Source: Curvibacter lanceolatus ATCC 14669
Lineage (GTDB): Bacteria > Pseudomonadota > Gammaproteobacteria > Burkholderiales > Burkholderiaceae_C
NCBI RefSeq assembly: GCF_000381265.1
Contig: NZ_KB906281.1
Location: 1-64,000, forward strand
Direction of reading: 5' to 3'
DNA: 64,000 nucleotides
Of this stretch, positions 1 to 64,000 are shown in pieces. A program made the translations under genes and the position numbers. The notes under the pieces are model-generated. The model did not search any database. It was not told the origin of the DNA and saw only the letters and a program-made list of their open reading frames with translations. Position 1 is the first letter of the stretch, and each line of letters opens with the position of its first letter.

Positions 1-229
1 AGCAGGCGCACCCAATACGCGAACACCTCACGGAGGTTGTCGGGATCGGGCAAACGGGTGGGACCTGATGGCTTTGCAGACACATCCCAAGCATCCGATT
101 CTGATACATTTGCATCTACGGAGTTTGCTTCTCATATTGAGCCGTGATCTCCGCATGACATCCGGCCGGCGCCCAGCTTCGCCATGCCTCGGATTCGTTC
201 ATCGGCACGTTTAGGGAGATCTTTGACTC

Positions 230-442
230 ATGAAGTTGAAGCACAAGCTTTTGCTCGGCTATTTCGCAATCGGTTTGCTGTTTGCGGTCTACAGCACCTT
301 CTTCGGCGACACCTCCAACCGCGGCTTCGCCTTCAATCTGGGCCAAGGGGTGGTATGGCCTGCAGTGATGTTCCCGGGGCTTGGGAAGGTCATTGGCGCG
401 CTGGTGCTGGTGGCCTTCATTGCCCTGGTGGTCTACAGCTGA
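230..442 (+). CDS. Small two-helix membrane protein of unknown function
   Basis: The 70-residue product has a hydrophobic segment at about residues 6-24 (LLLGYFAIGLLFAVYSTFF) and a second at about 50-69 (IGALVLVAFIALVVY), separated by a short loop. It is therefore probably an inner-membrane protein with two helices. The start is supported by a GGAGA stretch about 10 bases upstream of the ATG. The next small membrane gene begins 20 bases after its stop, so the two are probably co-transcribed. I do not recognise a family and assign no function. Confidence 0.6.
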   Translation: MKLKHKLLLGYFAIGLLFAVYSTFFGDTSNRGFAFNLGQGVVWPAVMFPGLGKVIGALVLVAFIALVVYS

Positions 443-462
443 TCGTCACAGCGCCCTCCCCC

Positions 463-591
463 ATGGCTTGGCTTGCCAGACTCATCCTGACTGTTCTTTC
501 GGTTGTGGCTTATTTCTGGGCCCTGGGCTTTGTCTGGGGCATCGGGCTCTTGGTGGTGTATTGGCTGGCGACGGTGGCCAAGAAGGAGTAA
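463..591 (+). CDS. Very small membrane protein, unknown function
   Basis: This 42-residue frame starts at ATG 463 (MAWLARLILTVLSVVAYFW...) and consists almost entirely of hydrophobic residues ending in a basic tail (ATVAKKE), typical of a one- or two-helix inner-membrane protein with a cytoplasmic positive end. No clear ribosome binding site precedes the ATG, so translation may be coupled to the membrane-protein gene ending 20 bases upstream. The frame is open further upstream, but that part reads as non-biological and overlaps the previous gene. Existence is likely but not certain. Confidence 0.5.
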   Translation: MAWLARLILTVLSVVAYFWALGFVWGIGLLVVYWLATVAKKE

Positions 592-658
592 GTGGCGCGC
601 CGCCCCTGATGACTCATCGCCTGGGCAATGACGCGCTGGGCTTCACTGGATATTTCTC

Positions 659-955
659 ATGAGCATGAACAACACGCTGTTGCGAGCGGCCGGCTCGCTG
701 GTGGGCATTGCTGCCCTGACCTTGGCCCTGGGCTGCTCCGACCAGGCCTCACGCACTCGAAAGCACATGATCAAGGCCTGCATGTCCAACGACGTGTCGG
801 AAGAGAACTGCAAGTGCGCCATCGACAAGACGCTGGAGAAGCATCCCATCGAAGAGATGATGGCCATCGACGACAAACGCAAAGCGCCTCCGCCAGAGAT
901 CTTTGAGGATGTGGCGAATGCCGCACTGGCTTGCGTGCGCAAGAACGGACTTTGA
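659..955 (+). CDS. Small predicted lipoprotein with paired cysteines
   Basis: The 98-residue product has an N-terminal signal with a lipobox (LALG|C, Cys about 26), so it should be exported and lipidated. The mature part is charged and contains further cysteines (KACMSNDVSEENCKCAID and ...ALACVRKN), which could form disulfides in the periplasm; the CxC pair at about residues 56-58 is notable. No family was recognised. It follows two small membrane-protein genes on the same strand, and a distinct secreted protein follows at 1006. Confidence 0.65.
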   Translation: MSMNNTLLRAAGSLVGIAALTLALGCSDQASRTRKHMIKACMSNDVSEENCKCAIDKTLEKHPIEEMMAIDDKRKAPPPEIFEDVANAALACVRKNGL

Positions 956-1005
956 GGTGCTCAGGCGAACGTTAGGGCCACATCAGACATCACAGGGAAG
1001 AAACC

Positions 1006-1779
1006 ATGACTCGCAAACACTGGAGCGCAGCGCTGGCCTTTGCCGGACTCACTGCCTTGGGGCACGCGCAAACACAAGGCATTGAAGGGGTTCTGGAGGT
1101 CGGACCCACCTACTCAGCGCTGTTCACGACCGGCGGCGAATCGGGTGACCTGGTTGGCTATGCATTCAAGACGCAATCTCCTGCAGGCCGCACCATTCTT
1201 CAGAAATGCGCTCCTGGCTTGTTCTGCAAGGTGCCCAAAGGCAGCGCCAAGTTGATGAACGACACTTCCGCTCTGAGGTTCAAGGACTCGCCCTCGGGTT
1301 GGTACGAAATCACAGCGGCCAGGGATGCGAGGATGGAAGCCGTGACGTTTGGCTATGAGAAGACCGTCAAAACCCGCTTCGGGGTGATCAGCGTTCGGCC
1401 CGATGACAACCTGCTGTTGTTCAAAGGCAAGCCGATCTCCCCTACCGTCGAAGGCAACAACGGTCTGAGCATCGTGGCCAACTACGAGATGGGCAAGCAA
1501 GACGTAGTCTTGGTGCAGAACGACGGGGGAAGTGCCTGCCCTGCCCTGTTTCGCTTCTTGATGATCACGGCATCAGGAGTTCGAGTCAGCCCGGAGTTTG
1601 GGACTTGCACGGACATCATCTATCCGACTGTGGATGACAAAGGTGCTGTGAATGTGGCGATGCCTGATTTCACGGGGCCGTTCGAGCCGGCCTCCAAGCA
1701 ACCGCCAGCCAGGTTGAGCACGAAGGTCTTTCGATACTTGGGCGGTCAGCTCTTCGAGAACGGCAAGGTCGTGAAGTAG
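1006..1779 (+). CDS. Secreted protein of unknown function, 257 aa
   Basis: Residues 1-22 form a Sec-type signal peptide (alanine-rich core ending ALGHAQ), followed by about 235 residues of mixed beta-rich composition with scattered cysteines (KCAPGLFCKVPKG, GGSACPALF, FGTCTDII). It is most probably a soluble periplasmic or outer-surface protein. No catalytic motif or domain was recognised. An intrinsic-terminator-like hairpin follows at 1810, so it appears to end its transcription unit. Confidence 0.7.
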   Translation: MTRKHWSAALAFAGLTALGHAQTQGIEGVLEVGPTYSALFTTGGESGDLVGYAFKTQSPAGRTILQKCAPGLFCKVPKGSAKLMNDTSALRFKDSPSGWYEITAARDARMEAVTFGYEKTVKTRFGVISVRPDDNLLLFKGKPISPTVEGNNGLSIVANYEMGKQDVVLVQNDGGSACPALFRFLMITASGVRVSPEFGTCTDIIYPTVDDKGAVNVAMPDFTGPFEPASKQPPARLSTKVFRYLGGQLFENGKVVK

Positions 1780-1809
1780 GCCTGGGTACGGATCGCATCA
1801 CGGCATAAA

Positions 1810-1845
1810 GAGTTGCACCCGGTTTGGGGCAGCTCCTTTTTTGTT
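1810..1845 (+). terminator. Probable rho-independent terminator
   Basis: GAGTTGC (1810-1816) pairs with GCAGCTC (1829-1835), allowing one G-U pair, across a 12-base loop. The stem is followed directly by CTTTTTTGTTT. It lies 30 bases after the stop of the secreted-protein gene and before the HU gene. Confidence 0.6.
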
Positions 1846-1956
1846 TGCGATCAGCATTCGCTTGGCCGAGGGCCTCGTTTCCCCGACATCAGGTCAGCGG
1901 GAGACGAACCTGGGATATAACCACCGCCGGATCAACCACTACAACGCATAGAAACC

Positions 1957-2268
1957 ATGAACCGCGCTGAACTCGTAGAAATTCTGGCCTCCAAGAACGA
2001 CCTGTCCAAGGCTGCAGCCAATGCCGTGCTCGACACCTTGATCGAGACCATCCAGACCACCGTCAAAAAGGGAGACGCTGTCCAGCTCGTGGGTTTCGGT
2101 ACCTTCAAGTCGGTCAAGCGTGCTGCACGCAAGGGCAAGAACCCGGCGACCGGCGAAGCCATCAAGATTGCGGCAACCACCTTGCCCAAGTTCACTGCTG
2201 GTGCAAAGTTCAAGGCAGTCGTCGACCCCAAGGCCGCGAAGCGCAAGGCAGACAAAGCCGCCAAATAA
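1957..2268 (+). CDS. HU-family nucleoid DNA-binding protein
   Basis: The product (103 aa) shows the HU/IHF fold signature. The N-terminal helices read MNRAELVEILASKNDLSKAA, the core is QLVGFGTFKSVKRAARKGKN with the DNA-inserting loop motif RKGKNPATGEAIKI, and the C-terminal part is FTAGAKFKAVVD. A short lysine/alanine-rich tail (AAKRKADKAAK) extends past the usual 90 residues, a type seen in some beta-proteobacterial HU proteins. Such proteins bend DNA as homo- or heterodimers. The gene stands alone between a terminator and an integrase remnant. Confidence 0.93.
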   Translation: MNRAELVEILASKNDLSKAAANAVLDTLIETIQTTVKKGDAVQLVGFGTFKSVKRAARKGKNPATGEAIKIAATTLPKFTAGAKFKAVVDPKAAKRKADKAAK

Positions 2269-2453
2269 AAGATCCAAGAGGTCACAGGAGGCGGCATTCC
2301 CGCCAGAGGATCACCGCCCCGTCGGGTTCTAGACCTTGCCCCAAAACGAGGTCTTGCGCCCATATTGCTGGCGAATGGTGGCCTCGAATCCGGCATGTGA
2401 AGGTACCAGGTCTTGAACATCGGCAAACCTCGGGCACCCACCAAAGTAACAAT

Positions 2454-2585
2454 ATGGGTCTAAAGGCAGTACGCGACAATTTGGGGCATGCAAATATTGC
2501 CACTACCAGTATTTATTTGCACTCAGAGGATAATGCGCGCCATGACCAGACAACGAGCGCTCACAAGTTACAGTGGTCAACTTAA
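2454..2585 (+). pseudogene. Remnant of a tyrosine recombinase (integrase), C-terminal end
   Basis: The frame encodes GLKAVRDNLGHANIATTSIY followed by LHSEDNARHDQT, which matches the end of phage/XerC-type integrases: the LGH-x-xIxTT box and the YxH region carrying the catalytic tyrosine. The N-terminal core-binding domain and the first catalytic Arg are missing, and the sequence immediately upstream is unrelated. It is a decayed fragment, not a functional gene. The IS30-family element begins 45 bases downstream. Confidence 0.75.
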
Positions 2586-2630
2586 AACGTATCAATCAAT
2601 TTCCCAAATGACGACCGTCACAACCAAGTT

Positions 2631-2658
2631 GGCGATCTCAAATCCGAAGCGCAACACT
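2631..2658. repeat. IS30 element left terminal inverted repeat
   Basis: Begins GGCGATCTCAAAT and ends GCGCAACACT; it pairs with 3731-3758 with six mismatches. It lies beyond the transposase stop codon at 2685. Confidence 0.8.
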
Positions 2659-2684
2659 AGTTGTTGAAACGGTTCGATTGAGAT

Positions 2685-3707
2685 TCAGTGAATGGTAGCG
2701 TCCTGGCGCTGCGCGATGGCCTGCATGAACTGCTGGAACGCCTGGTATGGTGACTTCCATCCCAGTGTCTGGCGCGGCCGGTTGTTCATCATGTCCGCAA
2801 TGGAGTCCAGCGCATCTTGATCGTGCACGCTCAGGTCCGTGCCCTTGGGCAGAAACTGGCGCAGCAAGCCATTGGTGTTCTCGCAACTGCCCCGCTGCCA
2901 GGGACTGTGCGGATCACAGAAGTAGACCCGAACCCCCGTGGCCTGGGTCAACTCCCGATGGCGCGCCATCTCCCTGCCCTGGTCGTAGGTGAGCGTCTGA
3001 CGCATGGGCTCAATCACCTGATTGAGCTTGGCCGTGAAGGCCGCCAGGGCGCTCTGGGCCGTTGCATCAGGCATCTTGCACAGCAGCACCAAGCGCGTGC
3101 TGCGCTCGACCAGCACACCGACTGCAGACTGGTTGTTGGCCCCCTTGATCAAGTCCCCCTCCCAGTGCCCAGGCATCAGCCGGTCATTGACCTCGGGAGG
3201 GCGCACATGGATGCTGACCATCTCGGGAATCTGGCCCCGCCGATCCTGCCCCGCAGAACGCGGCCGGCGGCCACCGTGCCCCTGGCGCAGCAGCGCAATC
3301 AACTGCTTCTTGAGCTCTCCGCGGGGGTAGGCATAGATGGCGTTGTAGATCGTCTCGTGAGACACATGCTGGCTGGAATCCTCGGGGTGCATGCCCCGCA
3401 GTGTGCGGGCAATCTGCTGGGGAGACCAACGCCACAGCAAAAGATCGCACACCACACGCCACAGGGCGCTGTGCGGGTGCAGCTTGGGCAAGGGCCGGGC
3501 CGCAACACGACGGGCCTCACAGGCCGCCTGGGCGGGCTTGAAAGCATAGCCATCGCAAGCAGACCGATTGCGGCACAGCTCACGGCAAATGGTGCTGGGG
3601 CTGCGGCCAAGGACGCGGGCAATGGATCGCTGGCTCCAGCCTTGCTGCAAAAGAGAAGCCATCGTCAGCCGATCTTCTGGCTGCAAGTGCGTGTATCGTG
3701 AAGTCAT
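2685..3707 (-). CDS. IS30-family DDE transposase
   Basis: The 340-residue protein begins with the IS30 helix-turn-helix region (LQPEDRLTMASLLQQGWSQR; SIARVLGRSPSTICRELCRN). It then carries the DDE catalytic domain: MPGHWEGDLIKG (first Asp), LTYDQGREMARH (second Asp) and the family hallmark FCDPHSPWQRGSCENTNGLL (Glu). It would catalyse copy-out/paste-in transposition of the element at 2631-3758. The length matches full IS30 transposases and no frameshift is visible, so it is probably active. Confidence 0.93.
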   Translation of the reverse strand: MTSRYTHLQPEDRLTMASLLQQGWSQRSIARVLGRSPSTICRELCRNRSACDGYAFKPAQAACEARRVAARPLPKLHPHSALWRVVCDLLLWRWSPQQIARTLRGMHPEDSSQHVSHETIYNAIYAYPRGELKKQLIALLRQGHGGRRPRSAGQDRRGQIPEMVSIHVRPPEVNDRLMPGHWEGDLIKGANNQSAVGVLVERSTRLVLLCKMPDATAQSALAAFTAKLNQVIEPMRQTLTYDQGREMARHRELTQATGVRVYFCDPHSPWQRGSCENTNGLLRQFLPKGTDLSVHDQDALDSIADMMNNRPRQTLGWKSPYQAFQQFMQAIAQRQDATIH

Positions 3708-3730
3708 CTGTGCAAATCACCTGGGGTTCA

Positions 3731-3758
3731 GGTGTTGCACTTCAAGTTTGAGACCGCC
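3731..3758. repeat. IS30 element right terminal inverted repeat
   Basis: Read on the minus strand it starts GGCGGTCTCAAAC and ends GTGCAACACC, the partner of the left end at 2631-2658. It lies 24 bases upstream of the transposase start. Confidence 0.8.
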
Positions 3759-3949
3759 GTTCATAACACCTGCACACTAGGTCAAAGAGCATGTACATCG
3801 GCTTTTTCTCTTTAGAAACGACCCTGCTCAGGTGCTACTATCAGAATTAGCGTAGACATTTCTGATGTCCCGACAATCGATTTTGAAGGCTATTCGTTTC
3901 AATTGCTCTTTCCTGTTTTCTGCCAACACGAACAGCATATTCAGCGGTG

Positions 3950-5335
3950 TCAAATGAAGTGGGGAAAGGACAGCGTGAACCTCGTTCTCCCGTTAATAGA
4001 ACTGACTTTAGCCATGCCCCCATGTGCCTCAACGATCGCTTTGGTGATAGAAAGACCCAGGCCGGCACCATCAGAGGCAGATCTAGACCTCGCAGGATCT
4101 GCGCGAAAGAAGCGGTCAAACAAGCGTGGCAAGGCCTGTGGATCGATGTTCAGGCCTGTATTCTCAACCGAGACTTCGGTGAATTGTCCCGATTCGGTAA
4201 CGATGACATCGACTTCCCCGCCTTCGGGCGCATGGCGCAGAGCGTTAGAGAGCAGGTTGCTGATGGCGCGGCGGAACATCAGTGGATCACCAAAGATGGT
4301 CCCACGACCCTCCGCGCGCATGCGAATGTGCTTCTCATCGGCTACGGCCTCATAGAACTCTAGCAGTGCCAGCACCGCCTCCGTGGCAGAGAAGTTCTCC
4401 TTGTGAGGCAGGCTGGCCCCGCGCTCGGTCTTTGCCAGAAACAGCATGTCGGACACCATCCTGGCCAGACGCTGCAGTTCCTCGGCATTCGAAGCCAGGA
4501 TGTCCCGATAGATGGCCGCATCACGGTCACTGGAGAGCGTCACCTGCGTCTGAGTCAGCAAATTGCTGATCGGGGTGCGCAGTTCATGGGCCAAGTCTGA
4601 AGAAAAGTCCTGCAGGCGGGTGAAGTCGCTTTGTAGCCTGTCGAGCATGCGATTCAATTCGCCAGCCAACTCCGCCATTTCTACTGGCACAGCATCAACT
4701 GGCATGCGCTCGCTCAATTGCTGCCCGCTCACTCCCGCCGCACGGGCTCTCATGGAATGCAGGGGCGCAAGCCCATGGTGTGCAGCCATCCAACCCAGCA
4801 AACCGCTGATCAATGTGGCCGCAATGGCATAGAGCACAAATCGCAGACGTAACTCGGCGAGGAACTGCGCGTGGTGCGCAGTGTCCATTGCGATTGTCAC
4901 TTCCAGAGCCGTAGTCAATTCGTACTTGGGTTTGACCGTGAACAGAAGTGCCCGCAACTCTCGACCGTCAGGGGACCACACTTGCAGCACCGGCTCATTG
5001 TCTCCGTTGGTTGATATTTGAGTTATCTGAGAGGACGGTACCAAGCCTTCGGATCGGAACAAGGTTTCCCCTTTGGTCGATACAACGTCGGCAAAAAGCC
5101 CATGATGATGATTCAATGCCTCATTCAATCGCCACTTGGCATCCTCAGCGGAGTTCGCGTTCGCAAGCACCTCTTCGATCAGCTCCCTCTTGTCCTGCAG
5201 CGTCACCCGATCCAATTCGGCGAAGTGTTGATCGGCAGACGCCAGGAAGAGCCACCCAAGTCCCAACACCACAATGGCGGCCACGAGAGTGAAAAACGAC
5301 GTCAGGCGACTGGTTAATGAAAGGGGACGCAACAT
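3950..5335 (-). CDS. copS: Heavy-metal (copper) sensor histidine kinase, CopS/CusS type
   Basis: The 461-residue protein has two membrane helices (about 13-33 and 167-187) flanking a periplasmic sensor of about 130 residues that contains a histidine cluster (NHHHG). A HAMP linker follows, then the H-box DFSSDLAHELRTPISNLL with the phospho-accepting His at about 250. The ATPase domain has an N-box (ISNLLSNALRHAPEGGEV) and a G-box (DGAGLGLSI). The layout and size match the CusS/IrlS heavy-metal kinase family. It starts 3 bases after the response-regulator stop, so both come from one transcript, divergent from the copper operon it probably controls. Cu rather than Ag or Cd as signal is inferred from the neighbours. 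Confidence 0.92.
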   Translation of the reverse strand: MLRPLSLTSRLTSFFTLVAAIVVLGLGWLFLASADQHFAELDRVTLQDKRELIEEVLANANSAEDAKWRLNEALNHHHGLFADVVSTKGETLFRSEGLVPSSQITQISTNGDNEPVLQVWSPDGRELRALLFTVKPKYELTTALEVTIAMDTAHHAQFLAELRLRFVLYAIAATLISGLLGWMAAHHGLAPLHSMRARAAGVSGQQLSERMPVDAVPVEMAELAGELNRMLDRLQSDFTRLQDFSSDLAHELRTPISNLLTQTQVTLSSDRDAAIYRDILASNAEELQRLARMVSDMLFLAKTERGASLPHKENFSATEAVLALLEFYEAVADEKHIRMRAEGRGTIFGDPLMFRRAISNLLSNALRHAPEGGEVDVIVTESGQFTEVSVENTGLNIDPQALPRLFDRFFRADPARSRSASDGAGLGLSITKAIVEAHGGMAKVSSINGRTRFTLSFPHFI

Positions 5336-5338
5336 CTC

Positions 5339-6022
5339 TCACCTGTCCTCCGGGATTTCAAGCACGTAGCCCATGCCTCGCACCGTCTGTATGAGCTTGA
5401 CTGCCTGCCCGTCATCGACCTTGCTGCGCAGGCGACGCACGGCGACCTCGATCACATTGGTGTCGCTGTCGAAATTCATGTCCCACACTTGAGAGGCGAT
5501 CAATGAGCGGGGAAGGACTTCGCCATGGCGTCTCATGAGCAATTCAAGCAAGCCGAACTCTTTGGCGGTCAGATCGATGCGGCGGCCAGCTCGTGCGACA
5601 CGGCGACGCAACAAGTCCAACTCCAGGTCAGCCACCCTCAGCGTGGTGGTCTCGGTTCCGCTGCGACCTCGACGAAGAATGGTCCGCACTCTGGCCAACA
5701 GTTCTGCAAATGAAAAGGGTTTCACCAGGTAATCGTCGGCACCCAGTTCCAGGCCTTTCACCCGATCTTCAACTTGATCTCTCGCGGTCAGGAACATGGC
5801 GGGCATTTGTTGGCCGCGCTCGCGCAGCCGTTGAAGAACCTGCCATCCATTGAGTCCGGGCAACATGACATCGAGGATCACAAGGTCGTAGTCCTGGTCA
5901 CCGGCCATGTGCAAGCCATCGACACCGTCCTTGGCCAGGTCCACGACGAAGCCGGCTTCAGTCAAGCCCTGGTGCAGGTATTCGCCTGTCTTGGCCTCAT
6001 CTTCAACGATCAAGATCTTCAC
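5339..6022 (-). CDS. copR: OmpR/PhoB-family heavy-metal response regulator, CopR type
   Basis: The 227-residue protein has a receiver domain with the acidic pair at residues 8-9 (VEDE), phospho-acceptor Asp51 ([10 protein letters not shown]) and Lys in VKPFSF. A winged-helix DNA-binding domain follows ([40 protein letters not shown]). Length and sequence are those of CopR/CusR/IrlR regulators. The gene is first in the copRS unit; a perfect CopR-type box lies 66 bases upstream of its start in the divergent promoter region. Similar boxes precede the other copper transcription units. Confidence 0.93.
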
Positions 6023-6088
6023 AACCCTCGCTCCAGTTTCTGCGCTGCTGGTAGTGTGCAGCCTCTGGGCAGGCCTGTTCCGAAGATA

Positions 6089-6126
6089 ACAAACATGTAA
6101 TCTTTCAGGTGGGTTTCTGACAGGTT
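6089..6126 (+). promoter_or_regulatory. CopR-type operator (box 1) and promoter of the copper operon
   Basis: TAACAAACATGTAA at 6089-6102 fits the heavy-metal response-regulator box TNACA-N4-TGTNA exactly. The trinucleotide AGG (6124-6126) lies 22 bases after the box, as it does at the other two boxes in this island, and may be part of a weak -10 element (ACAGGT). The box is between divergent copRS and the copper operon, 78 bases before ATG 6181, so it could serve both directions. Binding is inferred, not shown. Confidence 0.7.
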
Positions 6127-6180
6127 CATCTCTCCAAAATCGCCGGGTGCATTGAGAGAAAACCGAGAGGACCCCAGCCC

Positions 6181-6501
6181 ATGCTTTTTCATTTCGTCAG
6201 GCTCCAATTGCCCCTGACGTTGGCCATGTTTGCAAGCGCCGTGGCCGCTCAGACTCCCACTGTCAGCCAGACCACCGAAGCCAATCCCATTTGGGCTCGA
6301 CCCCTGCAGTACCGGTCGTTGATCAGTACCTATGAGCCCTATAACGACCAGGCTGTTCGGCCGTGGCGTGAGGCCAATGATCGTGTTCAACGCATCGGGG
6401 GCTGGCGGACCTATACCAAGGAGGTATCGGACAAGACGCCGGCTTCTGCGGATTCAGGGACGGAGGGGCACAGCGCCACACATGGAGGCGTGAAGCCATG
6501 A
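6181..6501 (+). CDS. Small exported protein opening the copper operon
   Basis: The 106-residue product carries a signal peptide ([15 protein letters not shown], cleavage after about residue 22). The mature part is polar, with the segment [20 protein letters not shown] and [20 protein letters not shown] rich in Trp, Arg and Tyr. No metal-ligand cluster stands out and I do not recognise a named domain. Its stop overlaps the start of the TolC-like gene by four bases (ATGA), so the two are translationally coupled. Position directly behind the CopR box indicates a copper-induced periplasmic protein; its role is unknown. Confidence 0.7.
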
Positions 6502-7931
6502 GTCGAGCACCAGCCATTTCTCGAACTCGCTTGTTCACCGCTGTCGCCCTGGCTGTGGCTTTGTCAGGATGCGCCAGTGTGTCCTTGGAGCAAAACCTGA
6601 ACCGGGTCAATGCTGAAGCCGTTGATTTCACCGGTGGCCAATTGTCCTTGGCCCAAACGACAGAAGAGCGAGACCAGCGCGCAAGCGCCTCAGCCAAACT
6701 GTTGGCCAGCCCATTGGGCCCCACAGAGGCCGTGCAGTTGGCCTTGATCAACAGCCCTGCTGTGCAGGCTCTCGTGGCTCAAGGGTGGGCGGACTCGGCA
6801 TCTGCGGCGCAAAGCGGTCGCATTGCCAACCCTGTTTTCGGGTTTGAGCGCCTGACGGCGGGCAGTGATCTTGAATTGAACCGGGCCTTGTCCTTCGGTT
6901 TACTTGATGTCCTGACCCTGCCAGCTCGGCAGGGTATTGCACAGCGTCGCATTGAACAGGCGCAACTGCGCTTGACAGGTGAAGTTGTCGATCACGTCAC
7001 CAGAGTCCGCCAGGCATGGGTTCGTGCCGTAGCCAGCCAGCAGACCTTGGCGTACGCACAGCAGGTGTTTGAAAGCGCCGAAGCCAGTGCCGAGCTCGCA
7101 CGCAGGATGCAGTCGGTTGGAAATTACAACCGACTCACTCGGGCCCGAGAGCAGGCTTTCTATGCCGATGCGGCGTCGCGCCTGGCAGCGGCTGGCCATG
7201 ACCTCACATCGAACCGCGAAGAGCTCGTCCGGCTGCTGGGCTTGGATGAATCTCAGGCCCAGCAATTGCAGCTGCCCGCGCGTCTGCCTGACCTGCCGAA
7301 AGAGGCACTTGCCCCCGGCATCGTGGGACAGCTCGCCAGTCGAGGTCGCCTGGATGTGAGGTTGGCGCAAAGCGCCTTGACGTCCGCAGGAAAGTCCCAG
7401 GGCTTGAACACCGTGACCAGCTTCACCGACATTGAGCTGACGGCACGCCGCAACACCAAATGGGACAGTGCAGCAGGCACTCGGACCGATCAACGGGGAT
7501 ATGAAATCGGTGTGCGGCTTCCCATCTTCGACTGGGGCGGCATGCAGCGGCAGGCATGGAATGCACGCACGCTTGCGGCAGCCAACCAACTGGAATCGAC
7601 GATCAGGTCGGCAGGGTCCAGTTTGCGTGAAAGCTACTCCGCCTATCGGACAGCCTATGACATCGCGCGTCACTTCCGAGATGAGGTCGTTCCGGTTCGC
7701 AAAGTGATCTCAGAAGAGAACCAGCTGCGCTACAACGGAATGATCATCGGTGTTTTCGAGCTTCTGGCTGACGCCAGAGATCAGGTCAGTACCGTGATCG
7801 GCGCGATCAATGCCGAACAGCAGTTCTGGCTGGCCGATGCCGCACTTCAGGCCTCCTTGATTGGCCGTCCCACCAAAACCTCCCTGTCTGTATCGAGCGG
7901 GCCCACCGGTAGTGGCGACTCGGGGCACTGA
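6498..7931 (+). CDS. TolC-family outer-membrane efflux lipoprotein
   Basis: The 477-residue protein has a lipoprotein signal (VALSG|C, Cys25) and the duplicated coiled-coil/beta-barrel pattern of outer-membrane efflux proteins: GPTEAVQLALINSPAVQALV in repeat one, IANPVFGFERLTAGSD at a barrel strand, LRESYSAYRTAYDIARHF in repeat two. It resembles TolC-like proteins encoded in copper clusters. It differs from the CusC-like gene at 15017, which sits with cusBA, so it may serve another pump or act alone. The multicopper-oxidase gene follows 17 bases downstream. Confidence 0.85.
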   Translation: MSRAPAISRTRLFTAVALAVALSGCASVSLEQNLNRVNAEAVDFTGGQLSLAQTTEERDQRASASAKLLASPLGPTEAVQLALINSPAVQALVAQGWADSASAAQSGRIANPVFGFERLTAGSDLELNRALSFGLLDVLTLPARQGIAQRRIEQAQLRLTGEVVDHVTRVRQAWVRAVASQQTLAYAQQVFESAEASAELARRMQSVGNYNRLTRAREQAFYADAASRLAAAGHDLTSNREELVRLLGLDESQAQQLQLPARLPDLPKEALAPGIVGQLASRGRLDVRLAQSALTSAGKSQGLNTVTSFTDIELTARRNTKWDSAAGTRTDQRGYEIGVRLPIFDWGGMQRQAWNARTLAAANQLESTIRSAGSSLRESYSAYRTAYDIARHFRDEVVPVRKVISEENQLRYNGMIIGVFELLADARDQVSTVIGAINAEQQFWLADAALQASLIGRPTKTSLSVSSGPTGSGDSGH

Positions 7932-7948
7932 TCACCAAGGTAAATTCA

Positions 7949-9361
7949 ATGACATCCAGACGAGAATTTTTCAAGTATGCGGGTCTGACCGGTGGGGCCG
8001 TTGCGGCGGCCGCAGTCACCCGTGTGGCCATGGCCGCTTTGCCCGAGCCGATTCTTCAAAGCTCCGCTGAAACCATGGCACCACTGGTGCCCAACAGCGG
8101 CAGACCCTACAACCCCGTGGTGACCTTGAACGGATGGACCTTGCCTTGGCGCATGAACCAGGGCGTCAAGGAGTTCCATCTGGTCGCTGAACCCGTGGTG
8201 CGTGAGATGGCTCCTGGCTTCAAGGCGCATCTGTGGGGCTACAACGGTCAAAGCCCAGGCCCCACGATCGAGGTGGTCGAGGGTGACCGTGTGCGGATCT
8301 ATGTCACCAACAAGCTACCTGAGCACCACGCCGTCCATTGGCATGGGCAGCGCCTTCCAAACGGCATGGATGGCGTTTCTGGGCTGACGCAACCCTCCAT
8401 TCCACCTGGCAAGACCTTCGTCTATGAATTCGTCGCTCGTCGGCCGGGGACCTTCATGTACCACCCACATGCTGACGAGATGGTCCAGATGGCGATGGGC
8501 ATGTATGGCTTCTGGGTGACCCATCCCAAGGCCAAGAATCCGCTGATTGATGAGGTGCAGCGCGACTTCTGCTTTTTGCTCAACGCCTTCGACATCGACC
8601 CGGGCAGTTACACGCCAAAGACGATGACGATGTTGGACTTCAATCTGTGGGCCTGGAATAGCCGGGTCTTTCCGGGCATCGATTCCCTCAATGTGCGACT
8701 CGGCGACAAGGTGCGCATCCGGGTTGGCAACCTGACGATGACGAACCACCCCATGCATTTGCATGGTCATGAATTCCTTGTCACGGGCACAGATGGTGGA
8801 CCTACGCCTCCTCACACGCGCTGGTACGAAGTCACCACCGATGTTGCCGTTGGGCAGATGCGGCAGATCGAATTCGTGGCGGACGAGGAAGGCGACTGGT
8901 CGTTCCATTGCCACAAGAGCCATCACACGATGAATGCCATGGGGCACAACGTCCCCAATCTGATTGGTGTTGACCACAGTGGCCTGGCCAAAAAGATCAA
9001 CAAGCTCATCCCCGACTACATGGTCATGGGCGAGCGGGGGATGTCGGACATGTCCGAAATGGAGATGCCCATCCCGGACAACACCGCTCCCATGATGACT
9101 GGAGAAGGCCCCTTCGGTCCCGTGGAAATGGGCGGCATGTTCAGCGTCTTGAAAGTCCGCAAGGATCAAAAGCCTGGGGACTACAAGGACCCGGGTTGGT
9201 TCAAGCATCCCCCTGGAACTGTGGCCCACGAATACACAGGGCCTTTGGCTCAGCCCGCCCGCTTCAGCGCCGAAGGCGGCCAATCGATGCCCCTTGCAAA
9301 GAAGCCCAATGCATCCACAGAAGTGCAGGTGCGCAAACCCACATCCCACAACGGCCACTGA
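7949..9361 (+). CDS. Tat-exported multicopper oxidase
   Basis: The 470-residue protein starts with a twin-arginine signal (SRREFFK, hydrophobic core to about residue 30). All four copper-ligand motifs are visible: H130-W-H132, H172-P-H174, H267-PMHLHGH, and the H320-C-H cluster reaching T1 ligands Cys321, His326 and Met331. These form the T1 and trinuclear T2/T3 centres of a three-domain laccase-like oxidase. It is probably a periplasmic cuprous oxidase or oxygen-linked metal detoxifying enzyme. A Met/Glu-rich stretch (about 360-375: RGMSDMSEMEMPI) may be an extra copper-binding segment, as in CueO. The sequence does not look like the longer Pseudomonas CopA. Confidence 0.92.
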   Translation: MTSRREFFKYAGLTGGAVAAAAVTRVAMAALPEPILQSSAETMAPLVPNSGRPYNPVVTLNGWTLPWRMNQGVKEFHLVAEPVVREMAPGFKAHLWGYNGQSPGPTIEVVEGDRVRIYVTNKLPEHHAVHWHGQRLPNGMDGVSGLTQPSIPPGKTFVYEFVARRPGTFMYHPHADEMVQMAMGMYGFWVTHPKAKNPLIDEVQRDFCFLLNAFDIDPGSYTPKTMTMLDFNLWAWNSRVFPGIDSLNVRLGDKVRIRVGNLTMTNHPMHLHGHEFLVTGTDGGPTPPHTRWYEVTTDVAVGQMRQIEFVADEEGDWSFHCHKSHHTMNAMGHNVPNLIGVDHSGLAKKINKLIPDYMVMGERGMSDMSEMEMPIPDNTAPMMTGEGPFGPVEMGGMFSVLKVRKDQKPGDYKDPGWFKHPPGTVAHEYTGPLAQPARFSAEGGQSMPLAKKPNASTEVQVRKPTSHNGH

Positions 9362-9390
9362 GCCGACCCACACCTACCCAGGAAAAGAAA

Positions 9391-9882
9391 ATGAAAACAA
9401 CCCGCAGCACTCGCAGTCTTGTATTGATGGCCTTGCTCGCCATGTCCGGTGCCTCCTTCGCCAATGGCAACCACTCCGGTGGTCATTCACACACTGATGA
9501 AGAGTCGGCCATTGGAAAGCCTGGCTTGGCCACCAAGGCCAGCCGAACCATCACGGTTGAGATGGGTGACAACATGCGTTTCACGCCCTCAGACATCCAG
9601 GTCAAGAAGGGGGAGACCGTTCGCATCGTTGTCAAGAACACCGGCCAGGTCAAACACGAATTGAGCCTGGGTACTCAGCAGGAATTGTTGGAACACCTGG
9701 AGCTGATGAAGAAGTTCCCTGACATGGAGCACGATGAACCGAACAAGGTCACGGTCGCCCCCGGCAAGGAGGGGGAAATCCTCTGGCAATTCACCAAATC
9801 TGGAACGGTGAACTTCGCCTGCCTGATGCCGGGTCACTACGAGGCCGGCATGAAGGGCTCGGTCCAGGTTGGAAAGAAGTGA
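9391..9882 (+). CDS. copI: Periplasmic cupredoxin, CopI-like
   Basis: The 163-residue product begins with a signal peptide ending at about residue 24 (SGASFA). A His-rich mature N-terminus follows (HSGGHSHTDEE), then a plastocyanin-like beta fold. The T1-copper ligands are recognisable: His in VKHELSLG near residue 90 and Cys, His and Met in NFACLMPGHYEAGM. This combination of His-rich head and cupredoxin domain matches CopI, a periplasmic copper-tolerance protein known from Rubrivivax and Vibrio. A reading frame extends further upstream, but the GGAAA before ATG 9391 and the signal peptide decide the start. Confidence 0.85.
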   Translation: MKTTRSTRSLVLMALLAMSGASFANGNHSGGHSHTDEESAIGKPGLATKASRTITVEMGDNMRFTPSDIQVKKGETVRIVVKNTGQVKHELSLGTQQELLEHLELMKKFPDMEHDEPNKVTVAPGKEGEILWQFTKSGTVNFACLMPGHYEAGMKGSVQVGKK

Positions 9883-9911
9883 GTTTTGGCGCACGAAGGA
9901 GCGAATACAGC

Positions 9912-10394
9912 ATGACAAATCTGTTCATCCCGAGTTTGCCGACAAGACGCTCTCTGCTGTTGGGCCTTGCTGCCATGGGCGCGATGTCTGTAGCGGGCGC
10001 TGCGACATCGGCGTCTGTGGCGATGCAGGTCTGGAAGGACCCTAGCTGCGGTTGCTGCAAAGACTGGGTCTCCACCCTCGAAAAGAGCGGCTTCAGGGTC
10101 GCGGTCATTGAGCAGGGCAACACCGCTACCAGGTCCCGCCTGGGCATGCCTGCGCAATTTGGCTCCTGTCACACCGCGGTCGTTCAAGGATACGTGATCG
10201 AGGGTCACGTACCGGCCACCGACATCCTGCGACTCCTCAAGGAGCGCCCTAACGCTTTGGGCCTGGCCGTACCGGGCATGCCGATCGGGTCACCTGGAAT
10301 GGATGGGCCCGGGTACGGGGGACGCCGCGATCCCTTCCGAGTTCTGCTGATCCAAAAGGACGGATCAGCTCAAACCTTCAGTTCTTACTCATGA
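9912..10394 (+). CDS. DUF411 copper-site protein (CopG-like), exported
   Basis: The 160-residue protein has an N-terminal signal with a TRRSLLLG motif, so export by Tat is possible. The DUF411 core follows: MQVWKDPSCGCCKDWVSTL (CxCC, Cys46/48/49), then MPAQFGSCHTAVVQGYVIEG and VPATDILRLLKERP. In CopG of Pseudomonas and Vibrio the CxCC motif with a further Cys binds copper in a thioredoxin-like fold. I chose ATG 9912 because the signal begins there; an upstream ATG at 9879 lies in the preceding gene. It sits between the cupredoxin and CusF-like genes. Confidence 0.85.
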   Translation: MTNLFIPSLPTRRSLLLGLAAMGAMSVAGAATSASVAMQVWKDPSCGCCKDWVSTLEKSGFRVAVIEQGNTATRSRLGMPAQFGSCHTAVVQGYVIEGHVPATDILRLLKERPNALGLAVPGMPIGSPGMDGPGYGGRRDPFRVLLIQKDGSAQTFSSYS

Positions 10395-10401
10395 GGAAAC
10401 C

Positions 10402-10749
10402 ATGAACGCTATCACTCGATTTTTGGCGATTTCCGCAATGGTGCTGGGCACAGCCTTGCCTGTGGGCACCTTTGCACAGGCCGCGATGGATACCAGCAAG
10501 ATGCCGACGACACAGATGTCTGCATCCATGACCGACGGTGAAGTCAAGAAGGTCGACCAGGACACTGGCAAGGTCACGATCAAACATGGCGACATCAAGC
10601 ACCTGGACATGCCCGGTATGACCATGGTGTTCACCGCCAAAGACAAGAGTCTTTTGACCAATATCAAGGCCGGCGACAAGGTCCGATTTATGGTGATGAA
10701 CGAGAGCGGAAAGCTCATCGTTACGGACATTCAGCCCTCGCCGAAATAA
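10402..10749 (+). CDS. CusF-like periplasmic Cu(I)/Ag(I) chaperone
   Basis: The 115-residue protein has a signal peptide ending near FAQA (about residue 27). A single CusF domain follows: DGEVKKVDQDTGKVTIKHG and HLDMPGMTMVFTAKDKSL. The methionines of the MxM ligand pair and the preceding His are present, but the Trp that caps Cu(I) in E. coli CusF (WPEMTM) is replaced by Met (MPGMTM), a variation common in copper-binding homologues. It would pass metal to the CusCBA pump encoded downstream; that pump's CusB carries its own CusF domain with the Trp kept. Confidence 0.87.
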   Translation: MNAITRFLAISAMVLGTALPVGTFAQAAMDTSKMPTTQMSASMTDGEVKKVDQDTGKVTIKHGDIKHLDMPGMTMVFTAKDKSLLTNIKAGDKVRFMVMNESGKLIVTDIQPSPK

Positions 10750-10758
10750 GGCGTCAAC

Positions 10759-10782
10759 GGGCTGGCGCTGAGCCTCCAGCCC
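10759..10782 (+). other. Perfect intergenic hairpin in the copper operon
   Basis: GGGCTGG (10759-10765) pairs with CCAGCCC (10776-10782) across a 10-base loop in the 84-base gap between the CusF-like gene and the Met/His-rich protein gene. No T-run follows, so an mRNA-stabilising or attenuating element is more likely than a strong terminator. Confidence 0.45.
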
Positions 10783-10833
10783 ATTGATTCCCATTTGAAT
10801 TTCATCGTCGTCAACCCGTGAATGGAGAAAGCC

Positions 10834-11298
10834 ATGACCAACACTCGTCAAACATTGATCGGACTCTGCATCGCTGCAGCCGCACTGGCGGCATCGGCAC
10901 AAACTGCAGACGAACACAAGGGCCACCATCCGGAGGCAGCGGCACCCGCTGCAACGCCGGCCCCAAAGCCCACATCTGGCGCCATGGGGGGCGGCAAGAT
11001 GGGGGTGATGGATCAGCACATGAAAGCGATGCAAGCCATGCACGACAAGATGGCTGCGGCGAAGACGCCTGAGGAGCGGCAGGCACTGATGGCCGAACAC
11101 ATGAAGCTCATGCAAGACGGCATGAGCATGATGAAGCAAATGGGGGGAGCGTCTGCAATGTCGGGGATGTCTTCAGACAAGACAAAAAAAGCGGGCATGC
11201 CGAGCAGTCAGCAGATGATGGAAAAGCGAATGGACATGATGGAGTCCATGATGCAGATGATGATGGACCGCATGCCAGCTCCAGCCCCAGCCAACTGA
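10834..11298 (+). CDS. Exported Met/His-rich protein of the copper operon
   Basis: The product (154 aa from ATG 10834) has a signal peptide ending at about ASAQTA. The mature chain has short His runs (DEHKGHHPEA) and very many methionines in helical spacing (MDQHMKAMQAMHDKMAAAKT; KLMQDGMSMMKQMGG; MEKRMDMMESMMQMMMDRMP). Such Met-rich helices suit Cu(I)/Ag(I) binding in the periplasm. An ATG exists at 10822, but the GGAG inside that stretch is placed as ribosome binding site for 10834, which I prefer. No named family is claimed; function as a metal sponge is inferred. Confidence 0.75.
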   Translation: MTNTRQTLIGLCIAAAALAASAQTADEHKGHHPEAAAPAATPAPKPTSGAMGGGKMGVMDQHMKAMQAMHDKMAAAKTPEERQALMAEHMKLMQDGMSMMKQMGGASAMSGMSSDKTKKAGMPSSQQMMEKRMDMMESMMQMMMDRMPAPAPAN

Positions 11299-11328
11299 CT
11301 GACTCCCAACTTCAACAGGAGAATCGCC

Positions 11329-11604
11329 ATGGATGATCATCATGAGGGGCACGATAACCCCCCCAGCTTCTGGTCCTCGCGCTATGCCATCGGGTGGATC
11401 GTGATTGGTGGTATTGCCGCATATTTCCTGTTGACAGAGCACTTGGCGCACGTCGTCGGTGCGCTGCCATTTTTGTTGCTGCTGGCCTGCCCACTCATGC
11501 ATGTCTTCATGCATCACGGCCATGGGAGCCACGGACATCATCGGCATCACAAACCGGATGACACCAACAGCTCAGAATCTCAACGCCCAGGAGATCCATC
11601 ATGA
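11329..11604 (+). CDS. DUF2933-type small membrane protein with His-rich ends
   Basis: The 91-residue protein has a His/Asp-rich start (MDDHHEGHDN), two hydrophobic segments (WIVIGGIAAYFLLTEHLAHV and GALPFLLLLACPLMHVFMHH) and a His-rich tail (HGHGSHGHHRHH). This arrangement matches DUF2933 proteins that accompany copper/silver resistance genes. The many His residues at both membrane faces suggest metal binding. Its stop overlaps the next start by four bases (ATGA), so translation is coupled to the methyltransferase-like gene. Confidence 0.78.
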   Translation: MDDHHEGHDNPPSFWSSRYAIGWIVIGGIAAYFLLTEHLAHVVGALPFLLLLACPLMHVFMHHGHGSHGHHRHHKPDDTNSSESQRPGDPS

Positions 11605-12257
11605 ATCACACGGAGTCGGCTTACGGTTTGTGGTCATTGGTGGTCATCAATTCGGCGATCTTCATCATGTTCGCCTTCAGTTTCTTCAAGCCTGCGACTG
11701 CACGCGACTGGCGAACCTTTGGTGCCTTTTCCGCCTTTGTGGTGGCCCTCTTTGTCGAGATGTATGGCTTCCCGTTGACGATCTATCTGTTGTCTGGTTG
11801 GCTGCAAACGCTTTACCCCAACCTCGACGTCTTGTCTCACAACGCAGGCCATCTTTGGTCCACCTTGCTTGGTGAGAAAGGCGATCCTCATTTCGGTGTT
11901 CTGCATATTGCCAGCTATGTCTTTCTGGGCTACGGGTTCTATCTTCTTTCCGTAGCCTGGCATGTTCTGTACCACGCCCAACGTCGCCACGAATTGGCGA
12001 CTGCTGGGCCCTATGCACGAGTGCGCCACCCACAGTACGTTGCCTTCGTGATGATCTTGCTGGGCTTTTTGCTGCAATGGCCCACGTTGTTGACGCTGTT
12101 GATGTTTCCCGTGTTGCTCCTGATGTATGGGCGACTGGCGGTGACGGAGGAGGCCGAAATGCGCAAAGAGTTCGGCGCTGCTTTCGACGCGTATGCCCAG
12201 AAAACGCCCCGGTTCATTCCAAGTTTCCGGGCGGCCGGCTCAGGTGCACAGGAGTAG
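11601..12257 (+). CDS. ICMT/PEMT-like integral membrane protein
   Basis: The 218-residue protein has about five hydrophobic segments and, near residue 140, the motif [20 protein letters not shown], the cofactor-site signature of isoprenylcysteine carboxyl methyltransferase-like proteins. A conserved E-E-A-E-x-R-K-E-F segment follows ([10 protein letters not shown]). Homologues are common in metal-resistance clusters, with unknown substrate. The long insertion before the motif ([20 protein letters not shown]) contains His residues. It overlaps the DUF2933 gene and precedes the P-type ATPase by 5 bases, so it is probably part of the same membrane export module. Confidence 0.75.
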
Positions 12258-12262
12258 GACGG

Positions 12263-14668
12263 ATGACACACCAACACCACGTCGAGCAAGGCGAACGTAG
12301 CGACGATGCACTTCATGATCCCGTTTGCGGGATGCCAGTGACGGCGACTTCAAGCCATCTCCAGAGCTATGAGGGGCGGACCTACTACTTCTGTAGCGCC
12401 CATTGCCATTCCAAATTCACTGAGGATCCGGCTCGCTATGTCCATCCGGGGCCTTCGGAAGCGGTTCACACCCATGAACATGCACACCACCATCATGAGA
12501 CTGGTGACGCAGCATGCCTAGATCACGCCCCTTCCGGGGCTGCCACCGAAGTTGACGTGGCCCCCGTCAAAGGAGCCCTCTACACCTGCCCTATGCACCC
12601 TGAAATCCGGCAGGATCATCCAGGGAACTGTCCCAAATGCGGGATGACGTTGGAGCCCTTGTTGCCCGAATTGGAAGAGGACGACAACCCAGAGCTTCGG
12701 GATTTTCGCCATCGCTTTTGGTGGACATTGCCACTGACGTCAGCCGTGTTTGTGCTGGCCATGTTCGGTCACCAGCTCAACTGGTTCGACATGTCGGTTC
12801 AAAGTTGGATTGAGTTAGGTCTTTCACTGCCCATCGTGTTGTGGGGTGCAAGCCCGTTTTTCGCGCGAGCCTGGCAGTCGCTGCTCAACCGCAGCCCCAA
12901 TATGTGGACCTTGATTGGGCTGGGAACCGGTGCGGCCTTTGTCTACAGTGTCGTTGCCACGATAGCTCCGCAGGTGTTTCCGGCCTCCTTCATCTCCATG
13001 GGGCGCGTGGCCGTCTATTTCGAGGCTGCGGCGGTCATCATCTCGCTGACCTTGCTGGGGCAGATGCTGGAGCTGAAGGCGCGCTCGCAGACCTCTGCAG
13101 CCATCAAGTCCTTGTTGGGCCTGGCCCCCAAGACCGCACGGCGCATCAGAGAGGACGGAACGGAAGAGGACGTGCCGCTGACACATGTGCACGTGGGCGA
13201 CCGCCTGCGGATTCGGCCAGGCGAGAAGGTGCCTGTGGACGGCGTGGTCATCGAAGGCAGCAGCTCAATCGATGAGTCCATGTTGACCGGGGAACCAGTA
13301 CCGGTGACCAAGAGAGTGGGTGACAAGGTCATCGGCGCGACGCTCAACACCAGCGGCGCACTCGTGATGCGCTCTGAGCGCATAGGCTCGGCCACGATGC
13401 TGGCCCAAATTGTCCAAATGGTGGCGCAAGCGCAGCGGTCCCGGGCTCCGATGCAACGCATGGCCGATATGGTTGCAGGCTACTTTGTGACGGCCGTGAT
13501 CGCCGTTGCCGTGCTCACTTTCTTTGCCTGGGGGTTGTTTGGTCCAGAACCTCGATGGGTCTACGGGCTTATTAATGCGGTCGCGGTCCTGATCATCGCC
13601 TGTCCTTGTGCGCTGGGCCTGGCGACTCCCATGTCCATCATGGTTGCCACCGGGCGCGGAGCAACACACGGAGTGCTGTTCCGCGACGCAGCTGCCATCG
13701 AGAACCTGCGCAAGATCGACACCCTCATCATCGACAAGACCGGAACGCTGACCGAAGGTCGTCCGGCTTTTGATCGCGCCATTCCAGTGCCGGGACTCGA
13801 GATCAATGAGGTATTGCTCTTGGCCGCGAGCCTGGATCAGGGCAGTGAACATCCTCTGGCCGACGCAATTGTGCGAGCAGCACGCGAGCGTGGTCTGCTA
13901 TTGCAAAAGCCTGAGCAGTTTGAATCGGCTACCGGCATTGGCGTTCAAGGCAAGGTCGGTGATCGGCGACTGGCGTTGGGAAACACGGCGCTGATGGAGC
14001 AACTTGGCATCTCGGTCGAACCCATGGTCGAACAGGCCGAGGCCTTGCGTTCTGAGGGAGCCAGCGTCATGCATTTGGCCTCAGACGGCAAACTGATCGG
14101 TTTGTTGGCTGTCTCTGACCCGATCAAGTCCAGCACCCCCGAAGCCCTGGCGGCGCTCAAAGCAGCGGGGCTGCGCATTGTGATGGCCACGGGTGATGGG
14201 CTGACCACGGCGCGATCCGTTGGCAATCGGCTGGGCATTGACGAGGTGCACGGCGAGGTCAAGCCTGCGGACAAGCTGGAACTGGTCCAGCGCCTGCAAA
14301 GCGAAGGGCGGGTGGTCGCGATGGCTGGTGATGGCATCAACGATGCACCGGCCTTGGCCAAAGCTGATGTGGGCATTGCCATGGGGACAGGCACGGATGT
14401 GGCGATGAACAGCGCCCAGGTCACGTTGGTCAAAGGTGATTTGAGAGGCATCGTGGTTGCGCGCGGCTTGTCCGAGGACACCGTGCGCAACATGAAACAG
14501 AACCTGATGTTTGCCTTTCTCTACAACGCCCTGGGGATCCCGATTGCGGCCGGTGTTCTGTATCCCGCCACTGGCTGGCTGTTATCCCCGCTGATCGCAG
14601 CCCTGGCCATGAGTTTCAGCTCAGCCTCTGTGATCGGCAATGCCTTGCGGTTGCGGCAAGCCGATTGA
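12263..14668 (+). CDS. copA: Copper-translocating P1B-type ATPase with YHS and metal-binding N-terminus
   Basis: The 801-residue protein begins with a YHS-type domain (DPVCGMPV...[12 protein letters not shown], about 18-60). A His-rich linker ([11 protein letters not shown]) and a heavy-metal-binding module (YTCPMHPEI...[10 protein letters not shown], about 109-140) follow, instead of the usual CxxC HMA repeats. The ATPase core shows the actuator TGEPVP, membrane motif [12 protein letters not shown] (CPC), phosphorylation site [11 protein letters not shown] locus (EHPLADAI) and hinge [16 protein letters not shown]. It exports Cu(I) (perhaps Ag(I)) to the periplasm. I start at ATG 12263, preceded by AGGAG; an upstream open stretch lies inside the previous gene. 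The SilP/CopF-like N-terminus leaves Ag possible. Confidence 0.93.
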
Positions 14669-14677
14669 TCGTTGACC

Positions 14678-14715
14678 TGACGGGTTTGTCATCTGCCGCA
14701 CATCTTCCCGTCAGG
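14678..14715 (+). promoter_or_regulatory. CopR-type operator (box 2), one mismatch, before DUF2789-cusCBA
   Basis: TGACGGGTTTGTCA at 14678-14691 matches TNACA-N4-TGTNA at all but the fifth base. AGG lies 22 bases after it (14713-14715), and the stretch CATCTTCCCGTCAGG is nearly the same as at box 3 (CATCTCCCCGTTAGG) with the same spacing. It is 71 bases upstream of ATG 14763, which suggests a separate CopR-dependent promoter for the cusCBA unit. Confidence 0.6.
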
Positions 14716-14762
14716 CAGCGCATTCGAGAATTCAACAACTTCGATTTGGAGGGCTTCCTGCC

Positions 14763-15008
14763 ATGGATCCGTTTTTTCATCGCTTTTCCGAGTTGTTCAA
14801 GCAATTGGGCCTGCCCTCGGATATCGAGAGCATCAAGATCTTTTTGAGGGTGCACAGCCCGTTGGCATCCGAGGTCGCCTTGGAAAACGCGCTCTTTTGG
14901 AGCCCGGCTCAATCGGCACTCTTGCGCGACGAGTTGATGCGAGACGCCGACTGGGCAGAGGTTGTTGATCAACTGAATGCCGCTTTGAGAAGCACCAAGC
15001 AGGATTGA
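14763..15008 (+). CDS. DUF2789-like small protein
   Basis: The 81-residue soluble protein (MDPFFHRFSELFKQLGLPSD..., ALFWSPAQSALLRDELMRDA, DWAEVVDQLNAALR) agrees with the DUF2789 family as I remember it: a short alpha-helical protein with the pattern FW(S/T)PAQ and DWAEVVDQL. Function of the family is unknown. It lacks a signal peptide and obvious metal ligands. It is the first gene behind CopR box 2, 8 bases ahead of the CusC-like gene, so it should be copper-induced together with the pump. Confidence 0.75.
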   Translation: MDPFFHRFSELFKQLGLPSDIESIKIFLRVHSPLASEVALENALFWSPAQSALLRDELMRDADWAEVVDQLNAALRSTKQD

Positions 15009-15016
15009 CCCTCAGC

Positions 15017-16282
15017 ATGAGACACCGCATCCATTTGTGCGCAATTGCGCTCACTGTTGGTCTTGCATCGGCAAGCTTTGCCCAGGACGCACGACTCGGA
15101 CAAAGTGTCGAAAGTCTGTTGAAGTATGCGAGGGACAGCAACCCTGAATACGCCAGCATGCGCTTTGATGTGGTGGCAGCCCAAGCGCGAATAGATCCTG
15201 CAGGCGCCTTGCCTGACCCGAAGTTCCGCACAGAGTGGCGAGACATCACGCGTGCCGGCGATCAAAATCCGACACTTCTCCCTGGGCGCGTGGGCAGCAC
15301 GCGATACCTGTTGATGCAGGATCTGCCATGGACAGGCAAGCGCGAACTGAAACGAGAGGTGGCCACATCGCAAGCGGATGCTGCGCGAGGGCGTGCTGAA
15401 GGCACATGGAACGAGCTGGCATCCAAAATCAAGGCGACTTACGCGCAGCTTTACTACCACGGTCAAAACAGGCGATTGAACCAGGAGATCCTTGATCTGA
15501 TGGTTCGACTCGAAAAGGTTGCACAAGCGCGCTATGCCGGTGGTCTGGCGGCCCAGCAGGATGTGATTCGGGCTCAGTTGGAGCAAACAGCCATGCGCAC
15601 CGAGTTGATCAGTCTGGACACCGAGCACAGGCAACTCCTGGGCAAGTTGAATGCGCTCATCGGCCGCTCTGCTGCCGAAGCCTTGGCTGAGCCTGAGCAG
15701 ATCCGATCTTTGCCTGCGCCCGAGCGCTCCAGCTTTCCTGCATTGGAGCAACGCGCACGTGAGCACAACCCGCTTCTCAGAACAGAAGCCTTTCAAATCA
15801 GGGCTGCTGAAAAGAACCGGGAGTTGGTCTACAAGAACCGATATCCCGATTTCACGGTTGGAGTCTCCCCCATTCAGTACGGCGGCTCGTTCCGAGAGTG
15901 GGAGCTGATGCTCGAACTCAATATCCCCCTGCAGCAAGACAGCCGGCGCGCGCAGGAGCGCGAATCTGAAGCCATGCTGGATGCAGCCCGCTCTCGACAA
16001 GAACAGGTCAGCACTCAAATCTTGGCCGACCTCTATGAGAACGTAGTGGGCCTGGAGGCCTCCAGGCGGACGCTGGCGTTGATTGCCGACAGCCTGTTGC
16101 CACAGTCCGAATTGACGTTTCGATCGGCTCTGGCCGGGTATGAGTCCGGCAAGGTCGACTTCGCCACGTTGTTGGATGCTCAGAAGCAGATTCGCCAAGC
16201 CAAGTTGAACCAGGTTGCCGCAGGCATGAACGCACAGATGCGGCTGGCAGAAATTGAACGCATTGTGGGAGAAGATCTATGA
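15017..16282 (+). CDS. cusC: CusC/CzcC-like outer-membrane channel of the Cu efflux pump
   Basis: The 421-residue protein has a signal peptide (IALTVGLASASFAQ) and the TolC-family repeat structure: ESLLKYARDSNPEYASMRFD, then LEQRAREHNPLLRTEAFQIR in the second half, each followed by long amphipathic helices. No lipobox Cys is present, unlike E. coli CusC. I prefer ATG 15017 (MRHRIH) over the TTG at 15005. The stop overlaps the cusB start by four bases (ATGA), indicating an obligate partnership in a tripartite CusCBA complex spanning the envelope. Confidence 0.85.
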   Translation: MRHRIHLCAIALTVGLASASFAQDARLGQSVESLLKYARDSNPEYASMRFDVVAAQARIDPAGALPDPKFRTEWRDITRAGDQNPTLLPGRVGSTRYLLMQDLPWTGKRELKREVATSQADAARGRAEGTWNELASKIKATYAQLYYHGQNRRLNQEILDLMVRLEKVAQARYAGGLAAQQDVIRAQLEQTAMRTELISLDTEHRQLLGKLNALIGRSAAEALAEPEQIRSLPAPERSSFPALEQRAREHNPLLRTEAFQIRAAEKNRELVYKNRYPDFTVGVSPIQYGGSFREWELMLELNIPLQQDSRRAQERESEAMLDAARSRQEQVSTQILADLYENVVGLEASRRTLALIADSLLPQSELTFRSALAGYESGKVDFATLLDAQKQIRQAKLNQVAAGMNAQMRLAEIERIVGEDL

Positions 16283-17889
16283 GCACGCCGTTCGCGGTAG
16301 GCGTCAGTGCACTGGCAGTTTCCTTGCTGGCTGCAGGCGGTGGGTATTGGCTTGGCACTCGCCAAGTGTCGGGCCACATCACCGAGTCGTCAGTCTCGAC
16401 CGATATGAAGGGCGACGCTCCAAAAGAGCGCAAGGTTCTCTACTATCGCAACCCCATGGGTTTGCCGGACACCTCTCCAACGCCCAAGAAGGACCCGATG
16501 GGCATGGACTATGTTCCTGTCTACGCGGGTGAGCCCGAGGCGGAGGCTCAGGGCAACACCCCCAACACCCTGCGGATCAGCACCGAGAAAGTCCAAAAGC
16601 TTGGCGTCCGTGTGGAGGCCGTTACTTCGGGGCCTTGGAACAAGTTGGTTCGTGCGGCCGCACGCATTGAACCCGACGAGCGACTGACGTATGCCATCGC
16701 CCCAAAATTCGAGGGCTATGTCGAGCGACTGCATGTCAATGTCACCGGACAAGTCGTGAGCAAGGGCCAGCCCCTGTTTGAGGTCTACAGTCCGGAACTG
16801 GTGTCTGCACAACGCGAGTACCTCATCGCGACTCAAGGTATCGATGCCCTGAAAGGGGCGAGCGACGAGGCACAACGTGGCATGCGTGAATTGGCCGAAT
16901 CAAGCTTGATGCGGCTACGCAACTGGGATGTCTCCGAGGAGCAGATCAAGGCCTTGTCCCCCTCGGGATCCACTCGCCGCACCCTGACTTTCCGATCCCC
17001 AGTGGCCGGTGTCGTCACGGAAAAAAAGGCAATTCAGGGAATGCGCTTCATGCCCGGAGAGGCTTTGTATCAGGTCACCAACCTGTCTTCCGTGTGGGTA
17101 CTTGCCGATGTGTTTGAGCAAGACATTGGTCTGGTCAAGGCAGGTGCGCAAGCCAAAGTACGCGTTGATGCCTACCCGGACAAGACGTTTTCCGGCGCTA
17201 TCACTTATGTCTACCCCACGCTGAAGAGCGAAACACGTACGGTCCCCGTGCGCGTCGAGTTATCCAATTCGGCGGGGCTGCTGAAGCCGGGGATGTATGC
17301 CCAGGTGGAACTACCTGCTCAGGCGAGGGGGGCCGTGCTCAGCGTACCGTCGTCGGCTGTCATTGACAGCGGCACGCGTCAGATCGTCCTGATTCAGCAA
17401 GGCGAGGGGCGGTTTGAGCCGCGCGACGTCAAGCTCGGGGCTCGAAGCGAAGATCGCATCGAGGTTCTCGATGGCGTCAAAGAAGGCGAGATGGTGGTGG
17501 TTGCGGCCAATTTCCTGATCGATGCGGAAAGCAATCTCAAGGCCGCCATCGGTGGTTTAGGGCATGAAGGGCACGGCACACGCCCTGTGCAGGAGGGTGC
17601 GGCGGGTGCCAAGACGGCTGCGACCGTCACGCATCAGACCCAAGGCCAAGTGGAAGAAATCGATGCGAAGGCCGCGACCGTGACCATCGCCCATGGCGAA
17701 GTGCCCAGCCTCAAATGGCCAGCCATGTCCATGGAGTTCAAGGTGAGTCATGGCGGCCTGTTGGCAGGCCTGAAGCCTGGGGCCAAAGTGCGGTTCGAAT
17801 TTGTAGAGCGCGGACAAGGTGATTGGGTCATCACATCGATTCAGCCGCAAGTCCCCGCTGCGACCAACGCCCACGCTGGGCATCAGTGA
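16279..17889 (+). CDS. cusB: CusB-type membrane-fusion protein with fused CusF domain
   Basis: The 536-residue adaptor has an N-terminal membrane anchor/signal (about 6-26). Residues 55-82 form a heavy-metal-binding motif (YYRNPMGLPD, KKDPMGMDYVPVY), and the barrel-sandwich and beta-barrel domains of CusB follow (VYSPELVSAQREYL; FRSPVAGVVTEKKAIQGMRF; VELPAQARGAVLSVPSSAVI). From about residue 456 a complete CusF domain is appended (GQVEEIDAKAATVTIAHGEV, KWPAMSMEF), keeping the Trp and both Met copper ligands. Fusion puts the metallochaperone permanently on the pump. It lies between cusC and cusA with tight spacing. Confidence 0.93.
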   Translation: MSTPFAVGVSALAVSLLAAGGGYWLGTRQVSGHITESSVSTDMKGDAPKERKVLYYRNPMGLPDTSPTPKKDPMGMDYVPVYAGEPEAEAQGNTPNTLRISTEKVQKLGVRVEAVTSGPWNKLVRAAARIEPDERLTYAIAPKFEGYVERLHVNVTGQVVSKGQPLFEVYSPELVSAQREYLIATQGIDALKGASDEAQRGMRELAESSLMRLRNWDVSEEQIKALSPSGSTRRTLTFRSPVAGVVTEKKAIQGMRFMPGEALYQVTNLSSVWVLADVFEQDIGLVKAGAQAKVRVDAYPDKTFSGAITYVYPTLKSETRTVPVRVELSNSAGLLKPGMYAQVELPAQARGAVLSVPSSAVIDSGTRQIVLIQQGEGRFEPRDVKLGARSEDRIEVLDGVKEGEMVVVAANFLIDAESNLKAAIGGLGHEGHGTRPVQEGAAGAKTAATVTHQTQGQVEEIDAKAATVTIAHGEVPSLKWPAMSMEFKVSHGGLLAGLKPGAKVRFEFVERGQGDWVITSIQPQVPAATNAHAGHQ

Positions 17890-17904
17890 TCTTCAGGAGA
17901 CGAC

Positions 17905-20900
17905 ATGCTGGCGAAGATCATTGATTGGTCTGGACGGAATCGATTTTTGGTGCTCCTGGCGACCCTTTTTGTCGTCGTCGGTGGTGTGTTGGCTGTGTTC
18001 CGAACCCCACTGGATGCACTGCCCGATTTGTCGGACGTGCAGGTTATCGTCTACACGGAGTATCCAGGTCAGGCACCTCAGGTGGTCGAGGACCAGGTCA
18101 CCTATCCATTGACCACCGCGATGCTGTCAGTACCCAAATCCAAGGTGGTGCGAGGCTTCTCGTTTTTTGGCGCCTCATTTGTTTACATCATCTTCGAAGA
18201 TGGCACCGACATCTATTGGGCACGATCGCGTGTCCTGGAGTACCTCAACTTCGCAGCGGGTCGCATGCCCAAAGGGGTCACTCCTCAAATTGGGCCGGAT
18301 GCCACGGGTGTGGGGTGGGTCTATCAGTACGCTGTGCTCGCGAAGGACAAGACGCTGGCCGAGTTGCGCACTCTGCAAGACTGGTATCTGCGTTACCAAT
18401 TGACCAAGGCGCACGGTGTGGCCGAGGTCGCTTCATTGGGCGGCTTTGTGCAGACCTATCAAGTCACGGTCGACCCGATCAAGTTGCGAGCGTATGGCAT
18501 CTCCTTGGCCAAAGTGGCGCAGGTGGTGCGTGATTCCAATCGAGATGTCGGCGGTCGGGTGGTGGAGATGGCTGAGGCCGAGTACATGGTGCGCGGCAAA
18601 GGTTATCTGCGAGGCACGTCCGACATCGAGAACCTGGTGCTGAAAGCCGACAAGGGCACCCCGGTCCTGGTGCGCGACATTGCTCGCGTGGAGCTGGTTC
18701 CTGATGAGCGCCGTGGGCTTTCTGAGCTCAATGGCGACGGAGAGGTGGTCTCAGGCATTGCCATGGCCCGCTATGGCCAGAATGCACTGGAGGTCATCCA
18801 CAACCTCAAAGACAAGATCGAGGAGGTGTCTGCCGGGCTTCCCGCTGGCGTGAGCATTGAAGCGGTTTACGATCGCTCTGACCTGATTCATCGGGCCATT
18901 GACACCCTCAAACGAACGCTACTGGAGGAAAGCCTGATCGTGGCGCTGGTCTGTGTCGTCTTCCTGATGCATGTGCGCTCGGCCCTGGTCGCCATTGTGA
19001 TGCTGCCAGTTGGGGTGTTGATGGCCTTCATCGCCATGCGGCTGTTGGGCATGAACTCCAACCTCATGAGCCTCGGGGGAATCGCCATTGCCATTGGCGC
19101 CATGGTGGACGCAGCGATTGTGATGATCGAGAACGCGCACAAGCATTTGGAGCGCCTCCCCCCCGAACACGACCACCGCCAACGAGCTGAAGCCATGATC
19201 GCGGCCTGCAAAGAGGTGGGGCCCGCGCTGTTTTTCTCATTGTTGATCATCACCGTTTCGTTCCTGCCGGTGTTCACGCTGGAGTCTCAGGAGGGGCGCC
19301 TGTTCTCCCCCTTGGCTTTCACCAAGACCTTCGCTATGGCGGGGGCGGCCATCTTGTCGGTGACTTTGGTGCCTGTCCTCATGATGCTGTTCATCCGAGG
19401 CCGGATCATGCCGGAGGCGCGCAATCCAGTGAATCGGCTATTGATCTGGCTCTATCGCCCCATCATCGCCGGAGTGATGCGCTGGAAGAAGGCCACCGTG
19501 GCGGTCGCATTGATTATTCTGGCGGCCTCGCTTTACCCGGCCAGCCGATTGGGGTCGGAATTCATGCCCACCCTCAATGAAGGCACGCTCCTGTACATGC
19601 CGGCATCCTTGCCTGGCATGTCCATCACCAAAGCTGCTGAACTGCTGCAGACCCAAGACAAGATCATCAAGAGCTTCCCTGAGGTGGCGTCTGTGTACGG
19701 CAAGGCGGGGCGCGCTGCAACGGCCACGGATCCAGCGCCGACCGAGATGTTTGAGACTGTCATCAACCTCAAGCCAGAGAAAGATTGGCGGCCCGGCATG
19801 ACCACCGACAAGTTGATTGCGGAAATGGACAAGGCCTTGCAAATTCCTGGCGTCTCCAACGCCTGGACGATGCCCATCAAAGCACGCATCGACATGCTGT
19901 CCACAGGCATCCGGACGCCCATCGGGATCAAAGTGTTTGGCAAGGACCTCGGCGAAATGGAGCGCCTGGCACGGGAGATCGAGACGGTGGTCAAGCAAGT
20001 TCCCGGCACGACCTCGGCGTTTGCAGAGCGGCTCACGGGCGCGTACTACCTCAACATCGAACCTGATCGCATGCAACTGGCCCGATATGGACTGGGGGTG
20101 GGCGAACTGCAGGATGTGATCGGCACCGCACTGGGTGGAGAGATGGTCACCACGACAATTGAAGGTCGGGAGCGGTTTGGCGTGACGGTGCGCTATCCGC
20201 GTGAATTGAGATCCACCCCGCAGCAGATCGCCCAGCAGGTGCTGGTTCCGACCATGGATGGCTCCATGATCCCGTTGGGTCAATTGGCCCGGGTCGAGGT
20301 CGGCAAAGGTGCCCCAGGCATCCGTACCGAGAATGCGCTGCTGTCAGCCTACATCTTCGTGGACATCCGGGGACGGGATATCGGCAGTTATGTGGCCGAT
20401 GCGCGAAAGGCCGTGAACGAGCAGGTCAAGTTTCCGCCGGGCTACTACGCGACCTGGAGTGGTCAATTCGAGTCCATGGAGCGCGCTGTGGAGAAAATGA
20501 AGATCGTGGTTCCGGTGACTTTGCTGCTCATCTTCTTGTTGCTGTATTTGAATTTCAAACGCCTGACGGAAACCTTGATCGTGATGCTGTCGGTTCCGTT
20601 TGCATTGGTCGGTGGCGTCTGGTTGATGTGGATACTGGGCTACAACCTGTCGGTGGCCGTGGCGGTGGGCTTCATCGCCTTGGCGGGTGTGGCCGCCGAA
20701 ACGGGGGTTGTGATGTTGATCTATCTGGACCATGCCTGGGATCAGATCAAACGTCGGCGCCAAGCGGAAGGAAAGATCCCTGAGGTAGCCGATCTGTACG
20801 AAGCGGTCATGGATGGTGCGGTTGAACGCGTGCGCCCAAAAATGATGACCGTGGTGGCCATCATGGCGGGGCTACTTCCGATCATGTGGGGAACCGGAAC

Positions 20901-21060
20901 GGGGGCCGAGGTCATGAGTCGGATTGCAGCTCCTATGGTGGGTGGAATGATCTCGTCGACAGTTCTGACGTTGGCGGTCATTCCCGCCATCTATGCCTTG
21001 GTCAAGCAAGCCGAAATCAGGAGGCCAACCAGCATGAACACCTTGGCCAACCTAGTTTGA
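17905..21060 (+). CDS. cusA: CusA-type RND heavy-metal efflux pump
   Basis: The 1051-residue protein has the RND layout: a first TM helix, a large periplasmic loop, a block of six TMs (from about residue 340), a second loop and a final TM block. Family markers include DALPDLSDVQVIVYTEYPGQ near the start, GAMVDAAIVMIENAHKHLER in TM4, and NAWTMPIKARIDMLSTGIRT in the second loop, the CusA-like segment near the periplasmic Met metal site. It would export Cu(I)/Ag(I) using proton flow, with CusB and CusC. Full length; no frameshift seen. It is the last gene of the unit started by CopR box 2. Confidence 0.95.
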   Translation: MLAKIIDWSGRNRFLVLLATLFVVVGGVLAVFRTPLDALPDLSDVQVIVYTEYPGQAPQVVEDQVTYPLTTAMLSVPKSKVVRGFSFFGASFVYIIFEDGTDIYWARSRVLEYLNFAAGRMPKGVTPQIGPDATGVGWVYQYAVLAKDKTLAELRTLQDWYLRYQLTKAHGVAEVASLGGFVQTYQVTVDPIKLRAYGISLAKVAQVVRDSNRDVGGRVVEMAEAEYMVRGKGYLRGTSDIENLVLKADKGTPVLVRDIARVELVPDERRGLSELNGDGEVVSGIAMARYGQNALEVIHNLKDKIEEVSAGLPAGVSIEAVYDRSDLIHRAIDTLKRTLLEESLIVALVCVVFLMHVRSALVAIVMLPVGVLMAFIAMRLLGMNSNLMSLGGIAIAIGAMVDAAIVMIENAHKHLERLPPEHDHRQRAEAMIAACKEVGPALFFSLLIITVSFLPVFTLESQEGRLFSPLAFTKTFAMAGAAILSVTLVPVLMMLFIRGRIMPEARNPVNRLLIWLYRPIIAGVMRWKKATVAVALIILAASLYPASRLGSEFMPTLNEGTLLYMPASLPGMSITKAAELLQTQDKIIKSFPEVASVYGKAGRAATATDPAPTEMFETVINLKPEKDWRPGMTTDKLIAEMDKALQIPGVSNAWTMPIKARIDMLSTGIRTPIGIKVFGKDLGEMERLAREIETVVKQVPGTTSAFAERLTGAYYLNIEPDRMQLARYGLGVGELQDVIGTALGGEMVTTTIEGRERFGVTVRYPRELRSTPQQIAQQVLVPTMDGSMIPLGQLARVEVGKGAPGIRTENALLSAYIFVDIRGRDIGSYVADARKAVNEQVKFPPGYYATWSGQFESMERAVEKMKIVVPVTLLLIFLLLYLNFKRLTETLIVMLSVPFALVGGVWLMWILGYNLSVAVAVGFIALAGVAAETGVVMLIYLDHAWDQIKRRRQAEGKIPEVADLYEAVMDGAVERVRPKMMTVVAIMAGLLPIMWGTGTGAEVMSRIAAPMVGGMISSTVLTLAVIPAIYALVKQAEIRRPTSMNTLANLV

Positions 21061-21067
21061 GACAAGG

Positions 21068-21105
21068 TGACAGATTTGTAATTTTGTCGCCATCTCCCCG
21101 TTAGG
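21068..21105 (+). promoter_or_regulatory. CopR-type operator (box 3), perfect match
   Basis: TGACAGATTTGTAA at 21068-21081 fits TNACA-N4-TGTNA exactly. AGG occurs 22 bases after the box (21103-21105) within TTAGGT, a possible -10. It is 8 bases after the cusA stop and 81 bases before ATG 21163, giving the small exported-protein gene its own metal-responsive promoter. Confidence 0.68.
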
Positions 21106-21162
21106 TGCTGGGTGTGAACATGCAGTTGTTCATGTCGAACATCAATTGAAACGGAGCGTGAT

Positions 21163-21438
21163 ATGAAGACCAAACTGATGGTTGCCGCATTGGCAATGGC
21201 TGGAGCGGCCACCTTTTCTCTGAGCTCGATGGCTGCAGAAACCGATGGCAATAGCGCCGCTGCGCAGCCTTCCAAGGCTGCGGTGACTCCGCACTCCCAC
21301 CCGCAGGACAAGGGCTACGTCCCCGCAGCAAAGCCGGCATCCACTGAGAAATCTGACAATGGCTCGGCGAAATCTACCGACGCTCACAAAGATCCTGCAA
21401 AGGATCGCTCCAAGCACTTCCATCCGCGTGACCGCTGA
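21163..21438 (+). CDS. Small exported His-containing protein under its own CopR box
   Basis: The 91-residue product has a clear signal peptide (MKTKLMVAALAMAGAATFSL, cleavage near SSMAA). The mature part is short, polar and low-complexity, with widely spaced histidines (TPHSHPQDKGY, DAHKDPAKDRSKHFHPRD) and no cysteine. It could bind Cu(II) in the periplasm while unfolded. It has no recognised domain. Its separate perfect CopR-type box suggests strong independent induction, as for periplasmic metal scavengers. Confidence 0.7.
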   Translation: MKTKLMVAALAMAGAATFSLSSMAAETDGNSAAAQPSKAAVTPHSHPQDKGYVPAAKPASTEKSDNGSAKSTDAHKDPAKDRSKHFHPRDR

Positions 21439-21628
21439 AATTCAAGTCATTTGATCCAACCACGATCACAATTGCTCAAAGTCGGCGACATTGGGTCCAC
21501 CCCGACGAAGCGGCTCGGCATCTGATGCCTGTCACTGAGCAAACTTCGTGGTTGTTTCAATGGGTTGAGATCGCCGTGTCCAGCCTTTCACTATGTTGTT
21601 CCCGGCCCATCGGGCCGCCACAGGAGTC

Positions 21629-22252
21629 ATGACCATGCGCAAGTTGTCTTTCATCCCCTTGGCTGCCCTCACGATTTCGTTGTCGGGGTGCGGTTACAAC
21701 ACCTTTCAGTCAACGGATGAGCAGATCAAGGCAAGTTGGTCCGAGGTGCTCAATCAATACCAACGCCGAGCCGACCTCATTCCAAACATTGTGGCCACCG
21801 TCAAAGGCGAAGCCAATTTTGAGCAAGAGACGCTGACCAAGGTGGTTGAGGCCCGGGCGAAAGCGACTGCCATTCAGGCGACCCCTGAACTGATCAATGA
21901 CCCTGAAGCATTCCAGAAATTCCAGGCCGCACAAGGCCAATTGTCGGGTGCGCTATCGCGATTGTTGGTGGTGTCAGAGAGCTACCCCAGCCTGAAAGCC
22001 AATCAAGGATTTCAGGATTTGCGGGCACAGTTGGATGGCACAGAAAACCGGATTGCTGTCGCTCGTGGCCGGTACGTCAAGGCCGTGCAGGACTACAACG
22101 TCACTGTCCGTAGCTTTCCGACCAACCTGACGGCCATGGTGTTTGGCTACAACGTGAAGCCAAATTTCTCTGTGTCGGATGAGAAAGCCATTGCAGTGCC
22201 ACCCAAAGTCGATTTCGGGGTACCAGGCAATGCCTCTGGTGCAGCCAAGTGA
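21629..22252 (+). CDS. LemA-family lipoprotein
   Basis: The 207-residue protein has a lipobox (SLSG|C, Cys21) and the LemA signature: GYNTFQSTDEQIKASWSEVL, NQYQRRADLIPNIVATVKGE, and FQDLRAQLDGTENRIAVARG with the C-terminal VKPNFSV. LemA proteins are helical bundles of unclear role, usually encoded with TPM-domain proteins, as here. CAGGAG 5 bases before ATG 21629 supports this start. The stop overlaps the next GTG start (GTGA). Confidence 0.88.
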   Translation: MTMRKLSFIPLAALTISLSGCGYNTFQSTDEQIKASWSEVLNQYQRRADLIPNIVATVKGEANFEQETLTKVVEARAKATAIQATPELINDPEAFQKFQAAQGQLSGALSRLLVVSESYPSLKANQGFQDLRAQLDGTENRIAVARGRYVKAVQDYNVTVRSFPTNLTAMVFGYNVKPNFSVSDEKAIAVPPKVDFGVPGNASGAAK

Positions 22253-23115
22253 ACTCCGACCGGGGCTTGATCCGTCAGTGGCTGCGCATGCTCTTGAGCA
22301 TGGCGCTGTCGCTGGTTGTCGCACTTGGGGCTGCGGCGCAGGAGCTTCAGCCTGTCCCCCCACTGAAAGGTCGTGTCACCGACTTGACGGGGACGCTCAC
22401 GGCGGACCAGGTCTCCTCTTTGAACAAATCACTCAGCTCGTACGAGGAGCGCAAGGGTATCCAACTGGCCATACTGATGGTGCAGACCACGCGCCCCGAG
22501 GCCATTGAGCAATACGCAATGCGCGTGGTCGAACAATGGAAGCTGGGACGCCGAAAAATCGACGACGGTGCGTTACTGCTCGTGGCCAAGAATGACCGAG
22601 AGGTCCGACTGGAGGTCGGATATGGCTTGGAGGGCGCTTTGGATGACGTGAAAGCCCGTCGTGTGATTGCCGAAATCATCACCCCGTACTTTCGCCAGGG
22701 CGACTTCTACGGTGGCGTTACGGCAGGTATGGAGCAGATTCAGCGAATTCTGGACGGTGAGGCTCTTCCAACCCCATCACGTAGCGCTGACCGCGAGGGC
22801 GATATCCGTCAGGCATGGCCTGCCGTGCTTGTGGTCACGTTGGTACTGGGAGGAATACTTCGACGGGTGCTGGGCAGGCTGCCCGGTGCGTTGGTGGCAG
22901 GCGGTGTACTCAGTGCACTTGCCTGGCTTGCCGTAGGAACACTGACGGCTGTGTTGGTCGCAGGATTGGCCGGATTTTTCGTCACATTGCTGGGTATCGG
23001 CCTTGGGGGCCACCACGGGAGAGGTGGATGGCCCGGAGGTGGCGGTATAGGTGGCGGTGGGTTCCGCGGCGGCGGCGGCGGTTTCGGTGGCGGCGGTGCT
23101 TCTGGGAGATGGTGA
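22249..23115 (+). CDS. TPM-domain (YgcG-type) membrane protein with Gly-rich tail
   Basis: The 288-residue protein starts at a GTG overlapping the lemA stop. It has a signal segment (MLLSMALSLVVALGAAAQ) and a TPM domain (GRVTDLTGTLTADQVSSLNK; GRRKIDDGALLLVAKNDREV; RLEVGYGLEGALDD). One or two TM helices follow (about 190-240), and the tail is a glycine-rich low-complexity run (GGGGIGGGGFRGGGGGFGGG). This is the YgcG type paired with LemA. TPM domains have been linked to phosphatase-like or membrane-protein quality roles; function here is not known. Confidence 0.87.
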   Translation: MNSDRGLIRQWLRMLLSMALSLVVALGAAAQELQPVPPLKGRVTDLTGTLTADQVSSLNKSLSSYEERKGIQLAILMVQTTRPEAIEQYAMRVVEQWKLGRRKIDDGALLLVAKNDREVRLEVGYGLEGALDDVKARRVIAEIITPYFRQGDFYGGVTAGMEQIQRILDGEALPTPSRSADREGDIRQAWPAVLVVTLVLGGILRRVLGRLPGALVAGGVLSALAWLAVGTLTAVLVAGLAGFFVTLLGIGLGGHHGRGGWPGGGGIGGGGFRGGGGGFGGGGASGRW

Positions 23116-23117
23116 CG

Positions 23118-23615
23118 ATGAAACTTTCTCGCCTCATTCGTCATTTGTTGACGCCAACGTGCCATGTGAAGCGCGCATTTCCCGCAGCGACTTTGCGTGC
23201 GATTGAGCAGACCATCGGGGCCTGCGAATCCGCCCATGTGGGGGAGTTGCGCTTCGTTATCGAGGGCTCGCTTGACGGCGCTCCTCTGTGGCGAGATCAA
23301 TCGGCTCGTGATCGCGCCATTGATCTTTTCAGCCAACTGCGCATCTGGGATACCGAACATAACTCCGGGGTTCTCATCTATGTATTGCTGGCGGATCGCA
23401 GTGTAGAGATCGTCGCTGACCGAGGTATCCATGCTTGTTGCGGGTCCCAGGCTTGGTCTGCAATTTGCCGTGGGATGGAGGCTAAATTTGCAGATGGAGA
23501 GTTCCACGCAGGCTCTTTACAAGGTATCGCCGCCATCGGCGATTTGCTTGCTGAGCATTTCCCAACTCGGGAAGTTAACTTTAACGAGCTGTCCGACGCG
23601 CCGACTGTTCTCTAA
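23118..23615 (+). CDS. Second TPM-domain protein, soluble
   Basis: The 165-residue product resembles the TPM protein above but lacks signal and Gly-rich tail: AFPAATLRAIEQTIGACESA, GELRFVIEGSLDGAPLWRDQ, RIWDTEHNSGVLIYVLLADR, SVEIVADRGIHACCGSQAWS. The DxGI and NxGVLIY motifs are typical of the short cytoplasmic TPM proteins that follow lemA and the long TPM gene. GGGAG about 10 bases upstream favours ATG 23118 over the in-frame ATG at 23109. It completes a three-gene LemA-TPM-TPM unit. Confidence 0.85.
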   Translation: MKLSRLIRHLLTPTCHVKRAFPAATLRAIEQTIGACESAHVGELRFVIEGSLDGAPLWRDQSARDRAIDLFSQLRIWDTEHNSGVLIYVLLADRSVEIVADRGIHACCGSQAWSAICRGMEAKFADGEFHAGSLQGIAAIGDLLAEHFPTREVNFNELSDAPTVL

Positions 23616-23727
23616 GAGTGTCTTATTCCGCACGGTCAAGGAGACCCTCCACAGCATTTTGTAGACAGTATCCAACAACAACATCCACGGCAAAGTCGCT
23701 ATCGCTTTTCGGTGAAATACGGCCCCA

Positions 23728-24783
23728 ATGAACCGACACATGCCCAACCTTCCTGCACTACAAGGCGGCTTTCTGGCGCTGCTTGCCGCAGCACTCTTCG
23801 GTGTGAGCACGCCGCTGGTGCAGAAATTGGGCATGGGCATGGGTCCCTTCTCGACGGCAGCACTGCTCTATGCCGGAGCTGCCGGCATTGGAGCGCTGCT
23901 TCGCCAACCGGCAGAAAACGAGGCTCGCTTGCTGCGTTCGGATTGGCCTCGCCTGATCGCCGTGGCATTGTTCGGAGCGGTGATCGCACCCGTGGCCATG
24001 GCGTGGGGCCTGCAGCGAGCCAGCGGCACCGGAGCCTCGCTGATGTTGACCCTGGAGGCACTGTTCACGGCAGTGCTTGCATGGCGTCTTTATGGCGAGA
24101 CCATGGACCGCAGAGTCTGGGCAGCCGTGCTGCTGTTGCTCGGTGGTGGCATCGCTTTGGTTTTGGATCAAAGTCAGAGCGGCAGCAGCCAGCTCTGGGG
24201 CTTGGTGGCGGTTATGGTAGCCACCGTTGCCTGGGGGATGGATAACACGTTGTCGCGAGCCCTGGCTGAGCGCGATCCCGGGCAGGTGGTACTCGCTAAA
24301 GCTGTGCTGGGCGTCGCCGCCACGGGTAGCCTCGCCGTGCTGACTGGGGAGCCCGTACCGGGCGCAGGGGCCGCCTTGGGCCTGATGGCTGTTGGGGTGA
24401 GCTGCTACGGGCTGAGCCTGCGCTTTTACCTGTTGGCGCAACGGGCCTTCGGAGCCGCCCGCACGGGATCTGTTTTCGCGTTCGCACCCTTCATCGGCGC
24501 CGCCTTGGCGATCCTGTTGGGAGATCGATCTGGTGGATGGGGCATGGTGTTGGGGGGTGCTCTGATGTTGGCCGGCGTTCTCGTCCACCTGATGGAGTCC
24601 CATCACCACGAGCATGATCATGTGGCCTTGGAACATGAGCATGCCCACACCCATGCGGATGGCCACCATGACCATGTTCACGACCCCATGCCGACGGGGC
24701 AACACAGCCACCTTCATACCCACACGCCGATGCGACACAGCCATGCTCATGTGCCCGACGTTCACCACGCGCATCCCCACTGA
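23728..24783 (+). CDS. EamA/DMT-family transporter with His-rich C-terminal tail
   Basis: The 351-residue protein has ten predicted TM segments in two EamA repeats (FLALLAAALFGVSTPLVQKL opens the first; WGLVAVMVATVAWGMDNTLS the second). After the last helix (about residue 290) comes a tail of about 60 residues packed with histidine (HHHEHDHVALEHEHAHTHAD, HSHLHTHTPM, HSHAHVPDVHHAHPH). Such a tail suggests a divalent metal substrate or metal sensing. It is convergent with the chromate operon and stands alone behind the LemA block. Substrate unknown; export is the usual direction for this family. Confidence 0.85.
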   Translation: MNRHMPNLPALQGGFLALLAAALFGVSTPLVQKLGMGMGPFSTAALLYAGAAGIGALLRQPAENEARLLRSDWPRLIAVALFGAVIAPVAMAWGLQRASGTGASLMLTLEALFTAVLAWRLYGETMDRRVWAAVLLLLGGGIALVLDQSQSGSSQLWGLVAVMVATVAWGMDNTLSRALAERDPGQVVLAKAVLGVAATGSLAVLTGEPVPGAGAALGLMAVGVSCYGLSLRFYLLAQRAFGAARTGSVFAFAPFIGAALAILLGDRSGGWGMVLGGALMLAGVLVHLMESHHHEHDHVALEHEHAHTHADGHHDHVHDPMPTGQHSHLHTHTPMRHSHAHVPDVHHAHPH

Positions 24784-24873
24784 CGTGCCCGCGCGGGTTG
24801 CTCCTGCACCTGCCGTTCGACCGAGTCAATCAAGAACCCAGGGGCTGCGGGCAAACAGATCACGGCGCGGGCA

Positions 24874-25272
24874 TCAATCTTTCTGTGGCATCGGCCGTAT
24901 CAAACCTCGGTACGCCACGAAATGGTCGTCCCGATATTGAAGTTCATCACCGATACGCACGACGCGATAACACACAGGTTCGTCCTTGCTGATCTCGGGG
25001 TGCAGCAAGCAGAGTCTGTCGCCCCTGATCGACCAGCGCGCGGGCCTGCGCCGGCCGTTCTCTGAGCGTTCGACGTGCCCATCCGAAAAGTATTTGTGCC
25101 CCCAATGGTGCTCATCAGTCACGTACTTGTCGCTGATGGCCGCACGGATCTGCGGACCGGTGAGTGCGACCTCCTTCGAGATCGCGGGCAGCAGGGCCCC
25201 TGCGATGGACATGTGCAGGAAGGTTCGGGCAAGGGGCTTGCCGACCTGATTCAGAACTTCAAATAGTTTCAT
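24874..25272 (-). CDS. Small protein ending the chromate operon (paralogue 1), possibly exported
   Basis: From ATG 25272 the product is 132 residues. The start carries a hydrophobic stretch (TFLHMSIAGALLPAI) that may be a signal. The rest is LTGPQIRAAISDKYVTDEHH, GHKYFSDGHVERSENG, WSIRGDRLCLL and a second Cys after 12 residues (EPVCYRVV). The order LTGPQI-...-DG-...-W-x-I-x-G-x-x-LC-...-C is shared with the adjacent gene at 25371, so the two are tandem paralogues. The frame remains open upstream to 25536, but that part overlaps the neighbouring gene in antisense-like composition. Family not recognised. Confidence 0.65.
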   Translation of the reverse strand: MKLFEVLNQVGKPLARTFLHMSIAGALLPAISKEVALTGPQIRAAISDKYVTDEHHWGHKYFSDGHVERSENGRRRPARWSIRGDRLCLLHPEISKDEPVCYRVVRIGDELQYRDDHFVAYRGLIRPMPQKD

Positions 25273-25370
25273 GACGATAGGGGGCTTGCATCGCGGGGCC
25301 CCCTGATACCGGTGGTCGTTTGGGTGGCCACTGTGGGGATGCAGGGGTGCAGTCGCTCCGGCTCGGGGAC

Positions 25371-25751
25371 TCAATCGAATGGGAATTTGGGTGACAACGG
25401 TTCTGGGGTGACCTCGTAGAGGTCTTGTCCCTGGGCGCGCAACACATAGGTCTTGCCCTTGCGCAACACGGTCCAGCATTCGGGGGCGGCGCTCTCGTTG
25501 ATCCTCACGCACAGTTCGTTGCCAACAATCTTCCAACGCCCTCGGTGCGGGTGTCCGAGTTCAATGGACTTTGTTCGTCCATCGGGAAGCAGATAGGCGG
25601 ACCAGTGCGCCCCTTCTGAAATCACTTTGCCCGCAAAGGCTGCTTTGATCTGCGGGCCGGTGAGTTCCGTGAGGCTGGGGGCGCCCGATGCCCCTGTGCA
25701 GATTGAGAAGAGCACGAGTGCAGCCAGAGAAAAGCGGGCTGTAGAAGTCAT
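25371..25751 (-). CDS. Small exported protein of the chromate operon (paralogue 2)
   Basis: The 126-residue product from ATG 25751 has a signal peptide (SLAALVLFSICTGASGA). The mature domain reads LTELTGPQIKAAFAGKVISE, AYLLPDGRTKSIELGHPHRG, RWKIVGNELCVRINESAAPE, CWTVLRKGKTYVLRAQG. Two conserved cysteines flank a 10-residue loop and may form a disulfide. It starts 8 bases after the ChrB-like gene stop and is clearly in the chromate transcription unit; the paralogue follows 98 bases later. Function unknown; the pairing suggests a periplasmic chromate or oxidative-stress role (inference). Confidence 0.7.
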   Translation of the reverse strand: MTSTARFSLAALVLFSICTGASGAPSLTELTGPQIKAAFAGKVISEGAHWSAYLLPDGRTKSIELGHPHRGRWKIVGNELCVRINESAAPECWTVLRKGKTYVLRAQGQDLYEVTPEPLSPKFPFD

Positions 25752-25759
25752 CGTGCAAG

Positions 25760-26218
25760 TCAGGCCGCTATGACAGGTGGCCAATTGTGCGTTTCTGCCT
25801 GGCATGAACGGCACCAGGCATAAAGGGCGTCGTACATCACCATCCCATGCTGAAGCATTTCGTGGTCGTCACTGAAGTTGCGTGACAGCCCAAGCGAGAG
25901 CGCATAGAGCCCCGCCGATTGAGGCGTCAGGTCGAGCCTGGAAGTGTCTGCGCCGCGCACGATCTCGGCCAACTGGCGCAGCGCCGGGTCATCCAAACCG
26001 TACTTGGTGAGAAACGCATCAAAGCTGCACAACTCACCAACATGGCTCAGTTCGACGTCCGGGATATCGTAGGGAATGGCGCCAGTGGTCTGGGCAATGC
26101 TGAGCACCTCACCGGTCGGCACATAAAGAAACTGGGGCTCCTGGTCGATGAATCGCGCAATCAGCCAGGGGCAGGCGATCCGATCGATCTTTGGTCGTTC
26201 GCGGGTGATCCATTTCAT
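25760..26218 (-). CDS. Stand-alone ChrB-like C-terminal domain protein
   Basis: The 152-residue protein reads MKWITRERPKIDRIACPWLI, ARFIDQEPQFLYVPTGEVLS, PYDIPDVELSHVGELCSFDA, and matches the C-terminal half of chromate-resistance protein ChrB; the same pattern occurs in ChrB encoded at 28386 (DRVASAWLIQRFIDPSARFL; GATFSHVGDRVTFEVLLASF). It lacks the N-terminal DNA-binding half, so it is more likely an enzyme or accessory factor than a repressor. It starts 4 bases after the SOD-rhodanese gene and takes the place chrF occupies in some other operons. Confidence 0.85.
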   Translation of the reverse strand: MKWITRERPKIDRIACPWLIARFIDQEPQFLYVPTGEVLSIAQTTGAIPYDIPDVELSHVGELCSFDAFLTKYGLDDPALRQLAEIVRGADTSRLDLTPQSAGLYALSLGLSRNFSDDHEMLQHGMVMYDALYAWCRSCQAETHNWPPVIAA

Positions 26219-26222
26219 GGTG

Positions 26223-27131
26223 CTACTCCTTTGTTTCCAACTTCACGCCTGCGGCACGACAGGCTTCGATACCACCCGCCACAAAACGCGCGTCCAGGCC
26301 ACGTGCTTGAAGTGCAAGTGCCACCGACTGACTGACCTCGTGGCCGCGAACGCAGTACACGAGGACGGGTTTGGAAGCATCGAGTTCCGGGCTCCATTGG
26401 GCCAATAGCGCGGGGTCGCGCCAGATGGCTCCTGCCAAGCGGTCAGGTGTCTGTGTGTAGGCAGCCGAACGACGCACGTCGATGAGCTGCGCGCCGTCAT
26501 CGATTTCGTGAGGCGTTGCTGAGAAGGACCGCGCGTCCGCCTCGACAGCAGCGGCATAACGCCGCGCAACGGACTCCCACCGGATGTTTTGCATGAAGGC
26601 ATCCACATAGGCGGCCGCCTTGGCGCCGAAATCCATGTGGTAGGCGTGCTCGTACATGTCCAACGCCAGAATCGGCGTGGCTCCGGCCAGCAGGTGCGTG
26701 TGATCGGCGGCCCAATGGGTGATCAGTCGCGCCTCTCGGGTTGACCAAGACAGCAATGCCCAGCCTGAGCCCCCTCCCATGGCCTTGGCCAGCGCGGTGA
26801 ATTCCGCTTGCCAACGGTCAGCGCTGCCAAAGTCGCGCGTCAGGGCCACGCTCAGGCCCGAGTCGGCTAAGGCCCCGCCGCCGCCCAACGCGTCGAAATA
26901 CAGCTCGTGGAGCCAGGCTGAGTTGGCAGCGATCAATTCCTCTCGCTTGAGCCCATTGACGACAAAGCCCGATGCGGTAGGCCAATCCAACTGTGCCAAT
27001 TGCTGTCGAATGGCGCCCAGGCGTTTGACAGCGCCGGTGTAGTTGTTGGCATGGTGGCTGACGATCAGTTTCTCCGACAAGCCGCTGAGGGCTGTTGGAT
27101 CGAGGGTGAGGGGGCGCAGTTGCAGTTCCAT
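26223..27131 (-). CDS. Fusion of Fe/Mn superoxide dismutase (ChrC) and rhodanese (ChrE)
   Basis: Residues 1 to about 200 form an Fe/Mn-SOD domain with ligands His26/27 (VSHHANNYTGAVKRL), His in NSAWLHELYFDALGG, and Asp and His in LALDMYEHAYHMDFG. Residues about 210-302 form a rhodanese domain (AQLIDVRRSAAYTQTPDRLA; PVLVYCVRGHEVSQSVALAL) with the catalytic-loop Cys in YCVRGHE. In Cupriavidus these are separate genes, chrC and chrE. Superoxide arises when chromate is reduced, which explains the SOD part; the rhodanese partner is less clear. It lies 27 bases after chrA. Confidence 0.9.
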   Translation of the reverse strand: MELQLRPLTLDPTALSGLSEKLIVSHHANNYTGAVKRLGAIRQQLAQLDWPTASGFVVNGLKREELIAANSAWLHELYFDALGGGGALADSGLSVALTRDFGSADRWQAEFTALAKAMGGGSGWALLSWSTREARLITHWAADHTHLLAGATPILALDMYEHAYHMDFGAKAAAYVDAFMQNIRWESVARRYAAAVEADARSFSATPHEIDDGAQLIDVRRSAAYTQTPDRLAGAIWRDPALLAQWSPELDASKPVLVYCVRGHEVSQSVALALQARGLDARFVAGGIEACRAAGVKLETKE

Positions 27132-27158
27132 TTGATCGCTCCTTGGTGTGCTTTTTGG

Positions 27159-28361
27159 TCAGATGGGCGTGACCAGCGGATGCACGATCAGTCCGATCAC
27201 CGCAGCCACCGCCACAACGGCCGGCTCAGGAATCTTTTTGAAGCGCCACAGGACTGCTGCGGTCGCCAAGGCCAGTGCTGCCGTGATCCAATCCGTGATC
27301 GAACGCTGCCCGATCACGACCACGGCACCGGCAATTGAGCCAATGGCTGCAGCGGTAACGCCATCAACAAAGGCGACAACATCTGGACGCTTGCCGTACT
27401 TCTTGAAGTAGGGGGCAGGGATCACGGTGAACAGATAGCAAGGCACAAAAGTGGCCAGGGCAGCCGTCACAGCACCCCAAAAGCCTGACACTAGAAAGCC
27501 GATGAAGCCCGTCGTGATGACCACCGGCCCCGGCGTGATCATGGCCACGGCCACAGCGTCCACGAACTGACGGTCAGTCAACCAGCCGTATTCCTTGACG
27601 ACACCGCCATACAGGAAGGGCACGATCGCCAGGCCGCTACCGAAGACGAAGCTACCGGCGTATGCGAAATAGAGGCCGATCTGCTTGAGCTTTGTCCAAT
27701 CGACGGTGTTCAATGCCAGCAATCCAAGCAACGGCGTTGCTGCCTCGTTCAGGTTGCCGCCGCGTTTGAGCCATGCTGGAGGCGCACGCCAGAACCACAC
27801 CAGAACACCGGCTGCGAGGAACAGCCAGACCTCTTCGGACCGGGTGATCACGGTGACGGCCGCGCTCACCAGAAAAATAGGCCATAGCAATTTGTCCTTG
27901 CCGATGCTTTTACTGGTTAACTTGTACGCGCTCATGGCGATGATGCCGATCACGGCTGCGCCCACGCCATAGAACACGGACTGCATCCAGCCGATGCCTC
28001 CGTAGGCCGTGTAGGCGGCGCCCAGCCCGACCACCATCAGGAAGGACGGCAGCACGAAGGCCACACCGACCAAGGAGGCTCCGATGAAGCGAAAGTGGAC
28101 ATAGCCGAGGTAGATCGCCAACTGAGCGGCGAGCGGCCCGGGCATCAGCTGGGCCAAGGCCAAGCCTTCCTTGTAGCCCGTGTCCGTGATCCACTTACGC
28201 TGCTCCACCAGGTCGCGATACATGTAGCCCGCCAGGGCGACAGGTCCGCCAAAGCCCCAGGTGCCCAGGGCCAGCATGTAGCGCACAAGTTGCCACAGGG
28301 TGTAGCCAGGGGCGGATGGGGCGCCGGAAGCAGGCTCCTCCGTTGGGTTGAGATTGGTCAT
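27159..28361 (-). CDS. chrA: Chromate efflux transporter ChrA
   Basis: The 400-residue protein has two homologous CHR halves. The N-terminal one shows LGTWGFGGPVALAGYMYRDL and LAQLMPGPLAAQLAIYLGYV; the C-terminal one shows FVFGSGLAIVPFLYGGVVKE and AVAMITPGPVVITTGFIGFL. The repeated PGP motifs and FG(S/G)G starts are hallmarks of the long-chain CHR family, about 400 residues, with 10-13 TMs. It expels chromate, driven by the membrane potential. It starts 24 bases after the chrB stop. Confidence 0.94.
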   Translation of the reverse strand: MTNLNPTEEPASGAPSAPGYTLWQLVRYMLALGTWGFGGPVALAGYMYRDLVEQRKWITDTGYKEGLALAQLMPGPLAAQLAIYLGYVHFRFIGASLVGVAFVLPSFLMVVGLGAAYTAYGGIGWMQSVFYGVGAAVIGIIAMSAYKLTSKSIGKDKLLWPIFLVSAAVTVITRSEEVWLFLAAGVLVWFWRAPPAWLKRGGNLNEAATPLLGLLALNTVDWTKLKQIGLYFAYAGSFVFGSGLAIVPFLYGGVVKEYGWLTDRQFVDAVAVAMITPGPVVITTGFIGFLVSGFWGAVTAALATFVPCYLFTVIPAPYFKKYGKRPDVVAFVDGVTAAAIGSIAGAVVVIGQRSITDWITAALALATAAVLWRFKKIPEPAVVAVAAVIGLIVHPLVTPI

Positions 28362-28385
28362 ATTCGTTCCTGCGGTTGTAAGTTG

Positions 28386-29348
28386 CTATGTATTTCGGTG
28401 GGTCGAGAAATGGGCATAAAGCGAGTCCAGCACGCCACCCACATCGGATAACAGGGCGTCGTCATCCGGCCAGCGCTTGCGCGCACCGGCCAGTACAGCC
28501 TCAAAGCCCCCCGCCTCCGGTGTTGTTGCGCCCCCTACATCAAGGGCATGCACCATGGCTCCCAAACGCAAGAGACCACGATCACCGTCGAGACCAAAAC
28601 TTGCCAACAGCACCTCAAACGTCACCCGGTCGCCAACATGGGAGAAGGTCGCACCGTCGAAATCAAAGCCCAATGCTTCAGGGGGACAGTCGGCAGGGGA
28701 TTCCAGCCAAAGAAAGCGTGCGCTTGGGTCGATGAAGCGCTGGATGAGCCAGGCACTTGCCACACGATCGACCCAGAGATGGCGGCGTGTTGCCCAGAGT
28801 CGCCCCTGGTACTGCATGCGATCGCGTCTGGCGATGCGGCCAGCCGCAGCTTGAGGTTCGCCGGGTGACTGCAAGGCTTCTACGGCATTCGTGAAGTCCC
28901 GCCACTGGGCCTCGGCGCGGATGGAGGCTTCGCCTGGAAAGAAATCGATCTTGCGGATGGACTCGTAGGCACGCCCGTGCCGACGCAGCAATCGCTGACG
29001 TTCGGCTGCGGGAAGCGTGGGTAGAGGCTGGCGGGCTTGTGCCAACTCCTCCAGCCAGGGCGTGTAGTCGGCCGACCGATCAAACAGGGCTTGAAAGGCA
29101 GCTTGCTCGGCCATGTTCTTGGCGTGCACCTGCAACAGCCAGGCTTGCCCGCCATCCTGCAGTGCATCGTCGGCCAGTGCTTGCAGCTGGTTGGCCTGTT
29201 CCACGTGCGCGGGCAGCAGATAGGTACCGTCACGCAGTGCAGCACAGCCCAGTGTTTTGACGGCACGCCAAATCCGCATACGAGCCGTGGCGCTTGCTGA
29301 GGGAAGGCTGACGACCAACGCCAACCAAGAGTCTATGGGACGAATCAT
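28386..29348 (-). CDS. chrB: Chromate-sensing regulator ChrB
   Basis: The 320-residue protein starts with the ChrB N-terminal domain (WLALVVSLPSASATARMRIW; RAVKTLGCAALRDGTYLLPA). It ends in the ChrB C-terminal domain (RRHLWVDRVASAWLIQRFID; PEALGFDFDGATFSHVGDRV). ChrB has been described as a chromate-responsive repressor of chr operons. It is first in the operon, and a near-perfect palindrome lies 38 bases upstream of its start. Full length; no damage seen. Confidence 0.93.
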   Translation of the reverse strand: MIRPIDSWLALVVSLPSASATARMRIWRAVKTLGCAALRDGTYLLPAHVEQANQLQALADDALQDGGQAWLLQVHAKNMAEQAAFQALFDRSADYTPWLEELAQARQPLPTLPAAERQRLLRRHGRAYESIRKIDFFPGEASIRAEAQWRDFTNAVEALQSPGEPQAAAGRIARRDRMQYQGRLWATRRHLWVDRVASAWLIQRFIDPSARFLWLESPADCPPEALGFDFDGATFSHVGDRVTFEVLLASFGLDGDRGLLRLGAMVHALDVGGATTPEAGGFEAVLAGARKRWPDDDALLSDVGGVLDSLYAHFSTHRNT

Positions 29349-29386
29349 GGCGGCAGCTTAGTTTGCCGTTGCGATTGCTGCAATGC

Positions 29387-29402
29387 TGTAGTGATCTCTA
29401 CA
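29387..29402 (-). promoter_or_regulatory. Palindromic candidate ChrB operator
   Basis: TGTAGTGATCTCTACA is a 16-base inverted repeat, perfect except for one central T/T pair. It lies 38 bases upstream of the chrB start and downstream of a truncated DUF1329 gene. Position and symmetry suggest the binding site of a dimeric regulator, with ChrB the obvious candidate; no binding data are available here. Confidence 0.55.
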
Positions 29403-29432
29403 AATTACGAGTCTTTCTTGATTCGCGTCAAG

Positions 29433-29897
29433 TTAGGGCTCGAACAGAATCCTTAAGTAGGTTCCTCGTTCCATTGCTACTCGAACCTCTTCTCCTGCCT
29501 TTGCGGTCCCACGGACTTTCAGATCCGAGGCTGTCGGATAGACATCCACACGGAAGCTGTTTGGGTAGCGTTGCATCAACTGCTTGACGCCGTCCGGGAG
29601 GCGCGCTGCGTGCTCTTGGACATTTTTTGCGTCCACGCTGTAAACAGCCTTGTCTGAGGCGAACGGATCGGGCCGACGACCGCCATTGATGAATCCAGGC
29701 GTGACGGTCGTCAGACCTCCGTTCCAGGCCGGGATGGTGCCGTCCTTGTTGGCGGCCTTTTCTGCCCCCATCGGGGTAAGAGCGGCCTTGAGGGCTGCGG
29801 CTTCTTCGGCCGAAACGGCTGCATGGGCCGCGGCATATGCAAGAGTCAGAGCAATCGATAAAGCGGCGAGGCCGCTCAGTTTGTGGTTACGGTTCAT
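29433..29897 (-). pseudogene. Truncated DUF1329 outer-membrane-lipoprotein-like gene
   Basis: The frame encodes a signal peptide (SIALTLAYAAAHAAVSAEEA) and the first about 130 residues of a DUF1329 protein (LKAALTPMGAEKAANKDGTI, PAWNGGLTTVTPGF, FASDKAVYSVDAKN). Full DUF1329 proteins are about 450 residues, so two-thirds are lost at 29433, near the junction with the chromate operon. DUF1329 genes normally follow a DUF1302 gene, and such a relic lies directly upstream at 29911. Confidence 0.8.
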
Positions 29898-29910
29898 GGT
29901 GATCACAGGG

Positions 29911-30117
29911 TCAAAAGGTGTACGTGAGGGAAGCCGACACAAAGTCGCGATCCTTGAGGGTTTGGGCCCAGGTATAGGCGCCGTTCTGATTCGCGTTGTT
30001 GAACGTGTTCGCTGGACCGAAATAGTGGGTGTAGGCCATCGAGAAACGCCACGCGTCGCGGTAGATGGCATTGACCCCAATGGATAGATAGAAATCTGGC
30101 AGAGAAGTACCGAAACA
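29911..30117 (-). pseudogene. C-terminal relic of a DUF1302 outer-membrane protein
   Basis: The last about 65 residues (FYLSIGVNAIYRDAWRFSMA, YTHYFGPANTFNNANQNGAY, DFVSASLTYTF) form beta strands that end in an aromatic residue, as in DUF1302 porin-like proteins. The N-terminal about 500 residues are absent; at about 30117 the sequence switches to a GntR fragment. It lies 13 bases upstream of the DUF1329 relic, preserving the usual DUF1302-DUF1329 order. Confidence 0.7.
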
Positions 30118-30329
30118 GTTCAACTGACGTACCGACAAGCCAGGGACGGAACATTACAGATGAACACCGACAGTTGATGGAAGCGGTCATGGGCAAGGAT
30201 GCAGGCCTGGCCTGCAAGATCCTTGAAGACCATTTTTGGCAAACAGCCAACATCATTCTCGAGGCTGGCTTTGGCCAACTCAGTAGTCACTTTTCCAGCG
30301 CCACCAGCACTCGAAAGGCGACTGGATGA
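30117..30329 (+). pseudogene. C-terminal fragment of a GntR (FCD) regulator
   Basis: The frame reads DEHRQLMEAVMGKDAGLACK, ILEDHFWQTANIILEAG, the last helices of an FCD ligand-binding domain, where the (E/D)H-x-x-L-x-A-(x6)-A pattern is characteristic. The winged helix and most of FCD are missing, and the frame ends at a TGA (30327-30329) after unrelated residues. The flanking junctions show it was brought in or cut by rearrangement. Confidence 0.65.
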
Positions 30330-30429
30330 TGTCTTCAAGCGTCTGAACAAGCCCAGCCTTCCAACTGACGCCAAGTCCTTCATGGAAGTTCTTGGGAATC
30401 TATTGAGGCCGGTCGAATCCAGAGTCTGA
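30330..30429 (+). other. Unidentified coding-like remnant
   Basis: In one frame this stretch reads DVFKRLNKPSLPTDAKSFME, VLGNLLRPVESRV and then stops. The composition looks like protein, but there is no start and no family recognised. It follows the GntR fragment in a different frame and may be its damaged continuation or another relic. Confidence 0.25.
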
Positions 30430-30514
30430 CTGAACCTCGGAATCGTCTGGCATGCCTCATAGCCAGGCGACCTTCTGGATGAAGCTGAATCTAAAATGAA
30501 TCGGCAAAATCTGC

Positions 30515-30688
30515 ATGCGAGCGGGACTCCCTCACATCACCTTGCACGGTCTTCGTCGATCTTTCCAGCCCCTCACTGAATGGCTCGACATCCCTGCAGG
30601 GGTTGTCCCACAGATCATGAGCAACAAGCCCAGTGCACCCGCTGAGAAGCACTACGCATTGGCAAGATGGGCCTTGTTCGGATGCTGA
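30515..30688 (+). pseudogene. C-terminal remnant of a second tyrosine recombinase
   Basis: The frame encodes AGLPHITLHGLRRSFQPLTE, WLDIPAGVVPQIMSNKPSAP, AEKHYALARWALFGC. The HGLRRSF box (catalytic His and Arg) and AEKHY (tyrosine nucleophile position) identify an integrase of the phage/ICE type. Upstream residues are missing (an in-frame TGA at 30497) and the usual C-terminal tail after KHY is altered. It is a different integrase lineage from the fragment at 2454. Confidence 0.72.
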
Positions 30689-30830
30689 CCTTGCAACCAA
30701 CCCACTACAGCCCACTCGGCAAAGCCAAGGGGCGAACCCCTCGGTGGTTTTGTCGGGACTGTCATTCCTTGTGTTTGGAAAGACAGAGGCTTGGCGTGGG
30801 CACCACGCCTAAAGCGGCATCAGATCGACT

Positions 30831-31437
30831 TCATCCACGCGCCTCGGCCGACGCCATGGCGTCGTAGTCCGGCGAGCGCAGCAGCGCATGGAGCTGGCGG
30901 CGGCGCACGCCCATGTTGCCGCCGTCATACAGGGGGAAGCACAGAGCGTCCTGCATAAGACCGGCCAGCGGGTACAGGTCGGTGTAGGCGTCCACGCCGA
31001 CCACTCGCAGTGGTGTCGTAGACGGCCTGCACGCACAGCTCCGAACAGTGGACTTTGGCAATGATGGCCGGTTCACGGCTACGCCCCTCTGTGAGATCGA
31101 GCTGGTGGCAGGCTTTCCAGGTCAGGTAGCGCGCGGCCTCGATGCGCATCTTGATGTCGGCAAGCATGAAACCGACGTTCTGGTGCTCAATCACAGGCAC
31201 AGTGCCGGAGCGCTTGTCGGTCCGCGAGAACTGCAGCGCTATGTCGAAGGCCGTGCGCATCACGCCCACGCATGCCGCGCCAATGAGGGCTGCCGTCCAG
31301 GCGAAGGCGCCCTCCACCATGGCAATGCCATCGCCAGGTTTGCCCACGATGGGACCTGGATGCGTGAGCAGTGCGGTCCAATCCCTGCCGCCGCCGACCC
31401 CAAGAAATTGGTTTCTTCGAAGAATACCGTGGACTGA
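30831..31437 (-). pseudogene. Acyl-CoA dehydrogenase, truncated and frameshifted
   Basis: Reading from about 31437, the frame gives GKPGDGIAMVEGAFAWTAAL, IGAACVGVMRTAFDIALQFS, GTVPVIEHQNVGFMLADIKM, RIEAARYLTWKACHQLD, the helical C-terminal domain of an acyl-CoA dehydrogenase. Near 31018 the reading shifts, and the protein continues as VVGVDAYTDLYPLAGLMQDA, LCFPLYDGGNMGVRRRQLHA to the stop at 30831. The N-terminal half is absent. It cannot make a working enzyme. Confidence 0.8.
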
Positions 31438-31536
31438 ACAACCGTCACCAAAGTCAATCCTAGAATTTTTCAATCACATATCCCCCTCTTGAGCTGAACT
31501 AGGTAGGCCCCATTCCAGCCTGTCTCCAGCCCCATG

Positions 31537-31570
31537 CCCCGCTCGGCCTTATGCCCAGCGGGGTTTCTTT
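31537..31570 (+). terminator. GC hairpin with T-run before an ICE cargo gene
   Basis: CCCCGCT (31537-31543) pairs with AGCGGGG (31557-31563), followed by TTTCTTT. It lies 28 bases upstream of ATG 31599, so it could act as a terminator for incoming transcription or as a leader attenuator. The loop contains GGCCTTATGCC, which recurs at 32180. Confidence 0.6.
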
Positions 31571-31598
31571 TGTCCCCTCACCTCAGGAGAAATTTGTG

Positions 31599-31730
31599 AT
31601 GTTTCCAAGCCCCTCCCCCATGGACTGCCTGTCCGCCTTCGTCGTGGTGTTCGCCTTGGGCACGCTCACCGCTCTGGCGGCTCAGCGCATGACCACCTCT
31701 TCGCGGCCCGGTTGCCCCCATGCGAACTGA
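31599..31730 (+). CDS. 43-residue membrane protein of the ICE cargo region
   Basis: The peptide (MFPSPSPMDCLSAFVVVFAL, GTLTALAAQRMTTSSRPGC) has one hydrophobic helix and is preceded by AGGAGA at 9-14 bases. Its stop lies inside the next gene, which starts at 31720, so the two are coupled by an 11-base overlap. The coupling and ribosome site support expression. No family recognised. Confidence 0.55.
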   Translation: MFPSPSPMDCLSAFVVVFALGTLTALAAQRMTTSSRPGCPHAN

Positions 31731-32058
31731 ATGCCCTCGCTGCCACAGCGAACAATCTGCCGAACTGGCCTGGGGCCGCAAGACCGGCGGCGTCATTGGC
31801 CTGCTGGCCGGGGTTGCCGCTGGCTCGGTCGGCCTCGGTGCTGTCGCGTCCACCGGTCCCGACTGGGACATTCCGGCCTTGGCCGGATCAGCCTCATCCT
31901 CCAGCCCGGTTGGACAGTTGATCCTGAGCGCACTGGTCGGTGCCACCGCGGGTTGTGCAATAGGCGCCCGCCTGGGTGAAGCCATCGACGAGCACCTGCT
32001 GCACAACCGCCGCTGCCTGGAATGCGGTCACCGCTACAGCGTCAGCCGAAGCTGCTGA
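31720..32058 (+). CDS. Small Gly-rich membrane protein with flanking CxxC motifs
   Basis: The 112-residue product begins with MRTECPRCHSEQ and ends with RRCLECGHRYSVSRSC, so a CxxC pair sits at each end and may form one zinc ribbon. Between them is a glycine-rich hydrophobic region (TGGVIGLLAGVAAGSVGLGA; GQLILSALVGATAGCAIGAR) like a glycine-zipper membrane hairpin. The arrangement resembles small hypothetical proteins on integrative elements. Function unknown. Confidence 0.65.
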   Translation: MRTECPRCHSEQSAELAWGRKTGGVIGLLAGVAAGSVGLGAVASTGPDWDIPALAGSASSSSPVGQLILSALVGATAGCAIGARLGEAIDEHLLHNRRCLECGHRYSVSRSC

Positions 32059-32151
32059 CGGGCGTTCACCGTTGAATCCTGGGCAGTTGGCTCCAAATTC
32101 GCGGGCTTTGCGCCCTCCCCAGCCCCCTGCATTTCAATCCTCTCAGTTGTC

Positions 32152-32182
32152 AGGCCCCGCGTGCCCCTTGGGTACTCGGGGC
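32152..32182 (+). other. Leader hairpin before radC relic
   Basis: GGCCCCG (32152-32158) pairs with CGGGGCC (32176-32182). The bases after it, CCTTATGCC, repeat a stretch found in the hairpin at 31537. It lies in the 206-base gap before the RadC frame. No T-run follows directly. Confidence 0.45.
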
Positions 32183-32264
32183 CTTATGCCGTCTGGGTTG
32201 CGATGTTTGGGGGCCTTCTTCCATTTGTTTCCCACTGCTCTGGCCTTGGGCCAAGGAGGTTTTC

Positions 32265-32789
32265 ATGGACGGTTCTTGTTCCTCTGGTAGTGCTGTTGCG
32301 GCTGCCAGTTCTGCTTGTGCGTCATCGGTGGTTTGTTCTGGCATGCCCACCTATTCCCGCGCGCCCGTGGTGCAGGAAGCTCTGTCCCACCTGGAGCGCT
32401 CGGTGCGGCACAGCTACTTCCTGCATGGCCCCTGTGCCGTTCGGGATTTTCTGCGGGTGCTGCTGGCTGATCGGCCCCACGAGGTGTTCACCGTGGTGTT
32501 CCTGGACGCCCAGAACCAGGTCATTGATGCCTTGGAGATGTTCCGTGGCTCCCTGACCCAGACCTCGGTCTACCCCCGAGAGGTGGTGATCTAGTCCCTG
32601 GCCCGCCAGGCCAGTGGCGTGATTCTGGCCCACAACCACCCCAGCGGCTCACCCGAGCCCTCCACCGCCGACATCGCTCTCACCAAAACCCTGCAGTCCG
32701 CCCTGTCCTTGGTGGATGTGCGCGTGCTTGATCACTTCATCGTCACCCGCAGCGGTCTGGTCAGCCTGGCCGAGCGCGGCTTGATCTGA
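32265..32789 (+). pseudogene. radC: RadC/JAB-domain gene interrupted by an in-frame TAG
   Basis: Residues before the stop read HSYFLHGPCAVRDFLRVLLA, FTVVFLDAQNQVIDALEMFR and SLTQTSVYPREVVI. After TAG at 32592-32594 the same frame continues [40 protein letters not shown] and stops at 32789. The second part holds the JAMM metal site HNHPSG-x7-D. Relatives have Lys (REVVK) where TAG stands, so a single AAG to TAG change would explain it. Either the gene is dead or it depends on amber readthrough. It sits in an ICE cargo block. Confidence 0.85.
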
Positions 32790-32833
32790 GTTTGCTTCGT
32801 TTCTTCATCCCACCTTTTTTGGAGATTTTCATC

Positions 32834-33829
32834 ATGGCTCATTTGATGCAATCCATGGCCTATGTTGGCGAGACGCCCTGGCATTCCCTGGGCAACGCCC
32901 TGCCCGCTCGCCAATCCATCGACGTCTGGGCCGAGAAGGCCGGCATGGACTGGAAGATCTGCGAGACCCCGGTTCGCTTCATGGCCGGTGAAGCCGGTGG
33001 TCTGGGTGCCATCCAGACCTTCGAAGACCAGAAGGTGCTGTACCGCAGCGACACCAAGACGGCACTTTCCGTTGTCGGTGGCCGCTACCAGGTGGTGCAA
33101 CCCAAGGAGGTGCTGGAGTTTTACCGGGATCTGACCGAGGTTTCTGGCTTCGAGCTGGAAACCGCGGGTGTTCTCAAGGAAGGCCGCAAGTTCTGGGCTT
33201 TGGCCAAGACGGGCAAGTCGACGGCCTTGAAGGGTTCCGATGTGGTCAATGGCTACCTGCTGTTGGCAACATCATGCGACGGCACCTTGGCCACCACGGC
33301 CACACCCACCACGATCCGGGTGGTGTGTCACAACACCTTGACCATTGCCCTGAATGGAGCCACCAGTGCCATCCGGGTGCCGCATTCCACGGCATTTGAT
33401 GCCCAGGCAGTCAAGAAGCAGTTGGGGGTGGCCGTGTCCAACTGGGACAGCTTCATGTACCGCATGAAGACCCTGGCCGAGCGCAAGGTCAAGACCCACG
33501 AGGCGATGAACTATTTCCTCAAGGTGATTTGCCAGCCGTCTGGGATGGACAGCTATCACTGGCATCAGGGCCACCTCGATCCTGCGGCCAAGCTGGTCAA
33601 TGAGCGGGCCTTGAAGAAGGTGCAAGCGCTGTATGACGGGCAAGGGCGCGGGGCTGAGCTGACTTCAGCCCAAGGAACGGCTTGGGGTCTGCTGAACGCC
33701 GTGACCGAGTTCGTGGATCACGAACGCCGGGCCCGGTCTCAGGAGTACCGACTCGACAGCGCCTGGTTCGGCCAGGGGGCCAACCTCAAGCAGCGGGCAT
33801 TGGATCAGGCATTGCAATTGGTCGCTTGA
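32834..33829 (+). CDS. DUF932 (phage/plasmid-like TIGR03299) protein
   Basis: The 331-residue protein starts at ATG 32834 after GGAG (the frame is open further upstream without support). It shows DUF932 features: AYVGETPWHSLGNALPARQS at the start, VLYRSDTKTALSVVGGRYQV, GYLLLATSCDGTLATTATPT and IRVVCHNTLTIALNGA. Such proteins occur on conjugative elements and phages next to YqaJ nucleases and RDF-like proteins, as here. Biochemical role unknown. A strong terminator follows at 33960. Confidence 0.88.
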   Translation: MAHLMQSMAYVGETPWHSLGNALPARQSIDVWAEKAGMDWKICETPVRFMAGEAGGLGAIQTFEDQKVLYRSDTKTALSVVGGRYQVVQPKEVLEFYRDLTEVSGFELETAGVLKEGRKFWALAKTGKSTALKGSDVVNGYLLLATSCDGTLATTATPTTIRVVCHNTLTIALNGATSAIRVPHSTAFDAQAVKKQLGVAVSNWDSFMYRMKTLAERKVKTHEAMNYFLKVICQPSGMDSYHWHQGHLDPAAKLVNERALKKVQALYDGQGRGAELTSAQGTAWGLLNAVTEFVDHERRARSQEYRLDSAWFGQGANLKQRALDQALQLVA

Positions 33830-33959
33830 TTTGTCAGACAGGCTTGCGCCTAGGTGTAGGACTGGTCTTACGGACAGTCGCCAGATACACCCGTTCCCAT
33901 CGCAGCAGCGTCTTCGCCTCCCCTCATTCCCACGTTCCAGATCCAAACCCCGCTGCATA

Positions 33960-34001
33960 AGCCCCGCCCACCCTTGATGGATGGCGCGGGGCTTTTGCTT
34001 T
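33960..34001 (+). terminator. Intrinsic terminator after DUF932 gene
   Basis: AGCCCCGC (33960-33967) pairs with GCGGGGCT (33986-33993), followed by TTTGCTTTG. The stretch beyond it repeats TTTGTTGGGTGAG-like units (33999-34040) before the next gene. It separates the DUF932 and YqaJ genes. Confidence 0.65.
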
Positions 34002-34076
34002 GTTGGGTGAGAGTTTTGTTGGGTGAGTGGTTTGTTGGGGTCAGGTCTACGTTCACCCCATTCGAAAGGATTTCTC

Positions 34077-35123
34077 ATGGCACACGCCATTTCTTCTGCA
34101 GGCACCTCGCCTGCTTCTTCCGTTGCTGCTTCTTCTGTTTCAAGCTCCTCACGCCCCCGCCCTGCCCTGCGCCTGGTCAAGACCCAAGGTCTGTCGCGCG
34201 AGCAGTGGCTTGAGGTGCGTCGGGGCGGCATTGGCAGCTCCGATGCAGCTGCTGCGGTGGGTCTCAACCCTTACCAATCGCAGCTGGAGCTTTGGATGAT
34301 CAAGACCGGGCGCGGATACATGCTGCCAGCGGTCGATGAATCTGAAGCCTCGCCCCTGTACTGGGGCACCTTGCTGGAGCCCATCGTGGCGGCCCACTAC
34401 ACCAAGCGAACCGGCAACCGGGTGCGCAAGGTGAATGTGGTACTGCAGCATCCGGATCATCCCTGGATGCTGGCCAACCTGGACCGGGAGGTGATTGGTT
34501 GTCCTGATGTCCAGATCCTGGAGTGCAAGACGGCCGGCTACCACGGGGAGCGCCTCTGGCGTGACGGGGTGCCGGAGTACGTTCAACTGCAGGTGATGCA
34601 CCAGCTCGCGGTCACAGGCAAGCAGGCCGCCGACGTGGCGGTGCTGATCTGTGGCCAGGAGCTTCGGGTGCATCGGGTGGCGCGCGACGAGGTCATGATC
34701 CGCCAGCTGGTGGAGTTGGAGCACGCGTTCAAACGCTTCGTCGACACAGATACCGCACCAGTGGCCGATGGATCTGAGTCATCAAACGAGGCGTTGCGTG
34801 CTCTGTACCCTCGGGACGCGGGTCAGACGCTCGATCTTCGCGGGGACCTGGTGATGGAGGCGGTGTTCTCCGACCTGGTCGCTGTGCGCGCTGCGCTGAA
34901 GTCTCAAGGCGAGCGCGAAGCCCAGTTGAAGCAAGCCATTGTTCAACGCATGGGAGAGGCGTCCAAGGTCTTGTTCGATGCTGGGGTGGTGAGTTTCAAG
35001 CGGTCCAAGGACGGCTTGACTTTGGATGAAGAGCGCCTGGGCGCCGATCACCCTGAACTGATGACCCAGTACCAGGTGTCCAAACCTGGAAGCCGTCGCT
35101 TCCTGGTCAGCTCCGACAGTTAA
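34077..35123 (+). CDS. YqaJ-type viral recombinase / exonuclease
   Basis: The 348-residue protein begins with a Ser-rich leader of about 35 residues and then the YqaJ domain. LSREQWLEVRRGGIGSSDAA contains the R-GIGSSD entry motif, LLEPIVAAHYTKRTGNRVRK the Glu ligand, and DVQILECKTAGYHGERLW the E-x-K of a PD-(D/E)XK nuclease (E and K of ECK). These proteins act with single-strand annealing recombinases. AAAGGA 7 bases upstream supports ATG 34077. Between DUF932 and the RDF-like gene it forms the usual ICE cargo set. Confidence 0.9.
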   Translation: MAHAISSAGTSPASSVAASSVSSSSRPRPALRLVKTQGLSREQWLEVRRGGIGSSDAAAAVGLNPYQSQLELWMIKTGRGYMLPAVDESEASPLYWGTLLEPIVAAHYTKRTGNRVRKVNVVLQHPDHPWMLANLDREVIGCPDVQILECKTAGYHGERLWRDGVPEYVQLQVMHQLAVTGKQAADVAVLICGQELRVHRVARDEVMIRQLVELEHAFKRFVDTDTAPVADGSESSNEALRALYPRDAGQTLDLRGDLVMEAVFSDLVAVRAALKSQGEREAQLKQAIVQRMGEASKVLFDAGVVSFKRSKDGLTLDEERLGADHPELMTQYQVSKPGSRRFLVSSDS

Positions 35124-35162
35124 TGCTCCATCTCATTCAATTCACACCATAGGGAAACAATC

Positions 35163-36116
35163 ATGCTCAAAGGATTGGCTTTGACGCCCCCGGTGCTGGG
35201 GCGTATCTCCATCGGACGGGTGGTGGAGAAGGCGGGCAAGAGATTGCCCGAGAAGGATGACGAGTTCACCATCACCTCCCAAGTGCAGACCCGGGGGGCT
35301 TGGGTGAACCATCCGGTAGATGCGGAACTGCGCAAGGCAGCGAATTCCACAGGCTCAGACCAGGCCAGCATCAAACTGCGCAGCATTCCGGTGCGGCTGC
35401 TGTTTGATGATCCGGATCTGAACCTGCGGGCGAACTACAGCCTGTTCGATCGCAAGACCGGTCGGCCACTCTGTGTGGGCAATGGAGAGACCTGCCGGCG
35501 TTCGACCTCCGCCGGTGTTCAAACGCTGGAATGCGCTTCGCCTGAAGGATGCGAGCTGGGCATGGACCAGGGGTGCAAGCCCTACGGCCGGCTCAACGTG
35601 CGCATCGATGTGGACAGTGTCGAACACACGGATGAACTGGGGAGCTTTGTGTTTAGGACGACGGGGTTCAACAGCATTCGGACGCTGGCGGCGCGGCTTC
35701 AGTACTTCCAGGCGATCACAGGGGGGAAGTTGTCTGCCATGCCGCTGGAGCTTCGGCTGAGGGGCAAGTCGACAGCCCAATCTCACCGGTCGGCGATCTT
35801 CTACGTGGATCTCACGGTCAGGGGTGGGATGACGCTGCTGGAGGCCATGGCCCAAACCAAGGCCACTTGGGCTGAGCGGGAGGCGGCTGGGCTTGACCAG
35901 GCGGCGCTCGATGCGGCGGCCAAGGCCGGACTGGCACTTGGGGCGTTTGAAGAATCGGCCGAGGATGGGGCTGCTGTGGTGGAGGAGTTTTACCCGGTAA
36001 CAGGGGGTGAGGCGAATTCATCACCAGGTGCCGATCAATCTGAAGCGCAAACCATACCGGCCCGGCCGACGTTGAGCAACAAGCTGGAAGCCAAGGCCGC
36101 ATTGCTCCGGCACTGA
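35163..36116 (+). CDS. gp3/RDF-like protein of ICE cargo
   Basis: The 317-residue protein shows SIKLRSIPVRLLFDDPDLNL, RANYSLFDRKTGRPLCVGNG, and a Cys cluster (CRRSTSAGVQTLECASPEGC, CKPYGRLNVRI) that may bind metal. Homologues on plasmids and ICEs are called recombination directionality factor-like (gp3-like) or metal-binding proteins; I recall the family but cannot verify it here. The C-terminal about 80 residues are acidic and low in structure. It follows the YqaJ gene by 39 bases. Confidence 0.68.
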   Translation: MLKGLALTPPVLGRISIGRVVEKAGKRLPEKDDEFTITSQVQTRGAWVNHPVDAELRKAANSTGSDQASIKLRSIPVRLLFDDPDLNLRANYSLFDRKTGRPLCVGNGETCRRSTSAGVQTLECASPEGCELGMDQGCKPYGRLNVRIDVDSVEHTDELGSFVFRTTGFNSIRTLAARLQYFQAITGGKLSAMPLELRLRGKSTAQSHRSAIFYVDLTVRGGMTLLEAMAQTKATWAEREAAGLDQAALDAAAKAGLALGAFEESAEDGAAVVEEFYPVTGGEANSSPGADQSEAQTIPARPTLSNKLEAKAALLRH

Positions 36117-36158
36117 CAGCGGCACTGAAACGGCGGCGGGTGCAAGGCCTGCTGGCAA

Positions 36159-36204
36159 TCGACAAGGGGCACGTTGCGCAAGCGATGGTGCCCTTTGCTC
36201 TTTC
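36159..36204 (+). terminator. Probable terminator after RDF-like gene
   Basis: AAGGGGCAC (36164-36172) pairs with GTGCCCTTT (36188-36196), including one G-U pair, followed by GCTCTTTCTT. It lies 48 bases after the stop at 36116. Confidence 0.5.
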
Positions 36205-36330
36205 TTACCTCCCCCACTTCTCCCCTGCCCTGTTTGCATGACTGGCATCGCCTCTGGCGAGGCGCAGCCGTGCGCGGGTGAAAGGAGCGGTGGACCAAAT
36301 CAACTTTGAAACATTGGGATTGGAATCACC

Positions 36331-36699
36331 ATGGAAGACATCAACCACGCGATCGAACAGAAGGTCGCTGGAACGACAGAAAAACACCAGGGGCGGTCTC
36401 CAGGATCGCCCCTTTTTACCTTGGGGAGGATCACGGCGACACCTGCGGCCATGGACGCGCTGCAGTTGCTTCGGTTCTCACCGCTGAGGTTGTTGGCCCA
36501 GCATGTGCGCGGGGACTGGGGTGACGTTGACGGCGACGATGCAGAGATGAATCGACGGGCCGTGATCTTGGGGCTGCGCGTCCTGTCGGTCTACACGCTC
36601 AAGCGGGTGATCGATGGGCAGCCAAGAACCGAGAAGGTGTGGGTGATCACGGAGGCAGACCGGTCGGTGACGACGGTGCTGTTGCCTGATGATTACTGA
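36331..36699 (+). CDS. Small ICE/plasmid-associated protein, unknown function
   Basis: The 122-residue protein reads FTLGRITATPAAMDALQLLR, HVRGDWGDVDGDDAEMNRRA, GLRVLSVYTLKRVIDGQPRT and KVWVITEADRSVTTVLLPDD. The (L/F)G-x-I-x-ATP-x-A and HVxGDWG patterns are those of a widespread small plasmid/ICE protein with no proven function (sometimes labelled restriction-related by error). A terminator-like hairpin lies inside its first third, so a shorter product starting at ATG 36451 cannot be excluded. The next gene starts within it. Confidence 0.7.
   Translation: MEDINHAIEQKVAGTTEKHQGRSPGSPLFTLGRITATPAAMDALQLLRFSPLRLLAQHVRGDWGDVDGDDAEMNRRAVILGLRVLSVYTLKRVIDGQPRTEKVWVITEADRSVTTVLLPDDY
36390..36417 (+). 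terminator. Terminator-like hairpin inside a coding frame
   Basis: GGGGCG (36390-36395) pairs with CGCCCC (36407-36412) and TTTTT follows at once (36413-36417). It is placed about 60 bases after the start of the 36331 gene. It could attenuate that gene or terminate upstream transcription. Confidence 0.5.
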
Positions 36700-37243
36700 G
36701 ACCGTGACAACACCTCCTCAGACCGAGCACCTGTTTGTTCGGGGGCTGCGGTTTGAGGGGGAGTTGCAGTATCTGTCGAAGGCTTCTGGAAATCACAAGG
36801 CCACCTTCCGGGAGGTGAAGATGCCGAAGGTGCGCCGGGATGTAGGACTGGCTTGGTGCTCAGCCGTTGCGGCGAGCATTTTGGGTGTCTGGCCACTGAC
36901 GGAACATGCGATCCATCACTCTGGTTGGGTGACAACTGATTCAGCATTGATAGAGCAACTCGTTCGGAACGGAGGGTTGGCTTTGATTCAATTAGGAGAT
37001 GGGTATTCCAACTGGTGGGCCGTTGTGACGGGAGTGGAGTTGGATCGCGCCTGCGGAAACGTCACGGCGCTGTTACTGCTGGATGTCACGCAGAGTCTGC
37101 CTTGGAGTGCCGGGTACAACGCGCGAATGGCTGGCATCGCCAATTCAGATCGAGGGGCGCTGAACTGGCAGTCCATTGATGGGGCGCACCTGAAGGTCAA
37201 CATCTTGCGATGGCTTGAAATCTGCGCCCCTCAAACTGCTTGA
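36689..37243 (+). CDS. ICE-encoded protein of unknown function, 184 aa
   Basis: The start ATG overlaps the preceding gene by 11 bases. The chain shows DVGLAWCSAVAASILGVWPL, GLALIQLGDGYSNWWAVVTG and VTALLLLDVTQSLPWSAGYN. The order Cys-helix, then a WWAVVTG strand, then an L-L-D-V strand recalls papain-like (C39-type) peptidases, where a His would precede VVTG. Here the position is Trp, so catalysis is doubtful. No family is claimed. A long hairpin follows 9 bases after the stop. Confidence 0.55.
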   Translation: MITETVTTPPQTEHLFVRGLRFEGELQYLSKASGNHKATFREVKMPKVRRDVGLAWCSAVAASILGVWPLTEHAIHHSGWVTTDSALIEQLVRNGGLALIQLGDGYSNWWAVVTGVELDRACGNVTALLLLDVTQSLPWSAGYNARMAGIANSDRGALNWQSIDGAHLKVNILRWLEICAPQTA

Positions 37244-37251
37244 CTGCATAA

Positions 37252-37281
37252 CTCCCGACTCAGCTTTGGCTGGGTCGGGAG
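37252..37281 (+). terminator. Long hairpin at the end of the ICE cargo block
   Basis: A 13-bp stem (CTCCCGACTCAGC with GCTGGGTCGGGAG, one G-U pair) closes a TTTG loop. A run TTCTTTTTTT begins about 12 bases later. It is probably the transcription end of the 36331-36689 genes. Confidence 0.6.
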
Positions 37282-37523
37282 AGGCACAGATCTTCTTTTT
37301 TTGGAGGAAATGTAGTTGTCCTCACCAAACACCACCAACCTGCACAAGCATAGGCTCCGCACCCCATTGCCTTGCTCCAGAACTCCCAATTTGATTCTCA
37401 CCACAGCCCAATTCCTAGGAATATTTCTTGAAGCCCTATTGACCTGCCTCCTGCAGACGCACCAATCAAAAGTGGAAGTCCAAGTTCAAGGTTAATCGAT
37501 TTATTTTGGAGTTGAAGGGCGTT

Positions 37524-37557
37524 GAGCTGCATCGCCAGCGCATTGGCGATGCAGCTC
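37524..37557 (-). terminator. Perfect hairpin after the amidohydrolase operon
   Basis: GAGCTGCATCGCC (37524-37536) pairs perfectly with GGCGATGCAGCTC (37545-37557) around an 8-base loop. It lies 30 bases beyond the stop of the minus-strand amidohydrolase, where a terminator is expected, but only a weak T-run follows. The 37282-37523 stretch holds no gene that I can support. Confidence 0.5.
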
Positions 37558-37586
37558 GGCGAAACGAGCCGGTGGTACCTGCAGCA

Positions 37587-38930
37587 TCAGCTCGCGAGAT
37601 CAGCCAGTGCCTCCTTGACACCTTCCTCTTGCAATGGACGGTCCGCGCCAGGCAGGTGCAGCGCTGCTTCAGAGGGCACGGGCGTGGCACAGTCTTTGTG
37701 GATGGCGCCATCCTTCATCACCAGTTGCACCTTGGCGGGGTCCAGCAGCAAGGCCAGGTTTTTCAGCGGATTGCCTTCCACCAGCACGATGTCAGCGAGG
37801 TAGCCTGGCTTCAACATGCCCAGCTCGTCAGGCCGTTGCATGATCTGGCCGCCCAGTTGGGTGGCCGAGCGCAGGGCCTCGGCTGGCGTCATGCCGATGT
37901 AGTCGACAAAGTATTGCAAATCGTTGGCATTCGTGCCGTGCGGCATCCAGGCAAAGCCGTAGTCGCCACCGGGCAGGATGCGGATGCCACGCTTGTGCAT
38001 CTTGCGCAGGGTTTCCGCGGCAATCTCCAGTTCGCGCCTGTAGCCCATGGCCTCGGCCACCGCTGGGCTGATACCGTACTCCGACGCATTGAAGTTGGTG
38101 CGGACCAGCCAGGCAATACCGGGTGCGACGAAATGCTTGTCCTTGTTGGCTTCCAGCAAATCCAGTGCTTCTTCGTCCGCAAAGCTGGCGTGGTAGATCA
38201 GCTCGATGCCGTGACGCACGCACTGCTTCACCGATTCGGCCGAGCGGGCATGCGCTGCGATGCGCTTGCCGTACCGGCGGGCCTCAGCAGCCAGCATCGC
38301 CACCTCATCTTCGGCAAACGGGGATTGCTCGGCGGCAATGCCGGCGATGTACTCGCCCGAGAGGTTGATCTTCAGGTGGTCAACGCCGTACTTGATGAAG
38401 GTGCGGGCCGACTTTCGGATTTCCTCGGGGCCGGCGCAAACGCTGCCGAAGCTCAGTTCGTCGAACTTCATGTGCGGCAGGCTGTTGTCGCCCAATGCCC
38501 CGATGGTGGTGATCTCCTGGCTGCCCGCCAAATAACGTGGGCCGGGAAACTCGCCGGCGTTGACGGCATTGCGCAGCACCACATCCAGTCGCGGCTTGGC
38601 GGCAGCAGCGCCGATCGCGGAGGTCCAGCCCATGTCCAGGTAGCGTTTGGCCACTCGCACGCACCACAAGATGTGCTCTTCTGGCGGCATGAACTGGATC
38701 GCAGCCAGCGAGGGTTGGTCATTCCACGAGAAGTGCGTGTGGGCCTCTGTCATGCCCGGCATCAGGAATCGCCCCTTGCCATCGATGACGCGAGCGCAAT
38801 CGGTGTTGACATGCTGCGGTGCGCGCACCACGTTGACGATGCGCTGGCCTTCGACCAGCACCTCGCCCAGGAAGGTGTCTTCGCCGCTGCCGTCGAAGAT
38901 GTTGACGTTGGTGAATGCAATTTTGGACAT
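37587..38930 (-). CDS. Amidohydrolase-superfamily enzyme
   Basis: The 447-residue protein has a dihydroorotase/imidazolonepropionase-like fold. Metal and catalytic motifs are GMTEAHTHFSWNDQPSLAAI (HxH), VDHLKINLSGEYIAG (Lys), RIAAHARSAESVKQCVRHGI (His), ELIYHASFADEEA (His) and RILPGGDYGFAW (Asp). It should hydrolyse an amide, lactam or similar bond with one or two metals. It is the third gene of an operon with FAH and alpha/beta hydrolases, suggesting an aromatic or heterocyclic catabolic route. The substrate cannot be told. Confidence 0.88.
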   Translation of the reverse strand: MSKIAFTNVNIFDGSGEDTFLGEVLVEGQRIVNVVRAPQHVNTDCARVIDGKGRFLMPGMTEAHTHFSWNDQPSLAAIQFMPPEEHILWCVRVAKRYLDMGWTSAIGAAAAKPRLDVVLRNAVNAGEFPGPRYLAGSQEITTIGALGDNSLPHMKFDELSFGSVCAGPEEIRKSARTFIKYGVDHLKINLSGEYIAGIAAEQSPFAEDEVAMLAAEARRYGKRIAAHARSAESVKQCVRHGIELIYHASFADEEALDLLEANKDKHFVAPGIAWLVRTNFNASEYGISPAVAEAMGYRRELEIAAETLRKMHKRGIRILPGGDYGFAWMPHGTNANDLQYFVDYIGMTPAEALRSATQLGGQIMQRPDELGMLKPGYLADIVLVEGNPLKNLALLLDPAKVQLVMKDGAIHKDCATPVPSEAALHLPGADRPLQEEGVKEALADLAS

Positions 38931-38994
38931 GACAGTCTCCTACGGCCCCTCAAAGGGGGTCGTTTTTTGTGGTTGAAAAGGAAATCGGAAAGGA

Positions 38995-39777
38995 CTAGCG
39001 AACTTCGGCGTAAAACGCCTGCAGGGCCTGCACGCAGGCCTGAGGCTGCTCGAACGGTGTCCAATGGCCGCAAGCACCGAACACGGTCATTCGGCTGCCG
39101 GGGATGCGCTGGTGCATCACCGTCACGTTGGCCACCGGCGCCACGCCATCTTGGTCACCGGTGAGCAGCAGCGTGGGCACGTTGAGACTTTCGATGGCAG
39201 CGGACTGGGCCTCGGCCAGCGCCTGGCAGCTCTGTGCGTAGCCTTCAGGAGGCTGACGCATCAAGCTTTCGCGTACCAAGGCCAGCACAGCGGGCTGCTG
39301 AGCCTTCGTCTCAGCGCTGGTCGCACCTTTGACGATGGCATCTGCGATCTCCTGCATCGCATCCATGCCGGTACGCGCCAGGGCGGCACGCGCAAGGATG
39401 TTCGGGCGCGCCGCTTCAGGAGGCGCCCCCAAAGGACCCAACAGCGCCAAGGACTTCACCCGACCAGGGTGCTGCACCGCGAGGTGTTGCGCAACGATGG
39501 TGCCCAGCGAATGGGCAACCAGGTGCACGGCGCCGATCTTCATCTCGTCCAGCATCTGCGTCAGCGCTGCAACATACAGATCGATCGACAACGGTTGTAC
39601 CGTCAGAGCTGAACGGGCACTGCCCGGCAGATCGGGTCGGATCACCTTGCAACCTTTGAAGGCTTCCAAAAGAGGCGTCCAGGTGTTGGACGATCCGCCC
39701 AGGCCGTGGATGCACAGCACGGGGGTGCCGTCACCATCGACCTCGACCGCCAGGCCGTGAATGAACTGAGTGCTCAT
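38995..39777 (-). CDS. Alpha/beta-hydrolase fold enzyme
   Basis: From ATG 39777 the product has 260 residues with VLCIHGLGGSSNTWTPLLEA (oxyanion HG), LVAHSLGTIVAQHLAVQHPG (nucleophile Ser in HSLG), LLTGDQDGVAP (Asp) and ACGHWTPFEQP (His). This matches MhpC/BphD-like and 3-oxoadipate enol-lactonase-like hydrolases. The frame is open further upstream into the FAH gene, but ATG 39777 lies 10 bases after that gene's stop. Ester, lactone or C-C bond cleavage in the same pathway is inferred. Confidence 0.87.
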   Translation of the reverse strand: MSTQFIHGLAVEVDGDGTPVLCIHGLGGSSNTWTPLLEAFKGCKVIRPDLPGSARSALTVQPLSIDLYVAALTQMLDEMKIGAVHLVAHSLGTIVAQHLAVQHPGRVKSLALLGPLGAPPEAARPNILARAALARTGMDAMQEIADAIVKGATSAETKAQQPAVLALVRESLMRQPPEGYAQSCQALAEAQSAAIESLNVPTLLLTGDQDGVAPVANVTVMHQRIPGSRMTVFGACGHWTPFEQPQACVQALQAFYAEVR

Positions 39778-39787
39778 GGTGTCAGCC

Positions 39788-40657
39788 TCAAACGAACTTG
39801 TTTTCGATGGCGCCGATGCCATCGATCTCGACCCGTACCACATCACCCGCCTGGAGGTAACGCGGTGGCTTCAGACCCATGCCCACACCAGCAGGCGTGC
39901 CGGTGGCGATCATGTCGCCCGGAAACAGCGTGATGCCACGCGAGACGGTTTCGATCAACGCGGGAATGTCGAAGATCATGTTTTCTGTGGGGCCGTCCTG
40001 GCGCAACTCGCCATTGACCCAGCAGCGCACCCGGGTCCGGGTACCGTCCAGCTCATCGGCTGTCACGGCCCAGGGGCCGGTTGGGCAAAAGGTGTCGAAC
40101 GACTTGCCCATGTCCCACTGTTGGTGGCGCATCTGAACATCCCGAGCGGTCACGTCGTTGACGACGGTGTAGCCCCAGACATGGCCCATGGCGTCTGCTC
40201 GGCTGATGTTCTTGCCCCCCTTGCCGATGATCACCATCAACTCGGCCTCGTAGTCAATCTGGTCGGACACACCCACCGGCAATTGAATATCATCGAACGG
40301 GCCCACCACACAGTCGGGCACCTTGGTGAAAACGATGGGCCAGGACTCGGGGTTGGCGTCGTTGTCCTTGAACACCGAGGCCTGCAGCTCTTTGGCATGG
40401 GCGTGGTAGTTGCGTCCCACACACCAGACGTTGCGGCGCGGCGTGGGGATAGGGGCGTCCAGGGTCACGTCGCTGACTGGAATCGGGGCTCCGCCGGCCT
40501 CGGGCAGCGCGTGCCCTTCGTTCAGCAACTCAATGATGGCCAAAACACCCCGCTCAGCCTGTTGTGGCGTCAGAGCCAAAGGCGTGATGGATTGACCATC
40601 GGCTGATACGGTGCCCACTTGCCGTAGCCCACCAGAAAAATAGGTTGCGATGCGCAC
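39788..40657 (-). CDS. Fumarylacetoacetate hydrolase-family protein
   Basis: Starting at GTG 40657, preceded by AAGGAGAA 5 bases upstream, the product has 289 residues. FAH-fold motifs are RRNVWCVGRNYHAHAKELQA, SDQIDYEAELMVIIGKGGKN (Glu ligands), YTVVNDVTARDVQMRHQQWD and PGDMIATGTPAGVGMGLKPP. Members hydrolyse or hydrate acylpyruvates and 2-oxo-pent-4-enoates. It opens the operon, divergent from the AraC gene 221 bases away. Confidence 0.9.
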   Translation of the reverse strand: MRIATYFSGGLRQVGTVSADGQSITPLALTPQQAERGVLAIIELLNEGHALPEAGGAPIPVSDVTLDAPIPTPRRNVWCVGRNYHAHAKELQASVFKDNDANPESWPIVFTKVPDCVVGPFDDIQLPVGVSDQIDYEAELMVIIGKGGKNISRADAMGHVWGYTVVNDVTARDVQMRHQQWDMGKSFDTFCPTGPWAVTADELDGTRTRVRCWVNGELRQDGPTENMIFDIPALIETVSRGITLFPGDMIATGTPAGVGMGLKPPRYLQAGDVVRVEIDGIGAIENKFV

Positions 40658-40878
40658 TGAGTTCTCCTTCGTTTGAACCTTGAGGAACGACCTGCTGAAG
40701 TAGCGGGTCACGATGGCTTGACTGTAGGAACTCAAGCTCCAGCGCGCTTATCGTCCAATCCGTTGACTTATCGCAAAGTCTGATCCGGTCCTTGGTGCTT
40801 TCCCTAAACTGGATATTTCGGGCCTTTCATGCGAAGCATCGCTCGGCGATAGTCCACTCCCAGGAGACCCAACAAGAT

Positions 40879-41736
40879 ATGAGTGAAGCCTATGCCCTGC
40901 GCGAAGGCGCCTTCGGGCGTGCAGTTGTGCTCGACCTGCGCGGCGATCTCGTGGCCCATGCACACGCTGAAACCCAGTTCGCCTTTTGGCTGGGCGGCGG
41001 CCGCGTGCAAGCCCATTTGGGGGCAGAACTTGTGTCCTACAGCGAGAACGTCGCACTGGGAACCAACGCCTACGAATCGCACGATGCACGCCTGCTGGAC
41101 AAGACCCAACCCGCCATCTTCCTGGTGCTCTACATCAGCAAGCCGTGGCTGGACGAGCGTCGCGCTGCCAGCGGCCGACCGTTCTTCTTCCCATCGCCTC
41201 GGGTTCCCATCAGTCCGGCGCTGCGCCAAGCCTGCTGGCGTTTGCTGGATCTGATCATCTCGGTGAACGCCAACGCCCTGGACAGGCTGGAACAAGAGGT
41301 CGAAGCGCTAATCATCACCGCGATCGATGCCACGCTGGCCCCCGTGATCGAGCCACCACGCAGTCGCTCGCCCATGTTGGATCACCGCTTGCGCGCCGCC
41401 ATCGCCTACATGCGGGAGCACGTGGCCGACCCCATCGCGGTGGAAGACGTCGCGGGCAAGGTCGGCCTGTCACGCGCGCACTATTTCTCGCTGTTTCGGG
41501 ATCAGTTGCACACCACCCCCCAAGTGTTCTGGAGCGCGGTGCGCGTGGAGGAGGCCGTCAAGCGTCTGGTGCTACAGGACGAGCCGCTGACCTCCGTCGC
41601 CATGGAACTGGGGTTTTCTTCACCCGGAAACTTCTCGCGCTTCTTTCGGGAACACATGGGGGTCACCCCCTCCAAATTCAGGCGGGTAGCTTCTGGACCA
41701 GATCAACATCCTGTGACCGGTGTCGCGAGGGGATAG
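40879..41736 (+). CDS. AraC-family transcriptional activator
   Basis: The 285-residue protein (ATG 40879 chosen) has an N-terminal sensing half with cupin-like HAHAETQFAFWLGGGRVQAH. A C-terminal double helix-turn-helix follows: IAVEDVAGKVGLSRAHYFSL; FRDQLHTTPQVFWSAVRVEE; EPLTSVAMELGFSSPGNFSR; FFREHMGVTPSKFRR. It is divergent from the FAH/hydrolase/amidohydrolase operon and is the probable local regulator. The effector is unknown. Confidence 0.9.
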   Translation: MSEAYALREGAFGRAVVLDLRGDLVAHAHAETQFAFWLGGGRVQAHLGAELVSYSENVALGTNAYESHDARLLDKTQPAIFLVLYISKPWLDERRAASGRPFFFPSPRVPISPALRQACWRLLDLIISVNANALDRLEQEVEALIITAIDATLAPVIEPPRSRSPMLDHRLRAAIAYMREHVADPIAVEDVAGKVGLSRAHYFSLFRDQLHTTPQVFWSAVRVEEAVKRLVLQDEPLTSVAMELGFSSPGNFSRFFREHMGVTPSKFRRVASGPDQHPVTGVARG

Positions 41737-41917
41737 GGCACACGATGTCGCATTACTTTCGCGGAGACTGCTGATGGGAGCAATATGTCGCGTAGTAGGC
41801 GGCATGTCAAAGCGAGACTGCACCCTGATTGTGCTCGTCGTGATCTAGGTGTGCGGTAGCGACTGATTCAGCTCAGCCAATCGACTCAGATCTGCCATTC
41901 AACTAGGAATGTTCGGA

Positions 41918-42445
41918 TCATGGTTGTGCAGCTGCAATCGCCTTGTTCAACTCCGCAGCGTCGCGAAGATACTGAATCGATTGCACCTGTCTGCCCTGAA
42001 TCCGGATCCATGTGGCAGTACCAGGTCTACGAGGTAAAAAGGAAACCTCGGACGTGTCGCGGGCCAAGGCAATAGGGAACGGCAGTTTTCGCAGCTTGGG
42101 TAAGGCGAAGGCTTTAGTGATAAGTACCGGCATGGCGCTGATGTCTGACACATAAACTGCCTTCATTCGATCCAGGGTGTCCGTAGGAAGGACACTCAGG
42201 CAGGTGTTGACCCATTCACTGACAGTTTTTTCAGATACAAAAATTACCACATGGGTAGCGTCAGTGAGAGGCACAGCATGCTCGAACTGATCCTGCCAAG
42301 TGACAGGCGTGAGGGAGTCGCCCACTGACGCAGGCTGTGCGCTCGCCAGGGCGGCGCAAAGCGACATGCACATCAGAGCGCTCCTCAGCAGTTGCCGGGC
42401 CACGGTGCCGCGTCTGCCGCCGTTCGGGTGTGGTGTGTTCATCAT
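41918..42445 (-). CDS. Exported thioredoxin-fold-like protein without CxxC (YtfJ-like)
   Basis: The 175-residue product has a signal peptide (LMCMSLCAALASAQ) followed by VGDSLTPVTWQDQFEHAVPL, THVVIFVSEKTVSEWVNTCL, MKAVYVSDISAMPVLITKAF, ALPKLRKLPFPIALARDTSE. The (L)xxVTLxDQ opening and VFS/LPK motifs recall AhpC/TSA or YtfJ-like proteins, but no CxxC or peroxidatic Cys is present, so it would not be redox-active. Some homologues carry misleading dehydrogenase names. It starts 4 bases inside the DUF190 gene end and closes the pump operon. Confidence 0.6.
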   Translation of the reverse strand: MMNTPHPNGGRRGTVARQLLRSALMCMSLCAALASAQPASVGDSLTPVTWQDQFEHAVPLTDATHVVIFVSEKTVSEWVNTCLSVLPTDTLDRMKAVYVSDISAMPVLITKAFALPKLRKLPFPIALARDTSEVSFLPRRPGTATWIRIQGRQVQSIQYLRDAAELNKAIAAAQP

Positions 42446-42828
42446 GCTGAAGGCTCCTGGGGATTGTCCGCACTGGCACTCGGGCCCAGGGTGCCAAACT
42501 CCACTGGGCTGCGGGTGTAGAACACCTGCACCCCGCTGGCCTTGAGGTGATTGAACAGGCGCCGGTCTTCCACCTCCGACACGATCAGGGTCAGCTGAAC
42601 GGGCTGGTCCCCAACATCGAACATGTTGATCGCATGGATGCGCCCCTGGTGGTCCAGGCCCTCCAAGGAACCGCTCAAGGTTGCTCCGCGAATTCCCAAG
42701 GACTGGGCCTGAGCCAGCAACCATTGCGCCAGGGGCTCGTGACCCTGGGTGCGATCCTGCTGGGTGTAGAAGGTGAGTTGATAGCCATGCATGGTGCGCT
42801 CCGCAATCTGGGGTTGATCCGATGTCAT
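42442..42828 (-). CDS. DUF190 PII-like protein
   Basis: The 128-residue protein reads YQLTFYTQQDRTQGHEPLAQ, WLLAQAQSLGIRGATLSGSL, QPVQLTLIVSEVEDRRLFNH, matching the ferredoxin-like fold of DUF190/PII-like proteins (GHEPLxxWLL, GATxxxG, VSE). The coupled ATG 42828 overlaps the stop of the membrane-fusion protein gene by four bases. PII-like proteins sense small ligands; its link with this pump suggests gating or regulation (inference). Confidence 0.8.
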   Translation of the reverse strand: MTSDQPQIAERTMHGYQLTFYTQQDRTQGHEPLAQWLLAQAQSLGIRGATLSGSLEGLDHQGRIHAINMFDVGDQPVQLTLIVSEVEDRRLFNHLKASGVQVFYTRSPVEFGTLGPSASADNPQEPSA

Positions 42829-43922
42829 TGGGTGGCATCCGCGGTGGCCGTGGCCGACATGGCCTGCCCCGTGCTCTGTGCCACGGTCGGGCCGCGCACG
42901 TCCACTTCGGGTCTCACTGACATGCCCACACGCAGCAAGTCGCGCTGGGCTTGGTCGACGTCGATTTCGATGCGCACCGGCAGGCGTTGCACGATCTTGG
43001 TGAAATTGCCACTCGCATTGTGCGCAGGCAGCGGCGAGAAACTCACCCCGCTGGCCGGCGCCAGGCTGCTCACCCGCCCCGTGAACTGCACGCCGGGCAG
43101 CGCATCGACCTTCAGGCGCACCGCCTGCCCTGGGCGCATCTGGGCCAGCTGGGTTTCGCGGTAATTGGCAGTCACGTACACATCCTTGAGCGGAACCACG
43201 GCCAGCAAGGGCTTGCCGGGCTGCACATAGGCCCCAACGCGCACGCTGCGCTGGGCCACCACGCCGTCTACAGGCGCAGTGATGCGGGCATAGGACAGGT
43301 TCAATTCCGCCGCACGCAGGGCCGCCTGGGCCGATTGAACGCTGGCCTGAGCCTTCTCGACATCGGCCTGGATCACCGTGCTTTGCTGTTCCACGGCCAG
43401 CAGAGCCGCCGCGTCACGTTCGCGATGGGCCTGCTGGATACGGAACTGGGCATCAGCCTGTTGTTGCGCCTGCAAGGTGCCCGAGCCATCGCGTGCCATG
43501 TCGTTGAAACGAGCCCGATTGGCTTCCGCCAGGGTCAAGGCGGCGTCATCGGCCGACAAGGTGGCACGTGCCTGCTGACGCAGGCTTTCCTGGCGCAGCA
43601 ACTGGGCTTTGAGGCTGTTCAGTGCGGCCTGGGCGCTGAGTACCTGGGCCTTGGCACTGTCGAGTGCCACGCGCAGGTCGCGCTCGTCGAGCACGGCCAG
43701 CAGGTCACCTGCCTTGACCGCCTGGTTGTCTTCCACCAGCACCTTGGACACGGTCCCTGCCAGCCGAGACGCCACCTGGGTGTAGTCGGCTTCCACATAG
43801 GCGTCATCGGTGGCCTGGGTGGGTGCATTGGCACCTTGTTGGTTGTAGAGGTAGGCGCCACCCGCCACCAGGGCGACCAGCACCGCAGCGCCTGCCAGGC
43901 GCACAGGAAGAGAGAAATTCAT
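42825..43922 (-). CDS. HlyD/EmrA-type membrane-fusion protein
   Basis: The 365-residue protein has a single N-terminal TM helix (about 8-26), then a lipoyl half-motif (QVASRLAGTVSKVLVEDNQA), long alpha-helical hairpins rich in Ala/Gln, a second lipoyl half (YARITAPVDGVVAQRSVRVG) and a beta-barrel domain (VDALPGVQFTGRVSSLAPAS). It is the adaptor between the MFS pump and the NodT-type channel encoded upstream in the same operon. The His and Met content is ordinary, so organic substrates are more likely than metals. Confidence 0.88.
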   Translation of the reverse strand: MNFSLPVRLAGAAVLVALVAGGAYLYNQQGANAPTQATDDAYVEADYTQVASRLAGTVSKVLVEDNQAVKAGDLLAVLDERDLRVALDSAKAQVLSAQAALNSLKAQLLRQESLRQQARATLSADDAALTLAEANRARFNDMARDGSGTLQAQQQADAQFRIQQAHRERDAAALLAVEQQSTVIQADVEKAQASVQSAQAALRAAELNLSYARITAPVDGVVAQRSVRVGAYVQPGKPLLAVVPLKDVYVTANYRETQLAQMRPGQAVRLKVDALPGVQFTGRVSSLAPASGVSFSPLPAHNASGNFTKIVQRLPVRIEIDVDQAQRDLLRVGMSVRPEVDVRGPTVAQSTGQAMSATATADATQ

Positions 43923-43961
43923 GGAGGTATGTCTTTCAAAAATAAGGCGTGTCGGTTCAAT

Positions 43962-45530
43962 TCAAGAAGCCGCAGAGCGCTGAACCACTGGGGCGGAAAT
44001 GTGCTGCAGTCGCAGTACCAGGGGGATCAACAGCAAGGCCAACAGGCCCAGCATCCGGTACACATCGGCCACGGCCAGCACCGAGGCGTGGTGAGCCAGT
44101 ACCGGGCCCAGGGTCGAAGGGTCTGTCGCTGCCAGGTTCTGGCCCAGGTGGTGACCCAGGTCACCCATCAGGACCTCCGCATGGAAGCTGCTGCGCTCGC
44201 TCACTTCTCGTCCCACCACCACCGAGCCCACCAGCGAGCCGCAAGCCCGCAACGTGTTGACGATGCCGGCCACAAAAGGGCCCTCCATCGGCTGGACCAC
44301 GCTGGTGCTGAGAAACAGCAGCGACACCACTGCCATGGGCTGACCCAGGGCCTGCAGCACTTGGGCGGTCATGAATTGCGGCACCATCCAGTCCACGTCC
44401 ACCCGCGAACCCAGGCCACAGGCCACGGCGATCAGCACCAGGCCCAGTGCAAACACATGGCGGGCATCCACCCATTTCTGGTACAGCAGCAAGGCCACCA
44501 GCGGGCCCAGGATCAACTGCGGCAAGCCCACCACCAGCCCGAGAGGCAACTGCTGCTCTACCCTGAAGCCGTGTTGCACGCTGAGGTCCAACGAAGGCAG
44601 CGCCACACCCGATGCCATGGCCACCAGCAGCAGGAAGAACACCACGAAGCCCAGCCCCAGGTTGCGTCGGGCCAGCAATTGCAGCTTGATGAAGGGCCCA
44701 GGGTGAAACCATTCGCTGAGCAGGAACAAGGCCGTCAGCACGGCACCCGCCGCCAGCATGGACACGATCAGGGGCGAATGAAACCAGTCCAGGCGCTGAC
44801 CTTGGTCCAGCCCGGCGGCCAGCAGGCTCAGCCCCGGGATGCCCAGCACCATGCCAGGCCAGTTGCCCTGCCGAAGTCGGGGCAGTGCGGGCGGCATTTT
44901 GGGGATGCCCCACATCACCAGACTCCAGGCCAGGGCGCCCAGGGGGATCAGGTGCCAGTAGGCCCAGCGCCAATCCTCGACCCGATCCACCCACAAGGAG
45001 GTGATCCACAGCGCCACGTTGGGGGCAAAGGTGGCCGTCAGGGCATACAAGGCCAGGCCATGCAGGCGGATGGGGGGCGGCAGGAAGCGCAGCGCTGCCA
45101 TCATCAGCAGCGGAATCAAGGCCCCAGACAACAGGCCGTGCACATACCGCAAGGCGATCAGGGCCTCCAGGTTGTGCACCTCGGGCACCAGTGCCGCGAG
45201 CAGCAGCACCGCCGCCAGCATCCCGCCGTGAAACCGTCGCAGCGAGAACGTCACCGCAAACCAGGTGGCAAAGGGCATCACAGTCAGCTCACCGGCGGTG
45301 TATGCGGTGCTGATCCAGGAAGCTTCATCCAGCCCCCAACCCAGCGCACCGCGCACATCGGGCAAGGCCAGGCTCGGCACGCGTGCGTTCAGACCGGCCA
45401 CCATGGCGGCCAGCAGAATGCCTGCCATGCCCGTGGCCAACCGGGCCCCGAACACCGGGGCCGCAGCAGCTGGGGGTGCTGGCGGTGGCGCAGATACAGG
45501 GCCCGCCAAAGCGGGGGTTGCCGCGCTCAT
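43962..45530 (-). CDS. EmrB/DHA2-type MFS efflux transporter
   Basis: The 522-residue protein has about 14 TM segments. Motif C-like and DHA2-type features include GALGWGLDEASWISTAYTAG after TM1, SLRRFHGGMLAAVLLLAALV, and VQPMEGPFVAGIVNTLRACG late in the protein. The N-terminal 30 residues are a Pro/Ala-rich cytoplasmic extension. The stop codon of the channel gene overlaps its start by four bases. Together with the MFP at 42825 it forms an EmrAB-TolC-type pump for hydrophobic compounds; substrate unknown. Confidence 0.88.
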   Translation of the reverse strand: MSAATPALAGPVSAPPPAPPAAAAPVFGARLATGMAGILLAAMVAGLNARVPSLALPDVRGALGWGLDEASWISTAYTAGELTVMPFATWFAVTFSLRRFHGGMLAAVLLLAALVPEVHNLEALIALRYVHGLLSGALIPLLMMAALRFLPPPIRLHGLALYALTATFAPNVALWITSLWVDRVEDWRWAYWHLIPLGALAWSLVMWGIPKMPPALPRLRQGNWPGMVLGIPGLSLLAAGLDQGQRLDWFHSPLIVSMLAAGAVLTALFLLSEWFHPGPFIKLQLLARRNLGLGFVVFFLLLVAMASGVALPSLDLSVQHGFRVEQQLPLGLVVGLPQLILGPLVALLLYQKWVDARHVFALGLVLIAVACGLGSRVDVDWMVPQFMTAQVLQALGQPMAVVSLLFLSTSVVQPMEGPFVAGIVNTLRACGSLVGSVVVGREVSERSSFHAEVLMGDLGHHLGQNLAATDPSTLGPVLAHHASVLAVADVYRMLGLLALLLIPLVLRLQHISAPVVQRSAAS

Positions 45531-47101
45531 CTCGGCACCTCTGCACTGGGGGTCATGCGCGTGGTGACTTGGGCGAGCTGTTCAGGACGCACCTCTGCCG
45601 CCCCTTGTCCCAGCGCACGGTACAAAGCCACCACAGCCAACCCCGAGGCCGTTTGGCTGTCCACCAGCGTGGCCTGGGCATTGAGCAAGGTGCGTTGCGC
45701 CACCAGCACCGTGGTGAATTCCGCGCTGCCTGCTTTCCAGGCATGGCGGGCGCTGTTCAGCGCTTCGGTGTTGAAGTGAACGGCTTGTGCCAGCTGCTCC
45801 TGGCGGGCTTGCTCGTTGGCACTGCTGTCCAGTGCTGACGCCACCTCGTGCCAGGCCTTCAGCACGGTCTGCCGCCAGTGCAGGGCTGCGCCACGCTGAC
45901 GCGCATCGGTCAGGTCCAGGCTGCGCTTGAGGCGACCACCATCAAAAATGGGCAGGTGCACCACCGGGCCGACGCTGAACTGGCGCATGTCCCAGTTGGT
46001 CACCTCGCCCGAATGGGAGGTCAGCAGGCTCCAGCCGGCGTTCAGGCTGACTCGGGGGTAGAAATCGGCCTGGGCGGCACCCTTGTCGGCCGTGGCGGCT
46101 CGCAGCAGGGCTTCCGCCTGCAGGATGTCGGGGCGCTGGCGAACGAGGTCGCTGGGCACACCGACAGGCAGCTTGATCGGCGTGGGCACCGGGTGGGTGC
46201 TGCCCATGAGGCGCGTGTCCAGATCGTGTGGAGCCTGTCCCAGCAGCAGTGCCAGCTGGCTCAGCAGGGCATCCTGTTGTTGCTCCAGTTGCACGGTGCG
46301 GGCTTGAACGGTGGCCAGTTCAGCGCGAGCCGCTGCTGAATCAAATTGCGTGGCGACGCCATGGCGTTCGCGGCTCTCGGTCAGGCGCAGCAGCTCGGTG
46401 GCAATCGTCCGATGTTCGTTGATGAGGCGCTGTTGGGCCTGCACACCGCGCAGCAGCAGGTAGCTGCGAGCCACATCAGCCGCCAGCGTCACACGGGCCG
46501 CACTCAGCGCCCAGTGGGTAGCCGCCAGTTGGGCTCGGGCGGATTCGGTCAGGCGTTCATGGTGGCCCCAAAGGTCCAGCTCCCAGCTGGCCTGCAGGCC
46601 CCACTGCCATTGGTCGTAAGGCTTGGTCGGGACCCCCAGTTTGGCCAGCGGCGAGTCGGCGCTGAGACCGGCACGGGCATAGCCTGCGTCAAAGTTCAGC
46701 ACTGGCAAGGCACTGGCTTGGGTCAGGCCCAGGCGGGCCTGGCTTTCTTGAATGCGCAGCAGCGCGGTCTGCAAGTCCAGATTGCCGCCCACGGCCTCGG
46801 CCTGCAGAGTTGTCAGCAGGGGGTCTTCAAACAAGGTCCACCATTGGGAGGGCGCGTTGTCCGCGCTCAACGAGAGGCCAGCGGCAGACCGGGCGGGGTT
46901 CAGCAGGCCGGAGTCTTGGGCCGATGCCTTGAAAGACCAGCTGGCGGCTTGGGGCTGTACGGCCGTGGTCAGGTTGAGTTCCGGTCCGGAGGCCAGCGTG
47001 GCACAACCTGTGAGCCCGACGAGACAAAGCGCCGCCAGGCTGGACAGCCGCAGCTCGGAAGGCCACAGGCCGTTGTGGGATGGGTGGGGTGTTGGTTTCA
47101 T
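45527..47101 (-). CDS. NodT/OprM-type outer-membrane efflux lipoprotein
   Basis: From ATG 47101 the 524-residue product has a lipobox (LVGLTG|C), then typical RND/MFS outer-membrane factor features: DNAPSQWWTLFEDPLLTTLQ, LRIQESQARLGLTQASALPV, LQASWELDLWGHHERLTESA, DLVRQRPDILQAEALLRAAT and AQADFYPRVSLNAGW. The GL-ASWELDLWG and RQRPD-(I/V)-xxAE motifs define the NodT family. It comes first in the pump operon; the isochorismatase-like gene lies 187 bases upstream on the same strand. Confidence 0.92.
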   Translation of the reverse strand: MKPTPHPSHNGLWPSELRLSSLAALCLVGLTGCATLASGPELNLTTAVQPQAASWSFKASAQDSGLLNPARSAAGLSLSADNAPSQWWTLFEDPLLTTLQAEAVGGNLDLQTALLRIQESQARLGLTQASALPVLNFDAGYARAGLSADSPLAKLGVPTKPYDQWQWGLQASWELDLWGHHERLTESARAQLAATHWALSAARVTLAADVARSYLLLRGVQAQQRLINEHRTIATELLRLTESRERHGVATQFDSAAARAELATVQARTVQLEQQQDALLSQLALLLGQAPHDLDTRLMGSTHPVPTPIKLPVGVPSDLVRQRPDILQAEALLRAATADKGAAQADFYPRVSLNAGWSLLTSHSGEVTNWDMRQFSVGPVVHLPIFDGGRLKRSLDLTDARQRGAALHWRQTVLKAWHEVASALDSSANEQARQEQLAQAVHFNTEALNSARHAWKAGSAEFTTVLVAQRTLLNAQATLVDSQTASGLAVVALYRALGQGAAEVRPEQLAQVTTRMTPSAEVPR

Positions 47102-47288
47102 TGGCGCAATCGCTCCCTGCCAGCTCTGGCGCGTCAAGCGCCATGAAGTGCCGCTGTCCAGGCCTGGGTGAGGCCTGGTGGGCACAGAACACATGGGTCA
47201 TGGCTTGGCCTGGCCGATGGGGCCAGGTCGCCTTGATCGAGGCCCGTGTGATCGGTCAACCGATGCACACCAGTCTCCTGTCAGGCGT

Positions 47289-47873
47289 TCAGGCCTGCAA
47301 TGCGCCGATGATCAGTTGCACCAGTTCACCGCCTTCAGGCGTGGCCCAGGTACCGGCCAATTCGGCGATCAGCTGGTTGGTGGTGGTCAGCGTGGCACCC
47401 GCGCGTTCCATGCGGCGCAGCGAGATGTCGTCGGCCACCTGGGTGGGCGAGCCACCGGCGTCTGCCACCACTTGCACTTCGTAGCCCTGGCTCAGCAGGG
47501 TCAGCACCGGGTACACCGTGCACACGTCGTTGGTCACGCCGGCAACGACCAGCTTCTTGCGGCCCGTGGCCTGCACCGCTGCAGCAAAGTTGGCGTCGTC
47601 CATGGCGTTCACGATGCCCATGCGCTTGACGCGCTGCTCGAAGGCGGCGGGCAGGCTGGTCTGCAGTTCGCTGAGCAGCGGGCCCTGGGTGTACTCCTCC
47701 ATGCTGGAGGTCAGCACGGCGGGGATCTTCAGGATGCGGGCGGTCTCTGCCAGCATGATGGCGTTGCGCTTCATGGCCTCGAACGAGATGGACTTGACCC
47801 AGCCCATGGTGCCGACCTGGTGGTCGATCATCAGCAGGGCGGTGTCTTCGGCGTTGAATTTCTTGAAAGTCAT
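47289..47873 (-). CDS. Isochorismatase-family (YcaC-like) hydrolase
   Basis: From ATG 47873 the 194-residue product contains the cysteine-hydrolase triad: Asp in TALLMIDHQVGTMGW, Lys in FEQRVKRMGIVNAM, Cys in VVAGVTNDVCTVYPVL. The IDHQxGT start and lack of an ArCP domain resemble YcaC-type octameric hydrolases of unknown substrate. It is divergent from the LysR gene at 48033 and may be the lead of the pump operon. A second copy lies at 50197 (clearly related but not identical). Confidence 0.88.
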   Translation of the reverse strand: MTFKKFNAEDTALLMIDHQVGTMGWVKSISFEAMKRNAIMLAETARILKIPAVLTSSMEEYTQGPLLSELQTSLPAAFEQRVKRMGIVNAMDDANFAAAVQATGRKKLVVAGVTNDVCTVYPVLTLLSQGYEVQVVADAGGSPTQVADDISLRRMERAGATLTTTNQLIAELAGTWATPEGGELVQLIIGALQA

Positions 47874-48001
47874 GATGAGGTTCCTTGATAGGGTTGTTGA
47901 ACTCCGATTCAGCGGATGGATTTCTCGGATCACTCGCTGTGCTCGGTGCATGGACGCTATCTTCTGGCAATCTACTTTCGGGATAAAGATGGCAAAATGG
48001 A

Positions 48002-48016
48002 TTTGAGTGCTTCAAA
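48002..48016. promoter_or_regulatory. Candidate LysR-type operator
   Basis: TTTGAGTGCTTCAAA has 5-base inverted arms (TTTGA/TCAAA) around a 5-base spacer and the T-N11-A spacing typical of LysR binding sites. It lies 16 bases before the LysR gene and 128 bases before the divergent isochorismatase gene. Confidence 0.5.
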
Positions 48017-48032
48017 ATTGCAGCAATAAAAC

Positions 48033-48920
48033 ATGGAACTGCTGAACGACATGGCGCTGTTTGTGGAGGTCGTAAAGGCGATGAGTTTTCGCCGTGCGGC
48101 CGATGCGATCGGGGTGCCCAATTCAACGCTGTCGCGCCGCGTCAGTGCGCTGGAAAAGGCCATTGGCCTGCGCCTGATGCACCGAACGACCCGCAGACTG
48201 GAACTGACCGAGGCCGGCCAGATTTACTTCGAGCGTTGCAAACGCATCGTGGACGAGGCCAAGCTGGCCCATGAGCAATTGGGTGAGTTGCTGGCCCAGC
48301 CCAGTGGCGTGCTGCGCGCGTCATTGCCGGTGGACTTTGCGACCAGCACACTGGCGCCGTTGATTGCAGAATTTGCGGCGATCTACCCGGGGATCCGTTT
48401 CGAATTTGATCTGACGCCGAGGCGCGTGGACTTGGTCAGCGAGCCGTTCGATGTGGCCATCCGCATGGGCGAATCGCAGGACTCGAACCTGATCGCCCGA
48501 CTGTTGGCTCAGCTCCCCACTCACCTCTACGCTTCGCCAACCTACCTGGAACGTGCCGGCGAGCCCCAAGCACCCGCAGACCTGGTGAACCATGAATGTC
48601 TGGGCTTCAAGGCTGCCAAAGCCATGGTCTGGACGCTGACGCGCGAAGACTCCGGGGCCGTCGAAAGCGTGGAGGTCGGTGGGCGTTTTCAGCTCAACAG
48701 CGTGGGGATGCTGCGCCGCATGGCAACCCTTGATCTGGGCTTTGTGTTGTCGGTCGATGCGCTGGCGGCCCGAGATGTTCAGCAGGGCCGATTGGTCCGT
48801 GTTCTGCCGGCTTGGCAAGGCCCACCAGTGCCGGTCTACGCCATGACCGAAACCCGTTTGCTGCCTGCCAAGACACAGCGCTTCATTGAGTTTCTGCGGG
48901 AGCGCTTGCATCCCGGTTAA
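48033..48920 (+). CDS. LysR-family transcriptional regulator
   Basis: The 295-residue protein has the LysR winged helix (FVEVVKAMSFRRAADAIGVP; NSTLSRRVSALEKAIGLRLM; HRTTRRLELTEAGQIYFERC) and an effector-binding domain (LRASLPVDFATSTLAPLIAE; FDVAIRMGESQDSNLIARLL). It belongs to the CrgA/DmlR-like group that controls divergent hydrolase or reductase genes. It is divergent from the isochorismatase-pump genes and convergent with the flavin-monooxygenase operon; either could be its target. Confidence 0.93.
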   Translation: MELLNDMALFVEVVKAMSFRRAADAIGVPNSTLSRRVSALEKAIGLRLMHRTTRRLELTEAGQIYFERCKRIVDEAKLAHEQLGELLAQPSGVLRASLPVDFATSTLAPLIAEFAAIYPGIRFEFDLTPRRVDLVSEPFDVAIRMGESQDSNLIARLLAQLPTHLYASPTYLERAGEPQAPADLVNHECLGFKAAKAMVWTLTREDSGAVESVEVGGRFQLNSVGMLRRMATLDLGFVLSVDALAARDVQQGRLVRVLPAWQGPPVPVYAMTETRLLPAKTQRFIEFLRERLHPG

Positions 48921-48935
48921 GTGTTTGATGGTGGC

Positions 48936-48953
48936 CAGTGCTGCTTGGCACTG
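48936..48953. other. Short hairpin between convergent genes
   Basis: CAGTGC (48936-48941) pairs with GCACTG (48948-48953) over six bases in the 63-base space between the LysR gene and the monooxygenase gene. It may help end transcription from either side; no T-run is present. Confidence 0.3.
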
Positions 48954-48983
48954 ATACGAAGACGCGTGACGGCCACCGCTCCT

Positions 48984-50129
48984 TCAAAAGTGATGCTCTA
49001 ACCGGCGTCGCGATACGGCAAGGTGCAGATACTCGGCGCTGATCTGTCGTGATTGGCGCACCAGTCCTTGAACAAACGGCAAGCGGGCCTCTTCATAGCG
49101 TGCCAGCGCCAAGGCCGCGGGCTCCTGTGTCTGGCGGTCGGCCAGCGCTTGCGCCAACATGGCCGCATCTTCGACCCCCGTCACAAACCCTCGCCCGGTC
49201 ATGGGTGAGACGACATGGGCTGCATCCCCGATGAGCGCTAATCGCCCTGAGGCAAGACGTTTAGGCATGTATTCTGCGATGGGCGCTCCGCTTAGCGCAT
49301 CGAGGGATTGAACACCAGCACTGACTGCCTCAGCCCATGGATCAGGCCATTGCTCTGCGACGCGGCGCAGCAACTCGATTCGAATCAACGGGGTGATCTT
49401 GTGGCGACCGAGGGTGCCGACAATGAATCCATCCTCCGTCAGGCAGCCTGTACGGCGAAGCAAATCATCCTGGTGGGCGTCGAACCAGGCAAACGTGACT
49501 TGCCGCTGACCGGGTGCCAGTGATCCATCGCGGCCAGGCAAGACGGCTGCGACCAGACGATAGCCTTCGGCAAAGTCGATCCATAAGCCTCCTTGCGAAG
49601 GCCAAGCTACCGGTCGCGTAAGCATTCGCTCCTCAATCAGGCCTCGCCAGACCAAGTAGCCCGCATAACGGGCCAGCGGGTCTGCAGGCACTATGGCGCG
49701 ACGAACCACACTGTTGTAACCATCGGCCCCGATCGCCACGTCAGCGAAGTGCTGTGCTCCGTTAGAGAGTTGGAGCTGCACCTGGTCGCCCAGATCGGTC
49801 ACCGAACTCACGTTGGCTCCCTGCTGGAACGTGACGCCTGTCGCCTTTGATGCCCGTTCATGCAGCCAAGCGTACAGGGCAGGCCAAGTCGTCAAATGAC
49901 GATCCCGATAGGCCGGAACCACTGGCAGTGCGGGTTGCTGTCGTGGATCGTGCCCAGTGGTGAGTGCGATGGCGGCTAGGTCCACACCGAGGCTATCGCC
50001 CCCTTGCACGCGGGCCTGCGAGCGTTCGATCACATGGACCGCCAAGCCGCGCGCAGAACAGGCAAGCGCGAGTGTCAAACCTGCTAAGGAGCCGCCGACG
50101 ATGGCAATCGAGGTCTTTGAGTTGTTCAT
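48984..50129 (-). CDS. FAD-dependent monooxygenase (group A-like)
   Basis: The 381-residue protein has the FAD Rossmann motif SIAIVGGSLAGLTLALACSA (GGxxxG with Ser), the DG motif VAIGADGYNSVVRRAIVP, and the GD motif LALIGDAAHVVSPMTGRGFV. It resembles salicylate/2,6-dihydroxypyridine-hydroxylase-like flavoproteins. It is the last gene of the OYE-pirin-isochorismatase operon. The substrate is probably an aromatic or heteroaromatic compound, unproven. Confidence 0.88.
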   Translation of the reverse strand: MNNSKTSIAIVGGSLAGLTLALACSARGLAVHVIERSQARVQGGDSLGVDLAAIALTTGHDPRQQPALPVVPAYRDRHLTTWPALYAWLHERASKATGVTFQQGANVSSVTDLGDQVQLQLSNGAQHFADVAIGADGYNSVVRRAIVPADPLARYAGYLVWRGLIEERMLTRPVAWPSQGGLWIDFAEGYRLVAAVLPGRDGSLAPGQRQVTFAWFDAHQDDLLRRTGCLTEDGFIVGTLGRHKITPLIRIELLRRVAEQWPDPWAEAVSAGVQSLDALSGAPIAEYMPKRLASGRLALIGDAAHVVSPMTGRGFVTGVEDAAMLAQALADRQTQEPAALALARYEEARLPFVQGLVRQSRQISAEYLHLAVSRRRLEHHF

Positions 50130-50196
50130 CAGAGATCACCCACCGACCAAGACGACAAGCTGACTGCCGCCTATGCCGATGGGTTGTGCCAGGCAT

Positions 50197-50802
50197 TTAG
50201 ACGATGCTGGCACCCAGGGCCGGGAACACATCAGTGAACAACAACGTGATCAACTGTTGGCCTGCCGGCGTAGACCAGTCTTGAGCGATTTCCGCCATGA
50301 GTGTGTTGGTCGCCGTCAGCACGACGCCCGCATCGTGCATGCGTTGACGCGAGAACTCCTCGGACAGATCGCTGGGTGAGCCCGAGGCATCCATCACGGC
50401 TTGCACATTGAAGCCTTCAACAGCGGCATCGATGGCCGGGAAGATCAAGCAAACGTCCGTGGTCACGCCTGCCATGATGAGGTTCTTGCGCCCCGTGGCC
50501 AGCACGGCATTGCGGAAGTCGGCATAGGCCCAGGCATTCACGACCCCAGGGCGCTTGACGCGCGCTTCGTATGCCTGCGGGAGGATCTCTGCGATCTCCG
50601 GCAGGATCGGGCCTTGGGCGTTTTCTTCCTGGCTGGAGGTGATCACGACCGGCATGTTCAAAATCTTCGCCATCTTGGCCAGTGCAATCGACTGTTTCGC
50701 AGCCAGATCCTTGTCGATGTTCTTGATCAGCTTCATCGTGCCGACTTGGTGGTCGATCAGCAGCAGTGCCGAGTTCTCGGCGGTGAATCGTTCGATTTTC
50801 AT
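50197..50802 (-). CDS. Second isochorismatase-family (YcaC-like) hydrolase
   Basis: From ATG 50802 (AAAGGA 10 bases upstream) the 201-residue protein reads ENSALLLIDHQVGTMKLIKN, EARVKRPGVVNAWAYADFRN and MAGVTTDVCLIFPAIDAAVE, giving the Asp, Lys and Cys of the family. Overall it lines up closely with the protein at 47289 (IDHQVGTM; VKR-x-GxVNA; AGVTxDVC), so they are paralogues. It lies between the pirin and monooxygenase genes. Confidence 0.88.
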   Translation of the reverse strand: MKIERFTAENSALLLIDHQVGTMKLIKNIDKDLAAKQSIALAKMAKILNMPVVITSSQEENAQGPILPEIAEILPQAYEARVKRPGVVNAWAYADFRNAVLATGRKNLIMAGVTTDVCLIFPAIDAAVEGFNVQAVMDASGSPSDLSEEFSRQRMHDAGVVLTATNTLMAEIAQDWSTPAGQQLITLLFTDVFPALGASIV

Positions 50803-50865
50803 GATGATGTTTCCTTTCATTGATAAGAGCGGATGAATCACCCGCCAGTGTTTGCGTGGCTACCT

Positions 50866-51690
50866 TTACAGGTCCCCCATCTCGCCACGCTGGTATGCGG
50901 CAGTGGCCGCCATCAGGTTCTCCTGGCTCGCAAAAGCCATCGGCCCGTTTGAATAAATGGTTTGCTGCAAGGGCTCACCCATGAAGACGGCCACTTTGGC
51001 GCCCCCCGCCTTACCAACCAATCGGTGCGCGCTGGCGTCACTGACCATTGGCAGGATCGGTGCGCCCAGGTTTTCAAGACCAAAGGTCTCGCCATTGAGT
51101 TCGACGCTGCCGTGAACGGGCATGAAGAAGGCTTTTTGACCTGCTGGCACCGGCACTTCCAACTCGGCACCGGCTTCCAGGGTGATGTCCAACAGCGTCA
51201 CCGGGGTCGGTGGCGTCAGGGGCGAAGACACTCCGTCAAAACTACCCAGGGGCACTCGGATACGGACGCCTGGGCGCTGCACGATGGGCACCTCTTGAGG
51301 GCTCAGGGTCAGTGCAAATGGAGGGGCAGTTTGCCGATCCTGAGGTAGGTTGATGAAGATCTGCAGCAGGTGCGTGGTCAGGCCCGTGACGGCCGGGTTT
51401 TCTTCATGAACCACCCCGCGCCCGGCTGCCAACCAATGCAGGCCACCCGGCTGAATCAAGGTCCGGTTGCCATTCGAGTCCCGATTGGCAATGCCCGTTT
51501 CCGAATCCAGAAAGAGGTAGGTGACGGCGGAGAAACCCGCATGAGGATGCGGGGGGAAAGTCGGCGCGCTCATCCAGGCATGGTCAATACCCATGAACGG
51601 GTCCAACAGCGACGGATCGGCACCGTGCAAACGGTAGGCGCTGAATTGGCTGCCCCGGTTGGCACGCTGCATGCGGGCGATGGTGGTCAT
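50866..51690 (-). CDS. Pirin-family cupin protein
   Basis: The 274-residue protein has the pirin signature SLLDPFMGIDHAWMSAPTFP, PHPHAGFSAVTYLFLDSETG and LHWLAAGRGVVHEENPAV, whose two His of HPH and the HxE of VHEE are the Fe ligands. Pirins act as quercetinase-like dioxygenases or redox-sensing cofactors. It is second in the OYE operon, spaced 11 bases from it, which suggests a quinone/electrophile stress role. Confidence 0.9.
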   Translation of the reverse strand: MTTIARMQRANRGSQFSAYRLHGADPSLLDPFMGIDHAWMSAPTFPPHPHAGFSAVTYLFLDSETGIANRDSNGNRTLIQPGGLHWLAAGRGVVHEENPAVTGLTTHLLQIFINLPQDRQTAPPFALTLSPQEVPIVQRPGVRIRVPLGSFDGVSSPLTPPTPVTLLDITLEAGAELEVPVPAGQKAFFMPVHGSVELNGETFGLENLGAPILPMVSDASAHRLVGKAGGAKVAVFMGEPLQQTIYSNGPMAFASQENLMAATAAYQRGEMGDL

Positions 51691-51701
51691 GATGCAATTC
51701 C

Positions 51702-52772
51702 TCAGTCGGTCTGAACAGCTGCCAAGGTGGGGTAGTCGATATACCCCTTAGCAGTAGGCGGGGCAAAGAAGGTGCTGTGGTCCACTGTGTTGAGCGCAGC
51801 CCCCACGCGAAAACGTTCCGGCAGGTCTGGGTTGGCGAGGAAGGCGCTGCCAAACACGGTGGCATCCGCTTTGCCCTCCGACAGCGCCTGCTCTGCACTG
51901 TCCTGTGTCAACCCGCCACCCATCAAGTAGGCCCCGTCGAAACGTGGGCGCAACAGAGCGTGGTAATCAAACGCTGCATTGAAGAGCGCCACATGCAGGT
52001 AGGCGAGGCCTTTGCCGCGGATTTGGTCCACCAGGTAGGTGTAGGTCGCTTGAGGTGTGGCGTCGACGATGCTGTTGTAGTTCATCTCCGGGGAGATCTT
52101 GATGCCGACACGATCAGCTCCTGCCTCTGAAACCATCGCGTCGAGAACTTCCAACACAAAGCGAGCGCGGTTCTCGACGGAGCCGCCATAGGCATCCGTG
52201 CGTTGATTGCTGCCAGAGGACAGGAATTGCTCCGGCAGATAGCCCGAGGCGGTGTGAAGCTCGACGCCATCAAAACCTGCGTCGATGGCACGGCGCGTTG
52301 CCTGGCGGTATTCGTTGATCACGCCAGCGATTTCTGCGGTACTGAGTTCACGGGGGGTGACGAAATCCACCTGGCCGACCGGTGTCCAAGCCTTGCCAGC
52401 AGGTTGAATGGCCGACGGAGCCACCGGGGTTGCGTCATTCAGCAGCGAGGGATGGGACACACGTCCGCAGTGCATGACCTGCATGAAAATCCGGCCACCG
52501 CGGGCATGCACGGCCTCGGTCACCTTCTTCCAAGCTGCAACTTGCTCTGGCGTCTCGATGCCGGGCGTGTTGATGTACCCCTTGCCCATGGCGGACGGGA
52601 ACACCCCTTCCGAGATGATCAAGCCGGCACTGGCGCGCTGGGCGTAGTAGGTCACAGTCAAATCACTGGGCACGCCCTGGGCATCGGAGCGTGAGCGTGT
52701 CATGGGCGCCATGACCAGGCGGTTCGGAGCGATGTAACGACCGATGCGGACGGGATCGAAGAGTGTAGACAT
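51702..52772 (-). CDS. Old Yellow Enzyme-family NADH:flavin oxidoreductase (NemA-like)
   Basis: The 356-residue TIM barrel starts PVRIGRYIAPNRLVMAPMTR and continues IFMQVMHCGRVSHPSLLND, GFDGVELHTASGYLPEQFLS, SSGSNQRTDAYGGSVENRAR. The Cys in VMHCGR is an FMN-contact position. In NemA the substrate pair is His-x-x-His; here it is His-Thr-Ala-Ser, so the second partner is Ser. It reduces activated alkenes, quinones or nitro compounds. It is first in the operon that continues with pirin, isochorismatase and monooxygenase genes. Confidence 0.9.
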   Translation of the reverse strand: MSTLFDPVRIGRYIAPNRLVMAPMTRSRSDAQGVPSDLTVTYYAQRASAGLIISEGVFPSAMGKGYINTPGIETPEQVAAWKKVTEAVHARGGRIFMQVMHCGRVSHPSLLNDATPVAPSAIQPAGKAWTPVGQVDFVTPRELSTAEIAGVINEYRQATRRAIDAGFDGVELHTASGYLPEQFLSSGSNQRTDAYGGSVENRARFVLEVLDAMVSEAGADRVGIKISPEMNYNSIVDATPQATYTYLVDQIRGKGLAYLHVALFNAAFDYHALLRPRFDGAYLMGGGLTQDSAEQALSEGKADATVFGSAFLANPDLPERFRVGAALNTVDHSTFFAPPTAKGYIDYPTLAAVQTD

Positions 52773-53083
52773 GGTGAAAACTTCCTTGTTGAGTGCGATG
52801 GCGTCATCTTTGATTAACTTCCACTAGAGATAAAGTGGTCTGAATGGCATTGACTGATCCAAAAATGGCGCAATAAGACGCAGCCCATCCGGTCACGGAG
52901 GGCTGTGTGGGGCCTTTGTCAGCGGGGAAGGGCTTGGCGCTGGGGGGCGTGGGCCAGCGTGAAGATCTGGGCTGCTTATGACCCCGAGGCGAACCCCTGG
53001 TGCGGTGCCCTTGCCCGGGACTCGCCTACGTTCGCCAAGGCCTCACCCAGGATGAGGAAACTGTGACCCAGCCTTGGCGCTTC
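52773..53083. other. Gene-free stretch upstream of the OYE operon
   Basis: About 310 bases without a frame that I can support. It must contain the OYE promoter. The end of the hydrolase gene of the neighbouring operon lies at 53084. Only one short inverted repeat (52821-52838) was seen. Confidence 0.5.
52821..52838 (-). promoter_or_regulatory. Candidate operator before the OYE operon
   Basis: CCACT (52821-52825) pairs with AGTGG (52834-52838) around an AT-rich 8-base spacer, 48 bases upstream of the OYE start. It could be a dimeric regulator site; the arms are short and chance cannot be excluded. Confidence 0.3.
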
Positions 53084-53932
53084 TCAAGCGGGATGGCAGG
53101 CCGCGGCCTGCTCATGTTGGTGAACAAAAAAGGCCTCGACTGAGGCATGGATCTCGTGGGCAGAATGCCTCGCATCGGGCACCACATCCCACTGGCTGGC
53201 CGCCCCGGCGCCAAGCAGCACCTGGTGCAGGTAGGCCGCGCGCCGCACTCGCGTCAGGCCCGTGTCGTTGACGCCCTCGACATACAAGGGGTGCCCTGGC
53301 GCGACTTGGATGTCCGTGTCCGTGTCGGCACCTCCAACCACCACCTGCACCGGCAGACCGTGCATGGCGGCACGGTCTACGCCTTGGCCAAACCGGGCCT
53401 GCACATCCTTCACCCCGACAAACCAGGGTCGCTGAGGATCCAGGCCATTGACCATGCCCGGTGCCCCGACGGACACCGCACTCAAGCGTGCGGCATGCAG
53501 GTACATGAAGCGGTGCGCAAACTGCCCGCCGCCAGAAAAGCCTGCCAGCCAGAATTTCTGCACCGGCAGCGCGAAGCGCCGCTGCATCTCGTCCACCATG
53601 GCCAGCAGCAGGAGGTCGTACCGTATGTCGCGGTACTTGAGAAACAGGTAGTTGTGCAGCTCCTCGTCGTCGGTGACGGCCATCGGGAACAAGGGGGCCA
53701 GCACCACGCAGTTGGTGGCATCGGCGAGCGGCGCAAACAGCTGCCTGGCCGCCTCGGGTGCGCGCTCCGAGCCATGCACCACCACCAGCAGGCGGAAGGT
53801 GTGGGCTGTGGCCGCCGTGTAGTGCGCGGGCACGTAGGCACAGTAAGAAAAGCGCCGATCAGCCTTGCAGGCCTGAAAGGCGAAATAGCCTGTCGGCTGG
53901 CCGATCTGGAACAGGGGTGGCGTCGGGCTCAT
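53084..53932 (-). CDS. Alpha/beta-hydrolase (feruloyl-esterase/PHB-depolymerase-like)
   Basis: The 282-residue product shows RLLVVVHGSERAPEAARQLF (oxyanion region), KFWLAGFSGGGQFAHRFMYL (nucleophile in GFSGG), VQVVVGGADTDTDIQVAPGH (acid) and PDARHSAHEIHASVEAFF (His). This pattern is that of LpqC/PHB-depolymerase-like esterases. No signal peptide, so it acts in the cytoplasm. It starts inside the end of the Bug-protein gene (four-base overlap), and its substrate may be related to the ligand of that protein. Confidence 0.78.
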   Translation of the reverse strand: MSPTPPLFQIGQPTGYFAFQACKADRRFSYCAYVPAHYTAATAHTFRLLVVVHGSERAPEAARQLFAPLADATNCVVLAPLFPMAVTDDEELHNYLFLKYRDIRYDLLLLAMVDEMQRRFALPVQKFWLAGFSGGGQFAHRFMYLHAARLSAVSVGAPGMVNGLDPQRPWFVGVKDVQARFGQGVDRAAMHGLPVQVVVGGADTDTDIQVAPGHPLYVEGVNDTGLTRVRRAAYLHQVLLGAGAASQWDVVPDARHSAHEIHASVEAFFVHQHEQAAACHPA

Positions 53933-54897
53933 TGCGGGGTGGCGCCAGAGCGCTTGACCAGGACGGCATGCTTGTCCAGTTCGCTGATCAAATACGCCCG
54001 CGCCTGCTCAGGTGTTGACATGACCGGGGTCAGGCCTTGCAAGGCAATGGCCTCTTTCACCGCGGGCTCGTCCATCGAGGCCTTCAGATCGCCGTAGTAT
54101 TTTTGGACCAGCGCCGGTGGCAAGCCCTTGGGGCCCAGCAAGGCCAGCCAGGCATCGAAGTTGTAGCGTGGCAGGGTGTCCGACACGCTGGGCACATCCG
54201 GCAGCGCGGGCGACCGCTTGCTGGTCGTCAACCCCAGGGCGCGCAGCTTGCCGGCTTTCACAAACTGGGCCACCGAGGGCAAGGCCAGGTAGGCCATCTG
54301 AACCTGGCCGCTGACCAGATCCGCAATCAGGGTGCTGGCATCTTTGTAGGGAATGTGGGTGGTCTTGACGCCCGCCTCGCTGTCAAACAGCTCCCCCGCC
54401 AGGTGCAACACCGTGCCAATGCCCAGCGAACCATAGTTGTAGGTGCCGGGGGGCTTGGCCTTGATGTCGGCGATCAACTCCGGAACGGTTCTGGCACTCA
54501 GCGTGGGCGACGCCACCAGCACCAGTGGCACCACGCCGATGATGGTGATGGGGGTGAAACAGCCAATCGCGTCGTAAGGCAGGCTTTTGAACAGGCTGGG
54601 GTTGACCACGTGGTTGGAGGACACGATCTGCAAGGTGAACCCATCGGGCGTGGCCCGTGCCACCTGGGCCGAAGCCAGGGTGCCGCCGGCGCCGGGCAGG
54701 TTCTCGACCACCACCGGGTGGCCGCTGCGTTGGGCAAAAGGTGTCGACACTACGCGCATGTAGGCATCCATGGCTGAGCCCGCCGGGCCCGGTACCACAA
54801 CGCGGATGGCCCGCTCGGATTGGGCCAGAACGGCCATGCTCATTGAGCCCAGCAAGACCGAGAGGGCACTGCGGCGGCACAGGGTGCGTGATGTCAT
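53929..54897 (-). CDS. Bug/TctC-family tripartite tricarboxylate-type binding protein
   Basis: From ATG 54897 (GGAGA 7 bases ahead) the 322-residue protein has a signal peptide (ALSVLLGSMSMAVLAQ) and the Bug fold: IRVVVPGPAGSAMDAYMRVV, PVVVENLPGAGGTLASAQVA, SLGIGTVLHLAGELFDSEAG, GVKTTHIPYKDASTLIADLV. These periplasmic proteins bind carboxylates; most lack a linked transporter, as here. It is divergent from a GntR regulator with a palindrome between them. Confidence 0.92.
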   Translation of the reverse strand: MTSRTLCRRSALSVLLGSMSMAVLAQSERAIRVVVPGPAGSAMDAYMRVVSTPFAQRSGHPVVVENLPGAGGTLASAQVARATPDGFTLQIVSSNHVVNPSLFKSLPYDAIGCFTPITIIGVVPLVLVASPTLSARTVPELIADIKAKPPGTYNYGSLGIGTVLHLAGELFDSEAGVKTTHIPYKDASTLIADLVSGQVQMAYLALPSVAQFVKAGKLRALGLTTSKRSPALPDVPSVSDTLPRYNFDAWLALLGPKGLPPALVQKYYGDLKASMDEPAVKEAIALQGLTPVMSTPEQARAYLISELDKHAVLVKRSGATPQ

Positions 54898-54917
54898 GAA
54901 AGTCTCCAATTGATTTT

Positions 54918-54929
54918 AGTGTCGACACT
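54918..54929. promoter_or_regulatory. Perfect palindromic operator candidate, GntR/Bug intergenic region
   Basis: AGTGTCGACACT is a perfect 12-base palindrome, 20 bases upstream of the Bug-protein start and 94 bases upstream of the GntR start. FCD-type GntR regulators bind such short palindromes, so autoregulation and control of the Bug gene are likely. Confidence 0.6.
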
Positions 54930-55023
54930 TTCAGTTTATTTCACCCTGGGCAGGCCATGAAATGCGGGTAAACGAGATCAAGTGCCGACAGCATCGGCCC
55001 CCCCACAGCCCGACAATGGCGCC

Positions 55024-55707
55024 ATGACCGAGCCCAGCGCCGCCGACGACATCACCGTCACCAAAATCTTCGACTCGATCCGAGACCGCATCCTGGCGGG
55101 CGATATCGCCCCGGGCCAGGTGATCAACTCGGTTGATATTGCGGGCCGTTTCGGAACCAGTCGCACGCCCGTGCGCGAGGCCTTGTTGCTGCTCAGCCGC
55201 TATGGCCTGGTGAGCATGGCGGCGCGCAGGCGCCCCCAGGTGACGCCGGTGTCGGCCAAGGCCATCCGCGAGCTGTATGCGTTGCGCGTTGCCTTGCATA
55301 GTCTGGTGGCGGAAGCCATCGTGGAGCAGGCCAGCGATGCGGCCTTGCAGGCCTTGCATCAACAGGCCTTCGAGTTGCTGCAGAACTTTGAGCACTGCAG
55401 CACCGAGGCCCACCTGCAGGCGGTGGAGCACTACCTGGGTGCTGAGGCGCAACTGGCCGGCAACCAGATCGTGCTGGACGTGTTGGACTCGCTGAAGTGG
55501 AAGATCAGCTGGTTTCGCCGACTGGGCTGCATGAGCCCGGCGCAACTGAAAGTCCTGTCACAGGACCGCCTTCGGGTGGCCGAAGCCTATCGCGATCGCG
55601 ATGTCCGCCTGGCCGATGCCCTGAACCGCTCCATGCTGAAAAAGGCAGCCCTGTACTGCGAAGAGAATTTCATGGCGACTGCCAACGGCGTTATCCGTTG
55701 CCTATAG
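55024..55707 (+). CDS. GntR-family (FCD) transcriptional regulator
   Basis: The product (227 aa from ATG 55024) has a winged helix (IFDSIRDRILAGDIAPGQVI; DIAGRFGTSRTPVREALLLL; SRYGLVSMAARRRPQVTPVS) and an FCD-type helical domain (IRELYALRVALHSLVAEAIV; LDALNRSMLKKAAL-type end). A GTG at 54982 would add 14 residues; neither start has a clear ribosome site. It is divergent from the Bug/hydrolase genes and probably regulates them. Confidence 0.85.
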   Translation: MTEPSAADDITVTKIFDSIRDRILAGDIAPGQVINSVDIAGRFGTSRTPVREALLLLSRYGLVSMAARRRPQVTPVSAKAIRELYALRVALHSLVAEAIVEQASDAALQALHQQAFELLQNFEHCSTEAHLQAVEHYLGAEAQLAGNQIVLDVLDSLKWKISWFRRLGCMSPAQLKVLSQDRLRVAEAYRDRDVRLADALNRSMLKKAALYCEENFMATANGVIRCL

Positions 55708-55767
55708 GACTGACCAATTGACGCTCAGGCCTTTTTTAGACCCGCGAAGAAATTCCGAGGAATACAG

Positions 55768-55824
55768 TGTTGATTTCCATGCAATCCGCCCTCCCAGTGG
55801 GTCACTTCCAGATGGAAATCAACA
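55768..55824. repeat. Inverted repeat between convergent GntR and umuC genes
   Basis: TGTTGATTTCCAT (55768-55780) is exactly inverted by ATGGAAATCAACA (55812-55824) with a 31-base spacer. The outer sequence and spacer (GGGTCACTTCCAG) recall terminal repeats of IS21-type elements as I remember them; a leftover end is possible. It could also act as a transcription stop for the two convergent genes. Confidence 0.55.
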
Positions 55825-55834
55825 ATTGACCCCT

Positions 55835-57133
55835 TTATGCTCTCGCTACAGGAACCTCCTCCCACCGGGTCGTGTACTGCGGCGTTCGCCTCTCCTGTCG
55901 CATTCCCCACGACCGGCGCGCATCATCAACACCCGAGCTGGCCATGTGCACCGTCCCCTTGCCATATCGGCCATTGAGGACGTCCAAGGCCTCCATCAAT
56001 CGGGTCCGATCGTTGTGATCGTCAATGTCCAGGTCGAGTTCCCACTGCTCACAGGTCTCATCCACCAAGTCCAACAGCATGACACCCGCTTTGATCAGCT
56101 GGTAACCAGGCTGGTAGATCTGACGTATCCCCAGTGCGGCCGCATGCACCAGATGCGCTGTGTCTGCCGTGGGGCGCCTCAGTGGCACGACGATGCTCTT
56201 TGAGAATCTCGGTCCCGGCCGAAACGGCGACGTGTGCGAGAACACAAGCAGTTCGCTTGCAAGGCTGTGCTGACGGCGAAGCTTCTCTGCGGCTCGGGTT
56301 GCGAATTCACTCACCGCTTCAATCAAGGGGGCCAAGTCGGTGATCGGCCTTCCAAATGACCTGGTGCAGGCAATTTGCTTCTTGGGTGACGGGGCGTCGT
56401 CAAGATCCACGCAGGGCATGCCCTGCAACTCCCGCACAGTGCGTTCTAGGACCACACCCCATCGGCTTCGTACTGTCGCCACATCCAAACGGACAAGGTC
56501 CAAAACGGTTGCGATCCCCTCTTCTCTGAGTTGTTTCTCGATGCGCGGCCCGACACCCCAGACTTCGCCCACTTCGGTGGCAGCCAGAACGGCATCCAAG
56601 TCACTGGCCGGCAGGCTTGCAAAGTTGCAAACCTGAGAAAGATCACTGGGGTAACTGCCGGGCTTGCGCTCGGCCATCTTGGCAACGTGGTTGGCGAGTT
56701 TCGCCAAGGTTTTGGTGTTTGCGATTCCGACGCAGCACGGAATGCCAACCCACTGATGGATTCGGGCTCGAATGGCCCGGGCACGCTTGTTCAGATCGCC
56801 ACGCACGCCATCCAAGCCAATGAAGCTCTCGTCGATGCTGTAGATCTCCTGACTGGGTCCAAGCCCTGCAGCCAGACTCATCATCCGGTCACTCATGTCT
56901 CCGTACAACGTGAAATTCGCAGACAAGCCCACCAGGCCGGCCTCGTCCTCCAGGTGCCGGACGGTAAACCAAGGCGCCCCCATGCGAATGCCCAACGCCT
57001 TGGCTTCATTGCTGCGCGCCACGGCGCAGCCATCGTTGTTGCTGAGCACGACGACGGGACGCCCGTTCAGACTTGGCCTGAACACGCGCTCGCAGGAGAC
57101 GTAAAAATTGTTCCCATCAACCAAGGCGTACAT
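55835..57133 (-). CDS. umuC: Y-family DNA polymerase V catalytic subunit UmuC
   Basis: From ATG 57133 the product has 432 residues: [20 protein letters not shown] (catalytic Asp in VDGNNFYVS), [20 protein letters not shown], and [19 protein letters not shown] (second Asp-Glu pair). The little-finger domain follows after a helix-hairpin-helix ([20 protein letters not shown]). It carries out translesion synthesis. GAGG 8 bases before ATG 57133 supports this start over ATG 57151. It lies directly after umuD and shares its SOS control. Confidence 0.94.
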
Positions 57134-57159
57134 ACCCAGAGCCTCATGCACGCCTGTGC

Positions 57160-57600
57160 TCAGGTCGGAAACCGTTTGATGCTGCTGGTCACCACGCCCC
57201 AGACCTCAACGGTTTGCCCTTCCTTGGGGGTGATCTCGGGGAAGGTGGGGTTTGCTGGTTTAAGTTTGGTCCTGCCCGCCCTCTGGTACAGGTATTTGAC
57301 GGTGAACTCCCCATCCAGCACGGCGACCACGACATGCCCATGTCGGGGTTTGATCGCCTTGTCGACCACCAGCATGTCCCCATCGAAGATGCCCGCATCG
57401 CGCATCGAATCCCCGCTTACACGCAGCAGGAAGGTCGCCTGGGGGTGCACGATCAACTCTGCGGTCAAGTCAATGCGCTTGACCGTGAAATCCTCTGCCG
57501 GCGAGGGGAATCCAGCCTGCACCGTATCCCGCGCAAGAGGCAACAGCAGGCCCGCTGGCGAAATCTGGATGGGAGCAGGGACAGCAACAATACTGGACAT
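57160..57600 (-). CDS. umuD: UmuD, SOS-cleavable subunit of DNA polymerase V
   Basis: The 146-residue product has the self-cleavage region [10 protein letters not shown] (cut expected between Ala and Gly; E. coli has Cys-Gly). The catalytic Ser is in [18 protein letters not shown] and the catalytic Lys in [11 protein letters not shown]. The N-terminal about 30 residues are poorly structured, as usual. The ATG overlaps a LexA-like box and probably lies at or next to the transcription start. It is followed by umuC. Confidence 0.94.
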
Positions 57601-57634
57601 TCATCCAGTATAAACTTTGCCCTGTTTCCTTCAA
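57590..57634 (-). promoter_or_regulatory. LexA-type SOS box and sigma-70-like promoter of umuDC
   Basis: ATACTGGA (57590-57597) and TCCAGTAT (57604-57611) form a perfect inverted repeat with the CTG-N10-CAG core of LexA boxes. On the minus strand, TTGAAG (57634-57629) and TATACT (57612-57607) fit -35 and -10 elements 16 bases apart. The box covers the -10 and the start codon at 57600-57598, so the transcript could be leaderless. This layout is read from sequence; LexA binding is inferred. Confidence 0.7.
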
Positions 57635-57659
57635 ATCTTCGACATCAACCCGGCGGCCA

Positions 57660-59234
57660 TCACGGCACTGCCGCCAGAACGCCTACGTCGCTTGCCCCCA
57701 TCGAGGTTCGCCCTTTGCCTGCACGCTTGGCGTCGTACATGGCTTCATCAGCGGTTTGCATCACATCCTCTGCGTCTTCACCCGCACCTGGGTAAATGGC
57801 GATGCCAATGCTGACGCTGATCCTCGCCTCCCCACGCTCCAAGGCATACGGTGCGGACACTGCGGCGATCAGCGTCTGGGCGCACTGATGTGCCGACTCG
57901 GAGTCCACATGCATCAGCAGCACAGCGAATTCGTCGCCCCCGAATCGGGCAACCACGTCAGACTCGCGCACACCGTGGCGCAGGCGGTCGGCCACGCTTC
58001 TCAGCAGGTCATCACCCGTGGCGTGACCCAGGCTGTCGTTGACCGCTTTAAAACCATCCAGGTCCATGAACAAGACGGCCATGGACTCGCCTTGTCGTCG
58101 GCACAAGGCCATGCCTTGCTCGACCTGATGGGTGAACAGGCTCCGATTGGCCAGGCCTGTCAGTGGGTCGTGATGCGCCGCGTATTGGCTCTTCATCATT
58201 TTCTCGCCGGCCACCACAAGAGCCCAGCGCATGTCGTTGGCCTCTTTGAAGTGAAGCGGAGGAATGGACTGCACATGACCTTGCACCAAAGCTGCAGCTG
58301 GCTCTGTCAAAGCTTGCATGGAGTCAGAAATCTTTGACGCGATCCACCAAGCCACCCATTGGCCGAGCAGAAGCGCGATCAGCCCCAACTCCAGCAACCA
58401 GATCATCTGCTGGTTGATGCTTTGCTCCAGTTCTGCCACGGGAATGCCAATGGTGATCGTCCACCCGGTGAGCTCAGACCGATGGTAGGCAGCCAACACC
58501 CGGATCCGGTCTAAGGTTTGGCTTTCGAACACCCCTTCGGCTGAGGAGCTGATCCGATCGCGCAGTTCGGGCGTGCTGAGTTGGCCCACGTACTTGTCGG
58601 CATCCACATTGCGTGCCGCAACTCGACCACTGCCCTCAATCAAGCCAACTCGCCAAGCCTCCGGGAATCGCTGCGTGGCGATGACCTCAGAAAGGATCTG
58701 AGGCGTGAGCAAAGCGTTGAGGGAATACTGAAACTGCCCCTCGGTGATCACCGGCACGGCCACGGTGAGCAGGTGACGCTTGCCATCCACGGCCATGAAC
58801 AAGCCTGACACACCGGGCACCTGGGTTTTGATCGTTCGCTCCAGCAAGGGCGGGTTCGGAAGCCGCGTGGGGGGTGTCTGCGGATCTCTCGCAGCAGACA
58901 TCACCATATCGCCCGCAGGTGTGATGACCAGAATGTCTGCCACCCCCATCTGAGTCCTCACAGTTGACGCTCGCTCGTGGAAGCGAGGCAGGTCGCCCTT
59001 TCGGAGATTGCTGGAGGTCGAGAGAACTTCAAGGCCTGTTTGGATGCTGAGGATCTTCTCGTCGACGATCCCGGAAATAGCCCGCGCACGCCCAAGCACC
59101 GACTCGGACATCTGGGCTCTGCTGTCCTGATACTGCTGTTTGAGCACCACGACACCCAGCGTCACGATCGGCAACACGCTCACCAACGGAAGTGCCAAAA
59201 GTGCATGGCGAATGCTGGGAACGAATCGAAACAT
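57660..59234 (-). CDS. Membrane-anchored diguanylate cyclase with periplasmic sensor
   Basis: The 524-residue protein has TM1 (about 10-30), a double-Cache-like periplasmic region of about 250 residues (MGVADILVITPAGDMVMSAA; LAAYHRSELTGWTITIGIPV), TM2 (about 285-305), a linker, and a GGDEF domain (HHDPLTGLANRSLFTHQVEQ; AVLFMDLDGFKAVNDSLGHA; VVARFGGDEFAVLLMHVDS). The intact GGDEF site predicts c-di-GMP synthesis. No RxxD inhibitory site was seen just before GGDEF. It lies 59 bases upstream of umuD on the same strand. Confidence 0.92.
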   Translation of the reverse strand: MFRFVPSIRHALLALPLVSVLPIVTLGVVVLKQQYQDSRAQMSESVLGRARAISGIVDEKILSIQTGLEVLSTSSNLRKGDLPRFHERASTVRTQMGVADILVITPAGDMVMSAARDPQTPPTRLPNPPLLERTIKTQVPGVSGLFMAVDGKRHLLTVAVPVITEGQFQYSLNALLTPQILSEVIATQRFPEAWRVGLIEGSGRVAARNVDADKYVGQLSTPELRDRISSSAEGVFESQTLDRIRVLAAYHRSELTGWTITIGIPVAELEQSINQQMIWLLELGLIALLLGQWVAWWIASKISDSMQALTEPAAALVQGHVQSIPPLHFKEANDMRWALVVAGEKMMKSQYAAHHDPLTGLANRSLFTHQVEQGMALCRRQGESMAVLFMDLDGFKAVNDSLGHATGDDLLRSVADRLRHGVRESDVVARFGGDEFAVLLMHVDSESAHQCAQTLIAAVSAPYALERGEARISVSIGIAIYPGAGEDAEDVMQTADEAMYDAKRAGKGRTSMGASDVGVLAAVP

Positions 59235-59501
59235 CGATCCATTCTAGATACGGATTTGATGACTGTGACACCTCAGGATCAGGACTTTCCATGACCCAGA
59301 GCCAGGTCAAACCTCATCAGGGCCATTGAATTGACCACCATCAAGATCGCTACACAGATCTGACGTCCAGACAAACCACCTGGAGCACGAGAAGCGGGTG
59401 AGCCTCCAAGGTCTGGCTACCCTGAGTTGTCTCAAAGCCGGGTTTGATGAACGTGGACAATCTGCGCTTAGATTTCAAGCGAAACCCAACCGGAGACCCC
59501 A

Positions 59502-59648
59502 TTGATTGACCGCGTGATTCGAATTGCCCAGGTGCTGGCCCTGCTGTGGATCGGCTACGAACTGCATGGACTGGCAAGCACAGAGCCGGCCGCAGATGAG
59601 CCGGAATCCACGGTGAGCCCAGTCCCCAGTAGCGCATTGCGTGGGTGA
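59502..59648 (+). CDS. 48-residue membrane peptide with TTG start
   Basis: The frame MIDRVIRIAQVLALLWIGYE then LHGLASTEPAADEPESTVSP starts at TTG 59502, preceded by GGAG 6 bases upstream. One TM helix is followed by an acidic periplasmic tail. The non-ATG start and small size make it less certain, but the composition is that of a real small membrane protein. A GTG at 59514 is an alternative start. Confidence 0.45.
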   Translation: MIDRVIRIAQVLALLWIGYELHGLASTEPAADEPESTVSPVPSSALRG

Positions 59649-59780
59649 TGCGAGCCCCCAGGTTCTGGGCATATGCTCCAAGTGCCAGCCCATCGGCTGA
59701 CCTTGCTTTTCCTCCCTGAGCAAGCCCGCAAGGGTTCACCCGGCCAAGTGCCGGGTTTTCTTTGGAGTGCCCGCTCAGAA

Positions 59781-60314
59781 TCAAGCTACGTTGCCGTTCA
59801 GAGCCCAATGGCTGGTTCCGCGTTCGGATTGCCAAGCCAGGCTGCACAGGCGCCAGGCCCGGCCCAGCAGCAGGCCGCTGAAGGCCCCATAAGCCAGGGC
59901 GCAACCAACGGCAAAAGCTGTTCCTTGTGTCCAATCCAGATGCAGAGCCAATGCCACACCCACTGAGTACTTGGTTACGAAAAGGCCCAGCATCGCGGCC
60001 AGTGGCGCCCAGCTTCCGGGCACAGTGAACCGGCGCAGTCCTGGCACATAGGAAGTACCGGCCGGCAGTGGCTGCCGACGTACCCACCAGGCGACTGTAA
60101 TTGTGGCCTTGAGCCAGCACAGCAGTACAAGGGTGTTGGTTGGCCAGGCGCTCATGACGCCATAAAGTGAGAGCGCAGTGAGCGCCAAGGCGGGCAGCAG
60201 CGCGCGCTGCAGTGGCATCTGCCGGCTCAAGGTCTGGCGCAGTCCCAGCCAGAGCAAGGCAAAAAACAGAGCGAAGACCCAGCGGGGAGTGTTTTGGATG
60301 ATTTGCAGCAGCAT
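59781..60314 (-). CDS. DUF6622-like polytopic membrane protein
   Basis: From ATG 60314 the 177-residue product begins MLLQIIQNTPRWVFALFFAL and contains five hydrophobic segments (LPALALTALSLYGVMSAWPT; MLGLFVTKYSVGVALALHLD; AVGCALAYGAFSGLLLGRAW). The N-terminal (L)LQI-x-x-(H/N)TPxWV pattern is, from memory, that of DUF6622 proteins. Function unknown. The frame extends upstream but loses its coding look there. Confidence 0.65.
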   Translation of the reverse strand: MLLQIIQNTPRWVFALFFALLWLGLRQTLSRQMPLQRALLPALALTALSLYGVMSAWPTNTLVLLCWLKATITVAWWVRRQPLPAGTSYVPGLRRFTVPGSWAPLAAMLGLFVTKYSVGVALALHLDWTQGTAFAVGCALAYGAFSGLLLGRAWRLCSLAWQSERGTSHWALNGNVA

Positions 60315-60465
60315 GTCGGGCTCCAGTGTGGTGGTTGGACTTGGTGTCTGACAGTGACTGTGCCCAGCCTTTGCCCTGGGCGCGATGCTGGTGCGATGAA
60401 GTGCCGGGGATTCGTCGCCGAACGCCCATACCGAGAGTGAAGCGTGTCCGGGTACAGCGCCGGCT

Positions 60466-60723
60466 TCAATCGTGCACCGGCAGCAGGTGCTGCGGCTTGG
60501 GGCGAGGTTTCTGCGGCAGAGATCCGTCCAATCCATCATGGGAACCCCATGGACTCAAGCCGGCCGCCACGGCAGCACAAGCAAGAGCCGTCCTGTGGTC
60601 AATGGGCACAGTGCCTGCCAGCAGGGAGGCATAGTCAGCAGCCTTGAAGCCGCGGGCTTGAGCGGCGGCCCGGTCGCCCAATTTCAAGTACTGCTGCCAA
60701 GCAAGAAGATCTTTGGGGCTCAT
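60466..60723 (-). CDS. Small soluble protein, unknown
   Basis: The 85-residue product reads LLAWQQYLKLGDRAAAQARG, FKAADYASLLAGTVPIDHRT and ALACAAVAAGLSPWGSHDGL, a helical, HTH-like arrangement without a known match. AAGAAAGGG precedes the ATG. It lies in front of an AT-rich region that also holds the promoter of the divergent HTH-receiver gene at 60815, so the two may be functionally linked. Confidence 0.5.
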   Translation of the reverse strand: MSPKDLLAWQQYLKLGDRAAAQARGFKAADYASLLAGTVPIDHRTALACAAVAAGLSPWGSHDGLDGSLPQKPRPKPQHLLPVHD

Positions 60724-60814
60724 TGTGAATAACCCTTTCTTACGCGGGTCACCCTTTGGTGTTTTTAAAATAAATGATTATTTAAATTCAGAATGACCAA
60801 AACTCCCGCAAGCC

Positions 60815-61405
60815 ATGGCAACCTACCAAAAAGTGACAACATTCTGCTCTACCCAGGAGGCTGCAGAAATGCTTGGCCTCAGTACGGATGAGGTAGATGC
60901 CTTGGTGGACTCCCGTGCTATTGAGGTTTGGGATGGTGCGCATGGAAGCAAGCACATCCTGCGTGAGTCGGTGCAGGCCCTTTGCAAGACCAGCCCTGCG
61001 CCGGATCCAGACAGGAGCCACAGTCGTCCACTGCTGCGGGTCTATGTCATGGATGCAGATCGCTCGGTTCTGTCGCATTATCGAGATTCGCTGGGGCAGA
61101 TTTCAACGCAGGTGCTGCCGGTCTTCTTTGACTCGATTTTTGATGCGCTACTCAAGATCGGGAGCCATCCTCCTGATGTCTTGATCCTCGACCTCTGGAC
61201 GCCTGCCGTGGATTGGTTCCCGATGATCCAGGCGTTGTGCAACGCCCCGGAATTGCATGGACTCAAGATTGCAGTCGGCACGCAGTTGAGTGAGAACCTG
61301 ATCACAGGCCGGGGAGGTTTGCCTGATGCCGTTGAGCTCTTTCAAAAGCCAATCGCTGTGCCAGAACTCGACGTGTTGATGGCAACACGGGCATGTCGGC
61401 ACTGA
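60815..61405 (+). CDS. Excisionase/MerR-like HTH fused to a receiver domain
   Basis: The 196-residue protein starts with a helix-turn-helix of the excisionase type (CSTQEAAEMLGLSTDEVDAL; VDSRAIEVWDGAHGSKHILR). From about residue 72 a response-regulator receiver domain follows: acidic pocket Asp80/Asp82 (VYVMDADRSV), phospho-acceptor Asp126 (DVLILDLWTP), Thr156 (AVGTQLS) and Lys178 (FQKPIAV). N-terminal DNA binding with C-terminal receiver is the reverse of the usual order. No kinase gene is nearby. Confidence 0.75.
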   Translation: MATYQKVTTFCSTQEAAEMLGLSTDEVDALVDSRAIEVWDGAHGSKHILRESVQALCKTSPAPDPDRSHSRPLLRVYVMDADRSVLSHYRDSLGQISTQVLPVFFDSIFDALLKIGSHPPDVLILDLWTPAVDWFPMIQALCNAPELHGLKIAVGTQLSENLITGRGGLPDAVELFQKPIAVPELDVLMATRACRH

Positions 61406-61642
61406 CCTGGGAAGCCAAGGTTCAGAACGTTTCCCCATCGGTGTCAATGCCACACCTCGCCGATGAAGTCGCCTGTGCGAGGCATTGAGTGTCTTTCAAT
61501 GCCTCTCCATGACCCAAAGCCAGATCAAGCTACAGCAGATCGTGAGCATTACACGCCGTCAGAGTTGACGGAGCAAACCTTCGCGAATCCTGCAGGAAAT
61601 CCTTCGCATCGATCAGTGAGCGAACGACAGCGATTGCCTCAA

Positions 61643-62026
61643 CTAGGACTCAATGGCAGGGGCCAACAAAGCACGAGGATCCACACCAAGGGCTTCCGCG
61701 ATCCGTTGGATGTTCCTGATGCTCAGGTTCCGACGCTTGCGCTCAATGCCCGAGATGTAGGTGCGATCCAAGTCACAAAGATCTGCCAAGGCTTCCTGCG
61801 ACAAATCTTTACTTTTGCGGATCTGCCGCATGTTGTCTGCAAACAGTCGCAGCAGCTGGTCTGGGTCTGAAGTGGGTGTCGCAGGCGACGAACCACGACC
61901 ACGTGGGCTCAAGGGCCCTCCTCGCCTAGGCTTGCTCAGCTCGGCGCTGTCCGCAACCCGCTTCTGGGGTTGGGCTGTCGGTGACTTTTTCGCCACAGCT
62001 TGAGCTTTTGAGGGTGTCTTTGCCAC
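61643..62026 (-). CDS. XRE-family helix-turn-helix regulator
   Basis: The 127-residue protein has a basic, Pro/Ser-rich N-terminal half without structure. A Cro/C1-type HTH fills about residues 60-118 (FADNMRQIRKSKDLSQEALA; DLCDLDRTYISGIERKRRNL; SIRNIQRIAEALGVDPRALL). This form matches small restriction-modification or mobile-element controllers. It is not followed by a methylase or toxin in the window. Confidence 0.87.
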   Translation of the reverse strand: MAKTPSKAQAVAKKSPTAQPQKRVADSAELSKPRRGGPLSPRGRGSSPATPTSDPDQLLRLFADNMRQIRKSKDLSQEALADLCDLDRTYISGIERKRRNLSIRNIQRIAEALGVDPRALLAPAIES

Positions 62027-62234
62027 CCCGGGATGCTCAATAATGACGGACTATGAGACCACGGACTATGAGTATCATTTCAACATCGTAAGGACACGAA
62101 GCCTGCTCCCCAATCGCTGCGGCCATATCGGCGTTGCAGCGGTTGAGGAGTTATGGCTTCATTTTTTTGTCCTGTTATGTGACTCTTAGTCTACATATTC
62201 GGAAGATTTCAAATTCAGACCACGGGAGGGTCAG

Positions 62235-62567
62235 ATGGTGTTTTGCAGGGGGTGCGGCAAGCAGCTGCACGAGACAGCTTTGACATGTCCTGGGTGCGGT
62301 GCACCTCAAAAGGACACGAGCCAGGATGGAAATGACGGGCCACTGTGGCGTCCGATCGCCACATTGATCGTTGGGATTTTGACGATCTCTCCGTTTGCAA
62401 ATCAGGGACACCTTGACCACGACACAGTGGTCGGGATCGCCGCATTTGGCTTTGGTGGCTTGGCGCTGGGAGGTTGGACCTTGAGCCAACAAAAGCGCGG
62501 TCGATGGCTGGCCATTGCCGGCGTTGCGATGGCCGGACTTGCCTTGCTGGCACTTCTGGGTAACTGA
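62235..62567 (+). CDS. Zinc-ribbon membrane protein 1
   Basis: The 110-residue protein begins with a zinc ribbon (Cys4, 7, 18, 21: MVFCRGCGKQLHETALTCPG) and continues with two or three hydrophobic segments (RPIATLIVGILTISPFANQG; GIAAFGFGGLALGGWTLSQQ; WLAIAGVAMAGLALLALLGN). GGGAGGG lies 8 bases before the ATG. The next gene encodes a very similar zinc ribbon on a different membrane domain. Function unknown. Confidence 0.75.
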   Translation: MVFCRGCGKQLHETALTCPGCGAPQKDTSQDGNDGPLWRPIATLIVGILTISPFANQGHLDHDTVVGIAAFGFGGLALGGWTLSQQKRGRWLAIAGVAMAGLALLALLGN

Positions 62568-62593
62568 GAAACGACAACGGAAAAAGGAATGTG

Positions 62594-63055
62594 ATGTCTA
62601 CAGTTTTTTGCCGCGGCTGCGGCCAACCCGTGACTGCAGTTGCAACGTCTTGCCCGAACTGCGGAGCACAACAAGCCACTCCTCAGGCCACACAACGCAA
62701 GGCCGAAGGCGCCCTTTCGGACAAGTGGGTGAAGCGGTTTGCACTCATTCAAAAGGCCGGTGGCGCCAAATTGCCCGCCCTGGGCAAGCTCCCGATGTCG
62801 GAACGACTGGCCATCAAGTTCAACATTCTTGGTTTCCTATTCGGACCGTTCTACTACGCGTTCCTAGGCATGTGGAAGCGGGCGTTGACGATGCTGGGCG
62901 TTGGCTTGTCCATCGTGTTGATCGGCGAAGTGGTGCTCAAAGCGGTGGGAGCTCACCAGTCGCTGGCCTCGTTCTTCATGGCTGGATTCTTTGCCGGCAA
63001 GGTCAATTTGGACTACTTCAAGAAGCAGATCCTCAACGACAACGGATGGTGGTGA
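62594..63055 (+). CDS. Zinc-ribbon membrane protein 2 with DUF2628-like domain
   Basis: The 153-residue protein starts at ATG 62594 (AAAAAGG 5-11 bases upstream). Its N-terminus MSTVFCRGCGQPVTAVATSC carries the same zinc ribbon as the preceding protein (Cys6, 9, 20, 23). A DUF2628-like section follows (IKFNILGFLFGPFYYAFLGM; WKRALTMLGVGLSIVLIGEV; SLASFFMAGFFAGKVNLDYF). The paired genes are 26 bases apart, and the lipoprotein gene follows 10 bases later, so the three form a unit. Confidence 0.75.
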   Translation: MSTVFCRGCGQPVTAVATSCPNCGAQQATPQATQRKAEGALSDKWVKRFALIQKAGGAKLPALGKLPMSERLAIKFNILGFLFGPFYYAFLGMWKRALTMLGVGLSIVLIGEVVLKAVGAHQSLASFFMAGFFAGKVNLDYFKKQILNDNGWW

Positions 63056-63065
63056 GGGACAAGCC

Positions 63066-63902
63066 ATGTTCATGAAGAAAAATGCATTCAAAGTGGTCGC
63101 GGCCTTTGCCACCTTGGCCTCACTTCAAGGCTGCTTCAACAGTGAAATCAATGCGGCCAAAGATCACAAAGAGGGTCAGTTCGGGCGCCTTGAAGACACC
63201 CTGAGTAGCCGGCCTTACTGCTCCGATCAAAAGTGGACCAGCCGTGATGGCCCCGAGAAGTCAGTCATCGTGACAAACACCTGCTTGGTGAAGATCGATC
63301 CAGAGGTTTTCCGATCCTCCGAGCAATATCTCCGCAAGGCCTCAGACGAGCAAGCAGAAAAGCTGCAAAACCGCCTACAGGAGTCCTTGGAAAACGCTCA
63401 ACGTGCTGTAGAGGAGACGCAACGACGCATCGCCACAATTGACGTCAACGCACCAGAGCCGAAGGGTTTCGCACGCTTCATCTATACGCCGCCTGCAGAG
63501 CTTTTGGCGGAGAGCCAGGCAAAACTTGTCAAACAACAGGAAGTGCTCAAAGAGTGGACGGAATTCCAAGCCCCGGGATCCGCAAAAATCAACGAATGCC
63601 ATGCGCAAGACCTCAAGACCCTCGAAGATCGACTGAATGCGGCTCGGCAGGACCGCTATGAAGAAATCATCGAGGTCAGGGTTCTTGAAAAAAAGACCAC
63701 GCTGCACTCGTTTGACATGCGCTTCGCAGGCAAGCAATCGACTGTCGGCCCATATGAACAGTTCCAATACATGTCCAAGTACATACTTCCCCGCCAATGG
63801 GAAGACATTCAGCTCATATGGAAGACGAGGGTTGAAGCGAACTTGGCGATCGACTTGCCACAACGTTGCCAATTACAAGCCTCTGATCTGAAGAGCCAGT
63901 AG
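63066..63902 (+). CDS. Coiled-coil lipoprotein of unknown function
   Basis: The 278-residue product has a lipobox (LASLQG|C, Cys23). A short domain with a Cys pair (LSSRPYCSDQKWTSRDG; NTCLVKIDPEVF) precedes an alpha-helical coiled coil (SDEQAEKLQNRLQESLENAQ; RAVEETQRRIATIDVN; LLAESQAKLVKQQEVLKEW). A C-terminal part follows with LEKKTTLHSFDMRFAGKQS. No family recognised. It is coupled to the zinc-ribbon membrane proteins. The frame ends inside the window; the last 98 bases hold no supportable gene. Confidence 0.7.
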   Translation: MFMKKNAFKVVAAFATLASLQGCFNSEINAAKDHKEGQFGRLEDTLSSRPYCSDQKWTSRDGPEKSVIVTNTCLVKIDPEVFRSSEQYLRKASDEQAEKLQNRLQESLENAQRAVEETQRRIATIDVNAPEPKGFARFIYTPPAELLAESQAKLVKQQEVLKEWTEFQAPGSAKINECHAQDLKTLEDRLNAARQDRYEEIIEVRVLEKKTTLHSFDMRFAGKQSTVGPYEQFQYMSKYILPRQWEDIQLIWKTRVEANLAIDLPQRCQLQASDLKSQ

Positions 63903-64000
63903 CGAAAGACGCCACGGGCGAGATTCAATAAAGGTTTCGGGATATAAATTGTGGGGACAAAGTGCATATTCCGATCCGTTCAACCTATGGACCCGATCCG

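Follow-up and report, generated by a model that had tools for sequence, protein, structure and literature searches.

The window analyzed here is the 64,000-nucleotide stretch at the start of contig NZ_KB906281.1 of Curvibacter lanceolatus ATCC 14669. It carries a umuD gene, a umuC-like gene in the same operon, and a compact group of putative regulatory elements at the umuD start:

55835-57151, minus strand: umuC-like gene, same operon as umuD (from the list of open reading frames and profile NF002955)
57160-57600, minus strand: umuD, 146 aa (open reading frame, profile and solved-structure matches)
57591-57610, minus strand: LexA-type (SOS) box TACTGGATGAATGTCCAGTA (motif search, shuffles, homologue comparison)
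57598-57600, minus strand: umuD ATG (box offset 10), with the predicted transcription start on its A, 57600
57607-57612, minus strand: -10 hexamer TATACT, running into the 5' edge of the LexA box
57629-57634, minus strand: -35-like hexamer TTGAAG, 4/6 matches, 16 nt before the -10

The umuD product scores 157.4 bits against the UmuD profile NF007621 (cut-off 110), also matches the solved UmuD/UmuD' structures, and has the [AC]-G cleavage site. The umuC-like gene lies directly 3' of umuD, as in a pol V operon, and begins at GTG 57151 or, more likely, at ATG 57133, which is preceded by GAGG; its protein aligns with nearly the whole NF002955 model over residues 7-437 at 413 bits, slightly under the cut-off of 431. 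On the other side, a GGDEF diguanylate cyclase gene on the minus strand (57660-59234) ends 59 nt upstream of umuD and runs in the same direction. Neighbors of umuD in the window are this cyclase and regulators, and no tRNA gene was found in the 64-kb window. Some umuD relatives are plasmid-borne.

The original prediction placed an SOS box over both the -10 and the umuD start codon, with the ATG inside the spacer, and this geometry holds: the box begins at the third base of TATACT and contains the ATG. The box is a CTG-N10-CAG palindrome at the promoter, of the E. coli/beta-gamma type. It had been called perfect, which is true of its arms, ATACTGGA and TCCAGTAT, but not of the central TGAATG, and the half-sites read CTGG/CCAG rather than CTGT/ACAG; the boxes upstream of the lexA-like gene of this genome likewise have one CTGG half. 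RNA polymerase preferentially initiates about 7 nt downstream of the -10. The A of the ATG (57600) is the seventh base past the last base of the -10 (57607), within the roughly 6-8 nt characteristic of leaderless genes, and the -35/-10 pair predicts a start at that A, as had been claimed. The pair itself, TTGAAG-16-TATACT, has 9 of 12 matches, with one such pair found where 0.2 were expected. No Shine-Dalgarno sequence precedes the ATG, also in keeping with a leaderless message. The perfect TACTG-N10-CAGTA occurs once in the 64 kb (none of 100 shuffles had one) and at four places in the whole genome (6.83 Mb), which makes the box on its own uncommon, though not unique. The fuller pattern TATACTG-N5-ATG-NN-CAG likewise occurs once in the window and in 0 of 100 shuffles, and the 22-mer of the element has a single occurrence in the genome. 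No Rfam family was matched in 57000-58000. The 5' end of the predicted umuD mRNA is unpaired in the computed fold, and a special RNA structure was rejected, the first 60 nt folding no better than shuffles (142 of 200 folded at least as well).

Homologues were drawn from named genomes (the best 80 of 133 confirmed), from the genus, and from an even sample of 399 family genomes, 91 of which had a UmuD match, with further family loci taken as stretches. We left out nine LexA-like loci below 100 bits, one locus that was the window again (L001), one with no match (L014), and 12 duplicate rows. The resulting 174 distinct homologues, which are to be counted as related sequences rather than independent ones, comprise 122 with a recognized box and 52 without. 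An in-frame start lies exactly at offset 10 in 69 of the 122 boxed homologues, hereafter fused, and the other 53 boxes are in other registers. Within the family sample, not deduplicated, the 105 loci divide into 52 at offset 10, 4 at offset 19, 28 leadered, 20 boxless and 1 unclear, and offset 10 is found at umuD in 36 of 60 genera. Across these sequences the arrangement is therefore not a one-copy quirk.

LexA boxes are AT-rich and might often contain an ATG by chance, and an ATG is indeed common at offset 6 as well (34 boxes). An incidental ATG would have a random frame, however, and only 2 of these 34 are in frame with umuD, whereas 61 of the 64 offset-10 ATGs begin an uninterrupted umuD frame (the exceptions are L115, L188 and L145, two in another frame and one with stops), which argues that the offset-10 ATG is a real start. 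Further, when TATACTGN5ATGNNCAG was searched in the 399 family genomes with the reversed motif as control, it gave 69 matches in 60 genomes, against 2 for the control. Together with the 0/100 shuffles, these counts led us to reject chance overlap, an explanation that we regard as barely credible.

Comparing umuD leaders among relatives, as the original prediction had proposed, shows register, frame, -10 and absence of a Shine-Dalgarno sequence conserved together. The TA that completes a TATACT-like -10 precedes the box in 63 of 69 fused homologues against 19 of the 53 boxes in other registers, and the hexamer at the -10 place is TATACT, TACACT or TAAACT in 63 of the 69. A looser score finds a TATACT-like -10 at this position in 22 of 49 leadered homologues as well; the hexamer by itself is therefore not diagnostic, and what distinguishes the fused class in these comparisons is where its ATG lies rather than its -10. 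A -35 with at least 4 of 6 matches at spacing 15-19 is present in 22 of 69 fused homologues, about twice the rate in shuffled upstream sequence (16%). Motifs resembling a Shine-Dalgarno sequence occur in 2 of 69 fused homologues; the figure is 9 of 36 where an ATG lies 15-45 nt past the box start, and composition would give 12%. Of the 69 fused umuD genes, 63 have AGT as their third codon and 6 have AGC. AGT makes up 6.8% of the 443 other serine codons in these genes, but because the boxes were selected for a CAG core, which already fixes AG, the fair comparison is AGT among AGT plus AGC, about 17% in the rest of the gene against 63 of 69. The operator thus determines the first residues of UmuD.

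These data also bear on whether the umuD mRNA that is translated has a leader after all, transcription starting farther upstream or reading through from the diguanylate cyclase gene, which shares the umuD strand and is separated from it by no terminator-like site that we could find in 57500-57750. Such a leader would lack a Shine-Dalgarno sequence, and no second promoter-like column is conserved upstream in the 69 fused relatives, where conservation at the other positions between -40 and -3 of the box is 0.33 bits at most. The upstream gene is moreover divergent in 26 of 69 (crude motif), so that read-through of the cyclase type is not the common rule. We consider a leadered message unlikely.

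A start codon elsewhere, a downstream one being the other outcome named at the outset as contrary to the prediction, is impossible upstream because a TGA adjoins the ATG and closes the frame; an in-frame stop just before the start is found in 14 of the 69 fused relatives, the window included. Downstream, the next start-type codons in frame are codons 20 (TTG) and 27 (GTG), and the real start could be one of these, leaving the ATG in the box unused. Start-type codons somewhere in codons 2-20 are present in 60 of 69 fused homologues (in the window only codon 20), so by itself this criterion leaves room for a later start in individual copies, and later starts have been annotated. Among seven plasmid records (at least two of which are the same as family-sample members, L366 and L371), five have an in-frame ATG at offset 10; three are annotated there and two at a later start (GTG at 40, ATG at 64). 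One of the remaining records has its ATG at box offset 38 and the other has no recognized box. The offset-10 frame is nevertheless kept in 61 of 64 boxes, close relatives are alike in the N-terminal segment, and a protein begun at codon 27 would have hardly any residues ahead of the cleavage site, all of which makes a downstream start highly improbable. Eight of the 69 fused starts are not ATG (six GTG, two TTG). The two TTG cases, L168 and L180, belong to another clade and lack TATACT, and an ATG occurs in them about 31 nt past the start of the box; for these reasons they are probably not truly fused but leadered.

In a tree of 173 UmuD cores, built from few columns and with many open forks, a clade of 108 rows (SH-aLRT 99) contains 67 of the 69 fused homologues. 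The fused label requires 20 changes on the tree, of which starred branches force at least 12, whereas shuffled labels need 54 on average; the arrangement thus appears clustered and probably old, yet gained or lost repeatedly. Near-identical UmuD proteins can differ in this respect, one being fused and the other leadered (L034 and L035; likewise L015), and the promoter upstream of umuD therefore seems to be exchangeable.

Upstream of umuD, a divergent open reading frame beginning MC.. was seen, by a crude motif, in 26 of 69 fused loci against 6 of 53 others (loci include L016-L025, L031-L035, L104, L111, L114, L123 and L126), mostly starting 23-76 nt from the box. An SOS response-associated peptidase is annotated upstream of umuD in four of the seven plasmid records. 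A single LexA box may serve both umuD and the divergent gene.

The best explanation, to which we assign a probability of roughly 0.8, is a fused SOS element, one short stretch serving as LexA operator, as start codon and as a portion of the promoter, so that derepression would yield a leaderless umuDC mRNA. The geometry, its conservation, its dependence on frame, the conserved -10, the absence of a Shine-Dalgarno sequence and the constraint on the first codons are observed at this locus and its relatives. From them we infer the 5' end of the mRNA, the binding of LexA and the leaderless translation of umuD. Bound to its box, LexA would lie over the -10, the transcription start and the DNA of the start codon all at once. 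Since the box overlaps the -10 and holds the ATG at offset 10, the -10 would fix +1 on the A of that ATG. After DNA damage and LexA cleavage, RNA polymerase would make an mRNA beginning with AUG, umuD would be translated as a leaderless message, and umuC would follow in the operon. The leaderless interpretation with which the original prediction began is, at the level of sequence, supported.

Fusion is not a rule across this genome, an idea rejected because its lexA-like gene, imuA and radical-SAM gene are leadered: the first has two boxes and a Shine-Dalgarno-like AGGAG, and the ATG follows the box start by 44 nt in imuA and by 32 nt in the PA0069-type gene. Nor is offset 10 a rule for other SOS genes, by even samples of imuA, radical-SAM and intI loci from which pattern-derived loci were excluded. 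Offset 10 was found in 0 of 28 imuA loci (2 of 30, below 90 bits, having been dropped), in 3 of 30 radical-SAM loci (TATACT accompanies it in just one), and in 3 of 30 intI loci, two of which are TTG starts without TATACT (15 of the 30 are boxless and 2 are duplicates). By these samples, the offset-10 register is common only at umuD. In the rest of the PA0069-type radical-SAM sample (L289-L318), a second register is seen, with the ATG at offset 19 and its A as the last base of the box (18 of 30 loci; the ATG is elsewhere in 8, and one is boxless). Here a -10-like hexamer lies inside the box, reading TATATA or TATAAA in 14 of 19 box instances, none of which is preceded by TA, so that the -10 and the start codon move in step.

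The same fusion does occur sporadically at intI, PA0069-type radical-SAM, imuA and error-prone dnaE genes. Judged by eye, the 69 motif matches in family genomes comprise 43 umuD (some broken or cut), 6 intI, 2 imuA, 4 radical-SAM in frame and 3 with the ATG out of frame, 3 of an unnamed family, 1 that is the second strand of a counted box, and 7 unassigned. One radical-SAM gene (L243) shares 22 identical letters with the window element. Across the class, 14 of 274 genomes contain the motif, 12 of which lie outside the family (3 matches for the control), and the matches include two error-prone DnaE genes (NF004225, 649 and 645 bits, half of the gene read) and one that we take for imuB by sequence, with a weak Y-family match. 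A protein family of 252-268 aa also has a fused start (L222, L233 and L244); the one member compared with NCBIfam and Pfam matched neither. Of 80 motif loci read in viral contigs, among the matches listed, 27 have an open reading frame of at least 60 aa from that ATG. A protein of about 96-106 aa beginning MYSIVKRLR recurs in seven viral contigs (L380, L390, L393, L394, L426, L428 and L432), starting within a LexA-type box, and 70 of its residues had no match in PHROG. Three UmuD-like open reading frames in viral contigs (L400, L446 and L450) also start inside a box, by eye. A broader reading, which we offer tentatively and think rather doubtful, is that of a recurrent SOS promoter class, centered on Burkholderiales and present also in phage contigs, with a fixed register of operator, -10 and start, which would have arisen repeatedly at genes for error-prone polymerases and recombinases and be made only as leaderless mRNAs. 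If it were true, derepression by DNA damage would be tied to a further filter, one acting at translation and governed by the state of the ribosome under stress.

If the explanation for umuD is correct, translation of a mutator operon proceeds without a ribosome-binding site in many beta-proteobacterial genera, and the operator itself is read as the first residues of the protein, M-[Y/N/S/H]-S. Such LexA targets would then be recognizable from their N-termini, start-site annotation could be corrected (as for the two fused plasmid records annotated later), and one could test directly whether the initiation of translation is a step at which SOS mutagenesis is tuned.

The comparisons that follow draw on the accessible portions of the papers cited. 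We found no report of a leaderless umuD or of a start codon inside a LexA box in mostly non-subscription literature, and the supplementary LexA-site distances of PMC3323433, which describes splB as a beta-proteobacterial SOS gene, may hold such geometry. Four further papers (PMC8876359, PMC7739468, PMC8072749 and PMC8138138) had, in the same portions, no bearing on the start codon question. Leaderless transcripts are known in Burkholderia cenocepacia (PMC4603805), of the same order as the window organism, but the accessible text names neither LexA, SOS nor umuD. The lexA gene of M. tuberculosis is a leaderless SOS gene transcribed from its own start codon (PMC2897130, PMC3062782), although it is another gene in another phylum and the passages on it do not place its SOS box over the start codon. 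The setR gene of SXT/R391 (PMC4542580) and cI/cro of phage PY54 (PMC4488713) are similarly leaderless and tied to SOS-responsive switches, with operators near the promoter, but they encode repressors under SetR/CI/Cro control and are not LexA targets. In integron integrase promoters, the LexA box lies partly over the -10 and is described as a classic operator (PMC3108266); class 1-type intI differs from umuD in having its ATG at offset 30 (L322-L324), and only some chromosomal intI genes show the fusion. In umuDC of Enterobacterales and its relatives (Pantoea, Erwinia, Enterobacter, Silvania), UmuD is likewise under a LexA box that overlaps the promoter region, but there the box, where found, lies 34-43 nt before the start, often with a Shine-Dalgarno-like motif.
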